This document shows positions 1 through 64,000 of a stretch of 64,000 nt of DNA, one piece after another. The translations under genes and the position numbers were made by a program. This DNA comes from Aromatoleum buckelii. GTDB lineage: Bacteria; Pseudomonadota; Gammaproteobacteria; Burkholderiales; Rhodocyclaceae. Under the pieces are notes generated by a model. The model did no database searches, was not told the DNA's origin, and saw only the letters and a program-made list of their open reading frames with translations. Numbering within the stretch: position 1 is the stretch's first letter; each line of letters starts with the position of its first letter. The stretch covers positions 372,001-436,000 of the forward strand of contig NZ_WTVH02000008.1 of NCBI RefSeq assembly GCF_012910785.2, read 5' to 3'.

Positions 1-174
1 CCACCCGAAGTGATCGCGACCGAAGCGAAGCGGGTGCTCGATGCGTTCGGCCCGCATCCCGGGCATGTGTTCAACCTCGGCCACGGCATCTCGCAGTTCA
101 CGCCTCCCGAGGCGGTATCGGTGCTCGTCGACACCGTGCATCAGCACAGCCGCAAATTGCGCGGCGGACGCTGA
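1..174 (+). CDS. hemE: Uroporphyrinogen decarboxylase, C-terminal end (partial)
   Basis: Only the last 57 codons are present, running in from the window edge to a TGA. The residues match the C-terminus of HemE, the cytoplasmic enzyme that decarboxylates uroporphyrinogen III to coproporphyrinogen III in haem synthesis. The recognisable part is the conserved [10 protein letters not shown] segment followed by [14 protein letters not shown], which packs against the active-site barrel. The active-site N-terminus lies outside the window. The gene precedes priA, an order that I recall from other betaproteobacteria near the atp operon. It ends 468 bp before the chosen priA start, so the two are probably not tightly coupled. 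Confidence 0.9.
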
Positions 175-331
175 GCGCCATCGGAATCGCACCCTCCGCA
201 CGCCCGCCTGGTGCGCTGCTCCGGGCGGTTCGGCGCGGGGGAGCGACGAGTCTTCATGACGACGGAATCGGCCAGGCTGTCGGGCGTCGAGCCGCTGCTG
301 TCAAGAAGAAAATATTTAGAAACAGCTTGAC

Positions 332-340
332 TTATGCACA
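332..340 (+). promoter_or_regulatory. DnaA box TTATGCACA
   Basis: The nonamer is a perfect match to the TTATNCACA DnaA-binding consensus. It directly follows the A-rich stretch at 303-325, the arrangement of an AT-rich unwinding element beside DnaA boxes. A single nonamer can occur by chance, but this one lies 160 bp from a second, denser cluster. Confidence 0.5.
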
Positions 341-495
341 CTCCGCCGTTCCCGCGCAAAGCTGCACGACAAGCGTCCGCGATATTGCGCTGCAAGAATA
401 AGTCACTGAAAAACATGAAGAAAAAATTTGCTTACTGTTAGGGCAAAGTGACTGAATGGCTTGCTGCGTACCGGATTCAGGACGTTTCACCCAAG

Positions 496-530
496 CTGTT
501 CACAAAGTTATCCACAGAATATGTGGACAA
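496..530. promoter_or_regulatory. Cluster of three DnaA-box-like nonamers
   Basis: Three sites lie within 35 bp: CTGTTCACA at 496-504 (forward, one mismatch to the relaxed TTNTNCACA), TTATCCACA at 508-516 (forward, perfect), and TGTGGACAA at 522-530, which is TTGTCCACA on the reverse strand. The last two form a near-perfect inverted repeat with a 5-bp centre, a configuration common in proteobacterial origins. The distal end is 112 bp upstream of the priA start. Confidence 0.55.
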
Positions 531-642
531 GCCGATTAAGGGTTATCCGGTAGAAGGCGGCTGCAATTTTTTCACCCGCCACACGACTGCTTCGGCACGT
601 TTTCGACTGCACGAGAAAGACCCACGAAGGTATGAATCAGAC

Positions 643-2814
643 ATGCGGATCGTTCGCGTTTCCCTGCCGGTTCCTCTGCCGCAGCTCTTTGATTACACGT
701 CTGAAGATGCGACCGAAGGGGATGTCGGGCGTTGCGTCCGTGTGCCGTTCGGCCGCGGCGAGAAGAGTGGCGTCATTGTCGCGATTGCCGACGATTCCGC
801 GATCGATGCGGCGCGGCTGAAAGCGGTACGCCACGTCCAGCGCGAAGTCGCGCCCCTGCCACGCGACTGGCTCGAACTGGTCGCGTTCGTCGCGCGCTAT
901 TACCACGCGCCCCCGGGGGAAGTGATCGCGCTGGCGCTGCCGCCGGGCCTGCGCCGCGCGGACGCCGTGAGCGACCGCGAAGCGGATCCGCTGCTCGACG
1001 TCAGCGACGCAGGCCGCGCCGCTCTTTCGGCGCCGCGGCGGCCGAGCCGGGCGCTTGCGCTGCTGCGCGATCTGGTCGCGCTCGGTGTCGTGCGGCACAG
1101 TGTGGCCCGCGCGCTGCCGTCCGGGGACGCGCTCGCCGACGCGCTGCGCCGTGGCTGGATCGTCGGCGTGCGGCGCGCCAATCCCGCCGACGCCGCGGGC
1201 GAACTGCCGCAGCTGACGGCCGAGCAGGGCGCGGCGCTCGACGCCGTGCTTGCCGCCGGGCCGGGCTTCGTGCCGTGGCTACTGCAGGGCGTCACGGGCA
1301 GCGGCAAGACCGAAGTCTATCTGCGGCTGGCCGCGCGCACGCTCGAAGCCGGCCGCCAGGTGCTGATGCTGGTGCCGGAGATCGCGTTGACGCCGCAACT
1401 CGAAGCGCGCGTCGCCGGCCGCTTCCCGTCGGCAACCGTGATCAGCCTGCATTCGGGGCTCGCCCCGGGGGCGCGCTCACGCGGCTTCGTGCAGGCGCTC
1501 GAGGGCCATGCCGACATCGTGCTCGGCACGCGCCTGGCAGTGTTCGCCGCGCTGCCGCGGCTGGGGCTGATCCTCGTCGACGAGGAGCACGATGCGTCGT
1601 ACAAGCAGCAGGAAGGCGTGCGCTATTCGGCCCGCGACGTCGCCGTGTGGCGCGCGCGGCAACGCGACGTGCCGATCGTGCTCGGCTCGGCGACGCCGTC
1701 GCTCGAAAGCTGGCAGCACGCGCGTGCCGGGCGCTACCGCAGCCTGCGCCTGTCCGCGCGCGCGGTGGCGAGCACGCTGCCGGCCGTACGGCGCATCGAC
1801 ACGCGGCGCGTGCGCCTCGACGAGGGCCTCAGTCCGGCGCTGCAGGCGGCGATCGGCGAGCGCCTCGCGCGCGGCGAGCAGAGCCTCGTGTTCATCAACC
1901 GCCGCGGCTACGCGCCGGTGCTGTCGTGCCCGTCCTGCAGCTGGGTCAGCCCGTGCCCGCACTGCTCGGCGAACCTCGTTGTGCATCTCGCCGACCGGCG
2001 GCTGCGCTGCCACCACTGCGGCTGCGACAGCGTGATCCCGCGCGTCTGTCCGGTGTGCGGCAACCAGGACATCCAGCCGTTCGGCCGCGGCACTCAGCGC
2101 ATCGAGGCGCGGCTGGTCGAGCTTTTTCCCGACGCCCGCGTACTGCGCGTCGATCGGGACTCGGCGCGCACGCGAAAGCAGTGGGAGGCGATGCTCGCGA
2201 CGATCGCCGCCGGCGAGGCCGACATCCTCGTCGGCACGCAGATGATGGCGAAAGGACATGATTTTGCGCAGCTCACGCTGGTCGGCGTGGTCGGCGCCGA
2301 CGCCTCGCTGCACGCGGCCGACTTCCGCGCGCCGGAACGCCTGTTCCAGCAGCTGATGCAGGTCGGCGGGCGTGCCGGCCGGGCGCACCTGCCTGGCGAA
2401 GTGCTGATTCAGACCGAATACCCGGAACATCCGCTGTACCGCTGTCTGGTGCGCCACGACTTCGACGCCTTTGCCGCGCGTGCGCTCGACGAGCGCCGCC
2501 AGGCGGGGTTCCCGCCCTTCACCCATCAGGCGATGCTGCGCGCCGACGCGCCGGCGCTCGACGACGCGATGAAGTTCCTCGCCCATGCCCGCCGCCTCGC
2601 CCAGGACAGTGCGCCCGAAGGGCTGCAGGTGTTCGACGTGGTGCCGATGCGCATGACCCGCCTCGCGCGCCGCGAGCGCGCGCAGCTGCTCGTCGAGGCC
2701 GGGGAACGGGCGCTGCTGCAGGAATTCGTCGGGCGCTGGATCGCCGTGCTGCGCGCCCAGCGGCTGCCGCGCGACTTGCGCTGGCAGCTCGATGTCGATC
2801 CGCTGGAAGTTTGA
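643..2814 (+). CDS. priA: Primosomal replication restart helicase PriA
   Basis: A 723-residue protein, close to the 732 residues of the E. coli enzyme. PriA is a 3'-5' superfamily 2 helicase that recognises abandoned forks and reloads the replisome through PriB, DnaT and DnaC. Seen here: the N-terminal DNA-binding start MRIVRVSLPVPLPQLFDY, Walker A GVTGSGKTEVYLR, a Walker B/DEAH-like DEEHD, and the zinc-binding region with eight cysteines (CPSCSW, CPHC, CHHCG, CPVCG). The ATG at 643 is chosen because homology begins exactly there and GAAGG lies upstream. The reading frame is open back to 448, but the extra 65 residues resemble nothing and cover the DnaA-box cluster. It converges with the carbonic anhydrase gene. 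Confidence 0.96.
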   Translation: MRIVRVSLPVPLPQLFDYTSEDATEGDVGRCVRVPFGRGEKSGVIVAIADDSAIDAARLKAVRHVQREVAPLPRDWLELVAFVARYYHAPPGEVIALALPPGLRRADAVSDREADPLLDVSDAGRAALSAPRRPSRALALLRDLVALGVVRHSVARALPSGDALADALRRGWIVGVRRANPADAAGELPQLTAEQGAALDAVLAAGPGFVPWLLQGVTGSGKTEVYLRLAARTLEAGRQVLMLVPEIALTPQLEARVAGRFPSATVISLHSGLAPGARSRGFVQALEGHADIVLGTRLAVFAALPRLGLILVDEEHDASYKQQEGVRYSARDVAVWRARQRDVPIVLGSATPSLESWQHARAGRYRSLRLSARAVASTLPAVRRIDTRRVRLDEGLSPALQAAIGERLARGEQSLVFINRRGYAPVLSCPSCSWVSPCPHCSANLVVHLADRRLRCHHCGCDSVIPRVCPVCGNQDIQPFGRGTQRIEARLVELFPDARVLRVDRDSARTRKQWEAMLATIAAGEADILVGTQMMAKGHDFAQLTLVGVVGADASLHAADFRAPERLFQQLMQVGGRAGRAHLPGEVLIQTEYPEHPLYRCLVRHDFDAFAARALDERRQAGFPPFTHQAMLRADAPALDDAMKFLAHARRLAQDSAPEGLQVFDVVPMRMTRLARRERAQLLVEAGERALLQEFVGRWIAVLRAQRLPRDLRWQLDVDPLEV

Positions 2815-2823
2815 GAGCCCCCA

Positions 2824-2891
2824 GGAAACGGCTTTGCCGTTTCCGCCCCCCGAGGGGGACAAGAAAACCTGGGGGGCCCTGCGTTTTCTTG
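2824..2891. repeat. Intergenic triple-hairpin element between convergent genes
   Basis: Three adjacent inverted repeats fill the gap between priA and can. They are a 9-bp stem GGAAACGGC/GCCGTTTCC with a TTT loop (2824-2844), a C-run/G-run pair with a GA loop (2846-2858), and a 9-bp stem CAAGAAAAC/GTTTTCTTG around a GGGGGGCCC core (2860-2891). There is no T-tract typical of an intrinsic terminator. The layout looks like a dispersed palindromic element (REP/BIME type) that may double as a bidirectional terminator for the two converging genes. Whether it recurs in the genome cannot be seen here. Confidence 0.55.
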
Positions 2892-2909
2892 AGAGCCGCC
2901 GTCCGGCCC

Positions 2910-3566
2910 TCAGCGCAGATTCGTGGGCAGTGCGCTCACCGCGTCGCGATAGCGCTCCAGCGCTTCGCCGCGCGACGCCGCGCTGACGCCGAGGTCGCGC
3001 ACCAGTCCGTCGCACAGGCCGTAGCACCAGCCGTGGAGCATCACCGGTTGGCCGCGTTCCCACGCTTCGCGCAGCACCGAAGTCTGGCTGATATTGACGA
3101 CCTGCTGCATCACGTTGAGCTCGCACAGCTGGTTGATGCGCTGCAGCGGATCCTCGATCGCCGTCAGCATCGTCTCGTGCAGGTCGCGCACGTCCTGCAC
3201 ATGGCGCAGCCAGTTGTCGATCAGGCCGAGCCGGCTGTTGTTGAGCGCCGCACCCACGCCGCCGCAGCCATAGTGGCCGACGACGAGGACGTGCTTGACC
3301 TGCAGGACGTCGACGGCGTACTGGATCACCGACAGCGCGTTGAGATCGGTATGGACGATGACGTTTGCGACGTTGCGGTGGACGAAGACCTCGCCCGGTG
3401 CGAGGCCGATGATCTGGTTGGCCGGCACCCGGCTGTCGGAGCAGCCGATCCACAGGTATTGCGGCGACTGCTGGTTTGCGAGGCGGCGGAAATAGGCGGG
3501 ATCCTCGCCACGAATGCGCTCGGACCAGTTGCGGTTGTTGGTGAACAGCTGATCGATTTCGTGCAT
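2910..3566 (-). CDS. can: Beta-class carbonic anhydrase
   Basis: A 218-residue zinc enzyme interconverting CO2 and bicarbonate in the cytoplasm, supplying bicarbonate to carboxylases. The zinc ligands are C42, H98 and C101 in GCSDSRVP and HYGCGGVG, with the D44/R46 catalytic dyad; the numbering is the same as in E. coli Can. The ATG at 3566 gives a start (MHEIDQLFTNN) matching the family, whereas the longer open frame runs back into the upstream glycosylase gene. It begins 22 bp after the SMUG1-like gene stops, so it is probably the last gene of a three-gene unit. Confidence 0.94.
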   Translation of the reverse strand: MHEIDQLFTNNRNWSERIRGEDPAYFRRLANQQSPQYLWIGCSDSRVPANQIIGLAPGEVFVHRNVANVIVHTDLNALSVIQYAVDVLQVKHVLVVGHYGCGGVGAALNNSRLGLIDNWLRHVQDVRDLHETMLTAIEDPLQRINQLCELNVMQQVVNISQTSVLREAWERGQPVMLHGWCYGLCDGLVRDLGVSAASRGEALERYRDAVSALPTNLR

Positions 3567-3588
3567 CGTTTCTTCTCGGCAGTGATGA

Positions 3589-4320
3589 TTAGGGAGTCCA
3601 GATGTCGAGTGCTTCGAGCTGGCGGGTCGCCGCTTCGGCCCAGCCGCGGTTCGCGGCCGGATTGGCCGGGCTCGGGTGGAGGATGCGCGCAACCCGCAGC
3701 GCACGCCCGGCGAGCACCTCCGCGGCACGGTTTTCCGCCCAGGCGCCGACGCCGACCACCCATTCGGGTTCCAGGGTATCGACGACGCGGCGCAAGTGGT
3801 CGTCGCAGGCCGTCAGCAGTGGCCCGGATTCGGCGGGGGGAAGCTTGTCCGGCGTGAGGTTGCGACCTTCGGCGAAAAACGCCAGCGGACAATAGTTGGC
3901 GACGAAGTGGCTCGCGAAGAACACTTCCGGCGTGCCGAAGCGTTCGCGGAACAGTCCCCACAGGCGGCGGCCGCTGACTTCCGAGCGCGGGCACGCGAAG
4001 CCTACGATCGGACGCTTCGGGTTTTCCACCGCCGGTTTGCTGACCGGGCCGGCCAGCCCGAGCCAGTCGCGCACCGCCGCAACTTCGCCGAACGGCACGC
4101 CGGTCTGGGTCATGCCGAACGGGCCCGGATTCATGCCGATGAACAGCACCCGCTTGGGCCCGGCGCCGTAGCGGCGCAGGTAATTCTCGTGGATCGTCCA
4201 CGCGTAGTCGAGCGGGTTGTAGACGTGGCTGACGGGGGGCGCGAAGCGCATGCCGTCGACTTCCCGGGCCAAGGCGCGGGCAGCGGCGATCAGGGCGCGG
4301 ACGGAAGGGTCGGTCGTCAT
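3589..4320 (-). CDS. SMUG1-type uracil-DNA glycosylase
   Basis: A 243-residue protein of the uracil-DNA glycosylase superfamily, SMUG1 branch (single-strand-selective monofunctional glycosylase). It should remove uracil and oxidised pyrimidines from DNA as the first step of base-excision repair. The diagnostic GMNPGPFGMTQTGVPFGEV is almost identical to the vertebrate SMUG1 motif, with catalytic Asn at residue 64. The second motif, HPSPANPAANRGW near the C-terminus, supplies the catalytic His. The ATG at 4320 is used because the preceding frame residues are basic filler. It starts 13 bp after the upstream permease gene and is probably co-transcribed with it and with can. Confidence 0.87.
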   Translation of the reverse strand: MTTDPSVRALIAAARALAREVDGMRFAPPVSHVYNPLDYAWTIHENYLRRYGAGPKRVLFIGMNPGPFGMTQTGVPFGEVAAVRDWLGLAGPVSKPAVENPKRPIVGFACPRSEVSGRRLWGLFRERFGTPEVFFASHFVANYCPLAFFAEGRNLTPDKLPPAESGPLLTACDDHLRRVVDTLEPEWVVGVGAWAENRAAEVLAGRALRVARILHPSPANPAANRGWAEAATRQLEALDIWTP

Positions 4321-4333
4321 GGCGTGTGGTCTG

Positions 4334-5629
4334 TCAGGCGCGGCCCGGCATCGCGGCGACCGCTTTCGCTTCGCCGTTCCACGGCGCAATCTTCAACAGC
4401 AGCAACATGCCCGGAATGGCGAGGAAGAAGCATGTCCAGAAAAAATCGTACCAGCCCATGCGCTCGACGAGCCAGCCGGCCGATGCGTTGATGAACGTGC
4501 GCGGCATCGCCATCAGGCTCGTGAACAGCGCAAGCTGCGTCGCAGTGTAGGCGGGATGCGTCGTGCGCGCCATGTACGCGACGAACGCGGTCGTGCCGAG
4601 GCCGACGCCGATCGCTTCGCCGCCGATGACGATCGCGAGCACTGCGAGGCGGCCCGCATCCGACGGCATCGGCCCGAGCCACGCGAGCCAAACGAAGCCG
4701 AGGATCGTGACGACCTGCACGAGGCCGAACAGCCACAGCGCGCGGTTGATGCCGAGCCGCAGCATCCACAGCCCGCCGAGGATGCCGCCGATCACCGACG
4801 GCCACAGGCCGGCATTCTTCGCGACGATGCCGATGTCGGTCTTGCTGTAGCCCATGTCGAGATAGAACGGCGTCGCGAGCGCAGTGCACAGCGAGTCGCC
4901 GAGCTTGTAGAGGAACAGGAACGCGAGCACGAGCAGCGCCGAACGCAGGCCGTGGCGGCCGAAGAACTCGCGGAACGGCTCGACGACCGCCGCGCGCAGC
5001 GTGCGCGGCGTGCCCACGGCTTCGCGCGGCTCGTTCGAGAAGATCGTCATCGCGACGCCCGGCAGCATGAAAAGCGCAGTGATCACGAACACCGGACCCC
5101 ACGCGAGGTGGTCGGCAAGGATCAGCGACAGCGAGCCGGGCACGAGCCCGGCGACGCGGTACGCGTTCACGTGGATCGCGTTGCCGAGGCCGAGCTCGAT
5201 CTCGGGGAGGATTTCGCGCCGGAACGCGTCGAGCGCGATGTCCTGCGTCGCCGACAGCAGCGCGATCGCCGCGGTCAGCCCGACGACGAGACCGAGGTCG
5301 GTGACGGGCGACAGCTGCCCGAGCCACGCGATCGCGGCGACCAGCCCGAGCTGCGACACCAGCATCCAGCCGCGCCGTCGGCCCAGCCACGGCAGGATGC
5401 CGAAGCGGTCGAGCAGCGGTGCCCACAGGAACTTCCAGGTGTAGGGGAACTGGATCAGCGCGAACGCGCCGATCGCTTTCAGCGACAGGCCTTCGGTCTT
5501 CAGCCAGGCCGGCACGAGGTTCAGCAGCAGATACAGCGGCAGCCCCGACGCGAAGCCGGTGAAAATGCAGATCAGCATGCGGCGGTTCAACAGGACTTCG
5601 AGCCAGGCGGGGCGGCGCAATTCGGACAC
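4334..5629 (-). CDS. ampG: AmpG-like muropeptide permease (MFS)
   Basis: A 431-residue, roughly 12-helix inner-membrane transporter of the major facilitator superfamily, AmpG group. AmpG imports GlcNAc-anhydroMurNAc muropeptides for cell-wall recycling and, in organisms with AmpR/AmpC, for beta-lactamase induction. Family marks are LNRRMLICIFTGFASGLPLY at the N-terminus and SATQDIALDAFRREILP in the middle, the AmpG signature. It is shorter than E. coli AmpG (491), which has two extra helices. It heads a reverse-strand unit with the SMUG1-like and carbonic anhydrase genes. No ampR or ampC gene is nearby. Confidence 0.86.
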   Translation of the reverse strand: MSELRRPAWLEVLLNRRMLICIFTGFASGLPLYLLLNLVPAWLKTEGLSLKAIGAFALIQFPYTWKFLWAPLLDRFGILPWLGRRRGWMLVSQLGLVAAIAWLGQLSPVTDLGLVVGLTAAIALLSATQDIALDAFRREILPEIELGLGNAIHVNAYRVAGLVPGSLSLILADHLAWGPVFVITALFMLPGVAMTIFSNEPREAVGTPRTLRAAVVEPFREFFGRHGLRSALLVLAFLFLYKLGDSLCTALATPFYLDMGYSKTDIGIVAKNAGLWPSVIGGILGGLWMLRLGINRALWLFGLVQVVTILGFVWLAWLGPMPSDAGRLAVLAIVIGGEAIGVGLGTTAFVAYMARTTHPAYTATQLALFTSLMAMPRTFINASAGWLVERMGWYDFFWTCFFLAIPGMLLLLKIAPWNGEAKAVAAMPGRA

Positions 5630-5719
5630 GAGGGGACACTCGGCGAGGGGTGGCGGGCATTATCCCAGATTGCGCCCGGTGATCCGCGTTGCCGTCGAGG
5701 AAGGTGACGACCGAGACCG

Positions 5720-8107
5720 TCAGGCCGTCCGCCACACGCTGCGCAGCGAGTTTTCCACGACGTCCGCAGTCACCGGGCGGCTGAAATGGAAACCCTGCAA
5801 CTCGTCGCAGCCGAGTTCGCGCAGGCGCGCGACTTGGACCGCGGATTCGACCCCTTCGGCGATCACCGAAAGCCCGAGGTTGTGCGCGAGCGACACGGCC
5901 GCGGCGACGATCATCGCGTCGTTCGCGTCGTGCTCGATGTCGGACACGAAGGAGCGGTCGATTTTCAGGTGGTCGAGCGGGAACAGCTTGAGATAGGACA
6001 GCGACGAGTGCCCGGTGCCGAAATCGTCGATCGCGATGCGCACGCCGAGATCCTTCAGCGCCTGCAGCAGCGCGACCGCTTCGCCCGGGTTGTCCATGAC
6101 GGCGCTTTCGGTGATTTCGAGTTCCAGCAGTCCGGGGCGCAGGCCGTTCGCGGCGAGCGTTGTCGACACCGTGTCGACGAGGCATTTTTCGCGCAGCTGG
6201 CGCACCGACAGGTTGACCGAGATGCGCACCTCCGGCAGCCCGGCGTCGAGCCACTGCCGCGCCTGCCGGCAGGCCTCGCGAAGAACCCACGTGCCGATCT
6301 CGACGATGACGCCGGTTTCCTCGGCCAGCGGGATGAAGCGCAGCGGCGCGATCAGCCCGTCCTGCGGGTGACGCCACCGCACCAGCGCTTCCAGCCCGGT
6401 GAGGTGCCCGTGGCGCGAGTCGAACTGGGGCTGGTACCACAGCTCGAATTCGCCGCGTGCGACAGCGCCGCGCAGCTTGCGCTCGAGATCCAGCCGCGCG
6501 GTCGCGGCGCGGTTCATCTCGTCGGTGTAGAACTGGAACTTCGCGCGTCCCGCGGCTTTGGCGTGATACATCGCGGTGTCGGCGTTGCGCATCAGCGCCG
6601 CCGGGTCTGCGCTGTCGTCGGGAAACAGGCTGATGCCGATCGACGGCGTCGTGTGAAGCTCGGTCGCTTCGACGCAATACGGCGCGGAGAGCTGCGCGAG
6701 CAGCTTCGCCGCGACGTGCGTGACGTCGTGGGCGCCGCCGATGCCTTGCAGCACGACGACGAATTCGTCGCCGCCGAGACGCGCGACGGTATCCGTTTCG
6801 CGCACCGCCTCGCGCAGGCGCCGCGCGACCTGCTTCAGCAGTTCGTCCCCGACCGGATGGCCGAGGGAGTCGTTGATGTGCTTGAAACGATCCAGATCGA
6901 GGAACATCACCGCCAGCCGCTGCCCGTTGCGCCGCGCCTCGGCGACCGACAGCTGCAGTCGGGCGGTCAGCGAGAAGCGGTTGGCGAGGCCGGTCAGCGT
7001 GTCGTGGTAGGCCAGATGCTGGATATCCGCCTCGGCGCGCTTGCGGGCGGTGATGTCCGAAAAAATCGCGATGAAATGCGTGATCTCCCGCGTCTTGGGA
7101 TCGCGCACGCCGTTGATCATCAACGTGCGCGGATAGCGCTGCCCGTCGCCGCGCAGGCCTGTCGTTTCTCCGGACCACGAACCGTGCGCGCTGACGATCG
7201 CCCATACGGTGCGGGAATCGGGCCCGCCTGCGCCCTCGCCCTCCTCGCCATGGTCGCTGCCGGGGCGAAAGCAGGTGCCTTGTGCGGCCGCTGCTGCGAT
7301 CCCGGTGATCTGGGTGTAGGCAGGGTTGACCGAAACGATGCGATGGCCGAGGTCGGTGATGACGATCGCGTCGGGGCTGTTCTCGAACACCTTGTCCGCG
7401 AGCTGGAGGCGCTCCTCGTCCCGCTTGCGGGCGGTGATGTCGGCATAGGTCGTGACGAAGCCGCCCTGCGGCAGCGGCTGACCCTGGACGAGCAGCACCG
7501 TGCCGTCGCGCCGACGGCGCTCGAAGCTGTGTGGCGCCGGCTGAAGCGCGCGGGCGAGAAGATCCGCGACGATCTGTTCCGGGTCGCCAGGGCCGTACTC
7601 GCCGCGCGCGGCGTTATAGCGGAACAGCGTCTCGAGCGACGGCAGGCTCCCGGCGAACAGGTCCGGCGGGAAATCGAGCAAACGCTTGAATTCCTCGTTG
7701 CACGCGACGAGCTGCAGCTCGTGGTCGACGAGCGACACGGCGCACGGAATGTTGTCGAGGATCGTCTGCAGCATCGCCGCCCGCTGCACCAGTTCATTTT
7801 CGCCGGAATGGTGTGCGGCGATGCCGGCATCGCTTGTCATGAAGGTGCCCGCCCCGGCCGCGCTGGAAAGCTGCCCGGCAGCGAGCGCCTGGCGGCGGCG
7901 ACGGTAACGGCGATAGATCGGCCGTCCACCGGCGAGCAGCACCGCCAGCGTCAGCATTCCGGCGCCGAAACCGGCAGTCGCCGGCGCGGGAGCCTCCAGG
8001 GCATCGCTCGCCCCGGCAGCTGCGCCCGAGGCGAGCGCGAGACCGGCTGGTGCAGCGAGGACGACGGAAAATGCGAGCGAAAGGAGAACCGTCTTGTGCG
8101 AAAACAT
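5720..8107 (-). CDS. PAS-PAS-GGDEF-EAL c-di-GMP signalling protein
   Basis: A 795-residue membrane-anchored cyclic-di-GMP enzyme. The N-terminus is a hydrophobic signal segment (about residues 5-28), followed by a transmembrane stretch near 42-58 and a basic RRYRRRRQ patch. Two PAS domains follow, then GGDEF, then EAL to the end. Both catalytic motifs look intact: ARLGGDEF with an RETD inhibitory site five residues upstream, and LEALVRW plus [10 protein letters not shown] in the EAL domain. It may therefore make or degrade c-di-GMP, or be switched between the two by its PAS domains. It is monocistronic on the reverse strand, with no partner receptor adjacent. Confidence 0.92.
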
Positions 8108-8184
8108 GCCAGCAGGTTATGAGCGGTTGGGAGTGTTGCCATCCGGAGCCCATCCGCGCAGGACCAGCCCAGTCTGGGGCGATT

Positions 8185-8211
8185 CTGACAGCCAGTTTCC
8201 AGGCTTACAAT
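8185..8211 (+). promoter_or_regulatory. Possible sigma-70 promoter for the 105-residue gene
   Basis: CTGACA (five of six to TTGACA) is followed after 15 bp by TACAAT, a good -10. The spacer is shorter than the optimal 17 bp. The predicted start would leave an untranslated leader of about 100 bases before the gene at 8321. Confidence 0.3.
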
Positions 8212-8320
8212 CTTGCACTGCAACGATACGCCCGCGTATGGGCTTGTCGGCGCCGCCACGGCACCCGAGAATGGGCGTTCGTGGCAATCCAATTAATAAC
8301 CACTGGGAAGGGAGACGAAC

Positions 8321-8638
8321 ATGAGCCAGCACGTCCTTGTATCGTTCGGCGCGGGACGCGAATACGAATTCACGGTGCACGAAGCCGACACGGCGGGCCT
8401 GACGAAGGATCAGGCGCGTGCCTGGCTGTCGCACGAGTTCGAGACGCTCGAATGCACGCCGTCGAACCCGATGGGGAAGATTCTTGCGCTCGACATGATC
8501 CTCAACGTCGCGAAATACGGCGGTGAGGAGCGATTCAGGCAGGCCGGCGAGTGGGCGCGGCGCTTCGCGGCAGTCACCGCGGTCGCGCTCGGGCGCCCGG
8601 TGCTGAAAGTGGATGTCGCGAACTTCGTCGTCGGTTGA
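8321..8638 (+). CDS. Small conserved-looking protein of unknown function
   Basis: A 105-residue soluble protein that I do not recognise. It has no signal peptide or membrane segment. It contains a FGAGREYEFTVHEAD segment, a run predicted as helices (AGLTKDQARAWLSHEFETLE), and a hydrophobic ALDMILNVAKYGGEERF region. It ends in KVDVANFVVG. The start is well supported by AAGGGAG eight bases before the ATG. Codon use is like that of the neighbours, so it is a real gene rather than noise. It is convergent with metW and seems to be transcribed alone. Confidence 0.75.
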   Translation: MSQHVLVSFGAGREYEFTVHEADTAGLTKDQARAWLSHEFETLECTPSNPMGKILALDMILNVAKYGGEERFRQAGEWARRFAAVTAVALGRPVLKVDVANFVVG

Positions 8639-8649
8639 GCTCTCGTAGT

Positions 8650-8688
8650 CCGCCGTAGCGGCCGCGCAGTACGGCGGCCCGTTGCGGG
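8650..8688. terminator. Bidirectional hairpin pair between convergent genes
   Basis: An 8-bp perfect stem CCGCCGTA/TACGGCGG (8650-8677) is followed by a small CCCG/CGGG hairpin. It sits exactly between the ends of the unknown small gene and metW. No T-run follows on either strand, so it may act as an RNA 3'-end stabiliser or a Rho-assisted terminator. Confidence 0.4.
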
Positions 8689-8693
8689 CCGGG

Positions 8694-9281
8694 TCAGTCG
8701 GGGCGGCCGAGCCGATACACGGCGACGCTGGCGAGAAAGTTGGGTTCTTCCTCGATCAGCGTGCTCTCGTCGAAAGCCAGTCGCTCGCGCACGACGATGC
8801 CGTTCATCGCGCACAGCGCGTCGAAGTCCGCGATCGTGAAGAAGCGCACGTTCGGCGTGTTGAACCACTGGTGCGGCAGGCTTTCCGATACCGGCATGTG
8901 GCCGTTGAGGATGCTCTGGCGGTGGCGCCAGTAGCCGAAGTTCGGAAAGCTGACGACCGCTTCGCGCCCGACGCGCAGCATCTCGGCGAGGATGCCTTGG
9001 GTGTTGTGCATCGCCTGCAGCGACAGGCTCATGATGACGTGGTCGAAGAAACCGTCCTCGAGGCCGGCGAGGCCTTTTTCCATGTCCATCTGGATCACAT
9101 TGATGCCATTGCGGACGCAGGCCAGCAGCTTGTCCGCGTCGTTCTCGACACCGTACCCCTGGACCTGGCGGACTTCGGCGAGATGCCTGAGCAGGCTGCC
9201 GTCGCCGCAGCCCAGATCGAGCACCCGCTCGCCCGGCGAAATCCACTTCGTGATCACTTCGTAGTCGTAGCGGTAGGCCAT
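8694..9281 (-). CDS. metW: Methionine biosynthesis protein MetW
   Basis: A 195-residue class I SAM-methyltransferase-fold protein. MetW accompanies MetX in proteobacteria that make methionine through O-acyl-homoserine and is needed for full MetX activity or product choice. The SAM-binding motif VLDLGCGDGSLLRHL lies near residues 20-35, and the MetW-typical NFGYWRHRQSI and PNVRFFTIADF stretches are present. The ATG at 9281 follows the metX stop by two bases, so translation is coupled; a TTG six bases earlier is less likely. It is expressed from the riboswitch-controlled metX promoter. Confidence 0.93.
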   Translation of the reverse strand: MAYRYDYEVITKWISPGERVLDLGCGDGSLLRHLAEVRQVQGYGVENDADKLLACVRNGINVIQMDMEKGLAGLEDGFFDHVIMSLSLQAMHNTQGILAEMLRVGREAVVSFPNFGYWRHRQSILNGHMPVSESLPHQWFNTPNVRFFTIADFDALCAMNGIVVRERLAFDESTLIEEEPNFLASVAVYRLGRPD

Positions 9282-9283
9282 CG

Positions 9284-10411
9284 TCAAACCTTGATGCGGT
9301 CGAAATAGGCCGCAAGCAGCCCGTGGTAATGCGCGTCGTCGAGCAGGAACGAGTCGTGCCCGGCGTCGCTCTCGATCTCCGCGTAGCTGACGTTGCGGCG
9401 GTTGTGCAGCAGGCTGTAGACGATCTCGCGGCTTCTCGCCGGCGAGAAGCGCCAGTCGGTCGAAAAGGACACGACGAGGAAGTCGGCGCTCGCGCGCGCC
9501 AGCGCCGCCCGCAGCAGGCCGCCGTGCTCGAACGCGGGATCGAAGTAGTCGAGCGCCTTGGTCGTCAGCAGATAGGTATTGGCGTCGAAAAAACCGGCGA
9601 ACTTGTCGCCCTGGTAGCGCAGGTAGGATTCGATCTCGAACTCGACGTCATAGCTATACACCGCCTTGCCGTGGCGCAGCGTACGGCCGAATTTGTCGGC
9701 CATCGCATCGTCGGACAGGTAAGTGATGTGGCCGAGCATGCGCGCGAGCTTCAGCCCGCGGGCCGGGACGACGCCATGCTCGTAGTAGTGCCCGCCGTGG
9801 AAGTCCGGGTCGGTCAGGATCGCCTGGCGCGCGACTTCGTTGAACGCGATGTTCTGCGCCGTGAGCCGCGGCGCCGACGCGACGAGCACCGCGTGCCCGA
9901 TGCGCTCCGGATACTGCAGCGTCCACGACAGCGCCTGCATGCCGCCCAGGCTGCCGCCGACGACCGCGGCGAAACGTTCGATGCCGAGCCGGTCGGCGAG
10001 CCGCGCCTGGGCGCCGACCCAGTCCTCGACAGTGACGAACGGGAAATCCGCGCCCCATGGTTTGCCGCTCGCCGGATTGATCGAGGCGGGGCCGGTCGTG
10101 CCGTGGCAGCCGCCCAGGTTATTGACGCCGATGACGAAGAACTTGCGCGTATCGAGCGGCTTGCCGGGCCCGACGAGGTTGTCCCACCAGCCGATGTTGC
10201 CGGGGTCGTCCGCATAGTGGCCGGCGACATGGTGAGAGCCGGACAGCGCGTGGCATACCAGCACGGCGTTGCTGCGCGCGGCGTTGAGCTCGCCATAGGT
10301 CTCGTACAGGAGTTCGTACTCGGGCAGGGCGTCGCCGCTGCGCAGCGGCAGCGGCTCGGCGAAATGCGCCCGCTGCGGGACGACGGCGCCGACGGATTGG
10401 GGTTGGATCAT
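9284..10411 (-). CDS. metX: Homoserine O-acyltransferase MetX
   Basis: A 375-residue alpha/beta-hydrolase-fold enzyme that acylates homoserine with acetyl-CoA or succinyl-CoA, the first committed step of methionine synthesis. The oxyanion region [12 protein letters not shown], the nucleophile Ser in [12 protein letters not shown], the Asp in STDWRFSP and the His in DAGHDSFLL are all present. The acyl-donor preference is not obvious from the sequence. I use the ATG at 10411; a TTG at 10429 overlaps the terminator T-tract end and is unlikely. The leader carries a SAM-II-like aptamer and an intrinsic terminator, so expression should fall when SAM is abundant. Confidence 0.94.
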
Positions 10412-10427
10412 GTTGTTCGCTGTAGAC

Positions 10428-10448
10428 AAAAAAACCCAGCCGGCTGGG
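10428..10448 (-). terminator. Intrinsic terminator in the metX leader
   Basis: On the reverse strand the perfect palindrome CCCAGCCGGCTGGG is followed at once by seven T residues. It lies between the SAM-II-like aptamer and the metX start, where it can only act as an attenuator. The upstream strand CCCAGTCC (reverse strand at 10455-10462) can pair with GGCTGGG and would be a competing antiterminator. Confidence 0.75.
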
Positions 10449-10465
10449 AAACGCGGACTGGGTCG

Positions 10466-10520
10466 CCCTCGCTTTAGCCGGATTTATTGAGCGCCCGCAA
10501 GCTGTGGTTCAAATCGGCGC
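10466..10520 (-). promoter_or_regulatory. SAM-II-like riboswitch controlling metX-metW
   Basis: The reverse-strand leader reproduces the compact SAM-II pseudoknot. Stem P1 is GCGCC (10516-10520) paired with GGCGC (10491-10495). The conserved GATTTG of loop 1 follows directly, and its GATTT can pair with AAATC (10481-10485) to form the pseudoknot. The conserved CTTGC before the 3' strand of P1 and GCTAAA (10473-10478) are in place. The class senses S-adenosylmethionine. The aptamer starts almost at the predicted transcription start and is followed by an intrinsic terminator, so control may be transcriptional here, although most described SAM-II switches act on translation. Confidence 0.82.
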
Positions 10521-10531
10521 GTGGAGGCGAA

Positions 10532-10560
10532 AAATTAGCGTGGCCGTGCGCAATTGTCAA
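10532..10560 (-). promoter_or_regulatory. Sigma-70 promoter of metX-metW
   Basis: On the reverse strand a perfect TTGACA (10555-10560) is followed by a 17-bp spacer and TAATTT (10532-10537, three of six). Transcription would begin near 10525, just five bases ahead of the riboswitch stem. It sits in the 18-bp to 50-bp space downstream of siaD, showing that metX is not simply read through from the sia genes. Confidence 0.6.
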
Positions 10561-10578
10561 ATTCGCCGGACGACCGCC

Positions 10579-11385
10579 TCACCGGGCGAACGCGATGCGA
10601 TCCCGCCCCTCGTGCTTGGCGAGGTACAGCGCGTCGTCGACCCGTTTCATCAATTCCGCCAGCTCCTCGCCCGGGCGGCAGCTGCCGACGCCGAGCGAGA
10701 CGGTGATGCGCAGTTGCCGCTCGCCGATGATGAACGGATCGCTCCCGACGCAGGCGCGCAGCCGTTCGGCGTTGTCACCTGCGGTGCAGGGTTCGGTGTC
10801 CGACAGCATCACGAGGAACTCTTCCCCGCCCCAGCGCGCGCACACATCGTATTCGCGCACCGACGCCGCGAGGCGTGCGGCGACGGCCGTCAGCGCGTGG
10901 TCGCCGAACTCGTGTCCCCAGGTGTCGTTGATGTCCTTGAAGTGGTCGATGTCGATGATCATGATGACGAACGAGCGGCCACCCCGCTGGGCACGCAGAT
11001 GCTCCTCGCGCAACCGCTTCAGCGCATGGCGTCGGTTCGGCAGCCCCGTGAGTGCGTCGCGGTGGGACAGCCATTCGAGGCGCTGGTTGAGTTCGCGCAG
11101 CATGCCCTGGTATTGGTCGCTGATGCGCACGATCTTTTCGAGCCTGCGCAGCTGACGGCGGTAATTGACGGCATGGCCGGCACCGCGGTCGCGCTCGGCG
11201 GCCTGGTAGTGGTCGCTGATGCGGGTGATGCGCTCGAGTTGGCAGAGGTGGTCGGAAAAGGCGTCGTAGAGCTCGGCGAGCGGCGCGCGCAACGGATTGT
11301 CCCGGTGTTCGGCATCGCTCAGCAGCGCATCGATGCGTTCGGTCAGCGGGCGCTCCCCGGGCGGCAGGGGAAATCCTGAGTTCAT
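10579..11385 (-). CDS. siaD: Diguanylate cyclase SiaD
   Basis: A 268-residue cytoplasmic diguanylate cyclase making cyclic-di-GMP from two GTP. The N-terminal 100 residues are helical with heptad-like spacing (LAELYDAFSDHLCQLERI and a similar later repeat), as in the stalk of Pseudomonas SiaD that binds SiaC. The C-terminal domain has an active ARWGGEEF and an intact RxxD inhibitory site (REYD) five residues upstream. The ATG at 11385 lies two bases after the siaC stop; a GTG at 11391 is an alternative overlapping start. It is the fourth gene of siaABCD, and the family model is that unphosphorylated SiaC activates this cyclase. Confidence 0.88.
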   Translation of the reverse strand: MNSGFPLPPGERPLTERIDALLSDAEHRDNPLRAPLAELYDAFSDHLCQLERITRISDHYQAAERDRGAGHAVNYRRQLRRLEKIVRISDQYQGMLRELNQRLEWLSHRDALTGLPNRRHALKRLREEHLRAQRGGRSFVIMIIDIDHFKDINDTWGHEFGDHALTAVAARLAASVREYDVCARWGGEEFLVMLSDTEPCTAGDNAERLRACVGSDPFIIGERQLRITVSLGVGSCRPGEELAELMKRVDDALYLAKHEGRDRIAFAR

Positions 11386-11387
11386 TG

Positions 11388-11765
11388 TCACGAACCCGGA
11401 ATGATCTCGAACGGGAACGTGTAGTCTTCCTTGAACTCGGCAGCCAGATCGGCGACGCGCTCGTTGTCACGGTCATAGCGCCAATTCACCGTGACCGCCT
11501 GCCCGCGCTCGTGCGCGTCCTGCAGCGCGTCGAAGATGTCCATCATCGCCCGCACGCTGCTCGTGTTGAGATACATCAGTTTCAGCTCGAGCGTCAGCGG
11601 CTGCAGAACCTGGTCGAGAAAGCCGGCGAGCCAGTCGATGACCGGCTGGAACAGCTCGAAGGAATTTTCCGGATAGGAGTCGCCGCTCATTTCCAGCCGC
11701 CCGGCTGTCCGGTCGGTGCGGATGAGGGGAGTCGATTCGGTGGCAGGAATCTCGAAATCGTTCAC
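11388..11765 (-). CDS. siaC: SiaC, Thr-phosphorylated activator of SiaD (DUF1987)
   Basis: A 125-residue DUF1987 protein. In Pseudomonas aeruginosa SiaC is phosphorylated on Thr68 by SiaB and dephosphorylated by SiaA; only the unphosphorylated form activates SiaD. Here the motif YLNTSS places the threonine at exactly residue 68, and the family signature SGDSYPEN occurs at 27-34. The start is GTG, supported by GAGG eight bases upstream. It begins 13 bp after siaB and is translationally close to siaD. The conserved residue number argues that the same phospho-switch works here. Confidence 0.88.
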   Translation of the reverse strand: MNDFEIPATESTPLIRTDRTAGRLEMSGDSYPENSFELFQPVIDWLAGFLDQVLQPLTLELKLMYLNTSSVRAMMDIFDALQDAHERGQAVTVNWRYDRDNERVADLAAEFKEDYTFPFEIIPGS

Positions 11766-11778
11766 TTCGGACCTCAGT

Positions 11779-12321
11779 TCAAATCACCACGCGCAGGCTG
11801 AAGAAGGCGTGCTGGGGGTCAAGGGTTTTCACGCTGCACGCGAGCGGCTGGCTCGCGCGGCGTGCCAGGTCGATCAGCCCGAGTCCGGCGCCGGTCTTCG
11901 CCTGCGGGTCGCGGGGCTGGCGCATCTGGGTCTTGAACGCGGCTTTCAGCGCGGCCCTGTCGAGGGCGGCGAGTTCGCCGATGCGCGCGACCAGCGCCTC
12001 GCCGTCGTCATGGAGCACGACATTGCCGGCACTGACGACGTAATGCCCCGCCTCGTCGCGCGAAACGATGATCGTCGCTTCGGCTGCGGCGCCGCTCACG
12101 CCGCTCGACGCGGCGTAGTGGCGGATGTTCTGGCTCAGCTCGATATAGGCCGAAAAAACGTCGGTGATCGCCGACGGGGATTCGGACAGCCCCTCCATGT
12201 GCTTGCGCAGGGCCTTGCCGATCTCCTCCATCAGCGTGGCCGAGAACGGCCCGTTGAAGCCCAGCATGATTCCCTGGCGCGAGAACGCTTCGCGCAAGGA
12301 CAACACATCCACCTCTTCCAT
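11779..12321 (-). CDS. siaB: SiaB family protein kinase
   Basis: A 180-residue kinase-like protein with a GHKL/HATPase-type fold, related to anti-sigma-factor kinases. In the sia pathway it phosphorylates SiaC on threonine. The N-box-like ELSQNIRHYA (about 61-70) and the glycine-rich ATP lid GAGLGLIDLARRA (about 144-156) are present. The ATG starts two bases after the siaA stop, and siaC follows closely, so all four genes are one transcript. There is no membrane segment; the membrane input comes from SiaA. Confidence 0.85.
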   Translation of the reverse strand: MEEVDVLSLREAFSRQGIMLGFNGPFSATLMEEIGKALRKHMEGLSESPSAITDVFSAYIELSQNIRHYAASSGVSGAAAEATIIVSRDEAGHYVVSAGNVVLHDDGEALVARIGELAALDRAALKAAFKTQMRQPRDPQAKTGAGLGLIDLARRASQPLACSVKTLDPQHAFFSLRVVI

Positions 12322-12323
12322 CC

Positions 12324-14336
12324 TTACTCCCCGGAAACAGGGCCGGGCGTCGCCGCCCGACCTGGAATACGAAAACCGATCACCGTGATGTCATCGCGCT
12401 GCGCCCAGCTTCCCTGATGGTCGGCCAAGTGTCGCCGCAGCGCTTGTTCCTGGCTCGTCATCGGCTGCGCCGCGGTCTCGCCCAGCGCGACTGCGAAGCG
12501 GCGCGTGCCGAAGCCGTAGCCGCGTTCGCCTCCGGCTTGGTCGAGGAACCCGTCGGTAGTCAGATAATACGTGCAGCCAGAGCCTTCGGCGATGATGACA
12601 TTCTCGTAAATTGCGCGCTGCCGCTCGCCGATGCTGCGCCGGCTGCCGCGAAGCTGCTCGCACTGCGTGCCCTCGCAGCGGTAGAGATCGACGTGCGCGC
12701 CGGCGAAGGTCACGCAGCCGGTCGCGACGTCGACGTGGCACAGGCCCACGTCCATGCTGGTCGCGAGATGGCGGCTCGCCGCATCGCCCGGCAGCAGCGT
12801 ACGCGTCGCGCTGTCCATGCGCGTCAGCAGCGCTGCGGGATCCGCCAGTCCGAGTTCCTGGACGGCCAGGTCGAAGCCGGCATGCGCGATCATCGTCATG
12901 AACGCGCCCGGCACGCCGTGCCCCGCGCAATCGACGATGCCGACGAGGAACTGTCCCGGCGCCTCGCGGAACAGGTAGAAATCTCCGCCGACGGTGTCGC
13001 GCGGCTGCCACAGCACGAAGTGGTCGTCGGGCAACGCGTGCAGCAGCTCGCGGTGTGGCAGCATCGCGTGCTGGATCAGGGCGCCGTAGCGGATGCTGTC
13101 CTGGATCTGCCGGTGCGTTGCCGCAATGCGGTCGCGCGCCTGGGCGAGATCGCGGGTGCGCTCGGTGACGCGGCTTTCGAGTTCGCTGGTGTGGGCGTCG
13201 ATCTGGCGCGCCATGCCGTCGAAGGCGCGCGTCAGCGAGCCGAGCTCGTCGCTGCGGCGCGTGTGCAGGCGCTGGCGATAATCGCCGATGGCGATGCGCT
13301 GCGCGGAGTCGGTCAGCTGCACCAGCGGCCGCAGGATCAGTCGGTCGACGCCCATGCTGACGGCGACCGCGAACAGCAGCAGCAGCGCGATCGCGCCGAG
13401 CGCAAGCGGCCACAGCACGGTTTCGTCGATGACCTGCGCGGCGCCCAGGTCCACGGCGGTGATCACGTACCAGTCGAGCGCCGGCACGTAGGCCCCACCG
13501 AGGACGCGCGGCTGGCCCTGCAGATCGACGCGCAGGGCGCCGCCACTGCCCGGTGCGTCGCGCAGGCCCGCGAGCATGCCGTCGAGCGCTTCGCGATCCG
13601 CCCCGTCCTCGACGAGCCCGTGCAGCGTGCGCCGAGGGGCGGCTTTGGTCAGCGCCGCGTACTCGATCAGGGACTGGTCGGGGTGGGCGAGAATCGCGCC
13701 TTCGCCATTGATGATGAAGTTCGTGACGCCCGAATCGACGGTGCCGACGAAAGTGGCGAGAAAGCGTGTCAGGTCGAGCCCCGAGCCGGCCAGGCCGAGC
13801 ACCCGCCCGCCTTCGGCTTCGCGCACCAGCACATTGAACCAGACTTTCGTGACCTTGAGCTTTTCGTCGACGTTGACGTTCAGCGCATATGGGCGGGCGT
13901 CGCGAACCGTGGCGAAATACCACCCGTCCTTGGGGTCGCCGCGCTGCAGCGTGTAGCTCGGCTTCACCCACGCATCGGGTGCGGTGCCGTCGCTGAAGTA
14001 GTAGTGCCCGCTGTCGTTGGCGATGAGAAACACCGAAGCGTCGGTGAACGCGCGCCGGAACCGTTCGGCATCGATGCCCGCTTGCCCGGAGTTGTCCGTA
14101 CCGCGCAGGAAGCGTTGCACGCTTTCGAGTTCGGCGAGCCGCTGCGACAGGCTCAGCTCGCGCGTGATCAGCGTGACGAGCTTTTGCGCCTGCAGCAGCG
14201 CGTGGTTGCGCGCGAAGCCGGCGCCGAAATGATCGCGGAAGGCGTCGAGGCCGGCCCGTCCGGCCAGCAGCGCGAACAGCCCCAGCAGCGCCAACAGCGC
14301 CGCGAGCCACAGGCCCGATTTCCCCCGCAATCCCAA
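12324..14336 (-). CDS. siaA: Membrane PP2C/SpoIIE-type phosphatase SiaA
   Basis: A 670-residue sensor phosphatase. A transmembrane helix near residues 8-28, a periplasmic sensor region to about 300 (dCache-like), a second helix (about 303-325), a HAMP linker (LTDSAQRIAIGDYRQRLHT) and a C-terminal PP2C/SpoIIE domain with GGDFYLF and VDCAGHGVPGAFM metal-binding motifs are visible. In the sia model it dephosphorylates SiaC and so promotes c-di-GMP synthesis and aggregation. The start is a TTG with GGAGAG about ten bases upstream; no ATG or GTG is available before the preceding stop. It follows the EI gene by 42 bp on the same strand. Confidence 0.88.
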   Translation of the reverse strand: MGLRGKSGLWLAALLALLGLFALLAGRAGLDAFRDHFGAGFARNHALLQAQKLVTLITRELSLSQRLAELESVQRFLRGTDNSGQAGIDAERFRRAFTDASVFLIANDSGHYYFSDGTAPDAWVKPSYTLQRGDPKDGWYFATVRDARPYALNVNVDEKLKVTKVWFNVLVREAEGGRVLGLAGSGLDLTRFLATFVGTVDSGVTNFIINGEGAILAHPDQSLIEYAALTKAAPRRTLHGLVEDGADREALDGMLAGLRDAPGSGGALRVDLQGQPRVLGGAYVPALDWYVITAVDLGAAQVIDETVLWPLALGAIALLLLFAVAVSMGVDRLILRPLVQLTDSAQRIAIGDYRQRLHTRRSDELGSLTRAFDGMARQIDAHTSELESRVTERTRDLAQARDRIAATHRQIQDSIRYGALIQHAMLPHRELLHALPDDHFVLWQPRDTVGGDFYLFREAPGQFLVGIVDCAGHGVPGAFMTMIAHAGFDLAVQELGLADPAALLTRMDSATRTLLPGDAASRHLATSMDVGLCHVDVATGCVTFAGAHVDLYRCEGTQCEQLRGSRRSIGERQRAIYENVIIAEGSGCTYYLTTDGFLDQAGGERGYGFGTRRFAVALGETAAQPMTSQEQALRRHLADHQGSWAQRDDITVIGFRIPGRAATPGPVSGE

Positions 14337-14378
14337 ATCCGCTCTCCGTTCCCCGTATCGCTGCGTGGGTGCGCCGGC

Positions 14379-16109
14379 TCAGCCGGCCAGTCGCAGCACC
14401 GCCTCGCGTATTTTCGACTGCTCGTCCATCTTAAGGATGCGCTGCACCCGCGGCGCGAGTTCGCCGACGTCCGCGCGCAGCACCTGCTGCTTGATCTCGA
14501 GGATGTTGCCGGGATGCATCGAGAAATTGCGCAGCCCCATGCCGAGCAGCAGCAGCGTATACGCAGGGTCGCCGGCCATCTCGCCGCACACCGACACCGG
14601 CAGGCCGAAGCGCGCGCCGGCCTGGATCGTGCCGCTGATCAACTTCAGCACTGCCGGGTGGAGCGGGTCGTACAGATGCACGACGGCTTCGTCCGAGCGG
14701 TCGATCGCCAGCGTGTACTGGATCAGGTCGTTCGTGCCGATCGACAGGAACGACAGGCGCCGGATGAACATGCCGAGGGCGAGCGCAGCCGCCGGCACTT
14801 CGATCATGCCGCCAACGGCGAGCCGTTCGTCGAACTTGACCCGTTCGGCGCGCAGTTCGACCTTGGCCTTTTCGATCAGCGTCAGCGTCTGGTCGATTTC
14901 GTGCGCGTGCGCGAGCATCGGGATCATGATCTGCAGCTGCCCGTGCGCCGACGCGCGCAGCAGCGCGCGCAGCTGCGTCTTGAACATCTGCGGCTCGGCG
15001 AGCGAGTAGCGGATCGCGCGCAGGCCGAGCGCCGGGTTCGGTTCGAAGCGCGTGCCGACGCCGTTGAGCGCCTTGTCCGCGCCGACGTCGAAGGTGCGGA
15101 TCGTCACCGGCTTGCCGGGCATGGATTTCACTACGGCGCGATAGGCTTCGTACTGTTCCTCCTCGTCGGGCAGCGCGTCGCGGCCGATGAACAGGAACTC
15201 GGTGCGGTACAGGCCGACGCCGTCGGCATTGACGGCCTTGACCTGGTTGAGGTCCTTCGGCCCCTCGATGTTCGCCAGCAGGTTGACGTTCTCGCCGTCG
15301 AGCGTCGTCGCGCGCGTGTCCTTGAGCCGGTTGAGCTTCGAGCGCTCGACTTCGAGCTCGGTGCGGCGCAGCCGGTATTCCTCGACGATATGCTCGTCGG
15401 GTCCGACGATGACGACGCCGCGCGTGCCGTCGATGATCAGGAGCTCGTCCTCCTCGACGAGCTGGCGGATGTGGTGCAGCCCGACGACCGCCGGAATGCG
15501 CAGGCTGCGCGCGACGATCGCGGTGTGGCTGGTCGGGCCGCCGACGTCGGTGACGAAGCCGCCGATGTTGTGGTCGCGAAAACCGATCGTGTCGGCCGGC
15601 GACAGGTCGTGCGCGACGACGATCGTGCCGAGCCCGTCGCGGCGTTTCGCCGGCAGATGACCCGGATGGCCGAGCAGCACCTTGACGAGGCGCTCGACGA
15701 CCTGCACGACGTCGGCCTTGCGTTCGCGCAGGTACGGATCCTCGATCTGCTCGAACTGCTCGACGACGTGTTCCATCTGCTGAACGAGCGCCCACTCGGC
15801 GTTACAGCGACGCGCTTCGATCAGCTCGCGCGCGGCGTCGACGAGCATCGGATCGGACAGCATCATCAGCTGCAGGTCGACGAAGGCGCCGACCTCGCTG
15901 TGCGACTGGCCCGTCGTCGCGGCGGCCTTGAGGCCGATCAGCTCGCCCTGCACCGTCGCCACCGCTTCGTCGAGGCGGTCCATTTCCTCGGGCAGGTATT
16001 TGCTCGAGACGTGGTAGTGATTGACCTCGAGCATCGCGTGCGAGACGAGATGGACGTGACCGATCGCGATGCCCTGTGAAACCGGCAGGCCGTGGATCGT
16101 GAAGGGCAT
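14379..16109 (-). CDS. ptsI: PTS enzyme I (PEP-protein phosphotransferase)
   Basis: A 576-residue cytoplasmic enzyme I that takes phosphate from phosphoenolpyruvate and passes it to HPr. The phosphorylated histidine is H195 in GGPTSHTAIVARS, and the PEP/Mg-binding C-terminal barrel shows LYRTEFLFIGR and SIGTNDLIQYTL. Length matches canonical EI (575 in E. coli), and there is no GAF domain, so it is not the nitrogen-PTS form PtsP. It starts three bases after ptsH. With HPr and EIIA but no EIIB or EIIC nearby, the system is probably regulatory rather than for sugar uptake. Confidence 0.92.
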   Translation of the reverse strand: MPFTIHGLPVSQGIAIGHVHLVSHAMLEVNHYHVSSKYLPEEMDRLDEAVATVQGELIGLKAAATTGQSHSEVGAFVDLQLMMLSDPMLVDAARELIEARRCNAEWALVQQMEHVVEQFEQIEDPYLRERKADVVQVVERLVKVLLGHPGHLPAKRRDGLGTIVVAHDLSPADTIGFRDHNIGGFVTDVGGPTSHTAIVARSLRIPAVVGLHHIRQLVEEDELLIIDGTRGVVIVGPDEHIVEEYRLRRTELEVERSKLNRLKDTRATTLDGENVNLLANIEGPKDLNQVKAVNADGVGLYRTEFLFIGRDALPDEEEQYEAYRAVVKSMPGKPVTIRTFDVGADKALNGVGTRFEPNPALGLRAIRYSLAEPQMFKTQLRALLRASAHGQLQIMIPMLAHAHEIDQTLTLIEKAKVELRAERVKFDERLAVGGMIEVPAAALALGMFIRRLSFLSIGTNDLIQYTLAIDRSDEAVVHLYDPLHPAVLKLISGTIQAGARFGLPVSVCGEMAGDPAYTLLLLGMGLRNFSMHPGNILEIKQQVLRADVGELAPRVQRILKMDEQSKIREAVLRLAG

Positions 16110-16112
16110 TGC

Positions 16113-16382
16113 TTACTCTCCCTCGCCGAATCGGTCCGCGATCAACTCCAGGATTGCCTCGAGGGCGGCGTCGGCATCCCGTCCCGCCGTATCGATCGTG
16201 ATCCGCGAGCCCTGCGCGGCGGCCAGCATCATCACCCCCATAATGCTTTTGGCATTGACGCGGCGGCCGTTGCGCTCGAGCCAGATGTCGGCGCCGTAGC
16301 TGCTCGCTGTCTGCGTGAGTTTCGCCGACGCGCGCGCGTGCAGGCCCAGCTTGTTAATGATTTCGGTTTCAGCTCTCGGCAT
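16113..16382 (-). CDS. ptsH: Phosphocarrier protein HPr
   Basis: An 89-residue HPr. The EI-dependent site is H15 in NKLGLHARASA. The second motif, NAKSIMGVMMLAA, contains S46, the target of HPr kinase/phosphorylase in organisms that have it. It carries phosphate from EI to the EIIA encoded just upstream. The gene is tightly packed, 15 bp after the EIIA gene and three bases before EI, so the three proteins should be made in fixed proportion. Confidence 0.94.
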   Translation of the reverse strand: MPRAETEIINKLGLHARASAKLTQTASSYGADIWLERNGRRVNAKSIMGVMMLAAAQGSRITIDTAGRDADAALEAILELIADRFGEGE

Positions 16383-16397
16383 CGCGGGTTCGCCTGG

Positions 16398-16781
16398 TCA
16401 CTGGATGTGCACAACGCCGTCGCAGCCGCCCGCGACGGCGCGCTGCACGAGCGTGTTCATGTCCCGTTCGCGGTAAGTCAGCACGCGCAGCAGCATCGGC
16501 ACGTTGACCCCGGCGATGACTTCGATGCTCCGCGGCACCGCGAGCTTCGTCGCGATGTTCGACGGCGTCGCGCCGAAGACGTCGGTCAGCACCAGCACAC
16601 CGTGGCCGCTGTCGGTCCACGCGAGCATCTGGCGCGCGAGCGGCAGCATGTCGAGTGGATCGTCCTGGGCGGAGACGCCGAGCTGCACGGTTTGCGCGGG
16701 GCGTTTGTTGAGCACGTGGCTCGCGCACTGGATCAGCGATTCGCCGAGCGTGCCGTGCGTAATGAGGAAGATGCCGATCAT
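16398..16781 (-). CDS. PTS EIIA component, mannose family
   Basis: A 127-residue EIIA(Man)-type domain. The phospho-accepting histidine is H9 in IFLITHGTLGES, and the second family motif LTDVFGATPSN occurs near the middle. No EIIB, EIIC or EIID gene is linked, which is typical of the incomplete PTS of many alpha- and betaproteobacteria where EIIA acts as a phosphorylation-state signal. The ATG at 16781 is used; a TTG three codons earlier is possible. It is the first gene of the PTS unit, and the unit may extend into siaABCD. Confidence 0.88.
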   Translation of the reverse strand: MIGIFLITHGTLGESLIQCASHVLNKRPAQTVQLGVSAQDDPLDMLPLARQMLAWTDSGHGVLVLTDVFGATPSNIATKLAVPRSIEVIAGVNVPMLLRVLTYRERDMNTLVQRAVAGGCDGVVHIQ

Positions 16782-16888
16782 GGTGGACAAAGGAAGTGTT
16801 TCGGCGATTGTAGCCGACGAAGGGGCAGCTGCCGCGAATGCCGTAGTGGAGCTTCCGGCCCCGGCGGTGCGCCGCGGTGCCGGGGCAC

Positions 16889-16915
16889 AAAAAAGCCGCC
16901 CTCGCGGGCGGCTTT
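16889..16915 (-). terminator. Intrinsic terminator of ybiT
   Basis: On the reverse strand the stem GCCGCCC/GGGCGGC with a four-base loop is followed by six T residues, with three more A-T pairs able to extend the stem. It lies 27 bp past the ybiT stop and separates that gene from the PTS unit. Confidence 0.85.
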
Positions 16916-16941
16916 CGCCGGGCGGGCCGTCGAGACTCAGC

Positions 16942-18579
16942 TCACTCGAGCCCCTGGCTCGCGAGGTATTCCTCGTACGTGCCGCGATAGTCGGTGATCG
17001 TGCCGTCGAGGCGCATGTCGATGATGCGGCTTGCGAGCGAGGACACGAACTCGCGATCGTGCGAGATGAAGATCAGCGTACCGGAGAACTTTTCGAGGCC
17101 GGTGTTCAGCGACTCGATCGATTCCATGTCGAGGTGGTTCGTCGGCTCGTCCATCAGCAGCACGTTCGGCCGCGACAGCATCAGTTTGCCGAACAGCATG
17201 CGGCCCTGTTCGCCGCCGGAAATGACGTTGACCGGCTTTCTCACGTCGTCCCCGGAAAACAGCAGCCGGCCGAGCGTGCCGCGGATCAGCGTCTCGAGAT
17301 CGCCGCCTTGCGAGTCGACGGTGACGCGCGCGTAGTCCGCGATCCATTCGGTCAAGCTCTCGGTGCCGGCGAATTCGGACGCATGGTCCTGCGCGTAGTA
17401 ACCGGGCTTTGCCTTCTCGGCCCATTTGACGGCGCCTTTCTGCGGGGCGAGGCCTCCCGACTGGGGGCCGACGAGCAGCTTCATCAGCGTCGTCTTGCCG
17501 ACGCCGTTCTCGCCGATGATCGCGACTTTCTCGCCCGCCTCGATCGCAATCGAGAACTTGTCGATCAGCGGCTTGGCCATGCCGTCGTACGCGAACGACA
17601 GGTTCTGCACTTCGCAGGCGAGGCGGTGCAGCTTGTCCTTGTCATCGTAGTCGAAGCGGATCCACGGGTACTGGCGGCTGGACGGCTTGACGTCCTCGGG
17701 CTTCAACTTGTCGATCAGCTTCAGGCGGCTCGTCGCCTGCTTGGCTTTCGATTTGTTGGCCGAGAAGCGGCGCACGAATTCCTGCAGATCCTGGATCTTT
17801 TCCTTCGCGCGGGCGTTCGCGGACTGCTGGCGCTGGCGCGCGAGCGTCGCCGCTTCCATGTAGTCGTCGTAGTTGCCGGCGTACACGGTGATCGTGCCGT
17901 AGTCGAGGTCCGCCATGTGCGTGCACACCTGGTTCAGGAAGTGGCGGTCGTGAGAGATGATCACCATCGTGCTGTCGCGCTGGTTCAGCACGTCCTCGAG
18001 CCAGCGGATGGTGTTGATGTCGAGGTTGTTCGTCGGCTCGTCGAGCAGCAGGATGTCGGGGTTCGCGAACAGCGCCTGGCACAGCAGCACGCGCAGCTTC
18101 CAGCCCGGGGCGACGTTCTTCATCGGGCCGTTGTGCAGTTCCGTGCCGATGCCCACGCCCAGCAGCAGCTCGCCGGCGCGCGCCTCGGCAGTGTAGCCGT
18201 CGTACTCGGCGAACTTGCCTTCGAGCTCGGCGGCGTGCATGTAGTCTTCTTCGGTCGCCTCGGGGTTCGCATAGATTGCGTCCTTCTCGACCATGCACGC
18301 CCACATCTGCTCATGGCCCATCAGCACGACGTCGAGCACGCGCACGTCCTCGAAGCCGAACTGGTCCTGCCTGAGGTAGGCCATGCGCTCATGCGGGTCC
18401 TTCGACACGTTGCCGGCGGACGACTCGAGTTCGCCGCACAGGATTTTCATGAACGTCGACTTGCCCGCGCCGTTGGCGCCGATCAGGCCGTAGCGGTTGC
18501 CTTCGCCGAATTTGACGGAGACATTCTCGAACAGGGGCTTGGCCCCGAACTGCATGGTGATGTTGGCGGCGACGAGCAC
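16942..18579 (-). CDS. ybiT: ABC-F family ATPase YbiT
   Basis: A 545-residue soluble ABC-F protein with two ATPase domains and no membrane part. ABC-F proteins bind the ribosomal E site and influence translation. Two Walker A motifs ([18 protein letters not shown]), Walker B/H-loop pairs ([11 protein letters not shown] with [20 protein letters not shown] with FISHDREF) and the intervening linker with [11 protein letters not shown] match YbiT rather than EttA. I choose the GTG at 18579: the protein then begins [12 protein letters not shown] like the family, AGGA lies eight bases upstream, and the ATG at 18618 falls inside a perfect TATAAT. Confidence 0.88.
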
Positions 18580-18616
18580 GGCGGAATCCTGATTTTCAGA
18601 TAAAACAAAGCTTTGC

Positions 18617-18622
18617 ATTATA
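18617..18622 (-). promoter_or_regulatory. ybiT: -10 element of the ybiT promoter
   Basis: The reverse strand reads a perfect TATAAT about 38 bases before the ybiT GTG, giving a leader of roughly 30 bases. No good -35 is seen at the usual distance, so the promoter may need an activator or rely on flanking sequence. Confidence 0.5.
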
Positions 18623-18662
18623 GCGCAGAAGGGTGCGGCGCGCCGGAGCTGCTGTTGCAGTG

Positions 18663-18684
18663 TGGGATTCGATCCCATTTTTTT
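18663..18684 (+). terminator. Orphan intrinsic terminator-like hairpin
   Basis: Forward strand: stem TGGGAT/ATCCCA with a TCG loop, followed by seven T residues. No annotated forward-strand gene lies upstream of it; the region between ybiT and the DUF3592 gene is otherwise non-coding. It could end a short untranslated RNA or readthrough RNA from antisense transcription of ybiT. Confidence 0.5.
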
Positions 18685-18730
18685 GCGTCCGGCTCTGGTG
18701 TCGCTGCCTTATCGGCGGCAAACTTGAGAC

Positions 18731-19294
18731 ATGTCTCCGATCCGCCTGCTGCCGTCCTCTCCGCTTGCCGCGTTTCGCGCGGTAGCCCTGGGCATCGGGC
18801 TGCCCCTGCTCGGCGTCGGGCTGCTGATGGCGGGGTTGCTCGGGGTCGTGTCGTATGGCGTCCTGCCCTTCATGGAGTCGCTGCGCAGTCGCCACTGGCA
18901 GCCGGTCGAGGCCGCGATCGAATCCGTGAGCCTGCATGCGCCGCCGTCGAGCCTGCATCCGCCGCTCGATTCGGTGCAGATCCGCTATCGCTATCGGGTC
19001 GGAGACGCCGACCACGACGGCATGCGCTACGATCCGCACGACGGGCAGTATGCGCGCGACTCGAGCCAGTCGATCGTGGCCGGCCTGCAGGCTTCGCCGA
19101 GGATCACGGTGTGGGTGAATCCTTCCGACCCGGATGATGCGATGGTGTTCCGCGAGCTGCGGTGGGCAGTGTTCCTTTTCACGTTCCCGGCGCTCGCGCT
19201 CGCGCTTGCGGGGGGGCTGATGCTTTTCGCCGGCATGCTCGCATGGAACCAGGCGAAGCCCGGCCGGCGGGCGGGCAAGCCAGACCAGCCTTAA
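18731..19294 (+). CDS. DUF3592 membrane protein
   Basis: A 187-residue inner-membrane protein. A transmembrane helix at about 16-46 and another at about 145-170 flank a soluble domain of about 90 residues typical of DUF3592 (SVQIRYRYRVGDADHDGMRY, then VWVNPSDPDDAMVFREL). Function in this family is unknown. The start ATG has only a weak GAG upstream. It is convergent with trhP, the stops being about 12 bp apart, and appears to be a single-gene unit. Confidence 0.8.
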   Translation: MSPIRLLPSSPLAAFRAVALGIGLPLLGVGLLMAGLLGVVSYGVLPFMESLRSRHWQPVEAAIESVSLHAPPSSLHPPLDSVQIRYRYRVGDADHDGMRYDPHDGQYARDSSQSIVAGLQASPRITVWVNPSDPDDAMVFRELRWAVFLFTFPALALALAGGLMLFAGMLAWNQAKPGRRAGKPDQP

Positions 19295-19306
19295 CCGGGC
19301 GAGTCG

Positions 19307-20653
19307 CTACAGGAAGCGGGCGATGAAGCACGGCGCCGCGCCGCGGGCAGCTGCGGGCAGCGGCAGCCATACGCGCCGCCCGGCGCCGTGAACGCGCCCG
19401 ATGGGTGCGCCGGCGGCATCTTCGAGACGTTCGAGGCACACGGTGTCGTTGCCGCGCGGATGCACGAATTCGAGCCGGTCGCCGATGCCGAAAGCGTTTT
19501 TCACCTCGACTTCCGCCAGGCCGCGCGCCGCATCGAAGTCGAGCACTTCGCCGACCAGCAGGCTGCGCCCGGATTCGGAGTGACCGCGCAGGTAGTTCTG
19601 GTGGTCGGGCGTGTGATGGCGCTCGTAGAACCCGTCGGTGTAGCCGCGGTTCGCCAGCCCTTCGAGCTCGCCGAGCAGGTGCACGTCGAACGGCCGGCCG
19701 GCGACCGCGTCGTCGATCGCGTGACGGTAGGCCTGGCTCGCGCGCGCGACGTAGTACGGGCTTTTCGTGCGGCCTTCGATCTTCAGCGAATCGACGCCGA
19801 TCGCGACCAGCCGCGCGACGTGCTCGACCGCGCGCAGGTCTTTCGAATTCAGGATGTAGGTGCCGTGCTCGTCCTCCTCGACCGGCATCAGCTCGCCGGG
19901 CCGGGTGCCTTCCTCGATCAGCCACACGCGCTCGCTCGCCGTGTGCCGCGCGCCGCCGCCGAGCCCCGCGTCTTGCGGCACGCGGCGCACGTCGCCGCTG
20001 TCGTCCTCGGCCGCATCATGGACTTTGTAGTCCCAGCGGCACGAGTTCGTGCAACTGCCTTGGTTCGGGTCGCGGTGGTTGAAGTAGCCCGACAGCAGGC
20101 AGCGGCCCGAATAGGCGACGCACAGCGCGCCATGCACGAACAGCTCGAGCTCGACATCCGGGCAGGCGTCGCGGATCTCGGAAACTTCGTCGAGCGACAG
20201 TTCGCGCGACAGGATGATCCGCTTGACGCCGAGCGACGCCCAGAAGCGCACTGCCGCGTAGTTCGTCGTGTTCGCCTGCACCGATAGATGAATGGCGACG
20301 TCCGGCCAGCGCTCGCGCACCATCATCATCAGGCCCGGATCGGCCATGATCAGCGCGTCGGGACCGAGCGCGACGACCGGTTCGAGGTCGGCGAGAAAGC
20401 TGCGGACTTTCGTGTTGTGCGGGTAGATGTTGTTGACGAGGTAGAACGCCTTGCCCGCGGCGTGCGCCTCGTCGATGCCTTGCGCGAGCGCCTCGAGCTT
20501 GCCGAAGCTGTTGTTGCGCACGCGCAGCGAGTAGCGCGGCTGGCCGGCATAAACGGCATCGGCGCCGAACGCGAACGCGGTGCGCATCATCTGCAGCGAA
20601 CCGGCGGGGGCGAGGAGTTCCGGAAAACGGAGCGGGGGTGTCGTGGCGGGCAT
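19307..20653 (-). CDS. trhP: U32 family tRNA hydroxylation protein TrhP (YegQ-like)
   Basis: A 448-residue protein of the peptidase U32 family, YegQ/TrhP branch. TrhP takes part in prephenate-dependent formation of 5-hydroxyuridine at wobble position 34 of tRNAs. The U32 signature ELFVHGALCVAYSGRCLLSG and the following NQGSCTNSCRW cysteine cluster, likely Fe-S-binding, are intact, and the TrhP-type ending NRGYTDGFYERHH is present. The ATG at 20653 gives a start (PPLRFPELLAPAGSLQMMR) that fits the family; the open frame upstream is non-conserved. It is divergent from the cytochrome gene. Confidence 0.87.
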   Translation of the reverse strand: MPATTPPLRFPELLAPAGSLQMMRTAFAFGADAVYAGQPRYSLRVRNNSFGKLEALAQGIDEAHAAGKAFYLVNNIYPHNTKVRSFLADLEPVVALGPDALIMADPGLMMMVRERWPDVAIHLSVQANTTNYAAVRFWASLGVKRIILSRELSLDEVSEIRDACPDVELELFVHGALCVAYSGRCLLSGYFNHRDPNQGSCTNSCRWDYKVHDAAEDDSGDVRRVPQDAGLGGGARHTASERVWLIEEGTRPGELMPVEEDEHGTYILNSKDLRAVEHVARLVAIGVDSLKIEGRTKSPYYVARASQAYRHAIDDAVAGRPFDVHLLGELEGLANRGYTDGFYERHHTPDHQNYLRGHSESGRSLLVGEVLDFDAARGLAEVEVKNAFGIGDRLEFVHPRGNDTVCLERLEDAAGAPIGRVHGAGRRVWLPLPAAARGAAPCFIARFL

Positions 20654-20886
20654 CGGAGGGAAACGGGCAAACCGGCATTCTAGGGGGCAGCCGGGTCGGC
20701 GTGTGGCGCCATTCTTCGGCGAACGAGGCATTCGCCGTCGTTGCCGGGGCGAGCAGAACCTTTCCCGGCGTCCTGTAATTTCTGCCGTTGGTCTCTCCCG
20801 GTTTCAGTTTCGAGCGCATCCCTGCAGGGTCGCAGTTTGCTTCGCTTGTCGCGCCACCGTTTTTCACGACTCGAGGAACCGCTCCA

Positions 20887-21354
20887 ATGCGTACGAGCCT
20901 TTCACTTGCTTTTGTCGTCGCGATCACACTCTCCGCGTGTGCGGAAGACCGGGACCCGGACCCTGTCATGCCGCTCCCGGAAAGGAGCTCCCGGCCGCCG
21001 AACCCCGCAGGACCGGAGCAACCCCAGCCCGTGCCGCGTTCGTATCCGACCGGAGAAAAGCCGACCGACCCGCATCTGGCGAAGGGCTACGAGGTGTACC
21101 GGGAAGGCTGCATGGGTTGCCACGACAGCGGTGCGGCCCAGGCACCGGTCCTGACGAACAGCGATGAATGGCGCGAGCGGATCGACAAGGGCAAGGAAAC
21201 GTTGTACCGGCACGCGATCGACGGCTACCACGGCAACAGCGGATTTTGCCCGCCGAAAGGCGGTAGTCCCGGTTCGTGGAGCGACGATGAGGTGCGCGCG
21301 GCGGTCGATTACATCATGTTCACCCTGGCGCGTGCAGTCACGCCCGAAGAGTAG
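20887..21354 (+). CDS. Cytochrome c5-like lipoprotein with atypical axial ligand position
   Basis: A 155-residue exported monohaem cytochrome of the c5 family. The signal peptide ends in a lipobox LSAC (C18), so the protein should be lipid-anchored facing the periplasm. A Pro-rich linker (20-60) leads to the haem motif CMGCH (C75, C78, H79). In c5 proteins the sixth ligand is a Met in an MPPKGG-like turn; here that turn reads GFCPPKGG, with Cys121 in place of Met. Met144 near the C-terminus is the only other candidate downstream. GAGGAA precedes the ATG. The electron-transfer partner is unknown. Confidence 0.82.
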   Translation: MRTSLSLAFVVAITLSACAEDRDPDPVMPLPERSSRPPNPAGPEQPQPVPRSYPTGEKPTDPHLAKGYEVYREGCMGCHDSGAAQAPVLTNSDEWRERIDKGKETLYRHAIDGYHGNSGFCPPKGGSPGSWSDDEVRAAVDYIMFTLARAVTPEE

Positions 21355-21478
21355 AGGGAGAGGGCACCGGGCACGCGAATGGCTGGGCCGCGGACGGTCG
21401 GACGGCGACGGACCGCAAGGTACAGCCCGTGCCCGTCGGTCGGTCGGCTGCTCTCTCGTTGATAAAAAGGAGATGGAC

Positions 21479-22060
21479 ATGAAAAAAAGAGCACTCGCAG
21501 TCTCGACGAACATCCTCGCGCTATCGCTTGCGGTCGCTGCCGGTTCGGCTTTCGCCGAAGGCAGTTTGCAGTACAGCCAGGCGACACAGCCGCCCACTGA
21601 GCGGACGAGCCAGGGCGAGGCCCGAAACGAGCGGCAACCAAGTCAAACCGCACCGGCACAATCAGGACAATCAGGACAATCGGCCCAGTCGGGGCAACGA
21701 GGCTCGGAAGGGCATCCAGTCGTCTACATGCTCGTCCCGATCGCCGTGGCCGACCGGGATCCGGCGATGAAAGAGGGCTGCTGGGCCAAGTTCCATGACG
21801 ATCAGAACTACCGTGGCGACACGCTGACGCTCGTCGGACCGGTCGACATGCCGGATATGACGGGGCCGTTCGGCATCGACTGGAAAGACAAGATCAGCAG
21901 CGTCGAGACCGGACCGAAGGCGACGGTGCAGGTCTACGACAACGAAAATTTCGCGGACCTGGTGTCGACCTTCAAGCCCGGACAGAAAGTGCAGGACGTC
22001 AGCAAGAAGATGGGTTTTTTCGATGAGTTCTCTTCGCTGAAGATCAGCTGCACGAAGTAG
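21479..22060 (+). CDS. Secreted beta/gamma-crystallin-like protein
   Basis: A 193-residue exported protein. A cleavable signal peptide (ends near GSAFA) is followed by a low-complexity Gln/Ser/Gly/Pro linker (about 30-75) that includes an imperfect tandem GQS repeat, then a C-terminal domain of about 100 residues with two Greek-key motifs (CWAKFHDDQNYRG and VQVYDNENFADL) of the beta/gamma-crystallin type. Such domains often bind calcium and confer stability. AAGGAG lies six bases before the chosen ATG; an in-frame ATG two codons earlier overlaps the ribosome-binding site. Two cysteines, at the start and end of the domain, could form a disulfide. Confidence 0.78.
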   Translation: MKKRALAVSTNILALSLAVAAGSAFAEGSLQYSQATQPPTERTSQGEARNERQPSQTAPAQSGQSGQSAQSGQRGSEGHPVVYMLVPIAVADRDPAMKEGCWAKFHDDQNYRGDTLTLVGPVDMPDMTGPFGIDWKDKISSVETGPKATVQVYDNENFADLVSTFKPGQKVQDVSKKMGFFDEFSSLKISCTK

Positions 22061-22168
22061 TCCGCCACGGCCACCCCGGAGCTGCTCTGCGCCCCCAGCG
22101 TGGGGAGCCGGCCTCGGGCTCGGGCAGACAACGCCGGCGCTGACGCGCCGCCGTCCCGGTGCCGGACC

Positions 22169-24220
22169 CTAACGGTGACTCACCGGGACGGAAACCGGCT
22201 CCGCCGCCCACACTCCGCGCGCGACGGCTTTCGCGCCGTCGAAGACCAGCCAGCTTTGCTGTCCGTAGTGCGGCAACGGGCGGCTTGCAGCGGTGACGGC
22301 ACCCGCATCGGCGGCAGCGACGATGGCCAGCGCAACCCCCGAATCGAGGCGCAGCGTCCACATTCGCAGCGTGCCTTTTCCGGCGACCTCGGGCGGCGGG
22401 GGCGGGAGTGCGTGACTCTCGAGCCAGCGCAGGACGTGACCGTGCTCTCCGATCACGAGCAGCGGGCGGTCGTCGGGCGGGAGCTCCGCAGCCTGCGGCC
22501 CGAACCGATGATCGAGCAGGCGCATCGCCAGCGACCGTGCGGAGGTCGTGAAAGTCGCGTCGCCGAGCGTGACGAGCGCGGTCCGTTCATCGAACTGGAG
22601 CTCACGCAGAATCGGCGGCGCTTCCTGGCGATGAAGCCGCCGCAGCAGCCGGTTCTCGGGATCGAGGGTGATGCGGGTCGCTGCTTCCTCCGCGCCGAGT
22701 TCGAGTTCGAAGCGCTGTTCGAGGCGCTCGAGCCGCACGCGCCGGGTTTCGTCGCCATCGGTCGTGCCGATGCGCAGCGGCACTTCGATGACGTACGGCG
22801 GCGCGCGCTGCGTCAGTGTCACGGCCACGTGGTCCTCGGCGGCTCGCCCTTCGACGAGCGCGACTTCGGCGAGGCCGGCACGCTCGAGCCACTGCGCGAA
22901 GAAGTGTTCGAGCCGCTGGCGCGACTCCGCTTCGAACGCCGTGCGCAGGTCGTCCCAGTCGGCGACGCGGAAGCGCTGCGTCTGCCAGAAACGCCGGATC
23001 GCGCGATCGAACGCCGGCTCGCCGATGCGGTCGCGCAGCATCACGAACATCATCGCCGCCTTGCCGTAGCCGATCGCCTGGTCGACGCCGTGCGTGCGCG
23101 ACGTGAAAGCTGCCAGAGGCCGGTCGGCACCGGGCGGAATGCCCGACAGCTCCCTCAACCAGCCCTGGCGCATCGCGCGCGCCTTGTCTGCGCCAGCGCG
23201 CTCGGCGTAATGGTAGTCGGCCATGAACGTCGTCAGCCCTTCGCTCCAGTTGCCGCTCGCGTAGTCGGGATAGACGCCGTTGCCCCACCAGTTGTGCAGT
23301 ACCTCGTGGCCGAGCGAGGTGGCTTTGATGAACGGTAGCTTCAGCACCTCGATGCCGAGATAAGTCAGCGTCGGCATGCCGAAGCCGGTCGGGGTCGGAC
23401 TCGAGACGACGGCGAAGCTCGTGAACGGATAGGGGCCAATCCAGCTTTCGTACAGCGCGAGATAGTCGCGGACCGCGTCGAGATAGCCGGCGGCGAGCGG
23501 CGCGAGTTCGCCGTGGAAATAAGTGCGCAGCACGATCGGCCGGCCGTCGCTCGAGCGCACGTGCCGCTCGGTGATGCGGTACGGACCGGCGATCAGGTCG
23601 ATGCCTTCGGCCGGGTGCGGGAACTCGAACCGGGTGACGAGCCGCCCGCCGCGTGCGGCCTCGGACTGCAGGTGGCCCGCGACGAGGCCGTGTTGCCCTT
23701 CGGGAAGGTCAATGCTCAGCGTGAACGCGTGCAGCAGCGCGCGACCTTGGCGTGCGGCCAGCGGATACCACGCGCTGGACGATGGGAGGAAGCTGCCGTG
23801 AGGATCCGCAACCGGTTCCTGCATGCCGAGGGTGTCGCGATGTTCGACGCCGGGCGCAAGAGCTGCGAGCGTGCCGTGCCAAGACAGTGCGAGGGTGCGT
23901 CCGGCTACTCCCGCGGGAACCGACCACCGCTGCAGCGCGCCTTGACGGTGGGGCCAGAGCTCGACAGGCTCCCCGTCGATGCGCAGCGGGCCCGCTTCGA
24001 AGCGGGCACTCAGCAGGAGCTCGAACGCGGCTTCGCTGTCGATCGTGATTTCGGCTTCGCCGGACAGCTCGCGCCGGCCGGGGTCGAGGCGTACGGCGAG
24101 CCGGTAGGTTGCGGCCGGCGCGCTGGCCGCAGCCGCCCCGATCGGCGACATCTGCGCCGAGGCGGGATTCAGGATCACCGGAAGCGACAGCATGATCAGC
24201 AGGGAGATAGCGTGAAACAT
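22169..24220 (-). CDS. Secreted M1-type zinc metallopeptidase
   Basis: A 683-residue gluzincin related to M1 aminopeptidases. A signal peptide (about 1-23, ending NPASAQ) indicates export. The catalytic core is HEVLHNWWGNG with the downstream zinc-ligand glutamate in GNWSEGLTTF. The spacing to that Glu is 17 residues, one shorter than in classic M1 enzymes, and the substrate-site GxMEN-like motif is altered (GFGMPTLTYLG). It may therefore be an M1-like peptidase of different specificity. The ATG at 24220 is chosen because the signal peptide begins there; no good ribosome-binding site is seen. It is convergent with the crystallin-like gene. Confidence 0.78.
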   Translation of the reverse strand: MFHAISLLIMLSLPVILNPASAQMSPIGAAAASAPAATYRLAVRLDPGRRELSGEAEITIDSEAAFELLLSARFEAGPLRIDGEPVELWPHRQGALQRWSVPAGVAGRTLALSWHGTLAALAPGVEHRDTLGMQEPVADPHGSFLPSSSAWYPLAARQGRALLHAFTLSIDLPEGQHGLVAGHLQSEAARGGRLVTRFEFPHPAEGIDLIAGPYRITERHVRSSDGRPIVLRTYFHGELAPLAAGYLDAVRDYLALYESWIGPYPFTSFAVVSSPTPTGFGMPTLTYLGIEVLKLPFIKATSLGHEVLHNWWGNGVYPDYASGNWSEGLTTFMADYHYAERAGADKARAMRQGWLRELSGIPPGADRPLAAFTSRTHGVDQAIGYGKAAMMFVMLRDRIGEPAFDRAIRRFWQTQRFRVADWDDLRTAFEAESRQRLEHFFAQWLERAGLAEVALVEGRAAEDHVAVTLTQRAPPYVIEVPLRIGTTDGDETRRVRLERLEQRFELELGAEEAATRITLDPENRLLRRLHRQEAPPILRELQFDERTALVTLGDATFTTSARSLAMRLLDHRFGPQAAELPPDDRPLLVIGEHGHVLRWLESHALPPPPPEVAGKGTLRMWTLRLDSGVALAIVAAADAGAVTAASRPLPHYGQQSWLVFDGAKAVARGVWAAEPVSVPVSHR

Positions 24221-24462
24221 TTGTCCGCGGCTCTCGCAGCGTCGCTCAACACAGATGTCTCCGGGTGGAAGCACCCGGGACGCGTTCGGGGGCGGGATAC
24301 GGACGAGGCTTGACGTGGGCGGTGCTGGGGGGCGCGGAGTGCGCCGAGACGGTCTGCTGGTTCACGGTCGCGCTCCTGACGAGGCAACAACGGGAAAGGA
24401 ACTCAACGAGTTTTGACGCAGGCGAAATCGGGGAGGTTCCGGGCAAGGATCGTCCGGCCGGG

Positions 24463-24490
24463 AAAAACTCCGGCGCCCGAAGGCGCCGGA
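24463..24490 (-). terminator. Intrinsic terminator downstream of the phasin gene
   Basis: Reverse strand: 8-bp GC stem CCGGCGCC/GGCGCCGG (plus one T-A pair) with a TTCG-type tetraloop, followed by AG and five T residues. It lies about 60 bp past the phasin stop. The 278 bp between the phasin and the M1 peptidase hold no other feature that I can support. Confidence 0.82.
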
Positions 24491-24552
24491 AAGTCTGATG
24501 CAATTGAGGACCCAACTTAGGACGACGGTCGCGAGGCCGCCGTCGCGAAAAA

Positions 24553-25113
24553 TCAGTCGTTCTTCTTGTGCGTCGCGGCAGCGTTCGCTTCGATCGCCTT
24601 GATCGTCGCGTCGGCTGTCGCAGCGACGTTGGCTTCGGTGATTTCGACAGCCTGTCGAGTTGCCTTCGTCACGCTCTCATAGGTCGAGTTCGCCGTTGCA
24701 ATTGCCGAGCGCATCGCGGCAACTGCGACCTCGCCACCCCCCGGCACGGACCGGGCCGCTTTCTCGATTGCAATGATCGCGAGCTTGTTCGCCTCGGCGA
24801 ACTGCGCTTCGTAAGGCTTGAGGCACTCTTCGAGGCTCTGCGCGACGATCTCGTAGCCGCTGCGGTAGTACGCAAGCGATTTCTGCGCGAGCGGCTGGGC
24901 GAACGACGACTGCAGATCGAGGATTTCCGTCGGATTCTTCGCCGCAAGCAGCGCGCGGACGAATCCGCTGCCGTCTTCCAGCGCCGAACGCGCCGTGTTC
25001 AGGTTCAGGGCAATCAGACGCTCGACGGACTCGAAAGCCGTGGTCGCGGACTTCAGGTACGTGTCGAGCGCGGGCTTGGCGAGGTCGCTGAACGGGTTGG
25101 GGGTATTGGTCAT
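24553..25113 (-). CDS. phaP: Phasin family protein
   Basis: A 186-residue, almost entirely helical Ala-rich protein of the phasin family, which coats polyhydroxyalkanoate granules and controls their number and size. It begins with an NPFSDLAKPALDTYLKS segment and has the LLAAKNPTEILDLQSSFAQP motif typical of phasins, then a long amphipathic helix and a KKND end. AGGAG lies about nine bases before the ATG. It has its own promoter flanked by PhaR-type sites and its own terminator, so it is monocistronic. No phaC or phaR is in the window. Confidence 0.88.
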   Translation of the reverse strand: MTNTPNPFSDLAKPALDTYLKSATTAFESVERLIALNLNTARSALEDGSGFVRALLAAKNPTEILDLQSSFAQPLAQKSLAYYRSGYEIVAQSLEECLKPYEAQFAEANKLAIIAIEKAARSVPGGGEVAVAAMRSAIATANSTYESVTKATRQAVEITEANVAATADATIKAIEANAAATHKKND

Positions 25114-25184
25114 GGCACGCTCCTGGAGGGGTCGAAACATTCGGCAATCGCAGGCAGGCCCGAGGTCGGGGAAGATTATCCTGC

Positions 25185-25246
25185 TGCAGTGCACAATTCC
25201 ATTGTAGTCGTCGGCCCCGACAGGTCAAGATGTTTTGTGCATTGCA
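25185..25246 (-). promoter_or_regulatory. Phasin promoter with two PhaR-type operators
   Basis: On the reverse strand TTGACC (25223-25228), a 16-bp spacer and TACAAT (25201-25206) form a good sigma-70 promoter. TGC-N3-GCA sites flank it: 25238-25246, ten bases upstream of the -35, and 25185-25193, which overlaps the expected transcription start. This half-site spacing is that described for PhaR, the PHA-responsive repressor that represses phasin genes until granules titrate it. The arrangement suggests repression by covering or looping the promoter. Confidence 0.65.
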
Positions 25247-25268
25247 ACATTTGTTACGCAGCACCGAC

Positions 25269-25850
25269 TCATGCGCTGCTGCCGAATCCGATCGGCGCGG
25301 GCGCCAGTTTCAGGATGCGCTGGTATAACGCTTCGGCTTCTTCGCGCGGCTTGATGCCGAACAGCGGGTTGTCGTTCTCGCGGAACGCGACCGCGATCTG
25401 GGCCCACTGCTCGGCATCGAGCACCCGTTCGGCGATCGGCAGAAAGACGTCTTCCTCGGTGCGCAGGTGCTCCCATTCGAGTTCCGCGTAGCGGTCGGCA
25501 GCAGCGAAGAACGCGTCGCGCGCGTCGCCGTCGCCACCCTGGAAAGCGACGAGCTGCTTTTTCAGCTCGTCGACCATCGGATAGCCGAGCGCATGCTCGC
25601 GTTCGAGGCGCGCGATCAACCCGTCGGCTTCGCGCGTGCGGCGTCGCACTGCGGCGAACAGATACTTGTCTTCTTTCGGATGGTGCCAGCGATCCGGATA
25701 GGACACGATGTAGTCGAGGATCGCGCGCAACACCGGGAAATTCGGCACCGCTCCGCGGCGCATCTCCTTGACGAGGTAGCGCAGCGAATACAGCACTGCG
25801 CTGATCGCGAGATGCTCGTCCCTGATGATCTGGATGGCTTCCGGTTTCAC
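25269..25850 (-). CDS. Hemerythrin-like domain protein in the box operon
   Basis: A 193-residue HHE/hemerythrin-like four-helix protein that probably binds a di-iron centre. Candidate ligands are H13, H56/H57, E60, H86, H128 and E132 (in RDEHLAIS, RWHHPKEDKYLF, REHALGYPMVDEL and EWEHLRTEEDVFLP). The start is GTG with AGAGG seven bases upstream. It lies 29 bp after the thiolase and on the same strand as boxRCBA, so it is probably the last gene of that operon. Oxygen binding, oxygen sensing or iron supply to BoxB are possible roles; none is shown by the sequence. Confidence 0.78.
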   Translation of the reverse strand: MKPEAIQIIRDEHLAISAVLYSLRYLVKEMRRGAVPNFPVLRAILDYIVSYPDRWHHPKEDKYLFAAVRRRTREADGLIARLEREHALGYPMVDELKKQLVAFQGGDGDARDAFFAAADRYAELEWEHLRTEEDVFLPIAERVLDAEQWAQIAVAFRENDNPLFGIKPREEAEALYQRILKLAPAPIGFGSSA

Positions 25851-25879
25851 GCTGGACCTCTTTTCCCGTGCGGGACGGA

Positions 25880-27088
25880 TTACACCCGCTCGATTGCGAG
25901 CGCGATCCCCTGGCCGACGCCGATGCACATCGTCGCCAGGCCGAACCGCCCCCCTGTGGCTTCGAGCTGGTTCAGCGCCGTCGTCACGAGCCGTGCGCCG
26001 GATGCGCCGAGCGGATGGCCGATCGCGATCGCGCCGCCGTTCGGGTTCACGTGCGCGCCGTCGTCCGGCAGGCCCAGCTGGCGCAGCACGGCGAGCCCCT
26101 GCGCGGCGAACGCTTCGTTGAGCTCGATCGTGTCGAAGTCGCGCACCGACATGCCGAGCCGTGCGAGCAGCTTGAGCGTGGCCGGTGCCGGGCCGATGCC
26201 CATGATGCGCGGCGCGACGCCCGCCGCGGCGCTGCCGAGGACGCGGGCGCGCGGCGTGAGGCCGTGGCGCTTGACCGCTTCTTCCGAAGCCAGCAGCAGC
26301 GCGCATGCGCCGTCATTGACGCCGGACGCGTTGCCGGCGGTGACGCTGCCGTCAGGGCGCACGACGCCCTTGAGCTTCGCGAGCGTCGCCAGCGTCGTGT
26401 CCGGACGCGCATGCTCGTCGGCGGCGAGCACGAGCGGCTCGCCTTTCTTGCGCGGTACTTCGACTTTCACGATCTCGCGCTCGAAAAAGCCGCGCTCCGC
26501 AGCGGCAGCCCAGCGCTGCTGGCTGCGCAGCGCGAACGCGTCCTGGTCGGCGCGGCTGACGCCGAAGTCGGTGGCGACGTTCTCGGCGGTCTCGGGCATC
26601 GAGTCGATGCCGTATTGCGCTTTCATCAGCGGGTTCACGAAGCGCCAGCCGATCGTCGTGTCCTCGATTTTCGCGCTGCGCGAGAATGCGCTGTCAGCCT
26701 TGCCGAGCACGAACGGCGCGCGGCTCATGCTCTCGACGCCGCCGGCGATCATCAGCTCGGTCTCGCCTGCACCGATCGCGCGCGCGGCCATGCCGATCGC
26801 GTCGAGGCTGGAGCCGCACAGGCGGTTGATCGTGCTGCCGGGCACTTCGACCGGCAGGCCGGCGAGCAGGGCGGCCATGCGCGCGACGTTGCGGTTGTCT
26901 TCACCGGCCTGGTTCGCGCAGCCGTAGAGCACGTCGTCGACAGCCTGCCAGTCGACGCCGGGGTTGCGCTCGACGAGCGCCTTGATCGGCAGCGCGGCGA
27001 GGTCATCGGCGCGCACGCTGGACAGCGTGCCGCCATAGCGGCCGAACGGGGTGCGAATCGCGTCGCAGATGAAGACGGGGCGGGTCAT
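25880..27088 (-). CDS. 3-oxoadipyl-CoA thiolase
   Basis: A 402-residue thiolase. The nucleophilic cysteine is in NRLCGSSLDAIG (about residue 90), and the C-terminal GGAIAIGHPLGASG and TMCIGVGQGIA motifs supply the catalytic His and second Cys. Its resemblance to PcaF/PaaJ and its place after boxA indicate cleavage of 3-oxoadipyl-CoA to succinyl-CoA and acetyl-CoA, the last step of the box pathway. A general acetyl-CoA acetyltransferase function cannot be excluded from motifs alone. It lies 32 bp after boxA in the same operon. Confidence 0.88.
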   Translation of the reverse strand: MTRPVFICDAIRTPFGRYGGTLSSVRADDLAALPIKALVERNPGVDWQAVDDVLYGCANQAGEDNRNVARMAALLAGLPVEVPGSTINRLCGSSLDAIGMAARAIGAGETELMIAGGVESMSRAPFVLGKADSAFSRSAKIEDTTIGWRFVNPLMKAQYGIDSMPETAENVATDFGVSRADQDAFALRSQQRWAAAAERGFFEREIVKVEVPRKKGEPLVLAADEHARPDTTLATLAKLKGVVRPDGSVTAGNASGVNDGACALLLASEEAVKRHGLTPRARVLGSAAAGVAPRIMGIGPAPATLKLLARLGMSVRDFDTIELNEAFAAQGLAVLRQLGLPDDGAHVNPNGGAIAIGHPLGASGARLVTTALNQLEATGGRFGLATMCIGVGQGIALAIERV

Positions 27089-27120
27089 GAGGGCTTTTCC
27101 TTTTCCTTCTGCGGTGAGGG

Positions 27121-28371
27121 TCAGTAGGTTTCGACGTGGAAACGCGCGTTGGCCAGCAGCTTCGGCTGCAGCGCCTCCCAGTCCGCGCCGTTCGCGCGAC
27201 AGATGTCGCGGAATGCTTCGAGTACGCCCGATTCCATGCCTTTCAGGCCGCAGATGTAAATGTAGCAGTTGTCGTCGTTGAGCATCCGGAACACCTTGTC
27301 GGCGCGTTCGCGGATCGAATCCTGCACGTATTTCTTCGGCTCGCCGGGCACGCGCGAGAACGCGAAGTTGATGTCGATGAAGTCTTTCGGCAGCTTCTGC
27401 AGCGGGCCGAAGTACGGCAGCTCGGCCGGCGCGCGTGCGCCGAAGAACAGCACCAGCTCGCCGCCTTCGTTCTGCGCGAGGCGACGACGACGGCGCTCGG
27501 TCATCGCGCGCATCGGCGCCGAGCCGGTGCCGGTACAGATCATCATGATCGACGAGCCGGGATGGTTCGGCATCAGGTAAGTCGAGCCGTAAGGCCCGGT
27601 GACCTGCACCTTGTCGCCTTTTTTCAGGTCGCAGATGTAGTTCGACGCGATGCCGCGCGCAGGCTTGCCTTCATGGTCCTCGGTGACGCGTTTGACCGTC
27701 AGCGCGAGGTTGTTGTAGTGCGGACGCTCGCCGTTGCGCGGGCTCGCGACCGAGTACATGCGCAGCAGGTGCGGGCGGCCTTTCTCATCGGTGCCCGGCG
27801 GGATGATGCCGATCGACTGGCCTTCGAGCACCGGGAACGGCGTCGAGCCGAAATCGAGTACGACGTGATGGATGTCGCTCGAAGCGTCCGCGTCGGTAAG
27901 CCGGTAATTGCCGGTGACAGTCGCGGTGATCGGACGCGTCGGTGCGTACAGGTTCACGTACGGATGCGACGCGGACCACGGCGCGAGCGCCGGGCCACCC
28001 TGGCCGGCAGTGGCGACTTCGGTGATGTGCTGCACTTCGGCCGGCAGGTCGTCCTCCGGGCGCGCGACCGCGAACGGCGCATCGACGTTGTCGAGCTCGG
28101 TGGTGTCGGGCAGCACGTCCCACTTGAACTGTTCTTCGAGGCTGTACGGCTTGACGCGCTCGACGTTGCGCCATGAATCGATCGCGCCGGTCGGGCACGG
28201 CGGCACGCACGCGAGGCAACCGTTGCAGATATCGAAATTGACGACGTAGTTCAGGTTGTCGTGCGTGATCGCATCGACCGGGCAGGTCTCCTCGCAGGTG
28301 TTGCAGCGAATGCAGATTTCCGGGTCGATCAGATGCTGCTTGGCGATTGCGTGCTCTACGGGCGCGTTCAT
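27121..28371 (-). CDS. boxA: Benzoyl-CoA 2,3-epoxidase, reductase subunit BoxA
   Basis: A 416-residue iron-sulfur flavoprotein that passes electrons from NADPH to the oxygenase BoxB. Two ferredoxin-type clusters are visible near the N-terminus ([12 protein letters not shown] and [12 protein letters not shown]). The rest is a ferredoxin-NADP reductase-like module with RMYSVASPR (flavin binding), [11 protein letters not shown] (nucleotide binding) and the C-terminal aromatic ending VETY. Length and layout match BoxA of Azoarcus. It follows boxB by 61 bp with GGAGAG before its ATG. It requires BoxB and O2 for epoxidation of benzoyl-CoA. Confidence 0.95.
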
Positions 28372-28432
28372 GGCTGTCTCTCTCCACTGGGGCGGGGGCG
28401 GGCCTGCGCCCGTCCCCCGTTTTTGCGATGGC

Positions 28433-29854
28433 TTAGTTGAAACGCACGTACTCGAAGTCGATCGGCTGGTTGTTGATGCCGCGACCCGGCGCTGCGATCC
28501 AGTTCGCGAACTTGCCGCGCTCGACGCACTGGCCCATCAGCGAATGCACGTACAGGCGGTCGCTCTCGGTCGGCAGCCAGTTGCTGTGCTGGTGCGTCCA
28601 TTCGGCTTCGGACAGCAGGCGACCATCCGGGCTGACATGCGAGCCGGCGAACATGCCGATGCGGCGGTTGAAGCCCTTGTGCGGCAGCGTGAAGCGGAAG
28701 TTGAAGCCGAATTTCGCCGGGATACGGTTCCAGCGGTCGATGCCGGCCTGCACGTCCGCAATCCAGTCGTCGCGCAGGCGCTCGTTCAGCGCCGACAGTG
28801 CCGGCACGCGCTGCGTCACGATCTGGTCGCCGGCGACGTCCATGACTTCGTATTCCGAGTTCTGCAGCTGGTGGTCGTCGCCGATCTTCTCTTCCTCGAA
28901 GCGGCCTTTGAGGCCGTTCGTGTAGTAGGTCGCGGCGTTCGACGAGATCTCGGCCCCGTACAGGTCGCTTGTGACGCTGTAGTGGAAGTTCAGGTATTTC
29001 TGCAGCGTCGGCAGGTCGATGACGCCGGCGGCGCGCAGCTTCGCAGGATCGTCGGTGCCGAGCTCCTTCATCATCTCGCAGGTGCGCTGGATCACGCGGG
29101 CGACACCCGATTCGCCGACGAAGAGGTGGTGCGCTTCCTCGGTCAGCATGAACTTGCAGGTGCGGGCGAGCGGGTCGAACGCCGATTCGGCCAAGGAGGC
29201 GAGCTGGAACTTGCCGTCACGGTCGGTGATGAATGTGAACATGAAGAACGACAGCCAGTCCGGAGTCTTCTCGTTGAACGCAGTGAGGATGCGCGGGTTG
29301 TCGGCGTCGCCCGAACGGCGTTCGAGCAGCGCTTCGCCTTCCTCGCGGCCGTCGCGGCCGAAGTGCGCGTGCAGCAGGTAGACCATCGCCCACAGGTGGC
29401 GGCCTTCCTCGACGTTCACCTGGAACAGGTTGCGCAGGTCGTACAGCGAGGGCGCGGTGAGGCCGAGGTGGCGCTGCTGCTCGACGGATGCCGGCTCGGT
29501 GTCGCCTTGCGTGACGATGATGCGGCGCAGCGTCGAGCGGTATTCGCCCGGCACTTCCTGCCACACGTCCTGGCCCTTGTGCTCGCCGAAAGTGATCTTC
29601 TTCTGGCCGTCCTGCGGCGCGAGGAAAATCCCCCAGCGGTAGTCGTGCATCTTGACGTGGCCGAAATCAGCCCAGCCTTTCGGATCGACGCTGACGGCGG
29701 TGCGCAGGTAGACCTCGTAGTTCGTCGAGTTCTCCGGGCCCATGTCGTCCCACCAGTTCAGGAACGACGGCTGCCACTGCTCGAGCGCGCGCTGAAGCGT
29801 CTTGTTTTCCGACAGGTTGACGTTGTTCGGGATCCGTTCGCTGTAGTTGATCAT
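28433..29854 (-). CDS. boxB: Benzoyl-CoA 2,3-epoxidase, oxygenase subunit BoxB
   Basis: A 473-residue di-iron oxygenase that adds one oxygen atom of O2 to the ring of benzoyl-CoA, giving the 2,3-epoxide. Metal-ligand-type helices are visible in [15 protein letters not shown] and [14 protein letters not shown], and the C-terminal region has [16 protein letters not shown]. The length is that of described BoxB proteins. It lies between boxC and boxA with GAGGAG before the ATG. Benzoyl-CoA rather than benzoate is the substrate, which fits bclA on the divergent side. Confidence 0.95.
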
Positions 29855-29899
29855 CTCTGTGCTCCTCGGGGTGTTTTGTAAGTATGGGCTGCGTTGGGT

Positions 29900-31573
29900 T
29901 TACACGCGGTTCCAGTCGAACTGCGCCTTCTTGCCGGAACCGAAGAGCTTCAGCGCGCCGGTCGGGCCGACTGCGTTCGGGCGGTTGAAGATCCAGTTCT
30001 GCCATGCCGACAGGCGGCCGAAAATCCGCGTGTTCATCGTCTCGACCGGGCCGAAGCGCAGGTTCGCTTCCAGGCCGGTCAGCGCGTCCGGCGACAGCGC
30101 GGCGCGTTCCTCGATCGCGATGCGGATCTCGTCGGCCCAGTCGAGGTCGTCGGGGATCGCGGTCACGAGGCCGAGTTCGAGCGCTTCGGCCGGCGTCAGC
30201 AGACTGCCTTCCTTCGCTTTCGCGGCGGCGACTGGCGCTTCTTCCTGATAGAAGCGCGCGTCGATGCGCGACAGGCCGTTGGCCATCGGCAGCGGGCCGA
30301 AGTTCATCGCCGACAGACCGATGCGGTTTTCGGCTTCGGCCGCGTCGAGCATGTAGCTGCGGTCGGCGGCGAGCGCGATCTCGAGCAGCGTGCCGGCGAA
30401 GCACGATCCCGGCTCGATCAGCGCGTACAGGCTGCGCGACGACACGTCGATCCGCGACAGCGTGCGGCGCAGCATGCCGAGCGTTTCGCGGACGAACCAG
30501 TTGTCCTGGTTCTCGATGATCGTCGCGTCGATGTCGAGCACGATCTGGGCGTCGCCCGTCGTGCGCAGCTGCCACAGGCCGATGTCGAGGTGGTTCGTGC
30601 GCAGGTTCAGGATCGCGTCGTCGAGTTCGCGCGCCATCTTGAGCGGCCACCAGTTGATGCCTTCGGCTTCGATTTCGGCGGCGGTCTTCGCGGTCACGGC
30701 CGACGGGGCGCGCACGGTCAGCGTCACGGTGCGGGCGGCCGCGTCGATCGCGGCGTCGACGAACTCGTAGTGGTAGCCGTTTTCGTCGTCGCTACGCTCG
30801 AGGCGCGTGAGCTGCACGCCTTTCGCGTTTGCGGGACGGTCGGACTGCGCGGCGAGCGCTTCGGCGCGCGCCTTGATGTGCTCGGCGAACTGCTGCTGCT
30901 TGACGACGTCATCGACGAGGCGCCATTCCTTCGCGCGGTTGCCGCGCACGCCTTCCGAGATCGTGCAGAAGATGTCGGCGTGATCGCGGCGCACACGGCG
31001 CTTGTCGGTGACGCGCGTCAGGCCGCCGGTGCCGGGCAGCACGCCCAGGAGCGGCACTTCGGGCAGCGACACCGACGAGTTGCGGTCATCGACGAGCACG
31101 ATCTCGTCGCAGGCGAGCGCCAGCTCGTAGCCGCCGCCGGCGGTCGTGCCGTTGCACGCGGCAAGGAACTTGAGGCCCGAATACTGGCTGGAATCCTCGA
31201 TGCCGTTTCTCGTCTCGTTCGTGAATTTGCAGAAATTCACTTTCCATGCGTGGGACGACAGGCCGAGCATGTAGATGTTCGCGCCGGAGCAGAAGATCTT
31301 CGGCTTGCCCGACGTGACGACGACGGTGCGCACTTCCGGGTGCTCGAAGCGCACGCGCTGCAGCGCGTCGTGCAGCTCGATGTCGACACCGAGGTCGTAC
31401 GAGTTGAGCTTCAGCTTGTAGCCCGGCCGGATGCCCGCGTCCTCGTCGATGTTCAGCGTCAGCGTCGCGATCGCGCCGTCGGTCGCGAGCGACCAGTGGC
31501 GGTACTTCGACGGCTCGGTACGGTAATCGACGCGCTCGACGGCGGTTTCCTGGTTCTTCGCGACTGCTTCCAT
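29900..31573 (-). CDS. boxC: Benzoyl-CoA-dihydrodiol lyase BoxC
   Basis: A 557-residue crotonase-superfamily enzyme. BoxC hydrolyses 2,3-epoxybenzoyl-CoA and opens the ring without oxygen, yielding 3,4-dehydroadipyl-CoA semialdehyde and formate. Two crotonase-like halves are visible: the first with CNGTTAGGGYELALACDEI and VPLLGVLPGTGGL (oxyanion hole), the second with GSCFAGTLLEIALAADRSY. It starts 27 bp after boxR with AGGAGA before its ATG, so it is transcribed from the boxR promoter. The formate it makes can feed the dehydrogenase encoded on the divergent side. Confidence 0.95.
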   Translation of the reverse strand: MEAVAKNQETAVERVDYRTEPSKYRHWSLATDGAIATLTLNIDEDAGIRPGYKLKLNSYDLGVDIELHDALQRVRFEHPEVRTVVVTSGKPKIFCSGANIYMLGLSSHAWKVNFCKFTNETRNGIEDSSQYSGLKFLAACNGTTAGGGYELALACDEIVLVDDRNSSVSLPEVPLLGVLPGTGGLTRVTDKRRVRRDHADIFCTISEGVRGNRAKEWRLVDDVVKQQQFAEHIKARAEALAAQSDRPANAKGVQLTRLERSDDENGYHYEFVDAAIDAAARTVTLTVRAPSAVTAKTAAEIEAEGINWWPLKMARELDDAILNLRTNHLDIGLWQLRTTGDAQIVLDIDATIIENQDNWFVRETLGMLRRTLSRIDVSSRSLYALIEPGSCFAGTLLEIALAADRSYMLDAAEAENRIGLSAMNFGPLPMANGLSRIDARFYQEEAPVAAAKAKEGSLLTPAEALELGLVTAIPDDLDWADEIRIAIEERAALSPDALTGLEANLRFGPVETMNTRIFGRLSAWQNWIFNRPNAVGPTGALKLFGSGKKAQFDWNRV

Positions 31574-31600
31574 CTCTGTCTCCTCTTCTCTCGTGGGGGG

Positions 31601-32503
31601 TCAGCTCATTACGAGCTGGCGCAACTTCATGAAACTCTGATCGACCGTCTCGCCCGTCGTGTCGAGGACGGTATCCGCTTTCGCATACAGCGGCTCGCGG
31701 GCGTCGAGGATGCGCTTGAGGTCATCCATCGCCTCGTCGTTGCCCGCCATCGGCCGCAGGTCGCCCTGGGCCATGACGCGCGCCATGTGTTCTTCCGGTT
31801 GTGCCTTGACCCAGATCGTCAGGCAGTTCGACAGCAGCAGCTCGAAAGTCTCGGGCTGCGACACGACGCCGCCGCCGATCGAGATCACCGCCCGCGGATG
31901 CTCGCGGATGACGCGTTCGAGCGTGCGCTTCTCGATGCGGCGATACCCCGACTGGCCGTACAGCGCGAAAATCTCGCGCCCCGGGATGCCGGTTTCCTTC
32001 TCGATCTCGCGGTCGAGCTCGATGAACGGCATGCCTTCCTCGCGCGCCAGCCGTCCGCCGAGCGTCGACTTGCCGGCGCCGCGCAGGCCGATCAGCGCGA
32101 TGCGCTTCCTGCGCACCGCTTCGTCGTGGCCGAAGTCGCGCATCAGCCGGAACACCACTTCTTCGAGGCGGTGCTGCGGCAGGCGCTCGAGAAAGCGGCG
32201 GATCAGGCGGCGTTCGACCGTGTCTTCGGTCTCCGGCGCGAGCAGGTCGGTCAGCGACACATCCAGCGCACGAGCGATGTTGTCGAGCAGCAAGATCGAC
32301 ACGTTTCCTTCGCCGCCTTCGAGGTGCGCGAGGTGGCGTTCGGAGACGCCCGCCTCGCGGGCCACGAGCTTGCGAGTCATGCCGCGCCGGTCCCGGATCT
32401 CGCGCACCCGCCGCCCGAGGGTCGGCAGCAGCGTGGAGGCGCCAGCGACAGTGTCGTCACGGTGCTCCACAGGGTTCGCGTCGGATTCGGTCTTGAAGCT
32501 CAT
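31601..32503 (-). CDS. boxR: BoxR, XRE-type regulator with shikimate-kinase-like effector domain
   Basis: A 300-residue repressor of the BzdR/BoxR family. Residues about 28-88 are an XRE helix-turn-helix (LVAREAGVSERHLAHLEGG). Residues about 130-300 resemble shikimate kinase, with an intact P-loop GLRGAGKST (139-147), FIELDREIE and SIGGGVV. In this family the kinase-like domain binds benzoyl-CoA and relieves repression. The ATG at 32503 has AGGA eight bases upstream; the ATG at 32518 has none. It is the first gene of the boxRCBA operon and presumably represses its own and the boxD promoter through the TGCA sites. Confidence 0.93.
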   Translation of the reverse strand: MSFKTESDANPVEHRDDTVAGASTLLPTLGRRVREIRDRRGMTRKLVAREAGVSERHLAHLEGGEGNVSILLLDNIARALDVSLTDLLAPETEDTVERRLIRRFLERLPQHRLEEVVFRLMRDFGHDEAVRRKRIALIGLRGAGKSTLGGRLAREEGMPFIELDREIEKETGIPGREIFALYGQSGYRRIEKRTLERVIREHPRAVISIGGGVVSQPETFELLLSNCLTIWVKAQPEEHMARVMAQGDLRPMAGNDEAMDDLKRILDAREPLYAKADTVLDTTGETVDQSFMKLRQLVMS

Positions 32504-32543
32504 CTTGGTTCCTGTCATGCAGTTGCCGGTGCTGTTGGGTTGA

Positions 32544-32572
32544 ACAATAGTGCAGGCTTTAAGCGACGTCAA
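32544..32572 (-). promoter_or_regulatory. Promoter of boxR-boxC-boxB-boxA
   Basis: Reverse strand: TTGACG (32567-32572), a 17-bp spacer and TATTGT (32544-32549). One TGCA motif (32551-32554) lies inside the spacer beside the -10, where a bound regulator would block RNA polymerase. Genes to the thiolase and hemerythrin follow without an obvious terminator. Confidence 0.65.
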
Positions 32573-32702
32573 GAGGTAAAGTGCATTTTGTTTTGAGTGT
32601 AGAGGAAGTAGACTGCAGAAAAGTGCCATGCAAGTTAGGGCGTGCTGCTGCTTTGACGAGAAAAAGTGCAGCGTGCAGGCAATCGCCGAGCGAAATAGTG
32701 CA
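32551..32702. promoter_or_regulatory. Seven TGCA motifs, probable BoxR operators
   Basis: The 332-bp space between boxR and boxD contains no gene. TGCA occurs at 32551, 32582, 32614, 32629, 32667, 32674 and 32699 (first base), often as AGTGCA. The first three are 31-32 bp apart, about three helical turns. Regulators of the BzdR/BoxR family recognise paired TGCA sequences in their target promoters. The outermost motifs touch the two promoters. The remaining sequence is A/T-richer than its surroundings. Confidence 0.6.
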
Positions 32703-32711
32703 GTAAAGTTC

Positions 32712-32739
32712 TTGACGAAGGATAAGGCGGGTGTATTCT
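32712..32739 (+). promoter_or_regulatory. Promoter of boxD and the forward benzoate genes
   Basis: TTGACG (32712-32717), a 16-bp spacer and TATTCT (32734-32739). The -35 is identical to that of the divergent boxR promoter. A TGCA motif ends ten bases upstream of it. Transcription would start near 32746, about 90 bases before the boxD GTG. Confidence 0.6.
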
Positions 32740-32835
32740 ATTTCCACGAGTCGCGCCCGATGCGCGACCGCCCCAACCCGTCATCGACCTTGAGTGTGCG
32801 GGGGCGATGCAGAAACAAGAGGACGAGGAGACAAC

Positions 32836-34413
32836 GTGAAACTGGCTAATTACGTATACGGGCAATGGCTCGAAGGCGCCGGCGACGGCATCGCGCTGCA
32901 GGATCCGGTCACCGGCGAGGAACTGGTGCGGGTCTCGTCCGAAGGCATCGATACCGGACGGGCCCTGGAATTCGCGCGCAACACCGGCGGGCCGGCGCTG
33001 CGCGCGCTCGGCTACGAACAGCGTGCCGCGCTGCTCGGCGCGATCGTCGAAGTGCTGAGCGCGAACCGTGCAGAATATTTCGACATTGCGCTGCGCAATT
33101 CCGGCTCGACGGAAGCGGACGCCGCGTTCGACGTCGATGGCGCGATCTTCACGCTGAAAAGCTACGTGCGCGCCGGCAAGGCGCTCGGCCCGGCGCGTCA
33201 CCTGAAAGAAGGCGCGCGCGTCGCGCTGGCGAAGACCGACGCGTTCCAGGGCCAGCATTTCCTGATGCCGCTCTCCGGCGTCGCGGTGTTCATCAACGCG
33301 TTCAACTTCCCGGCGTGGGGATTGTGGGAAAAAGCCGCTCCGGCGCTGCTCGCCGGCGTGCCGGTGCTCGTCAAGCCGGCGACGCCGACCGCGTGGCTGA
33401 CGCAGCGCATGGTCGAGGACGTCGTCAAGGCCGGCATCCTGCCTGTCGGCGCGCTGTCGATCGTGTGCGGCTCGGCGCGCGACCTGCTCGATCACGTCGG
33501 CGAATGCGACGTGGTTTCCTTCACCGGCTCGGCCGACACCGCGGCGCGCATGCGCACGCATCCGAACGTCGTCGCCCGCTCGGTGCGCATCAACATCGAA
33601 GCCGACAGCATCAATTGCGCGATCCTGGGGCCCGATGCGCAGCCCGGAACGCCCGAGTTCGATCTCGCGGTGAAGGAGATCGTGCGCGAGATGACGATCA
33701 AGACCGGGCAGAAATGCACCGCGATCCGTCGCGTCTTCGCGCCCGCGGCGGCAAGCCGGCCGCTCGCCGACGCGGTTGCCGCGAAGCTCGCCTCGTACCG
33801 CGTCGGCAATCCGAAGAGCGAAGGCGTGCGCGTCGGGCCGCTCGTCAGCCGCGCGCAGCAGGCCGCGGCGCTCGAAGGACTGGCAAAGCTGCGCGAGGAA
33901 TGCGAGACGGTGTTCGGCGGCGACGCGGATTTCGCTCCGGTCGATGCCGATCCGGCCGTCTCGGCGTTCGTGCAGCCGACGCTGCTGTACTGCGACAAGG
34001 GACTCGACGCCCGCCACGTCCATGACGTCGAAGTGTTCGGGCCGGTCGCGACGATCGTGCCGTACGCCGACACGGCAGAGGCGATCGCGCTTGCGCGCCG
34101 CGGCCGCGGCTCGCTCGTCGCGTCGGTGTATTCGGGCGACGCGGCGTTCCTCGCCGAGCTCGTCCCCGGCATCGCCGAGCTGCATGGGCGCGTGATGGTC
34201 GTCGATGCGGCCGTTGGCACGAACCACACCGGCCACGGCAACGTCATGCCGACCTGCCTGCATGGCGGGCCGGGGCGTGCCGGCGGCGGCGAGGAGCTCG
34301 GCGGCCTGCGCGCACTGGCGACGTACCACCGGCGCTGCGTCGTCCAGGGCGGCCCGGCGCTACTCGAAGCGCTGTCGCGCGACGCCGCCGACGCCGCGCT
34401 GCTCGGCAGCTGA
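32836..34413 (+). CDS. boxD: 3,4-dehydroadipyl-CoA semialdehyde dehydrogenase BoxD
   Basis: A 525-residue aldehyde dehydrogenase that oxidises the BoxC product to 3,4-dehydroadipyl-CoA with NADP+. Visible are the cofactor-binding FINAFNFPAWGLWEK and KPATPTAWLTQRM, the catalytic Glu region NIEADSINCAIL, and the nucleophilic Cys in IKTGQKCTAIRR. The larger C-terminus and the lack of the usual GQ(V/I)C context are typical of the PaaZ/BoxD subgroup. The start is GTG with GAGGAG five bases upstream. It is the first forward gene after the shared control region. Confidence 0.92.
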   Translation: MKLANYVYGQWLEGAGDGIALQDPVTGEELVRVSSEGIDTGRALEFARNTGGPALRALGYEQRAALLGAIVEVLSANRAEYFDIALRNSGSTEADAAFDVDGAIFTLKSYVRAGKALGPARHLKEGARVALAKTDAFQGQHFLMPLSGVAVFINAFNFPAWGLWEKAAPALLAGVPVLVKPATPTAWLTQRMVEDVVKAGILPVGALSIVCGSARDLLDHVGECDVVSFTGSADTAARMRTHPNVVARSVRINIEADSINCAILGPDAQPGTPEFDLAVKEIVREMTIKTGQKCTAIRRVFAPAAASRPLADAVAAKLASYRVGNPKSEGVRVGPLVSRAQQAAALEGLAKLREECETVFGGDADFAPVDADPAVSAFVQPTLLYCDKGLDARHVHDVEVFGPVATIVPYADTAEAIALARRGRGSLVASVYSGDAAFLAELVPGIAELHGRVMVVDAAVGTNHTGHGNVMPTCLHGGPGRAGGGEELGGLRALATYHRRCVVQGGPALLEALSRDAADAALLGS

Positions 34414-34466
34414 AACCAGCTATAAATAATAAGATTTGCACCCAATCCCGACAGGAGACCCCGACG

Positions 34467-34940
34467 ATGACCGCTGAAAACTTCCGGGCGCTGATTGCGA
34501 ACGTGACCGAACAGATCCAGGGCCGGCCGCTCGACAAGCAGCTCGAAGCATTCCTCAACGAACGCTTTCCGCCCGGCAGCCCGGAGTTCGACGCGATTGC
34601 CGCGGCGTGCCGCGACGCCGTCGCCGCCGGCTGGATGTGCGAGCGCGAGCACGGCGGCATCAAGTTCGGTCGCGTCGTCAAGCCGTGCCCGGAAATCCAC
34701 GGCTTCAGCGTCGACGTCGTCGAGATGTCGAACGTCGTCGGGCCGCAGCACGCACACCCGAACGGCGAGATCGACATGATCATGCCGCTCGAAGGCGACG
34801 CGAAATTCGACGGCCACGGCGCCGGCTGGTTCGTCTATGGGCCGGGCAGCGTGCATCGTCCGACCGTCAGCGGCGGCCGCGCGTACGTGCTGTACCTGCT
34901 GCCGCAGGGCGCGATCGAGTTCACGCGCACTGCAGCCTGA
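34467..34940 (+). CDS. DUF4863 family protein (4-hydroxylaminobenzoate lyase-like)
   Basis: A 157-residue protein of the DUF4863 family, which contains the p-hydroxylaminobenzoate lyase PnbB. The C-terminal half looks cupin-like, with HAHPNGEIDMIMPLEG and GPGSVHRPTVSGG providing possible metal ligands. Its place between boxD and bclA suggests a role with aromatic or CoA-linked intermediates. A nitrobenzoate pathway is not otherwise visible, so the lyase name should not be taken as its function. An AGGAGACC ribosome-binding site precedes the ATG. Confidence 0.72.
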   Translation: MTAENFRALIANVTEQIQGRPLDKQLEAFLNERFPPGSPEFDAIAAACRDAVAAGWMCEREHGGIKFGRVVKPCPEIHGFSVDVVEMSNVVGPQHAHPNGEIDMIMPLEGDAKFDGHGAGWFVYGPGSVHRPTVSGGRAYVLYLLPQGAIEFTRTAA

Positions 34941-35087
34941 ATCCGCACATCCGAGCGGCAGCCGCCCCGCATCCACGTTCCGGGAATCGCGGCCGGCGAG
35001 GGCTTCGAACCAGCGAAAGCACCGGCGTCAGGACCGGTGACGGACGACACGACCCGGCACGAGCCGGGCAAACGGAGGAAAGACAGA

Positions 35088-36689
35088 ATGCACACGCTCA
35101 GCGCGGCGCAGCCCGCCGCGGGTTCGCCGAAAATCACCCTGCCCCGCGACTACAACGCGGCCGACGACCTGATCGGGCGCAACCTGGCCGCCGGGCGCGG
35201 CGGCAAGGTCGCGTTCATCGACGACGCCGGCAGCTATACCTATGACGAACTCGCGGCGCGGGTGAACCGCTTCGCCAACGCGCTCGGCGCGCTCGGCATC
35301 ATGCGCGAGCAGCGCATCCTCGTGTGCGTCCATGACACGATCGACTTCCCGACCGTGTTCCTTGGCGCGATCAAGGCCGGCGTCGTACCGGTCGCGGTCA
35401 ACACGCTGCTGACGCAGTCGGATTACGAATACATGCTCGGCGACTGCCGCGCGCGCATCGCCGTCGTCTCCGCGCCGCTCGCCGAGACGTTCGCGCCGCT
35501 GCTCGACCGCGTGCCGACCCTCGAGCGCCTCGTCATCGCCGGCGCGGAAGCTTCGCAAGCCGCGGATTCGCTCGCCGCGCTGATGGACGGCGCTTCCGAC
35601 CAGTTCCGCACTGCGCCGACGACCAGCGACGAAGCGTGTTTCTGGCTCTACTCGTCGGGCTCGACCGGCGCGCCGAAAGGCACGGTGCATGTGCATTCGA
35701 GCCTGATCCAGACTTACGAGCTGTACGCGAAGCCGATCCTCGGCATCCGCGAGGACGACGTCGTGTTCTCGGCGGCGAAGCTGTTCTTCGCCTACGGTCT
35801 CGGCAACGGCCTGACTTTCCCGCTCGCGGCCGGCGCGACCGGAGTGCTGATGGCCGAGCGCCCGACGCCCGAAGCCGCTTTCCGGCGGCTGCGCGAGCAC
35901 CGTCCGACGATTTTCTACGGCGTGCCGACACTGTACGCGTCGATGCTCGCGAGCCCGGATTGCCCGAAAGGGGGCGAGCTCGCGATCCGTGTCTGCACGT
36001 CGGCCGGCGAAGCGCTGCCCGAAGACATCGGCCGGCGCTGGACCGAGCGTTTCGGCGTCGAGATCCTCGACGGCATCGGCTCGACCGAAATGCTGCATAT
36101 CTTCCTGTCGAACCGCCCGGGCGAAGTCCGCTACGGCACGACCGGCAAGGCCGTGCCGGGCTACGAGCTGCGCCTCATCGACGATGCCGGCTTCGTCATC
36201 GACGGCGCGAACGAACCGGGCGAACTGCAGATTTCCGGACCGACCAGCGCCGCGATGTACTGGAACAACCGCGCGAAGAGCCGCGACACGTTCCAGGGGC
36301 CGTGGACGCGCAGCGGCGACAAGTATTCGCGCACCGCCGACGGCTACTACGTCTATGCCGGGCGCAACGACGACATGCTCAAGGTGAGCGGCATCTACGT
36401 GTCGCCGATCGAAGTCGAATCGTGCCTGATCGAACACGAGGCGGTACTCGAAGCGGCGGTCGTCGGGCACGAAGACGACGACCAGCTGATCAAGCCGAAA
36501 GCCTTCATCGTCCTCAAGCCGGGTGTGCGCGGCACGCCGGCGCTCGCCGAATCGATCAAGCAGCACGTCAAGGCGCATCTGGCGCCGTACAAGTATCCGC
36601 GCTGGATGGAGTTCGTCGACGAGCTGCCGAAGACCGCCACCGGCAAGATCCAGCGCTTCAAGCTGCGCGCGCTGGGCGCGGCGCGTTGA
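35088..36689 (+). CDS. bclA: Benzoate-CoA ligase
   Basis: A 533-residue AMP-forming acyl-CoA synthetase that activates benzoate with ATP and CoA to benzoyl-CoA, the entry step to both the box and anaerobic benzoyl-CoA routes. The adenylation motif YSSGSTGAPKGTVH, the aromatic-substrate region KLFFAYGLGNGLTFP, DGIGSTEMLHIF, the hinge RSGDKYSRTADGYYVYAGR and the catalytic Lys in KTATGKIQRFKLR are present. GGAGGAA precedes the ATG at 35088. It lies between the DUF4863 gene and the binding-protein gene in the forward box transcript. Confidence 0.94.
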   Translation: MHTLSAAQPAAGSPKITLPRDYNAADDLIGRNLAAGRGGKVAFIDDAGSYTYDELAARVNRFANALGALGIMREQRILVCVHDTIDFPTVFLGAIKAGVVPVAVNTLLTQSDYEYMLGDCRARIAVVSAPLAETFAPLLDRVPTLERLVIAGAEASQAADSLAALMDGASDQFRTAPTTSDEACFWLYSSGSTGAPKGTVHVHSSLIQTYELYAKPILGIREDDVVFSAAKLFFAYGLGNGLTFPLAAGATGVLMAERPTPEAAFRRLREHRPTIFYGVPTLYASMLASPDCPKGGELAIRVCTSAGEALPEDIGRRWTERFGVEILDGIGSTEMLHIFLSNRPGEVRYGTTGKAVPGYELRLIDDAGFVIDGANEPGELQISGPTSAAMYWNNRAKSRDTFQGPWTRSGDKYSRTADGYYVYAGRNDDMLKVSGIYVSPIEVESCLIEHEAVLEAAVVGHEDDDQLIKPKAFIVLKPGVRGTPALAESIKQHVKAHLAPYKYPRWMEFVDELPKTATGKIQRFKLRALGAAR

Positions 36690-36712
36690 TGGCGCGTTGT
36701 CCGGGTCGTAAA

Positions 36713-36742
36713 GGATAATGGGGCAGCATGGCCCCATTATCC
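36713..36742 (+). other. Perfect 12-bp intergenic hairpin before the binding-protein gene
   Basis: GGATAATGGGGC (36713-36724) and GCCCCATTATCC (36731-36742) form a perfect stem with a six-base AGCATG loop. No T-tract follows. It ends eight bases before the AGGAGGAA ribosome-binding site of the next gene. Such a structure between a ligase and a binding-protein gene could protect the downstream RNA from 3' or 5' decay, giving more binding protein than enzyme, or could pause polymerase. Confidence 0.65.
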
Positions 36743-36763
36743 CGATGACAGGAGGAACGATCA

Positions 36764-37951
36764 GTGAAGCATTCGCAACGACAGTGGCGCAGCCTTGCCG
36801 GCGCCGTCGCCGCAGTCAGCATTGCCGGCGCGGCATTGCTGCCGGCGCTCGCGCACGGCGCCGACAAGGTCAAAGTCGGGCTGCTGCTGCCGTACACCGG
36901 CACTTACGCGGCGATCGGCAACGCCATCACGAACGGCTTCAAGCAGCATGTCGCCGAGCACGACGGCAAGCTCGGCGGGCGCGAAGTCGAATACTTCTTC
37001 GCCGACGACAAGTCGGACCCGGCGACGGCGACGGAGAACGCGAGCAAGCTGATCAAGCGCGACCGGGTCGACGTGCTCGTCGGCACGGTGCATTCGGGGG
37101 CCGCGCTGGCGATGGCGAAAGTTGCGCGCGACACCGACACTTTGCTGATCATCCCGACCGCCGGCAACGACGAGCTGACCGGCTCGCTGTGCGCGCCGAC
37201 CGTGTTCCGCACCTCGATGTCGACGTGGCAGCCGGCATACGCAATGGGCAAGCTTGCTGCCGAGCGCGGCCACAAGAACGTCGTCACGGTGTCGTGGAAG
37301 TATTCCTTTGGCGATCAGTCGGCCGCCGGCTTCAAGGAAGCGTTCGAGCAGGCCGGCGGCAAGGTCGCGAAAGAGCTTTTCGTGCCGTTCCCGAGCGTCG
37401 ACTTCCGGCACCTGCTCGACGAGATCGCGAATCTCAAGCCGGATGCAGTGTTCGCATCCTTCGTCGGCAGCGGCGCGGCGAAGTTCGTCAAGGACTACGA
37501 CGCCGCCGGGCTGAAGGCGAAAATCCCGCTGTACGGCACGGGCTACCTCACCGAAGGCACGCTCGACGCGATGAACGGCGCGGGCGAAGGCGTGCTGACG
37601 ACGCTGCACTACGCCGACGGCCTGACGAACGAGAAGGACAAGAGCTTCCGCACCGCGTACCAAGCGGCCTACGACCTGAAACCGGACGTCTATGCGGTGC
37701 ACGGCTATGACGCAGCGCAGCTCCTGGGCGCAGGCCTCGAAGCGGTCAAGGGCGACAAGCTCGACCAGGCGGCGATGATCAAGGCGATGGAGTCGGCGAA
37801 GATCGACAGCCCGCGCGGCGCGTTCACGATGTCGAAAGCGCACAACCCGGTGCAGGACGTCTATCTGCGCGAAGTCGAAGGGCGCGAGAACAAGCTCGTC
37901 GGCGTCGCCCAGAAAGCGCTCGCCGATCCCGCGCGCGGCTGCTCGATGTAA
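36764..37951 (+). CDS. ABC transporter substrate-binding protein (probably benzoate)
   Basis: A 395-residue periplasmic binding protein of the branched-chain amino acid (LivJ/HAAT) family, members of which bind aromatic acids in benzoate clusters. The signal peptide is clear (AAVSIAGAALLPALA). The mature part begins with KVKVGLLLPYTGTYAAIG and has the family FFADDKSDPATATENA segment. The start is GTG with a strong AGGAGGAA upstream. No permease or ATPase genes follow in the forward operon, so it is an orphan that must partner a transporter elsewhere. The substrate is inferred from context. Confidence 0.85.
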   Translation: MKHSQRQWRSLAGAVAAVSIAGAALLPALAHGADKVKVGLLLPYTGTYAAIGNAITNGFKQHVAEHDGKLGGREVEYFFADDKSDPATATENASKLIKRDRVDVLVGTVHSGAALAMAKVARDTDTLLIIPTAGNDELTGSLCAPTVFRTSMSTWQPAYAMGKLAAERGHKNVVTVSWKYSFGDQSAAGFKEAFEQAGGKVAKELFVPFPSVDFRHLLDEIANLKPDAVFASFVGSGAAKFVKDYDAAGLKAKIPLYGTGYLTEGTLDAMNGAGEGVLTTLHYADGLTNEKDKSFRTAYQAAYDLKPDVYAVHGYDAAQLLGAGLEAVKGDKLDQAAMIKAMESAKIDSPRGAFTMSKAHNPVQDVYLREVEGRENKLVGVAQKALADPARGCSM

Positions 37952-38090
37952 GAAGCGCGGCCCGTTTTCATCCCTGTCGATCCGCTTGTTCCGGCGTGCG
38001 GCGACGCGCCGGAGGCGGTCCGACGCGTGCCGCGTGCTGCGAAGCGCGGCGGGCAATAATCATCCGTTCAGGAAACATCGGGAGTTTGAA

Positions 38091-38864
38091 GTGAAACAGG
38101 TACAAGTCGGCGATACGCGCCTCGAGTACGTCCGCCTGCCATCGGCGCATCCGCGCGGCGGCGCCCCGGCGATCGTGTTCCTGCACGAAGGCCTCGGTTC
38201 GGTCGCGATGTGGCGCGATTTCCCGCAGAAAGTCGCGGATGCGACCGGCTGCGAAGCGGTGGTCTATTCGCGCGCCGGTTACGGCCGATCCGGCCCCGCC
38301 CGGCTGCCGCGCGACACGCGCTACATGCACGACGAAGGCTTGCACGTATTGCCGGCGCTGCTCGCCGCGCTGGGGTTAGAGCACCCGATCCTGTTCGGCC
38401 ATTCCGACGGCGCGTCGATCGCGCTGATCTGCGCCGGCGGCACCGCGACGCCGCTGACCGCCGTCATCGTCATGGCGCCGCACGTGATCGTCGAGGACAT
38501 CTCGGTGTCGAGCATCGCGCAGGCGAAAGTCGCGTGGCAGACGACCGACCTGCGCACGCGCTTGGCCAAGCACCACGCCGATGTCGACGCCGCTTTCCGG
38601 GGCTGGAACGACATCTGGCTGCACCCGGATTTTCGCGCGTGGAACATCGAGGAATACGTCCCGCGCATCCTCTGCCCGGTGCTCGCGATCCAGGGCGAGG
38701 ACGACGAATACGGCACGATGGCGCAGATCGAGCGCATCGCCGCGCAGGCGCCCGACGTGGAACTCGTCAAGCTCGCCGATTGCCGCCATTCGCCGCACAA
38801 GGACCAGCCGGCCGCCGTGATCGACGCGGTCGGCGAATTCGTTTCCCGCATCCTCGAGGACTGA
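38091..38864 (+). CDS. Alpha/beta-hydrolase in the box cluster
   Basis: A 257-residue soluble hydrolase. The nucleophile is S105 in LFGHSDGASIAL, the oxyanion HEGLGSVAMWRDFP lies at 32-45, the acid is D204 or D205 in QGEDDEYG, and the base is H233 in DCRHSPHKD. Its substrate is unknown. In this setting it might hydrolyse a lactone or CoA thioester formed as a box by-product. The GTG start has GGGAG six bases upstream. It ends two bases before the thioesterase ATG, so the two are coupled. Confidence 0.85.
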   Translation: MKQVQVGDTRLEYVRLPSAHPRGGAPAIVFLHEGLGSVAMWRDFPQKVADATGCEAVVYSRAGYGRSGPARLPRDTRYMHDEGLHVLPALLAALGLEHPILFGHSDGASIALICAGGTATPLTAVIVMAPHVIVEDISVSSIAQAKVAWQTTDLRTRLAKHHADVDAAFRGWNDIWLHPDFRAWNIEEYVPRILCPVLAIQGEDDEYGTMAQIERIAAQAPDVELVKLADCRHSPHKDQPAAVIDAVGEFVSRILED

Positions 38865-38866
38865 AT

Positions 38867-39283
38867 ATGGAATTTGTATGCAAGAAATCCATCCGCTTTC
38901 ACCACTGCGACCCGGCCGGAATCGTCTTCTATCCGCAGTGCCTGGTATTGTGCAACGAAGTTGTGGAGGACTGGTTCGATGAAGGCATCGGCATCGACTT
39001 CTACAAGCTCCACGCCGAAATCCGGCGCGGTGTGCCGATGCGCCACCTCGAAGTCGATTTCATCGCGCCGAGCATGCACGGCGACGATCTGACGTTCACG
39101 CTGGTCGTGAACCGCATCGGCAACACGTCGATGGACATCACGACGACTGCCGCGATGGGCGATGAAGTGCGCTTTCGCGCGAAGCAGACCGTCGTCTGGG
39201 CCGACCTCGGTGGAGCGCCGCGCGCAACGCCGATCGAAGGCGAATGGCGCGAGCGCTTCAGCCGCTTCCTCGCGCAGTCCTGA
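38867..39283 (+). CDS. 4HBT-family benzoyl-CoA thioesterase
   Basis: A 138-residue hot-dog thioesterase of the 4-hydroxybenzoyl-CoA thioesterase family. The catalytic Asp is D15 in FHHCDPAGIVFYPQ, with the following GIDFYKL and VPMRHLEVDF typical of the group. A thioesterase of this type encoded in the Azoarcus evansii box cluster acts on benzoyl-CoA, so the likely role is to release CoA when benzoyl-CoA builds up faster than it is oxidised. It follows the hydrolase gene at once. Confidence 0.86.
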   Translation: MEFVCKKSIRFHHCDPAGIVFYPQCLVLCNEVVEDWFDEGIGIDFYKLHAEIRRGVPMRHLEVDFIAPSMHGDDLTFTLVVNRIGNTSMDITTTAAMGDEVRFRAKQTVVWADLGGAPRATPIEGEWRERFSRFLAQS

Positions 39284-39378
39284 GCCCGAACGCAAGCCAG
39301 ACAAAACAGCAACATCACAAACAGATCCGCCCCCGCACCCAACCCCGAACCCGACCCACAGAGACAAGGACCGACATC

Positions 39379-39543
39379 ATGGCCACGTATCAATGCACCG
39401 CGTGCTATTTCCCGTACAACGAAGCCGACGGCCTGCCCGACGAAGGCATCCCCGCCGGCACGAAGTGGGAAGACGTGCCCGCCGACTGGGTGTGCCCGGA
39501 CTGCGGCACGCCGAAAAGCAACTTTACCGTCGCCGAGGACTGA
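39379..39543 (+). CDS. Rubredoxin
   Basis: A 54-residue rubredoxin. The iron ligands are C6, C9, C39 and C42 (CTAC and CPDC), the classic numbering, with GTKWEDVPADWVCPDCG intact. The residue after the second Cys is Tyr rather than the usual Gly. Rubredoxins move single electrons to oxygenases or reduce oxygen and peroxide. Its place between the thioesterase and the formate dehydrogenase genes suggests a link to electron flow in this cluster, perhaps supporting BoxB or a di-iron protein. AAGGA lies nine bases before the ATG. Confidence 0.9.
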   Translation: MATYQCTACYFPYNEADGLPDEGIPAGTKWEDVPADWVCPDCGTPKSNFTVAED

Positions 39544-39591
39544 AAGCCGGCGACGGTTTCGAACGGATCAAGGACCGGATGAGGCGCAATC

Positions 39592-41346
39592 GTGAGCACG
39601 AGCATGATCGATGAGAAGCAGCGCAGCGCGGGCGCACGCCCGGCCAAGGGATCCCGCGAACGATCGGCGGACCGGCCGCGACGGCGCGAGCCGCTGCCGG
39701 CGTCGGCTCGGCTCGCCGCATCGGCCGCACTCGCCGGCGAGACGCCGCGCGCCGACCGCCTGATCGAATACCTGCACCGCCTGCAGGACGAGCACGGCGC
39801 GCTCCACGTCGACCACCTCGCCGCGCTCGCCGACGCGATGAAGCTCGCCCGCGCCGAAGTCTATGAAGTCGCGAGCTTCTACCATCATTTCGACATCGTC
39901 CGCGCAGGTGAAGCCGCGCCGCCGGCGTTGACGGTGCGTGTGTGCGAATCGCTCGGCTGCGCGATGGCCGGCGGCGCCGAACTTGCCGCATCGCTCGGGA
40001 GCCGGCTCGGCGCGGACGTGCGCGTGCAGCGCGTGCCGTGTGTCGGGCGCTGCGACAGTGCGCCGGTCGCAGTCGTCGGACAGCGCCCGGTGCTGCACGC
40101 CGATGCCGACCGCGTCGCCGCAGTGGTCGCGGGCGGCGAACGTGACGAGCCGCTGCCCGACGCGGTCCGCTTCGATGCGTACCGCGCGGCTGACGGCTAC
40201 CGCCTGTGGGACGCGGTGCGCAGCGGTGAAATCGCAGGTGATGCGGTCGTTGCCGCGCTCGACGCCGCCGGCCTGCGCGGTCTCGGCGGCGCGGGCTTCC
40301 CGGCCGCGCGCAAGTGGCGCACGGTGGCCGCGCAGCCTGCGCCGCGCCTGATGGCAGTCAACATCGACGAAGGCGAACCGGGCACGTTCAAGGACCGCCA
40401 TTACCTCGAGACCGATCCGCACCGCTTCATCGAAGGCATGCTGATCGCTGCGCACGTCGTCGGCATCGACGGCATCTGGATCTACATCCGCGACGAATAC
40501 CCGGCGCTGCGCCGTCTGCTCGCGGAGGAACTCGACTGCGTGCGCGCCGCGTGGCCCGATCTGCCGCCGATCGAGATCCGCCGCGGCGCCGGCGCGTATG
40601 TCTGCGGCGAAGAGTCGGCGATGATCGAGTCGATCGAAGGCAAGCGCGGCATGCCGCGGCTGCGCCCGCCGTACGTTGCCGAAGTGGGCCTGTTCGGCCG
40701 CCCGACGCTCGAACACAACCTCGAGACGTTGTGGTGGGTGCGCGATATCGTCGCGCCCGCAGTCACGGGCGGACCCGACCCGTTCGCGAGCCGCGGCCGC
40801 AACGGTCGCAAGGGGCTGCGCAGCTTCTCCGTCAGCGGCCGCGTCGCGAAACCCGGCGTCGTCGTCACCGACGCCGGCATCACGCTGCGTGAACTGGTCG
40901 AGGAGCACTGCGGCGGCATGCTGCCAGGCCACGAGCTGTACGGCTATTTCCCCGGCGGCGCGTCCGGCGGCATGCTGCCGGCGCGCCTCGCCGATGTGCC
41001 GCTCGACTTCGACACGCTTGGCGAATACGGCTGCTTCATCGGCTCGGCGGCGATCGTCGTGTTCTCGCAGCATGACCGCGCGCGCGTGCTCGCCGAAAAC
41101 GCGATGGAATTCTTCGCGCACGAATCCTGCGGCCAATGCACGCCGTGCCGTGTCGGCACTGCGAAAGCGGCCGAACTGATGAAACAGCCGGCGTGGGACG
41201 CGGCGCTGCTGACCGAACTCGGAACAGTGATGATGGACGCTTCGATCTGCGGCCTCGGCCAGGCCGCGCTGAACCCGATGCAATCGGTGCTGCGCTTCTT
41301 CCCGCACGAAGTGGGCGCCACGAAGAAAGAGGAGGGCGCGGCATGA
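39592..41346 (+). CDS. NAD-linked formate dehydrogenase beta subunit, NuoE-NuoF fusion
   Basis: A 584-residue diaphorase subunit. The first part (about 45-200) is NuoE/FdsG-like, with EVASFYHHFDIV and a [2Fe-2S] set VCESLGC plus PCVGRC. The second part is NuoF/FdsB-like, with the FMN/NADH-binding GLGGAGFPAARKW, NIDEGEPGTFKDRHYLE and GAYVCGEESAMIES, and the [4Fe-4S] ESCGQCTPCRVGT with a later Cys in SICGLG. FdsG and FdsB are separate proteins in the well-studied FDHs; here they are one chain, as in HoxF. The first 40 residues are basic and non-conserved. GTG start; the end overlaps the alpha-subunit ATG. Confidence 0.85.
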   Translation: MSTSMIDEKQRSAGARPAKGSRERSADRPRRREPLPASARLAASAALAGETPRADRLIEYLHRLQDEHGALHVDHLAALADAMKLARAEVYEVASFYHHFDIVRAGEAAPPALTVRVCESLGCAMAGGAELAASLGSRLGADVRVQRVPCVGRCDSAPVAVVGQRPVLHADADRVAAVVAGGERDEPLPDAVRFDAYRAADGYRLWDAVRSGEIAGDAVVAALDAAGLRGLGGAGFPAARKWRTVAAQPAPRLMAVNIDEGEPGTFKDRHYLETDPHRFIEGMLIAAHVVGIDGIWIYIRDEYPALRRLLAEELDCVRAAWPDLPPIEIRRGAGAYVCGEESAMIESIEGKRGMPRLRPPYVAEVGLFGRPTLEHNLETLWWVRDIVAPAVTGGPDPFASRGRNGRKGLRSFSVSGRVAKPGVVVTDAGITLRELVEEHCGGMLPGHELYGYFPGGASGGMLPARLADVPLDFDTLGEYGCFIGSAAIVVFSQHDRARVLAENAMEFFAHESCGQCTPCRVGTAKAAELMKQPAWDAALLTELGTVMMDASICGLGQAALNPMQSVLRFFPHEVGATKKEEGAA

Positions 41347-44195
41347 ACGCTCGGACGAACCCCGTCCGCTTCGAACTCGACGGGCGCGAAATCGATGCGC
41401 AACCCGGCGAGACGATCCTGCTCGCGGCGCGCCGCGCCGGCGTCGACATCCCGCACCTGTGCTACACCGACGGCATGCGCGCCGACGGCAACTGCCGGGC
41501 GTGCGTCGTCGAGATCGACGGCGAGCGCGTGCTCGCGCCGTCCTGTTGCCGCGCCCCGAAACCCGGCATGAAGGTGAAAGCGACGAGCGACCGCGCCCGC
41601 GCGTCGCAGCGCCTGGTGCTGGAACTCTTGCGCGCCGACGTGCCCGCCGCGGCCGAGAAGCCCGACTCCGAGCTCGCGCACTGGTGCAGTGAGCTGAGTG
41701 TGATCGGTTCGCGCTTCGCGCCACGCGCACAGCCCGTGCCCGACCGCAGCCACCCCGGCATCGCGGTCGACCTCGCCGCGTGCATCCAGTGCACGCGCTG
41801 CGTGCGCGCATGCCGCGAAGTGCAGGTCAATGACGTCATCGGGCTGGCCCGGCGCGGCGCGGATACCGCGATCGTGTTCGACTTCGACGACCCGATGGGC
41901 ACGTCCTCGTGCGTCGGGTGCGGCGAATGCGTGCAGGCCTGTCCGACCGGCGCGTTGCTGCCGGCGGCGCTGGCGGATTTCCCGGAGCAGACCGCCGGCA
42001 CGGCCATGACCGGGCCGGCCGGTCCGTTCGCAACGAAGCCGGAAGCGGTTGCGCCGGCCGTCGAGCCGGCCGCGCCCGCGGCAGAGCCCGCGATGCGCGC
42101 GATCGATTCCCTGTGCCCGTACTGCGGCGTCGGCTGCCAGATGACCTATCACGTCGCCGGCGACGGCCCGACGGCGAAAATCATTCACGTCGAAGGCCGT
42201 GACGGCCCGGCGAACGCCGCGCGGCTGTGCGTGAAAGGGCGCTACGGCTTCGGCTACCCACGCCACGCGCACCGCTTGACGACACCGCTGATCCGCAAAG
42301 CCGGCATGCCGAAATCGGTCGATCTCGACCCCGCGAACCCGCTCGGCGCGTTCCGCGAAGCGACGTGGGACGAAGCGCTCGACGTCGCTGCCGCCGGGCT
42401 CGCGCGCATCAAGGCTGCCCACGGCCCGCACGCGCTTGCCGGCTTCGGCTCGGCGAAAGGCAGCAACGAGGAAGCGTATCTGTTCCAGAAGCTCGTGCGC
42501 GTGGGCTTCGGCACGCACAACGTCGACCACTGCACGCGGCTGTGCCACGCGTCGTCGGTCGCCGCGCTGCTCGAAGGCATCGGCTCGGGCGCAGTGTCGA
42601 ACCCAGTGCGCGATGTCGAATTCGCCGACGTCATCGTCGTCATCGGCGCGAACCCGGCGTCGAACCACCCGGTCGCGGCGTCGTTCATGAAGAACGCGGT
42701 CGAGCGGGGCGCGAAACTCGTCCTGATGGACCCGCGCGAAACCCCGCTCGCGCGCCACGCGTATCGTTACCTGCAGTTCCGCCCGGACGCCGACGTGACG
42801 CTGCTCCTGTCGCTCGCGTGCGTGATCATCGAAGAAGGGCTCACCGATGAAGCGTTCATCGCGGCGCGCACGAGCGGCTTCGACGCGTTCCGCGCCGCGG
42901 CACTCGCATACCCGCCCGAGCGCGTCGAAGCGATCACCGGCATTGCCGCCGAGACCGTGCGCGAAGTCGCGCGCCTCTACGCGCGCGGCCCGAACAGCAT
43001 GATCTTCTGGGGCATGGGCATCTCGCAGCATATCCACGGCACCGACAATTCGCGCTGCCTGATCGCGCTCGCGCTGATGACCGGCCAGATCGGGCGGCGC
43101 GGCACCGGGCTGCATCCGCTGCGCGGCCAGAACAACGTGCAGGGTGCCTCCGACGCCGGCCTGATCCCGATGATGTTCCCGGACTATCAGCACGTCGCCG
43201 ATCCGGCGATCCGCGCGCAGTTCGAGGCGCTGTGGGAGACGCCTTTGTCCGACGTGCCGGGCCTCACCGTCGTCGAGATCATGGACGCCGCGCTCGCGGG
43301 CGATATCCGAGGCATGTATATCGAAGGCGAGAACCCGGCGATGTCCGACCCCGACCTCGCGCACGCGCGCGCCGCGCTCGCCGGGCTCGAGCACCTCGTC
43401 GTGCAGGACCTGTTCCTCACCGAGACGGCGATGCTCGCCGACGTGATCCTGCCGGCGTCGAGCCTGATGGAAAAGACCGGCAGCTTCACGAACACCGACC
43501 GCCTCGTGCAGCTCACGCGCCCGGTGCTGCCGCTGCCCGGCGACGCGCGCCCCGATTGGTGGATCATCCAGCAGGTCGCGCAGCGCCTCGGCCTCGCGTG
43601 GGACTACGACGGCCCGCACGAGATCTTCGACGAACTGCGCCGCGCATTGCCGAGCTACGCCGGCATCACGTGGGCTGCGCTCGAAGCCGAAGGGGCGGTC
43701 GTCGCGCCGAAGTTCGCTGTGGACGAGCCGTCGCAGCCGGTGCTGTTCGAGACCGATTTCCCCACTTCGAGCGGTCACGCGCGCTTCGTCGCGGTCGGCC
43801 CGCTGCCGGCGGCCGAACTGCCCGACGCCGATTACCCGATGGTGCTGACGACCGGGCGCGTGCTCGAGCACTGGCATACCGGTTCGATGACGCGCCGCGC
43901 CGATGTCCTCGACGCGCTCGAGCCGCTGCCGTGGTGCTCGGTGCATCCGGACGACCTCGCCGCGCAGGCGCTCGAGTCCGGCGCGCGCGTCCGCGTCGAG
44001 ACGCGGCGCGGCGCGATCGTGCTCGAAGCGCGCGCCGACGAAGCGGTGCAGCGCGGCTCGGTGTTCATGCCGTTCTGCTACGTCGAAGCGGCGGCGAACC
44101 TGCTGACGCAGCCGGCGCTCGACCCGTTCGGCAAGATCCCGGAGTTCAAGTACTGCGCGGTGAAGTTGAGCGCCGCAAGCCGGGCGCAAGCGTGA
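41343..44195 (+). CDS. Formate dehydrogenase alpha subunit, Mo-bisMGD type
   Basis: A 950-residue catalytic subunit. The N-terminus is NuoG-like, with a [2Fe-2S] (CYTDGMRADGNCRAC), then ferredoxin clusters (CIQCTRCVRAC, CVGCGECVQACP). After an Ala/Pro/Glu linker (about 225-255) comes the molybdopterin oxidoreductase domain, with CPYCGVGC and the metal ligand Cys in RLCHASS (a Cys enzyme, not selenocysteine). It should oxidise formate to CO2 and pass electrons to NAD+ through the fused partner, with which its ATG overlaps. Formate is the BoxC by-product. No fdsC/fdsD maturation genes follow, and the modABC molybdate genes lie 14 kb away. Confidence 0.87.
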   Translation: MNARTNPVRFELDGREIDAQPGETILLAARRAGVDIPHLCYTDGMRADGNCRACVVEIDGERVLAPSCCRAPKPGMKVKATSDRARASQRLVLELLRADVPAAAEKPDSELAHWCSELSVIGSRFAPRAQPVPDRSHPGIAVDLAACIQCTRCVRACREVQVNDVIGLARRGADTAIVFDFDDPMGTSSCVGCGECVQACPTGALLPAALADFPEQTAGTAMTGPAGPFATKPEAVAPAVEPAAPAAEPAMRAIDSLCPYCGVGCQMTYHVAGDGPTAKIIHVEGRDGPANAARLCVKGRYGFGYPRHAHRLTTPLIRKAGMPKSVDLDPANPLGAFREATWDEALDVAAAGLARIKAAHGPHALAGFGSAKGSNEEAYLFQKLVRVGFGTHNVDHCTRLCHASSVAALLEGIGSGAVSNPVRDVEFADVIVVIGANPASNHPVAASFMKNAVERGAKLVLMDPRETPLARHAYRYLQFRPDADVTLLLSLACVIIEEGLTDEAFIAARTSGFDAFRAAALAYPPERVEAITGIAAETVREVARLYARGPNSMIFWGMGISQHIHGTDNSRCLIALALMTGQIGRRGTGLHPLRGQNNVQGASDAGLIPMMFPDYQHVADPAIRAQFEALWETPLSDVPGLTVVEIMDAALAGDIRGMYIEGENPAMSDPDLAHARAALAGLEHLVVQDLFLTETAMLADVILPASSLMEKTGSFTNTDRLVQLTRPVLPLPGDARPDWWIIQQVAQRLGLAWDYDGPHEIFDELRRALPSYAGITWAALEAEGAVVAPKFAVDEPSQPVLFETDFPTSSGHARFVAVGPLPAAELPDADYPMVLTTGRVLEHWHTGSMTRRADVLDALEPLPWCSVHPDDLAAQALESGARVRVETRRGAIVLEARADEAVQRGSVFMPFCYVEAAANLLTQPALDPFGKIPEFKYCAVKLSAASRAQA

Positions 44196-44292
44196 TGCAC
44201 GAGGATGGCCGCGGCGCGGCGGCGGCTATCCTCCGGTATTTCGTGCGATCATGCGCGCTCCCGTCCGCAGCCGAAGCATTTCCGTCCCCGCA

Positions 44293-44838
44293 ATGACTAC
44301 CGAAACCCGTTCCGAAGCGCAGCTCGACGAGCAAGCCCCTGAAGTCGCAGCCCAGACCGCCGAAGCGCAGACCGCCGAAGCGACTACAGCTGAAGCGACC
44401 GCAGAAGCGCCGCCCGCGGCGAAGCGCCCGCACCTCGACGCGCGCGGCCTGTTGCTGAAGCTGCAGGAAGCCTCGCCGACTTTCCGCGACGTCAAGCCGC
44501 TCGCGCTGCGCATCGACAAGGCCATCGCCGCCCGCTTCCCCGACCTCGACCGCAAGGTGATCCGCAGCGCGATGCGCCTGCACACCGCTTCGACGCGCTA
44601 CCTGAAAGTCATGGAAAAGGCGACGGCGCGCTTCGACCTCGACGGCAAGCCGGAAGGCGAAGTCACCGAAGAGCAGCGCGCGCACGCGAAGCAGACGCTC
44701 AAGGAACGCTTCGCCGAGTCCGCGAAGCGCAAGAAAGACGCGCTCGAAGCCGAAAAGGCGAAGCGCGACGCCGAGGAAGCCGAACGCCGCAAGGCCGAGA
44801 AGCTGCAGCAGCTGCTTGGGAAGTTCTCGAAAGGCTGA
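44293..44838 (+). CDS. proQ: ProQ/FinO domain RNA chaperone
   Basis: A 181-residue RNA-binding protein. Residues 1-45 are a low-complexity Ala/Glu/Thr tract with repeated TAEA units. The ProQ/FinO domain follows (about 50-135), with LLLKLQEASPTFRDVKPLALRI and MRLHTASTRYLKVM. The C-terminal tail is a charged helix rich in Lys, Glu and Ala. ProQ proteins bind small RNAs and mRNA 3' ends. It starts 97 bp after the formate dehydrogenase and may have its own promoter. It is convergent with the helicase gene, with only 42 bp between the two stops. Confidence 0.85.
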   Translation: MTTETRSEAQLDEQAPEVAAQTAEAQTAEATTAEATAEAPPAAKRPHLDARGLLLKLQEASPTFRDVKPLALRIDKAIAARFPDLDRKVIRSAMRLHTASTRYLKVMEKATARFDLDGKPEGEVTEEQRAHAKQTLKERFAESAKRKKDALEAEKAKRDAEEAERRKAEKLQQLLGKFSKG

Positions 44839-44880
44839 AGGCGCTCGCGTCGCGGACGTGTTCGCGCCGGCGGTCGCGCC

Positions 44881-46524
44881 TTAACGCCCGTCCGGCGGCT
44901 GCGCAAGCAGCTGCGCCGCCCTTTCCGACGCGACCAGGATCAGCTTCATGCTCGCTCGCGTCGCGCCGACGAAGAGCTTGCGCACCGTCAGCTCGTCGAG
45001 CGCGTCGAAGTCGATCTCGGTGAAGATCACGCACGGCGCTGCTTGGCCCTTGAAGCGGTACACCGAGTCGATCAGGAAGTCGCCGTCCGAGTAGATCGGG
45101 TTGCCGAGCAGGTCGTAGCTGCCGGTGAAAGCTTTCAGCCGGTGTGCGCCGAGCCGCTCGTATGGCGTGAACAGCGAGTGCTCGCGGCCGCGGAACGTGA
45201 TCGTCGCGATCATGTTGCGGCGAAAGCCGAGGCCGAGCGCACGTGTCATCGCGCGCTTGGTCTGCTCGACAAGCGCGGTTTCATCTTTCCACGTCAGGAT
45301 CTCGACTCCCGAGCCGCTGAGCGGGCTCGCGGCTTCGAGCGCGCGCGGCAGCGGCAGCGCGCGGTTCAGCATGTCGATGATGTCGGACGGGCTGCGGTAA
45401 TTGCGCTCGCTCGTGATGCGCACCCATCCGGGCAGCGCGACTTCGGTCCGGCCGTAGAGGTTCTGCAGCGGATCCTCGAGCCACCACGCGCGCCCTCCGG
45501 GGCGCAGCAGGCGCAGCAGCGCGTCGCGCCACGCATCGCGGAAGTCCTGGCCTTCGTCGACGATCAACTCGTCGAAACGCCAGTCCTCCCCGGGCTCGAG
45601 TTCGCGGAACGCCTGTTCGAGGCGCTCGAACGCATCCGGCTGCGAGAAGTCCGGCACTTTCCCGTGCGCGCGCAGCACGCGGTCGCACAGCTGATGGTAA
45701 GTCGCGACGACACCGCCGGACGGCGCGATCAGCGCGATGTGGTCGGCGAGCGGACGGTTGTAGCAGACGTACAGCGGTCGGCGCCCGGCTTCGAGCGCGT
45801 AGCGGAACACCGCCATCGCGAGCTGTGTCTTGCCGCTGCCGGCGGTACCGGTTACGCGCAGCCGGAACGGTTCCATGTCGATGCGCCGTGCCCATTCGGC
45901 GAGGCCGCCGGCGAGGCGCGTGTACAGCGCTTCGGCTCGGCCGACGAACGCGTTGACGTCCGGCACGAGTTCGAGCTGGTCCGCGAGGAAACGGTGGATG
46001 TTGTCGAGCACGACGCGGTCGCGCGGCCCTTCGCGCAACAGGCTCCGCACGATCGAGGCGAGATGTTCGCGGCGCCCGGCGTCGACGATCCGCGCCGGAT
46101 CGACGCCGGCGCTGCCGGGCTGGCGGACGGTGTAGTCGGGGCAAAACAGCAGCGTGTCGACGTCCGCCCGGTGGCCGTCGAGGAAAGCGGCGAGCCGTTC
46201 GCGCAGTCGTCCGGCGCTGCGCGCCATGCCGACGCCGACGTGGCTCTTTTCCTTCGCGTAAGTTCTGACGAGGCCTTGCGGCGTCTCGTCGAGGAAGCCG
46301 GATTTCTGCTCGATCAGCAGCAGCCGGCCGGTCGGTCCGACGACGACGAAGTCGATTTCGCCGAACAGCGCATGTTCGCGCTCGACGCGCGTCCAGTGCA
46401 CGCCGTGATAGACCGCGTAGTCGTCCGGCAGGCCGGCGGCGAGCGTTGCGAGCGTGTCGAGTTCGCGCGCGAGCCTGCCGCTCGCCGGCATCTGCCGCCA
46501 GCCTTCCGGGTAAATGCGCGCCAT
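44881..46524 (-). CDS. NERD-domain / SF1 helicase fusion
   Basis: A 547-residue protein with an N-terminal nuclease-related (NERD) domain and a C-terminal UvrD-like superfamily 1 helicase. The NERD part keeps the PD-(D/E)xK-like set (GEIDFVVVGP then LLLIEQKSGF). The helicase part has Walker A GTAGSGKTQLAM, Walker B ELIVDEGQDF, VYRFKGQAAPCVIF and the end motif VGATRASMKL. It is shorter than true UvrD/RecB helicases. It could process damaged or foreign DNA. It follows three hsp20 genes by 63 bp on the same strand, which suggests stress-linked expression. Confidence 0.8.
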   Translation of the reverse strand: MARIYPEGWRQMPASGRLARELDTLATLAAGLPDDYAVYHGVHWTRVEREHALFGEIDFVVVGPTGRLLLIEQKSGFLDETPQGLVRTYAKEKSHVGVGMARSAGRLRERLAAFLDGHRADVDTLLFCPDYTVRQPGSAGVDPARIVDAGRREHLASIVRSLLREGPRDRVVLDNIHRFLADQLELVPDVNAFVGRAEALYTRLAGGLAEWARRIDMEPFRLRVTGTAGSGKTQLAMAVFRYALEAGRRPLYVCYNRPLADHIALIAPSGGVVATYHQLCDRVLRAHGKVPDFSQPDAFERLEQAFRELEPGEDWRFDELIVDEGQDFRDAWRDALLRLLRPGGRAWWLEDPLQNLYGRTEVALPGWVRITSERNYRSPSDIIDMLNRALPLPRALEAASPLSGSGVEILTWKDETALVEQTKRAMTRALGLGFRRNMIATITFRGREHSLFTPYERLGAHRLKAFTGSYDLLGNPIYSDGDFLIDSVYRFKGQAAPCVIFTEIDFDALDELTVRKLFVGATRASMKLILVASERAAQLLAQPPDGR

Positions 46525-46587
46525 GCGCTCGATCCGTCGCGTGTCCGGCAGCGGACATCGTACTCCCGCCCGCCGCCCCCGTGCGCG

Positions 46588-47106
46588 TCAGCCGCTCCCG
46601 ATCTCGATGCGCCGCGTTTTCGCGCGCGCGGCCTTCGGCAGCTCGATCCTGAGCACCCCGTTGCGGTACGTGGCTTTCGCGCCATCGGTCTCGACCGGCG
46701 ACGGCAGCGGGATCGCGCGGTGGAAGCTGCCGTATGCGCACTGGCGCACGCGGTAGCGGCCTTCGGTCGCCTCGCGCTCGTAGCGCTTTTCGCCCCGAAC
46801 GACGAGCACGTCGCTGCGCACTTCGAGGTCGAAGTCGTCCTTCTCGAGGCCGGGCGCTTCGACGCGCACGACGAGCTTGTCGTCGTCCTCGAAAACGTCA
46901 CCGGCGAGCAGCGCCCACGTCGCGGCCGGGAATTGCGCAGATTCCGGGGCGGATTCTGGGGCACGCGCGTCGGCCGCGGATGCGGGTTTTCCGGGGCCGA
47001 AATGCGTCAGCGCGCCGGCTGCGCGATCGCGCAGCTGCCGCCATCCGTCGGCGACCGACTGCCATGCCTCCTCGAGACCGTGCTTGAACTCGGCCATCCT
47101 GTTCAT
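46588..47106 (-). CDS. Small heat-shock protein, Hsp20 family (third of three)
   Basis: A 172-residue alpha-crystallin-domain chaperone holding unfolded proteins in a refoldable state. The crystallin domain spans about 65-165 (DKLVVRVEAPGLEKDDFD, YGSFHRAIPLP, NGVLRIELPKA). Compared with its two neighbours it has a longer, Ala-rich N-terminus (about 65 residues) with a segment like phasins and granule-associated proteins. AGGAGGTG precedes the ATG. It differs in sequence from the other two, so this is an old triplication rather than a recent duplication. Confidence 0.85.
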   Translation of the reverse strand: MNRMAEFKHGLEEAWQSVADGWRQLRDRAAGALTHFGPGKPASAADARAPESAPESAQFPAATWALLAGDVFEDDDKLVVRVEAPGLEKDDFDLEVRSDVLVVRGEKRYEREATEGRYRVRQCAYGSFHRAIPLPSPVETDGAKATYRNGVLRIELPKAARAKTRRIEIGSG

Positions 47107-47140
47107 CGTGACACCTCCTGTCGATCCTCGCGGCCCGCGC

Positions 47141-47518
47141 TCAGGCGATCTTGACCTCGATCTTGCGCGGCTGCGCGTGCGCGTGCTTCGGGATGCGCAG
47201 CGTCAGCACCCCATCCTTGAACTGCGCGTTGACCTTGTCCGTGTCGAGCTCCGAACTCATCGTGAAGGCGCGGCGGTAGCGCGGCAGGCGCAGCTCGGCA
47301 TAGACCGCCTCCATGTTCGCGGGCGTCTCGGGCGAAATCTCGCCTTCGAGCTGCAGCGTGTCGCCTTCGACGCGCAGCGTCAGCTTGTCCTTCGCGACCC
47401 CGGGCAGGTCGGCGAGCAGCGTGATGCCGGTGCCGTCCTCGAAGACGTCGACGCGTGGCAGCAGCGCGGGCGTGTCGCTCTGGCGTTCGGTTTTCGTGAC
47501 TTCCTGCTTGTCGTTCAT
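47141..47518 (-). CDS. Small heat-shock protein, Hsp20 family (second of three)
   Basis: A 125-residue Hsp20 with almost only the alpha-crystallin domain: GITLLADLPGVAKDKL, then RYRRAFTMSSELD and KDGVLTLRIPKH. The short N-terminus and absent I-x-I tail suggest that it assembles with the neighbouring subunits rather than forming large oligomers alone. A GGAGG site lies before the ATG. It lies 27 bp after the first and 34 bp before the third hsp20 gene, forming one operon. Confidence 0.87.
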   Translation of the reverse strand: MNDKQEVTKTERQSDTPALLPRVDVFEDGTGITLLADLPGVAKDKLTLRVEGDTLQLEGEISPETPANMEAVYAELRLPRYRRAFTMSSELDTDKVNAQFKDGVLTLRIPKHAHAQPRKIEVKIA

Positions 47519-47545
47519 CTCAATGTCCTCCGTCCGTTCGATCGT

Positions 47546-47998
47546 TTACTTGATCTCGACGCGCTTCGGCTGCGCCGATTCGCGTCGCGAAACCGAGATG
47601 TGCAGCACGCCGTCGCGATAGTTCGCGGTGACGCGGTCCGGGTCGATGTCCTCGGGCAGGCTCACGGTGCGCCGGAAGCGTCCGGAGAAGCGCTCGGACG
47701 CATAGACCGCCTGGCCCTCGTCGCCCGAAGGCAGCGCGCTCGGGCGCTCGCCCGACAGCGTCAGCACGCCGCGGTCGATCTGCACGTCGAGCTTCGACGG
47801 GTCGAGGCCGGGCGCGAACGCGTAAATCTCGACCGACGCCGGCGTGCTGCCGACGTTGATCGAAGGAAATGTGCCGCTCGCAACCGCTCGGATGCTGCTC
47901 GGCTGGCCGACTGCACCGAATGACTGCTGCAATTCGCGCTGCAGGCGCTCGAAATCGGCGAACAGCCCGCCCGGGAAGTTCAGAAGCGATTCATACAT
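47546..47998 (-). CDS. Small heat-shock protein, Hsp20 family (first of three)
   Basis: A 150-residue Hsp20. The N-terminus FADFERLQRELQQSFG is a typical oligomerising segment, and the crystallin domain has VEIYAFAPGLDPSKLDV, RFRRTVSLPEDIDPD and YRDGVLHISVSR. The ATG at 47998 has a near-perfect AAGGAGGT upstream; the longer frame upstream is non-conserved. It is the promoter-proximal gene of the hsp20-hsp20-hsp20-helicase unit, divergent from cbpA. Confidence 0.9.
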   Translation of the reverse strand: MYESLLNFPGGLFADFERLQRELQQSFGAVGQPSSIRAVASGTFPSINVGSTPASVEIYAFAPGLDPSKLDVQIDRGVLTLSGERPSALPSGDEGQAVYASERFSGRFRRTVSLPEDIDPDRVTANYRDGVLHISVSRRESAQPKRVEIK

Positions 47999-48088
47999 GG
48001 CAACCTCCTTGATCCATCCAGGTTCAACTCGGCGCGGATTCTGCGATCCGCCGCAACCGGGCGGCGCCTCCGTCGCCCTGTACTCCCC

Positions 48089-48116
48089 ATATGTGTTCGG
48101 AGCGACGGAGTTCAAG
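48089..48116 (-). promoter_or_regulatory. Possible sigma-32 heat-shock promoter of the hsp20 unit
   Basis: Reverse strand: CTTGAA (48111-48116), a 14-bp spacer and ACACATAT (48089-48096), two mismatches to CCCCATNT. A second CTTGAA lies 12 bp upstream. The forward strand carries a perfect CCCCATAT (48085-48092) in the same place but no good -35. The leader to the first hsp20 ATG would be about 80 bases. Confidence 0.45.
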
Positions 48117-48204
48117 AGCCTTTTCAAGCCGTGCCGGTACCCCTATCTTGTAGTCAATATGCGGGGCGATTGCCACGCAGAAAATGATCCGGAGAGCGGA
48201 ACGC

Positions 48205-49155
48205 ATGGAATTCAGGGACTACTACCAGGTGCTCGGCGTCGATCGCAGCGCGTCCGCCGACGAGATCAAGCGCGCGTATCGCAAGCTCGCACGCAAGTAC
48301 CACCCGGACGTCAACAAGGCGGCAGACGCCGAGCAGCGCATGAAGGAAGTCAACGAGGCGAACGCGGTGCTGTCCGACCCGGAAAAGCGGGCGGCGTACG
48401 ACCAGCTCGGCCGCGGCTTCCGAGCCGGCCAGGATTTCCGGCCGCCGCCGGACTGGGATGCCGGCTTCGAGTTCACGCGTGGCGGGCGGGGAGGCGACGC
48501 GGGCGACTTCAGCGATTTCTTCTCGAGCCTGTTCGGCCAGATGGGGCACGGCGGCCGCGGCGCGCAGTTCCACTCGCGCGGCTTCCACGCACGCGGCGAG
48601 GACCATCATGCGAAAGTCGTCATCGACCTCGACGACGCGTTCCACGGCGCGACGCGCGAGATCCGCCTGCGGGCGCCCGAACTCGACCCGCAGGGGCATG
48701 TCACGACGCGAGAACGCACGCTGCAGGTGCGCATTCCGAAAGGCGTGCGCGACGGCCAGCAGATCCGGCTCGCCGGACAGGGACGGCCGGGCGCCGGGGG
48801 CGGTCCGGCGGGCGATCTGTTCCTCGAAGTCCATTTTCGCCCGCACCCGCGTTACCGCGTCGACGGCCGCGACGTCTTCGAGACGGTGCCGGTCGCGCCG
48901 TGGGAGGCGGCGCTCGGCGCGTCGGTGGACGTGCCGACGCCAGCCGGCAGGGTTTCGGTGCGGATTCCGCCCGGGTCGCAGAACGGTCGCAAGCTGCGGC
49001 TGAAAGGGCGCGGCATTCCGGGGACCGAGTCCGGTGACCTGTACCTCGTCCTCGACATCGTGCTGCCCCCGGCCGACACCGACGCGGCGCGGCAGCTCTA
49101 CGAGCGGATGGCGCGCGAGCTCGCGTTCAATCCGCGCCAGGGTCTCGGAGGCTGA
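48205..49155 (+). CDS. cbpA: Curved-DNA-binding J-domain protein CbpA
   Basis: A 316-residue DnaJ-class co-chaperone. The J domain (1-70) has the HPD motif in KYHPDVNK. A Gly/Phe-rich linker (about 70-125) and two C-terminal substrate-binding subdomains follow ([34 protein letters not shown]), with no zinc-finger domain, so it is CbpA rather than DnaJ. CbpA works with DnaK and also binds curved DNA. The ATG at 48205 is chosen by homology. Its usual modulator CbpM would be encoded next, but that gene is damaged here. Confidence 0.92.
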
Positions 49156-49366
49156 GCGCGGCGCCGGCAGAGCGTCCCCCCATCGGCCTGCTGCTCGACG
49201 GGGCAGTGCTGACGCTCGACGAACTCGCGCACGCGTGCGGCGCGTACGCGAGCTCGAACGTGCCTTCGATGCCGACCCCGAACTCGCCGCAATCGTCGCC
49301 GACCTCGTCGACGAAGTCGAACAGCTGCGCGCGCGGCTGCGCCGGGCAGGCCTGCCGGCGGATTGA
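49152..49366 (+). pseudogene. cbpM: Remnant of chaperone modulator gene cbpM
   Basis: Two CbpM-like pieces sit in different frames. The first, from the cbpA stop, reads PPIGLLLDGAVLTLDELAHACG, like a CbpM N-terminus. The second, in another frame, reads VRELERAFDADPELAAIVAD and continues EVEQLRARLRRAGL to a TGA, like a CbpM C-terminus. Between them, at about 49240, some 30-40 codons of the normal ~100-residue protein are missing and the frame changes. No normal start codon is in place (CTG at 49152 overlaps the cbpA stop). The parsimonious reading is an internal deletion that also shifted the frame. Confidence 0.7.
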
Positions 49367-49526
49367 GCCCGGCTTCCGAACGGGCGGAGGTCGCGCAACC
49401 CGACGACCGAGGCTCGGGTCGCCTGCTTGCGTGCCCGCTCGGCGGAGGGCTTGGCGGGCACCGGCGCGACGCCGCGGCTGCGCGGAGCGGGTAACATGAC
49501 GCCCTGATCCGCCACGCCCCGTGCCG

Positions 49527-52500
49527 ATGCTCTCGCTTGCCTTCTCGAACCGCTACGAAGTGCTCCTCGAAACGCTGCTCGCACACCTCGCGGTCGAGCA
49601 GCCGGGCCCGTTCGGCGCGCGCGAGATCGTCGTGCCGAGCTCGGCGCTGCGCCGCAGCGTCGAGCTCGCGGTCGCGCGGCGCGAAGGCGTCGCGGCGAAC
49701 CTGCGCTTCGCGTACCTCGCGCAATGGCTGTGGAGCCAGATCGACAAGGTCGTCCCCGTCGGGGAACAGTCCCCGTTCGCGCCGGCGCTTCTCAGGTGGC
49801 GGATTTTCGAGCAGTTCCAGGATGCGGCCTGGACCGCCGCGCACCCGCGCCTCGCGCGTTACCTCGGAACGGCCGACACGACAATGCGCTTCGAGCTTGC
49901 CGAACGTGTCGCGCGCGTCTTCGATCACTACCTCACGTACCGCCCGCGCTGGCTCGCCGAATGGTCTGCGGGGAGGACGGTCGTCGGCCTGCCGGACGAC
50001 GCGCGCGCCGATGAAGCCTGGCAAGCCGGGCTGTGGCGCCGGCTGACGGCGGAACTGGGGACGCGCTGCGAGCATCCGGCGGAAACTTTTTTCCGCGTGA
50101 TCGCTGCAACCGGCGATGCATTGCCCGGCATCCTGCCGGAGTCGGTGCATGTGTTCTGCCTGCCGGCGATGCCGCCGCTGTACCGCGACGTGCTGCGCGA
50201 ACTGTCGCAGCGGGTCGACGTGCGCCTGTACGTGCTCAATCCGTGCCGCGAATACTGGTTCGAGATCGTCGAGCCGCGACGCCTCGCCTGGCTCGCAGGT
50301 CAACAACAGGATCTTTATTTCGAATCCGGCAACCGGCTGCTCGCCGCGTGGGGACGGCAGACGCAGGCGCACATCGACCTCTTGTTCGAAGGCGACGGCG
50401 CGCCGGAAATCGAGGACAGCCTGTTCGTCCCGGCCGGCAGCGCGAGCCTGCTCGCGCAGCTGCACGACGCGGTGCTCGACCTCGTCGACCTCGCGCCGGG
50501 CAGTATCGCGCTCGCCGACGACGACCGCAGCGTCGAGGTGCACGTGTGCCATTCAATTACGCGCGAACTCGAAGTGCTGCACGACCGGCTGCTCGCGTTG
50601 TTCGCCGCTCCGGACGCGCCGCAGCCCGACGAGATTCTCGTCGTCACGCCCGATCTCGACGCCGCGGCACCGCTGATCGAAGCGGTATTCGGCACCGCGC
50701 CGGCGTCGCGCCGCATTCCTTGGACGATCACCGGTCTCGGCCAGACGCGCCTCAACCCGGTCGCGCGCGTGCTCGACGCCGCGCTCGCGCTCGCGGCGAG
50801 CCGCTTCCCGGCGAGCCGCGTGTTCGACCTGCTGCAGCAGCCGCCGGTCGCGCGCCGTTTCGGCCTCGACGGCGCGGACCTGGAGCAGGTGCACGAATGG
50901 CTGCGCACAGCCGGCGTGCGCTGGGGGCTCGACGGCGCGCATCGCCGCCGGCTCGACCTGCCAAGCGTCGACCGTCACAGCCTCGCCGAAGGCCTGCACC
51001 GGCTGTTTCTCGCGTATGCGCTCGGCGATGGAAGCGCAAGCCCCGGCGAGGACGGCGATGGCAGTGGGCCACTGCTGTTCGGCGGGCGCCTCGGCGCCGG
51101 CAATCCCGAAGGCGGCGACGCGTTCGCATTGGGGCGCTTGTGGCGCTACGTCGAGACGCTGCAGTGGCTCGAAGCGGCCACGCGCCGCCCTCTCGACGCC
51201 GATGGCTGGCGCGCGCTGCTCGTCGAACTGCTCGACCGCCTGGTCCCGCCCGATGCCGAGTGGGCCGACGACCGGCGCGCAGTGCTCGCGGCCAGCGCCG
51301 AACTGCACGTGAACATGACGGCTGGCGGGCTGCGCACCCCGGTGCCGCTCGCCCTCGTGCATGACGCGCTCGCCGGGCTGCTCGACGATCCGGCGCGTGG
51401 CGGCGTTCCCGGCGGCGCGGTGACGTTCTCGGCGATGACGAGCCTGCGCAGCCTGCCGTACCGCGTCGTGTGCGCGATCGGCCTCGACGACGGCGCGTTC
51501 CCCGGCGCCGAGCGGGCCGTCGAGTTCGACCTGATGGCCCGGCACGGCGCGCGCGGAGACCGCCAGCGCCGCAACGACGAGCGCAACCTGTTCCTCGACC
51601 TGCTGCTTGCCGCGCGCGACTGCGTGCATCTGTCGTACGCGGGCCGCAGCGTGCGCGACAACAGCGAAAAGCCGCCGTCGGTGCTGGTGGACGAGCTGCT
51701 CGACTACGCTGCGCGCGCGTGCGCTGCCGATCCGCTCGACGCGGCGTCGCTCGCCGCGGCGCGGCGCCGGCTGACGGTCGTTCATCCGCTGCAGGCGTTC
51801 TCGCGAACCTATTTCATCGCCGATCCAGAGCGCGACCCGCGGCTCGCGAGCTTCAATGCCGAATACTGCGATGCGCTGCGCGCGCGCCTGCAGGCAGCGG
51901 CGCGCGCGCTGCCCGCTGCGCGCGCCGTCTCTCGTGACGACGAGCGTGACGAGGAAGATGGCTGCGAATCCGATCGTGCCGGCGAAGCGCCGTTTTTCGC
52001 CGCACCGCTGCCGCCGCCGTCCGACGAATGGCGAACGGTCGGGCTCGACCGGCTGATCCGCTTCTTCCGCAATCCCGCCCGCTTCCTGCTGCGCGAACGG
52101 CTCGGCGTGACGGTGCCCGAAGGCGACGAGGAGCTCATCGACGACGAAGCGTTCCTGCCGGCATGGCCGGAGCGCCAGGCGCTTGCCGAGCGGCTGCTGC
52201 CGGCGCTGCTCGCGGGGCGCGATCCAGACGCGGTGCGCAATCTCGCGAGCGCGGGGGGCGAATTCCCTGCCGGGCCGCTCGGCGAACGCCTGCTCGACCG
52301 GGAGTTCGACGTCCTCCAGACGTATGCCGACGGCCTGCGCGCGGCGCTCGCGCCCGACCCGCTGCCGCCGCTGCAGGCGCACTTCGACTTCGACCTCGGC
52401 GATGAACGCTGGACGCTCGACGCCTCGTTCGGCGATCTGCGCCCGGCCGGGCTCGTGCGCCACCGCTACGACGAGGCGCGCGCGAACGACTATGTCGCCG

Positions 52501-52895
52501 GCTGGATCGCGCATCTCGCGCTGTGCGCGGCCGCGCCCGGCGCTCGCGAGCTTTGCACCGAATGGCATTCGCGCGACGGCGTCTATCGCCTGCGGCACTG
52601 CGACGACGCACGCGGACAGCTCGCCGCGCTCGTCGCGCTGTACCGCGAAGGCCTGATGCGGCCGCTGCCGTTCTTCCCGAAATCGGCCTGGGCATGGATC
52701 GTCAACGACCGCAGCCGCTACAAGGCGGAGCAGAAATGGCGCGGTGGCGGTCGGCCCGGGTTCGGCGAATGCCGCGACGCCGCGATCCGTCTCGCGTTCC
52801 GCGGGCTGCCCGATCCGCTCGATGACGCGTTCTACGACCACGCCGCGACGGTGCTGCAGCCGCTCGTCGCGCATCTCGACGACCCGAGGCTGTGA
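49527..52895 (+). CDS. recC: Exodeoxyribonuclease V gamma chain RecC
   Basis: A 1122-residue RecC, the same length as in E. coli. RecC is the non-catalytic helicase- and nuclease-like subunit that splits the DNA strands, recognises Chi and holds RecB and RecD together. The N-terminus LAFSNRYEVLLETLLAHL, the middle SLPYRVVCAIGLDDGAFPG and the C-terminal region NPARFLLRERLGV are recognisable. I use the ATG at 49527; a GTG two codons earlier is equally possible, and no strong ribosome-binding site is seen. It opens a tight forward operon with recB, recD and modABC. Confidence 0.93.
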   Translation: MLSLAFSNRYEVLLETLLAHLAVEQPGPFGAREIVVPSSALRRSVELAVARREGVAANLRFAYLAQWLWSQIDKVVPVGEQSPFAPALLRWRIFEQFQDAAWTAAHPRLARYLGTADTTMRFELAERVARVFDHYLTYRPRWLAEWSAGRTVVGLPDDARADEAWQAGLWRRLTAELGTRCEHPAETFFRVIAATGDALPGILPESVHVFCLPAMPPLYRDVLRELSQRVDVRLYVLNPCREYWFEIVEPRRLAWLAGQQQDLYFESGNRLLAAWGRQTQAHIDLLFEGDGAPEIEDSLFVPAGSASLLAQLHDAVLDLVDLAPGSIALADDDRSVEVHVCHSITRELEVLHDRLLALFAAPDAPQPDEILVVTPDLDAAAPLIEAVFGTAPASRRIPWTITGLGQTRLNPVARVLDAALALAASRFPASRVFDLLQQPPVARRFGLDGADLEQVHEWLRTAGVRWGLDGAHRRRLDLPSVDRHSLAEGLHRLFLAYALGDGSASPGEDGDGSGPLLFGGRLGAGNPEGGDAFALGRLWRYVETLQWLEAATRRPLDADGWRALLVELLDRLVPPDAEWADDRRAVLAASAELHVNMTAGGLRTPVPLALVHDALAGLLDDPARGGVPGGAVTFSAMTSLRSLPYRVVCAIGLDDGAFPGAERAVEFDLMARHGARGDRQRRNDERNLFLDLLLAARDCVHLSYAGRSVRDNSEKPPSVLVDELLDYAARACAADPLDAASLAAARRRLTVVHPLQAFSRTYFIADPERDPRLASFNAEYCDALRARLQAAARALPAARAVSRDDERDEEDGCESDRAGEAPFFAAPLPPPSDEWRTVGLDRLIRFFRNPARFLLRERLGVTVPEGDEELIDDEAFLPAWPERQALAERLLPALLAGRDPDAVRNLASAGGEFPAGPLGERLLDREFDVLQTYADGLRAALAPDPLPPLQAHFDFDLGDERWTLDASFGDLRPAGLVRHRYDEARANDYVAGWIAHLALCAAAPGARELCTEWHSRDGVYRLRHCDDARGQLAALVALYREGLMRPLPFFPKSAWAWIVNDRSRYKAEQKWRGGGRPGFGECRDAAIRLAFRGLPDPLDDAFYDHAATVLQPLVAHLDDPRL

Positions 52896-52896
52896 C

Positions 52897-55800
52897 ATGA
52901 TGACGCCCGCGCCCGGCTCTTGCGCCGCCGACGAGCTCGACGTCTTCGGCTGCCCGCTCGACGGCATCCGCCTGATCGAAGCGTCGGCCGGCACCGGCAA
53001 GACGTGGAACATCTGCGGCCTGTTCCTGCGCCTGCTCGTCGAGCGCGAGCTGCCGGTCGACGCGATCCTCGTCGTGACATTCACGCGCGCCGCGACCGCC
53101 GAACTGAAAAGCCGCGTGCGCGAGCGCATCGTCGGCACGCTCGCGTATCTCGACGGCACCGCTGCCGACGGCGACCCGTTCGTCGCGCAGCTCGTCGCCG
53201 CGCTCGAAGCGCGGGCGATCGCGCGCGCGCAGATCCGCGAGCGGCTCGAGCTGGCGCTGCAGACGTTCGACGAAGCGGCGATCTTCACGATCCACGGCTA
53301 CTGCCAGCGCGCGCTGGCCGACACGCCGTTCGCCGCCGCGCTGCCGTTCGCGCTCGAGCTCGCCGAAGACGACCTCGAGCTGCGCCTCGAAGCGGCGCGC
53401 GACTTTTGGCGCCGCGAAATCGCCAGCGACGACTGCCCGGCCGAGCTCGGCGAACTGCTGATCGCGCGCGGCGACAGCCCGGAGCGCTGGGCCGCGCTGC
53501 TCGGTCGCTATCTCGCCCGCCCGCTCGCGCAAAAACGCTGGCCCGACGCAGCGGGCGAGGCAAAACCCGATCTGGCCGCCTTCCATGCGGCGTTCGCCGA
53601 CGCGTGCGCGCTGTGGAACGGCAACGGGCGCGAAGCCCGTGACGCGCTGCTCGCGGGCCTGCCCGGGCTGAACGCGACGAGCTACAAGGCCGACGGCGTC
53701 GCGCTGGCGGCGAAGAGCTGGACGAGCTGGCTCGCCGGCGGCGACCCGCTCGCGCCGCTCGACGTGCAGGGGGGCAAGTTCGCGCTGTTTTCGGCGATGC
53801 GTCTCAATGAATGCGTGAAAAAGCACTGCAGCGCGCCGCAGCACCCTTTCTTCGACGCCGCGGCGCGCGTGCTCGCGCTGCGTGACGAGGTCATCGCCGC
53901 GCTCGACGCCGCGCGCCTCGCGCTGCTGCGGCGCTTTCTCGAAACGGGCTCGGTGCGCTTGCGTGAAACCAAGCGCGAGCGGCGCCGCATCGCGTTCGAC
54001 GACATCCTGTTCAACGTTCATGAAGCGCTCGCCGGCGCCGACAACCCGTGGCTCGCGGCGGCGCTGCACCAGCGCTACCCGGTCGCGCTGATCGACGAAT
54101 TCCAGGACACCGATGCGCTGCAGTTCGAGATCTTCCGCAGCATCTACGCCACCGGCGGACGGCACGGCGGGCTCTTCCTCGTCGGCGATCCGAAGCAGGC
54201 GATCTACAGCTTCCGCAACGCCGACCTGCACACTTATCTGAGCGCCCGCAGCGCTGCCGACACGCGCTACACGCTGAGCCACAACCAGCGTTCGCTCGGC
54301 GGCCTGATCGGCGCGTGCAACGCGCTGTTCACGGCGAACCCCGCAGCGTTCGTACTCGACGGGCTGGCGTACGAGACGGTCAGCGAAGGCGCGAAACCGC
54401 GCCGGCGCTTCGTCGACCTGTCGGCGGCGGCGGATCCGGCGTCGCTGCGCGTGTGGTGGATCGCGCCGGACGACGACGGCGAGCTGCCGCTGCGCGCCGC
54501 GGTCGTCGCGCGCGCGGCGGCGGCAACTGCGGCGGAGATCGCCCGGCTCGTCGGCGAAGGCGCCGCAGGGCATATCACGATCGACGGGCGCGCGCTCGCT
54601 CCGGGCGACATCGCGGTGCTGGTCAAGAGCCACAGCCAAGGCGCGCGGATGCGCGAAGCGCTCGCCGCGCTTGGCGTCGGCAGCGTCGAGCTGTCGCAGC
54701 AGAGCGTTTTCCACAGCCCGGACGCCGAGGAGCTCGAACGCGTGCTGCTCGCGATCGCCGAGCCGGCGCACCTGCCGCTGCTGTCGGCCGCGCTCGCGAC
54801 CGCGCTGATGGGCTTCGACGCTGCCGCGCTCGACGCGCTCGCTGCTGACGAAGCCGAGCTGCTGCGCGTGATCGCCCGCTTCGCCGAACTGCGCGAAGTG
54901 TGGCGCGCGCGCGGCCTCGGCGTGATGCTGCGGCGCTGGATCGTGCAGGAGGGCGTCAACGTGCGCCTGCTCGCGCGCGACGATGGCGAGCGGCGGCTGA
55001 CGAACTTGCTGCATCTGGCCGAATGCCTGCAGGCGGCGGCCACCGAACAGCCGTCGCCGGACGCGCTGCTGCGCTGGTTCGCGAGCCGCCGGCGCGAAGC
55101 GGGCGTGAGCGAGGCGACGCAGGTGCGGCTCGAATCCGACCGCAACCTCGTGCAGATCGTGACGATCCATCGCTCGAAAGGGCTCGAATACGGCGTCGTG
55201 TTCTGCCCTTTCCTGTGGGACGGCTTTCCCGGTCGCGGCGACGACGGCGAAGGCTGCGTCTATCACGACGCCGATGGTGCGCTGCTGCTCGACTTTCGTC
55301 CCGCGGCGCGCGACGACGACGAGGTCAAGGCGCTGATGCGCCGCGAGCGCGACGCCGAGTTCCTGCGCCTCGTCTATGTCGCGATGACGCGCGCGGTTTA
55401 CCGCTGCTATCTCGTCGCCGGCTGTTACCTGAAGAAGAACGGCAAGGGGGCGTCGCCGACCGAGAGCACGCGCAGCCTGCTGAACTGGCTCGTCGCCGGC
55501 GAAGGCACAAGCCACGCGGAATGGCTCCGGCACAAGCTGACGACGGACGACATCGAAACGGCGTGGGCGCGGCTGCTCGAGCGCGCCGAACCGGATCTGG
55601 CGATCGTCAACCTGCCGGCCGGTGGCGGCGCGCGGCTCGCGAATCTCGAACCTGCTGCGGACGCGCTGCATGTGCTGCCGCCGCCGGCCCGCCTGCCGTC
55701 GGCGTGGCGAATCGGCAGTTTCAGCGCGATGAGCCACGGCGCAGGCCATGAGGCCGCGGCGCAGGACCACGACGCGTGGGTCGATCGCGGCCCGCTGCGC

Positions 55801-56579
55801 GCCGACGGCGACGGGAAACGCGCTCTGGCCCCGCTCGGCGACGACGACATCCTGTTCTTCCCGCGCGGTCCGGCGGCCGGCGACTGCATCCACGCTGTGT
55901 TCGAACGGCTCGATTTCTGCGCGCCGGCGAGCCGTGCGCCGGCGATCGTGGCGGCGCTCGCCGGGCATCCGCAGCGCGGCGCCGGCGTGCCGCTCGCGCG
56001 CATGCTCGAGCGCCTCGTCGATGACGTGCTCGCGACGCCGCTGCCGGGCGGCATCGTGCTCGGCGGCGTTCCGCGCAGCCGCAAGCTCGTCGAACTCGGT
56101 TTCCATCTGCCTGCGCCGCGGCTGTCCGCCGAAGCGCTGAACGACTGGCTCGCACGCGCGGGCTATCATGTCCCGCGGCTCGCGTTCGGCGCGCTCGCCG
56201 GCTACCTGAAAGGCTTCATCGATCTCGTCTTCGAACATGACGGGCGCTTCTACGTGCTCGACTGGAAATCGAACCACCTCGGCTTCACGCCCGAAGACTA
56301 TGCGCCGGCGCGCCTCGAAGAGGCGATGCGCACGCACGGCTACCATCTCCAGCACCTGCTTTACGCTGTCGCGCTGCACCGCCATCTCGGGCGCACGCTG
56401 CCGGGTTACGACGTCGAGCGCCATTTCGGCGGCGCGCTGTATCTTTTCGTGCGCGGCGTGCGCCCCGGCTGGCGGTTCGGCGAAGATCCGGCCGGCGTAT
56501 ATTTCCACCGTCCGGACGCCGCGACCCTCGCGAGCCTCGACCGCCTGATCGGCGGCCTCCCCGCCCCGGAATCCGTGCG

Positions 56580-56583
<4 letters not shown>
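52897..56583 (+). CDS. recB: Exodeoxyribonuclease V beta chain RecB
   Basis: A 1228-residue SF1 helicase-nuclease, slightly longer than E. coli RecB (1180). The helicase has Walker A EASAGTGKTWNI, DEFQDTD, LVGDPKQAIYSFRNAD and the late motifs TIHRSKGLEYGVVF and YVAMTRAVYR. The C-terminal nuclease domain has GDCIHAVFERLDF, and VLDWKSNHLG with the catalytic Asp and Lys, then YHLQHLLYAVALHRHL. It starts one base after the recC stop, so the genes are coupled. The complex repairs double-strand breaks and degrades linear foreign DNA. Confidence 0.95.
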
Positions 56584-59212
<2,629 letters not shown>

Positions 59213-59887
59213 ATGGCGATCGACGCCGCCGGCCTCGCCGCGATCCGCCTGACGCTGGAACTCGCCGCAGTGACGACCGCAGTGCTGCTCGTCGTCGGCA
59301 CGCCGATCGCATGGTGGCTCGCGCGCACCGGTTCGCGCTGGAAAGGCGTCGTCGGCGCGGTCGTCGCGCTGCCGCTCGTGCTGCCGCCGACGGTGATCGG
59401 TTTCTATCTGCTGGTCGCGCTCGGGCCGCACGGTCCGGTCGGCCAGCTCACGCAGGCGCTCGGGCTCGGCCTGCTGCCGTTCACGTTCGCCGGGCTCGTC
59501 GTCGGCTCGGTGTTCTACTCGCTGCCGTTCGTCGTGCAGCCGCTGCAGAACGCGTTCGAGGCGATCGGCGAGCGCCCGCTCGAAGTCGCGGCGACTTTGC
59601 GCGCCGGCGCGATCGACACGTTCTTCAGCGTCGTGCTGCCGCTCGCGCGGCCCGGCTTCGTCACCGCGACGATCCTCGGCTTCGCGCACACGGTCGGCGA
59701 GTTCGGCGTCGTGCTGATGATCGGCGGCAACATCCCGGAGAAGACGCGCGTCGTCTCGGTCCAGATCTACGACCACGTCGAGGCGCTCGAGTACGCCGAG
59801 GCGCACTGGCTGTCGGCAGGCATGCTCGTGTTCAGTTTCGTCGTGCTGCTCGCGCTGTACGGGCGGAAAAAGGAAGTGGTGCGGTGA
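59213..59887 (+). CDS. modB: Molybdate ABC transporter, permease ModB
   Basis: A 224-residue inner-membrane permease with about five transmembrane helices. It contains [15 protein letters not shown] and the EAA-type loop [20 protein letters not shown] that docks with ModC, followed by [20 protein letters not shown], typical of ModB. The ATG directly follows the modA stop (TGAATG), and the end overlaps the modC GTG. Confidence 0.93.
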
Positions 59888-61020
59888 GCGGCGCGGCGCC
59901 GTTCGGCCCCGGCGCCGCGCGAACTGGCGCGATCGTCGGCGACGGCGCAGCGATCCGCGCGCGCTTCGGCCTCGGCTGGCCGGGTTTCCGCCTCGACGTC
60001 GACCTCGCGTTGCCGGGGCGCGGCGTGATCGCATTGTTCGGTCATTCCGGATCGGGCAAGACGACGCTGCTGCGCTGCCTCGCCGGGCTCGAGCGCGCCG
60101 CGGACGGGTATCTCGCGGTGCGCGGCGAGCTGTGGCAGGACGAGTCGCAGCGCCTTTTCGTGCCGACGCACCGCCGCCCGCTCGGCTACGTGTTCCAGGA
60201 AGCGAGCCTGTTCGCGCATCTGACGGTGCGGCGCAACCTCGAATTCGGCCTGAAGCGCGTGCCCGCGGCGTCGCGGCGCATCCCGCTCGACCAGGCGATC
60301 GCGCTGCTCGGCATCGAGCCGCTGCTCGCGCGCCTGCCCGGGCGCCTGTCCGGCGGCGAGCGCCAGCGCGTCGCGATCGCGCGCGCGCTCGCGACGAGCC
60401 CGCGGCTGCTGCTGATGGACGAGCCGCTCGCGGCGCTCGACGTCAAGCGCAAGCAGGAAATCCTGCCGTATCTCGAACGCCTGCACGCCGAGCTCGACAT
60501 CCCGGTGATCTACGTCAGCCACGCGCCCGAGGAAGTCGCGCGGCTGGCCGACCACGTCGTGCTGCTCGCTGACGGGCGTGCGCTCGCCGCCGGGCCGATC
60601 GGCGAAGTGATGGCGCGCCTCGACCTGCCGTTCGCGCACGACGAAGATGCATTCGTTGTCATCGACGCCCGCGTCGCCGCGCATGACGATGCGTACGCGC
60701 TGACGCGGCTCGAATTCGCCGGGCTGCCGCTGTGGGTCCCCGGCCTCGGTGCGCCGGTCGCGTCCCGCGTCAGGGCGCGCGTGCTCGCCCGCGACGTCAG
60801 CCTCGCGCTGTCCGAGCGCCACGATTCGAGCATCCTCAACGTGCTGCCGGCGCGCGTCGTGTCGCTCGACGAGGCCGATCCGGGACGCACGCTGGTATGT
60901 CTCGACGTGGCCGGCACGGCGCTGCTCGCGCGCATCACGCGCCGTTCGGCGGCGCAGCTCGGCATCGTGCCGGGCCGCGACGTGTATGCGCAGGTCAAGG
61001 GCGTCGCGCTGCTGCGCTAG
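59884..61020 (+). CDS. modC: Molybdate ABC transporter, ATPase ModC
   Basis: A 378-residue ATPase with [14 protein letters not shown] (Walker A), [16 protein letters not shown] (signature) and [11 protein letters not shown] (Walker B), then a C-terminal Mop/TOBE domain (about 300-375; [11 protein letters not shown]) that binds molybdate and regulates uptake. The start is a GTG overlapping the modB stop. The first 25 residues are non-conserved. No ModE-type repressor gene is next to it, so regulation is not obvious. Confidence 0.92.
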
Positions 61021-61077
61021 CGAAGTGAAATTTACCGGCTAAACTGTTGCGCTGCTCAACCCGGATCCTCGCCTGCC

Positions 61078-61719
61078 ATGATCGACCTGCGCATCGTCCC
61101 CGTGACCCCTTTCGAACAGAACTGCAGCATCGTGTGGTGCGACAAGACGCGCAAGGCCGCGGTCGTCGACCCCGGCGGCGACCTCGAGCGCATCCTCGCG
61201 AAAGCGAAGGAGCTGGGCGTCACGATCGAGAAGATCCTGATCACGCACGGCCACATCGACCACGCCGGCGGCACCGCGCAGCTCGCGCGCGAACTCGGCG
61301 TGCCGGTCGAAGGGCCGGAGAAAGCGGATCTTTTCTGGATTGCCGGCATTCCGCAACAGGCCAAGACGTTCGGCTTTCCCGGCGCCGAGAGCTTCGAGCC
61401 CGACCGCTGGCTGCACGACGGCGACACGGTGACAGTCGGCGACGAGACGCTGCGCGTCATCCATGTGCCGGGCCACACCCCCGGCCACGTCGCGTTCTTC
61501 CATGCCGATGCGCGGCTCGCGATCGTCGGCGACGTGCTGTTCGCCGGCTCGATCGGCCGCACGGATTTCCCCGAGGGTGACCACGCGACGCTGATCCGCT
61601 CGATCCGGCAGAAGCTCTTTCCGCTCGGCGACGACATCACGTTCGTCCCCGGGCACGGGCCGACTTCGACGTTCGGCGAGGAACGCCGCAGCAACCCGTA
61701 CGTCGGCGACCACGCCTGA
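61078..61719 (+). CDS. Metallo-beta-lactamase-fold hydrolase, GloC/YcbL-like
   Basis: A 213-residue MBL-fold protein of the small hydroxyacylglutathione-hydrolase group. The metal-binding ITHGHIDHAGG, the later VPGHTPGHVAFF, GDVLFAGSIGRTDFP and PGHGPTSTFGEE are all present. GloC/YcbL is a second glyoxalase II acting on S-lactoylglutathione. It lacks the long C-terminal domain of GloB. It starts 57 bp after modC, possibly from the same transcript, and has only a weak ribosome-binding site. Exact substrate remains uncertain. Confidence 0.82.
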   Translation: MIDLRIVPVTPFEQNCSIVWCDKTRKAAVVDPGGDLERILAKAKELGVTIEKILITHGHIDHAGGTAQLARELGVPVEGPEKADLFWIAGIPQQAKTFGFPGAESFEPDRWLHDGDTVTVGDETLRVIHVPGHTPGHVAFFHADARLAIVGDVLFAGSIGRTDFPEGDHATLIRSIRQKLFPLGDDITFVPGHGPTSTFGEERRSNPYVGDHA

Positions 61720-61769
61720 AGCCGTGCGAGCGGAGCCGTTCCCGCCGGTGCGCCGACGGCTTCGCCCGT

Positions 61770-62189
61770 TCAGCCGCGCTTGAGCGCGTCGCGGATTTCG
61801 CGCAGCAGCTTCACCTCTTCGAGCTCGACCGGCTCGGGCGGGGGCGGCGGTTCCGAGCGCTTGAGGCGGTTGATCGCCTTGATCGCGAGGAAGATCGCGA
61901 GCGCGATGATGAGGAAGTCGATCGTCGTGTTGATGAACTGCCCGTATTTCACCAGGGGCGCCCCGGCTTTCTCGGCGGCTTCCATCGTCTCGTAAGTCTG
62001 GTCGCCGAGATTGATGTACAAGTGCCGGAAATCGACGCCGCCGAGCAGCCGTCCGACCACCGGCATCACGATGTCCTTGACGAGGGAATCGACAATCTTG
62101 CCGAACGCCGCGCCGATGATGACACCGACTGCCAGGTCGATGACGTTGCCGCGCATCGCGAACTCTTTGAACTCACGCATAAAGCTCAT
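61770..62189 (-). CDS. mscL: Large-conductance mechanosensitive channel MscL
   Basis: A 139-residue inner-membrane channel that opens under high membrane tension to release osmolytes after osmotic downshock. The N-terminal [26 protein letters not shown]-type helix, [18 protein letters not shown] (second helix) and a Pro/Glu-rich cytoplasmic tail with [13 protein letters not shown] match MscL (136 in E. coli). The ATG at 62189 has an AGGAGAG site about nine bases upstream. It is convergent with the GloC-like gene and divergent from the asmA-family gene. Confidence 0.95.
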
Positions 62190-62326
62190 TTCGGATACTC
62201 TCCTGTCGTTGTCGGCCCCGGGAGGGCGCCGCGAAACCGATGCCAGGGCCATCTTAGCGCCTGCCGGTGGCGCTGCACAGCGCCGGCGCGCGAGCCGCGT
62301 TCGCAGCGCGACGGTGCGTCCGTGAC

Positions 62327-63637
62327 ATGACCGGGGCGCTTCGCGCGCGCCGCGTGGCGGTTTTCATCGCGCTGTTCCTCGCGCTGACCGTGATCGTCAT
62401 CGCCGCCGCCGTGCATTTCGGCGGGGAATGGCTGCGGGCCGAGTTCGAACGCCGCCTGCAGAACCGCATCGTGCCGGCAGTGCGCGTCGACGGCCCTGTT
62501 CGCGTGCGGCTGCGGCCGGCCCCGACGCTGGTCGTCAACGGCATACGGATTGGCGGCGACGGCGAAGCCGACATGCTCGAAATCCGTTCTTTGGCGGTCG
62601 AGCTCGATCCAGCGCAGCTGCTGCACGGTCGCGTCGCGCTGTCGGCGCTGACGCTCGAAGGGGGCGACATCGCTTTGCGGCGCGGCGACGAAGGAGACTG
62701 GAACTTCGCCGGCTTGCTACGCCCCGACCCGGCGGTGCCGAGCAACGACGGCGCCATCGCGATCGGCAGGGTCGTCGTCGCGAACACGGCGCTTCGCCTC
62801 GTCGGCGCCCACGGCGAGCCGCTCGCCGAACTGTCGGAGCTGCGCCTCACGTCCGGCCCGTTCGGGCCCGGCATGTCGGGCACGTTCGAGCTGAACGGTC
62901 GCGTGACGGTCGATGCCGCGTTCCCTGCGGATCTGCGAATCGCGTCGAGCGGAAACTATCGATTCGACGAAGGCACCGCGATAGCCGAAAACCTGGCGTT
63001 CAACGTCCAAGGCATTGCGGCGCAGTGGCGCATCGATCGCGGTGAAGCGCACGTCGCGCGGCTGCGCCGGGAACGCGACGGCACCGTGCGGCTCGGCGAC
63101 AGTCGGCTCGCGCTCGAACTCGCGGAGGGCGAGAGCGCGCTGGCGGTGCAGGGCAGTCTCGCAGCGCTCGAGACGGTTCCGGTCGGCGGCACCGCCGCCT
63201 CCGGGACCGGCGGCACGGCGATCGGCGCGAACTTCGAGGGCGGCACGCTCGAGCTGCCCCACCCGGCAGGCGAGCCGGCGCCGCTGAACGTGTCGTTTTC
63301 GGGCGACCTGCGCTTCGACCCGGCAGGGCCATCCGTCCGCGGCACCGTCGCCGGCAGTTTCGACGACAGCCGTTTCGACGGCCGCTGGCGCTTCGAACCG
63401 GAGGCAGTGCCGCCGCTCGGTGTCGCGCTGTCGCTCGACCGGCTGGATCTCGATCGCTATCTGCCGCCACCTGCCGCAAAACCCGCACCGGCAGACCTGA
63501 CGGCGTGGCGCAACTGGCCGGTCGAGGCGGATCTGCGAGTCGGCCGGCTGACGGTCGGCGGGTTCGTCAGCGAGAACGCGCGCCTGCGCTTGGGTGGCGG
63601 CCCCGTTGCCGCGAACAGCGCTACAGGCGCGCGCTGA
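62327..63637 (+). CDS. AsmA family protein, probably 3'-truncated
   Basis: A 436-residue protein of the AsmA family, inner-membrane-anchored proteins with a long periplasmic beta-groove thought to carry lipids toward the outer membrane. A transmembrane helix (residues about 9-30) is followed by the AsmA start [20 protein letters not shown], then beta-rich repeats. Betaproteobacterial members that I know are about 600-750 residues. This one stops soon after a repeat that begins [19 protein letters not shown], and its last codons lie inside the convergent channel gene. Deletion of the 3' part is the likeliest reason; a natural short form is the alternative. Confidence 0.75.
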
Positions 63638-64000
63638 ACACCGGCAAGCGCCAGCCGAAGCGCATCGCGCCGAGGCGGACCACGAGCACCAGGACGCCGG
63701 CGGCGAGCGCCGACATGCCGGGCGTTGCGCCGGAGGCTTTCATCGCGATCAGCAGCAGCGCGCCGGCCCAGGATGCGGTCGCATACAGTTCGCCGCTGAA
63801 CACCAGCGGCACCTCGTTGCACAGCACGTCGCGCACGATGCCGCCGAATACGCCGGTGACGACGCCCATCAGGCTCGCGACGAGCCACGGTGTGCCGAGC
63901 GCAAGGGCCGCCTGCGTGCCGCTGACGGTGAACAGCGCGAGGCCGACGGCGTCCGGCAGCAGGAAGAGTTTGCCTGGCAGGCGCACGAAGCGCACCAGCG
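63621..64000 (-). CDS. TRIC/YicG-type channel protein, C-terminal part (partial)
   Basis: The C-terminal 125 or so residues of a membrane protein of the UPF0126/TRIC family; the rest lies beyond the window edge. The second structural repeat is visible: LPDAVGLALFTVSGTQAALAL, then TGVFGGIVRDVLCNEVPLVF with the family GGxxRD motif, and the ending RFGWRLPVF. Bacterial TRIC proteins are potassium-permeable trimers; YicG itself has been linked to glycine handling. A GTG near 63995 is internal rather than a start. Its end overlaps the asmA-family gene by 17 bp. Confidence 0.85.
   Translation of the reverse strand, partial: LVRFVRLPGKLFLLPDAVGLALFTVSGTQAALALGTPWLVASLMGVVTGVFGGIVRDVLCNEVPLVFSGELYATASWAGALLLIAMKASGATPGMSALAAGVLVLVVRLGAMRFGWRLPVFSARL

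Follow-up and report, generated by a model that had tools for sequence, protein, structure and literature searches.

The leader of the metX and metW genes of Aromatoleum buckelii is very probably a SAM-II riboswitch with an attached terminator that scores below the Rfam threshold, and the sequence makes it highly probable that it works as a transcriptional OFF switch. It was found on the minus strand of the window, the whole 64,000-nucleotide stretch of DNA that was analysed, where it takes up about 150 bases between TTGACA at 10560 and the ATG of metX at 10411. Read in the direction of transcription, it consists of TTGACA-17-TAATTT, the P1 strand GCGCC, GATTTG, CTTGC, the P1' strand GGCGC, AATAAAT, GCTAAAGCG, a terminator hairpin and seven T residues. 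The features are as follows.

10555..10560, minus strand: -35 box TTGACA, from promoter scoring
10532..10537, minus strand: weak -10 box TAATTT (3/6) after a 17-nt spacer, from promoter scoring; absent from a stricter scan
10457..10530, minus strand: predicted SAM-II (SAM_alpha, RF00521) aptamer, model positions 1-79 of 79; 19.3 bits, gathering score 36
10516..10520, minus strand: P1 5' strand GCGCC; covariation, with the five inner pairs standard in 137-139 of 139 leaders
10510..10515, minus strand: L1 GATTTG, by analogy the putative third strand in the triplex that binds SAM (PMC6061858, text available in part, and general background)
10497..10501, minus strand: CTTGC, 5' strand of pseudoknot P2, from the leader alignment
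10491..10495, minus strand: P1 3' strand GGCGC, from the leader alignment and covariation
10473..10478, minus strand: GCTAAA, from the core motif scan
10470..10478, minus strand: GCTAAAGCG, 3' strand of pseudoknot P2, also proposed as antiterminator strand, from the alignment and the duplex and folding tests
10441..10480, minus strand: proposed antiterminator hairpin, CGGCTAAAGCGAGGGC with GTCCGCGTTTCCCAGCCG; -18.2 kcal/mol, p 0.02 (shorter test, p 0.22)
10434..10464, minus strand: intrinsic terminator hairpin, from a hairpin scan and conservation
10428..10434, minus strand: terminator T-run, seven T, from the sequence
9284..10411, minus strand: metX, homoserine O-succinyltransferase type, ATG at 10411; NF047916, 672.6 bits, cut-off 560
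8694..9287, minus strand: metW, sharing 4 bases with the end of metX; TIGR02081, 247.2 bits, cut-off 189.5

The two genes likely share one operon, and the closest named relatives of the MetX protein are from Aromatoleum diolicum (89% identity), Azoarcus and Thauera.

The core pattern GATTTG-CTTGC-GCTAAA occurred once in the window and in none of 100 shuffles, and its single copy across the 4.16-Mb genome is the metX leader, where GAUUUG, CUUGC and GCUAAA are set around P1 as in the SAM-II core. RF00521 aligned to this leader over its full length with a score below the gathering score (E 0.041, for 401 bases searched against 4227 families). Rfam at its gathering threshold gave no match in the whole window, and an RF00521 search of the leader's own genome at E 0.001 gave none either; a 21.8-bit RF00521 match in that genome was rejected as the metX leader, as it lies on another contig at a place where the core pattern is absent. 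At loose E-values RF00521 was unspecific, matching 2 of 14 control genomes at E 0.1 and 10 of 14 at E 1, and such tallies were not used as evidence; above the cut-off it matched none of the 14. It exceeded the cut-off in 8 of 38 genomes of relatives (six of the eight being the metX leader by contig coordinates, and the matches in G252 and G260 sitting elsewhere), in 20 of 229 genomes of the class, and in 26 of 150 genomes drawn from the window's order, where 65 of the 150 matched at E 0.001. Two of the three top RF00521 scores in the class search belong to leaders in which a terminator was not found (L001, 48.1 bits; L003, 42.9 bits); since AGGAG also precedes their start codon, these two may act on translation.

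An independent covariance model was built from 50 aligned leaders with P1 as its only helix; the window, L039-L080 and RF00521 members above 60 bits were left out. In the leader's own genome this model scored the window leader at 68.1 bits (E 8.3e-15; contig C5, 382463-382523, which is 10463-10523 of the window), and the second-best place at 16.0 bits. At E 0.001 it matched 109 of the 150 order genomes and 36 of 200 genomes drawn from the phylum, at least one of the searched genomes (G224, source of L034) having also supplied a training row. Annotation at the Rfam cut-off thus overlooks most of the clade, at 26 order genomes against 109. The preliminary description had let its SAM-II assignment depend on a covariance score above threshold, and RF00521, at 19.3 against 36 bits, falls short of this; because the independent model gives 68.1 bits, that test is judged too strict here, and the reading of the metX leader as a SAM-II-type aptamer joined to an intrinsic terminator is upheld. 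A chance resemblance, with no regulatory RNA at this place, would agree with the sub-threshold Rfam score and is scarcely credible beside the single genome-wide core occurrence at metX, the E-value and breadth of the independent model and the covariation described below.

Twenty loci found by the independent model were run against Rfam. RF00521 exceeded its cut-off in 13 of them, namely L199-L209 (11 loci, 63.7-80.8 bits), L195 (39.2 bits) and L198 (36.2 bits), and stayed below it in the window's own copy (L180), L191-L194, L196 and L197. The loci L199-L209, from other classes of the same phylum and presumably alphaproteobacterial, were recovered even though members above 60 bits had been kept out of the model, and this reciprocal search connects the window leader by homology to high-scoring RF00521 members. 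L191 and L192, also of the same phylum and another class, scored 73.5 and 70.2 bits with the independent model and did not exceed the RF00521 cut-off; they have a window-like core, and the type is therefore not confined to the beta/gamma class. In seven genomes (G342, G384, G298, G295, G312, G381 and G403) two matches to the independent model lay on one strand about 95-170 bases apart, start to start, and these pairs look like tandem aptamers.

The strict core was present in 64 of 81 metX leaders (the window and 80 loci), two more (L062 and L092) carried it with one change, and 15 were without it. A looser core was found in 139 of 173 stretches, representing 127 distinct aptamers; the 34 core-less stretches, among them L025 and L033, which are the same place, were excluded from later counts. 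Many leaders stem from related genomes, so the counts are not counts of independent events, and conservation of the core letters is partly built in because the core served to choose the loci. P1, promoter and terminator had no part in that choice, except that the longest P1 was taken where there were several core candidates. By short protein motifs, the genes after the 139 leaders (101 labelled, 38 unlabelled) resemble metX, metZ/metY, metK and metN. By such motifs alone, the core also stands ahead of metK-like (L007, L016, L124, L167, L194 and L195), metN-like (L021) and metH-like (L189) genes.

Structure was assessed in an alignment of 61 leaders. P1 was paired in 95.6% of cells, with changes on both sides in five of its six pairs, which is the covariation expected of a SAM-II P1. 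The core P2 pairs were formed in 99.2% of cells and are uninformative, as the core P2 hardly varies. P2a showed changes on both sides in all four pairs with 66% of cells paired, for pairs that were picked after the alignment had been seen. For the structure as a whole the covariation score was 0.163, a value that none of 500 shuffles attained (0.099 in shuffles), and slid structures gave 0.054-0.069; further pair types were not unusually numerous, 88 of 500 shuffles having as many, and the fold of the whole window leader showed no excess of stability over shuffles (z 0.00). In the window the core P2 pairs are present and P2a is short, keeping three of four pairs with an A-A mismatch (alignment read by eye). 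Of the full set of SAM-II elements announced in the preliminary description, P1, GATTTG, CTTGC and GCTAAA are in place and the pseudoknot partner follows the canonical form only in part. The SAM-contacting letters of the Sargasso metX structure have counterparts in the window leader.

The short P2a and the low RF00521 score would both suit a variant aptamer of SAM-II fold that binds another metabolite. This is very improbable: the core elements that form the SAM site in SAM-II and SAM-V are present (their role is taken from the available text of Huang and Lilley 2018, PMC6061858, and from general background), and the downstream genes resemble metX, metZ/metY, metK and metN, by motifs, with 101 of 139 labelled. 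According to the same text, an unpaired U of SAM-V binds the adenine and a U:A.U triple lies beside the sulfonium, and SAM-II holds SAM virtually as SAM-V does.

At the expected place upstream of the aptamer, a promoter matching at least 9 of 12 positions was found in 96 of 138 core-bearing leaders, compared with 7 of 138 after letter-shuffling of the upstream sequence (one leader of the 139 had too little upstream sequence). For the window leader, the sigma-70 promoter previously proposed stands as to TTGACA (10560-10555) and the 17-nt spacer; its -10 box TAATTT is weak, and no promoter came out of a stricter scan that required 4/6 or better in both hexamers. Of the 139 core-bearing leaders, 122 had a hairpin with four or more T behind it; five rounds of letter shuffling gave 27, 13, 25, 15 and 26 such leaders. 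In the window the palindrome and seven T residues noticed earlier are such a terminator, with a hairpin at 10464-10434 of -17.5 kcal/mol and the T-run at 10434-10428. Sequence comparison shows homology to SAM-II together with the core, the covariation of P1 and the conserved promoter and terminator.

We propose that transcription would start a few bases upstream of P1. With SAM bound, which we infer to be the ligand, an H-type pseudoknot would keep the strand GCUAAAG within the aptamer, the downstream hairpin CCCAGUCC...GGCUGGG would form, and RNA polymerase would halt at the seven U residues. In the absence of SAM the same strand (CGGCUAAAGCGAGGGC) would pair with the terminator loop and the start of its 3' arm as the RNA emerges, so that the terminator would be delayed or blocked and metX-metW transcribed. 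The direction of control is thus predicted to be repression by SAM.

The candidate antiterminator, a predicted pairing of the terminator with the strand GCUAAAGCG that contacts SAM, is the least certain step for the window; it appears well supported in other leaders and only moderately so in the window's own group. The partners of CGGCUAAAGCG lie in the terminator loop (GUCCGCGUUU). The 122 terminator-bearing leaders were divided into the window group (the window and L039-L074, 34 leaders, closest by MetX identity and by title mostly Rhodocyclales), L075-L118 (28 leaders) and class hits (60 leaders). The duplex energy of GGCTAAAGCG with the terminator gave a mean z of -2.68 in the class hits, -2.21 in L075-L118 and -0.97 in the window group (fraction 0.29). 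The segment ending in CTTGC gave z -2.70 in L075-L118 (fraction 0.54 of 28) and z -0.71 in the window group (fraction 0.24 of 34), the latter fraction nearly equalling that of GGCTAAAGCG. By eye, this segment in L075-L118 is complementary where the terminator has AAGCTG, a possible second switching pairing. Other strands tried as antiterminators, namely CTTGCGGGCGC, P1/L1 and the AAAT segment, showed no excess (mean z -0.18 to +0.72) and were rejected.

A shorter duplex test against permuted cores reached p 0.05 in 41 of 60 class hits, 17 of 28 leaders of L075-L118 and 9 of 34 of the window group, with p 0.22 for the window itself. In a second test the transcript was folded as it would be shortly before completion of the terminator, with native or permuted cores; p was 0.05 or less in 45 of 60 class hits, 15 of 28 of L075-L118 and 16 of 34 of the window group (76 of 122 in total). 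The native transcript of the window folded at -18.2 kcal/mol and paired 10 of its 11 core letters; the mean with permuted cores was -12.1 kcal/mol (p 0.02). The possible antiterminator of the preliminary description is backed by the nearly complete transcript and left without support by the shorter test. Among the 11 loci with canonical RF00521 scores, the antiterminator test reached p 0.05 in 1 of 10, the remaining locus being without a terminator.

When the segment was finished and its core unblocked, 39 of 60 class hits, 24 of 28 of L075-L118 and 27 of 34 of the window group (window included) retained half or more of their terminator pairs; with the core blocked the numbers were 59, 28 and 34. 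As an unblocked core still lets the terminator form, the switch would be a kinetic one, dependent on the order of folding, at least in the window. Stepwise folding of the window segment had the antiterminator as best state until the last steps, after which the terminator prevailed. That the free minimum-energy state in the window is the terminator would also follow if the terminator were largely constitutive and the aptamer acted on it weakly, or through RNA stability or translation, and in the Sinorhizobium meliloti metA leader the terminator is predicted to be unaffected by its SAM-II aptamer (available text of PMC9373788). We regard this as unlikely, as pairing with the terminator is stronger for the native core than for permuted ones (p 0.05) in 76 of 122 nearly complete transcripts.

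Equally unlikely is an arrangement in which aptamer and terminator are right and the alternative structure differs, GCCGAUUU of P1/L1 pairing with AAAUCCGGC before and within GCUAAA. This pairing, which would disrupt the aptamer and not the terminator, is part of the most stable predicted fold of the complete window leader. It is close to the second conformation drawn for the metXZ element, where region 5 pairs with regions 1 and 2 (available text of PMC4239095), as compared by description and not by letters. Against it, 46 of 139 leaders preserve the complete 3' partner AAATNCG ahead of GCTAAA, and 15 of 139 have CATACCA or CATTCCA in its place.

The preliminary description had held that SAM-II is usually thought to act on translation and that a betaproteobacterial example with a terminator would be unusual, and neither view agrees with the literature in the parts available. 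Most SAM-II riboswitches are described as transcriptional (Huang and Lilley 2018, PMC6061858), many SAM-II leaders carry putative intrinsic terminators, with Bordetella bronchiseptica among the sequences displayed (Corbino et al. 2005, PMC1273637), and Barrick and Breaker (2007, PMC2258182) name SAM-II as the one aptamer that in alpha- and betaproteobacteria goes mostly with regulatory terminators. Leyn et al. (2014, PMC4239095, available text) further describe, from 35 genomes, a metXZ element of betaproteobacterial metXW and metZ leaders (metXW in 30 of the genomes) that has conserved regions, a pseudoknot, a terminator and a conjectured antiterminator. As switches with terminators were already on record for these bacteria, the window leader serves as a good example without being out of the ordinary.

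The window leader is a conserved betaproteobacterial leader of metXW followed by a hairpin and a U-tract and, because gene, taxon and described layout agree, is very likely the metXZ element, as compared by description and not by figures. Leyn et al. differ in setting metXZ as a new element beside SAM_alpha, which they report solely in Rhizobiales and Rhodobacterales, and in their conjecture of an effect of the GC-rich regions 3 and 4 on the terminator; no link from metXZ to SAM-II was seen in the available text of that paper. Neither such a link nor a GCUAAAG antiterminator was found in print among the matches listed, including the best 20 of 602 and the best 20 of 64, in a search that covered mainly the main text of freely accessible papers. 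The comparison suggests that the SAM-II and metXZ literatures describe one RNA.

Compared with known systems, the leader shares with SAM-II (RF00521) the core sequences, P1, the core P2 pairs, the place ahead of a methionine gene and the downstream terminator; it differs in its score below the cut-off, its short P2a and the antiterminator-like behaviour of GCUAAAGCG in many window-type leaders as against 1 of 10 canonical loci. The S. meliloti metZ SAM-II leader is alike in its predicted transcription termination, a Northern blot there showing a small RNA of about the terminated length, and differs in being alphaproteobacterial (available text of PMC9373788). SAM-V, considered here because of the short P2a, has a SAM-binding core nearly identical to that of SAM-II and a short P2a as well; its marks are a Shine-Dalgarno sequence in P2a and translational control, whereas the window has an intrinsic terminator (available text of PMC6061858).

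Tentatively, and with slightly less than an even chance of being right, the beta/gamma leaders including the metXZ element of Leyn et al. may form a distinct, largely unrecognised SAM-II clade whose ligand-binding strand GCUAAAGCG itself serves as antiterminator and takes the place of the long P2a of alphaproteobacteria. If so, capture of SAM by the GCUAAAGCG strand would directly take the antiterminator strand away, and the proposal offers a switching pairing that can be tested. The additions made here are modest: evidence that such leaders are SAM-II, the link to metXZ and the antiterminator candidate.

Directly upstream of the metX leader and on the same strand, a siaABCD-type cluster occupies 10579-14336 of the window, its products each scoring above their own NCBIfam cut-off (SiaA 964.9, SiaB 282.8, SiaC 199.9 and SiaD 334.5 bits).
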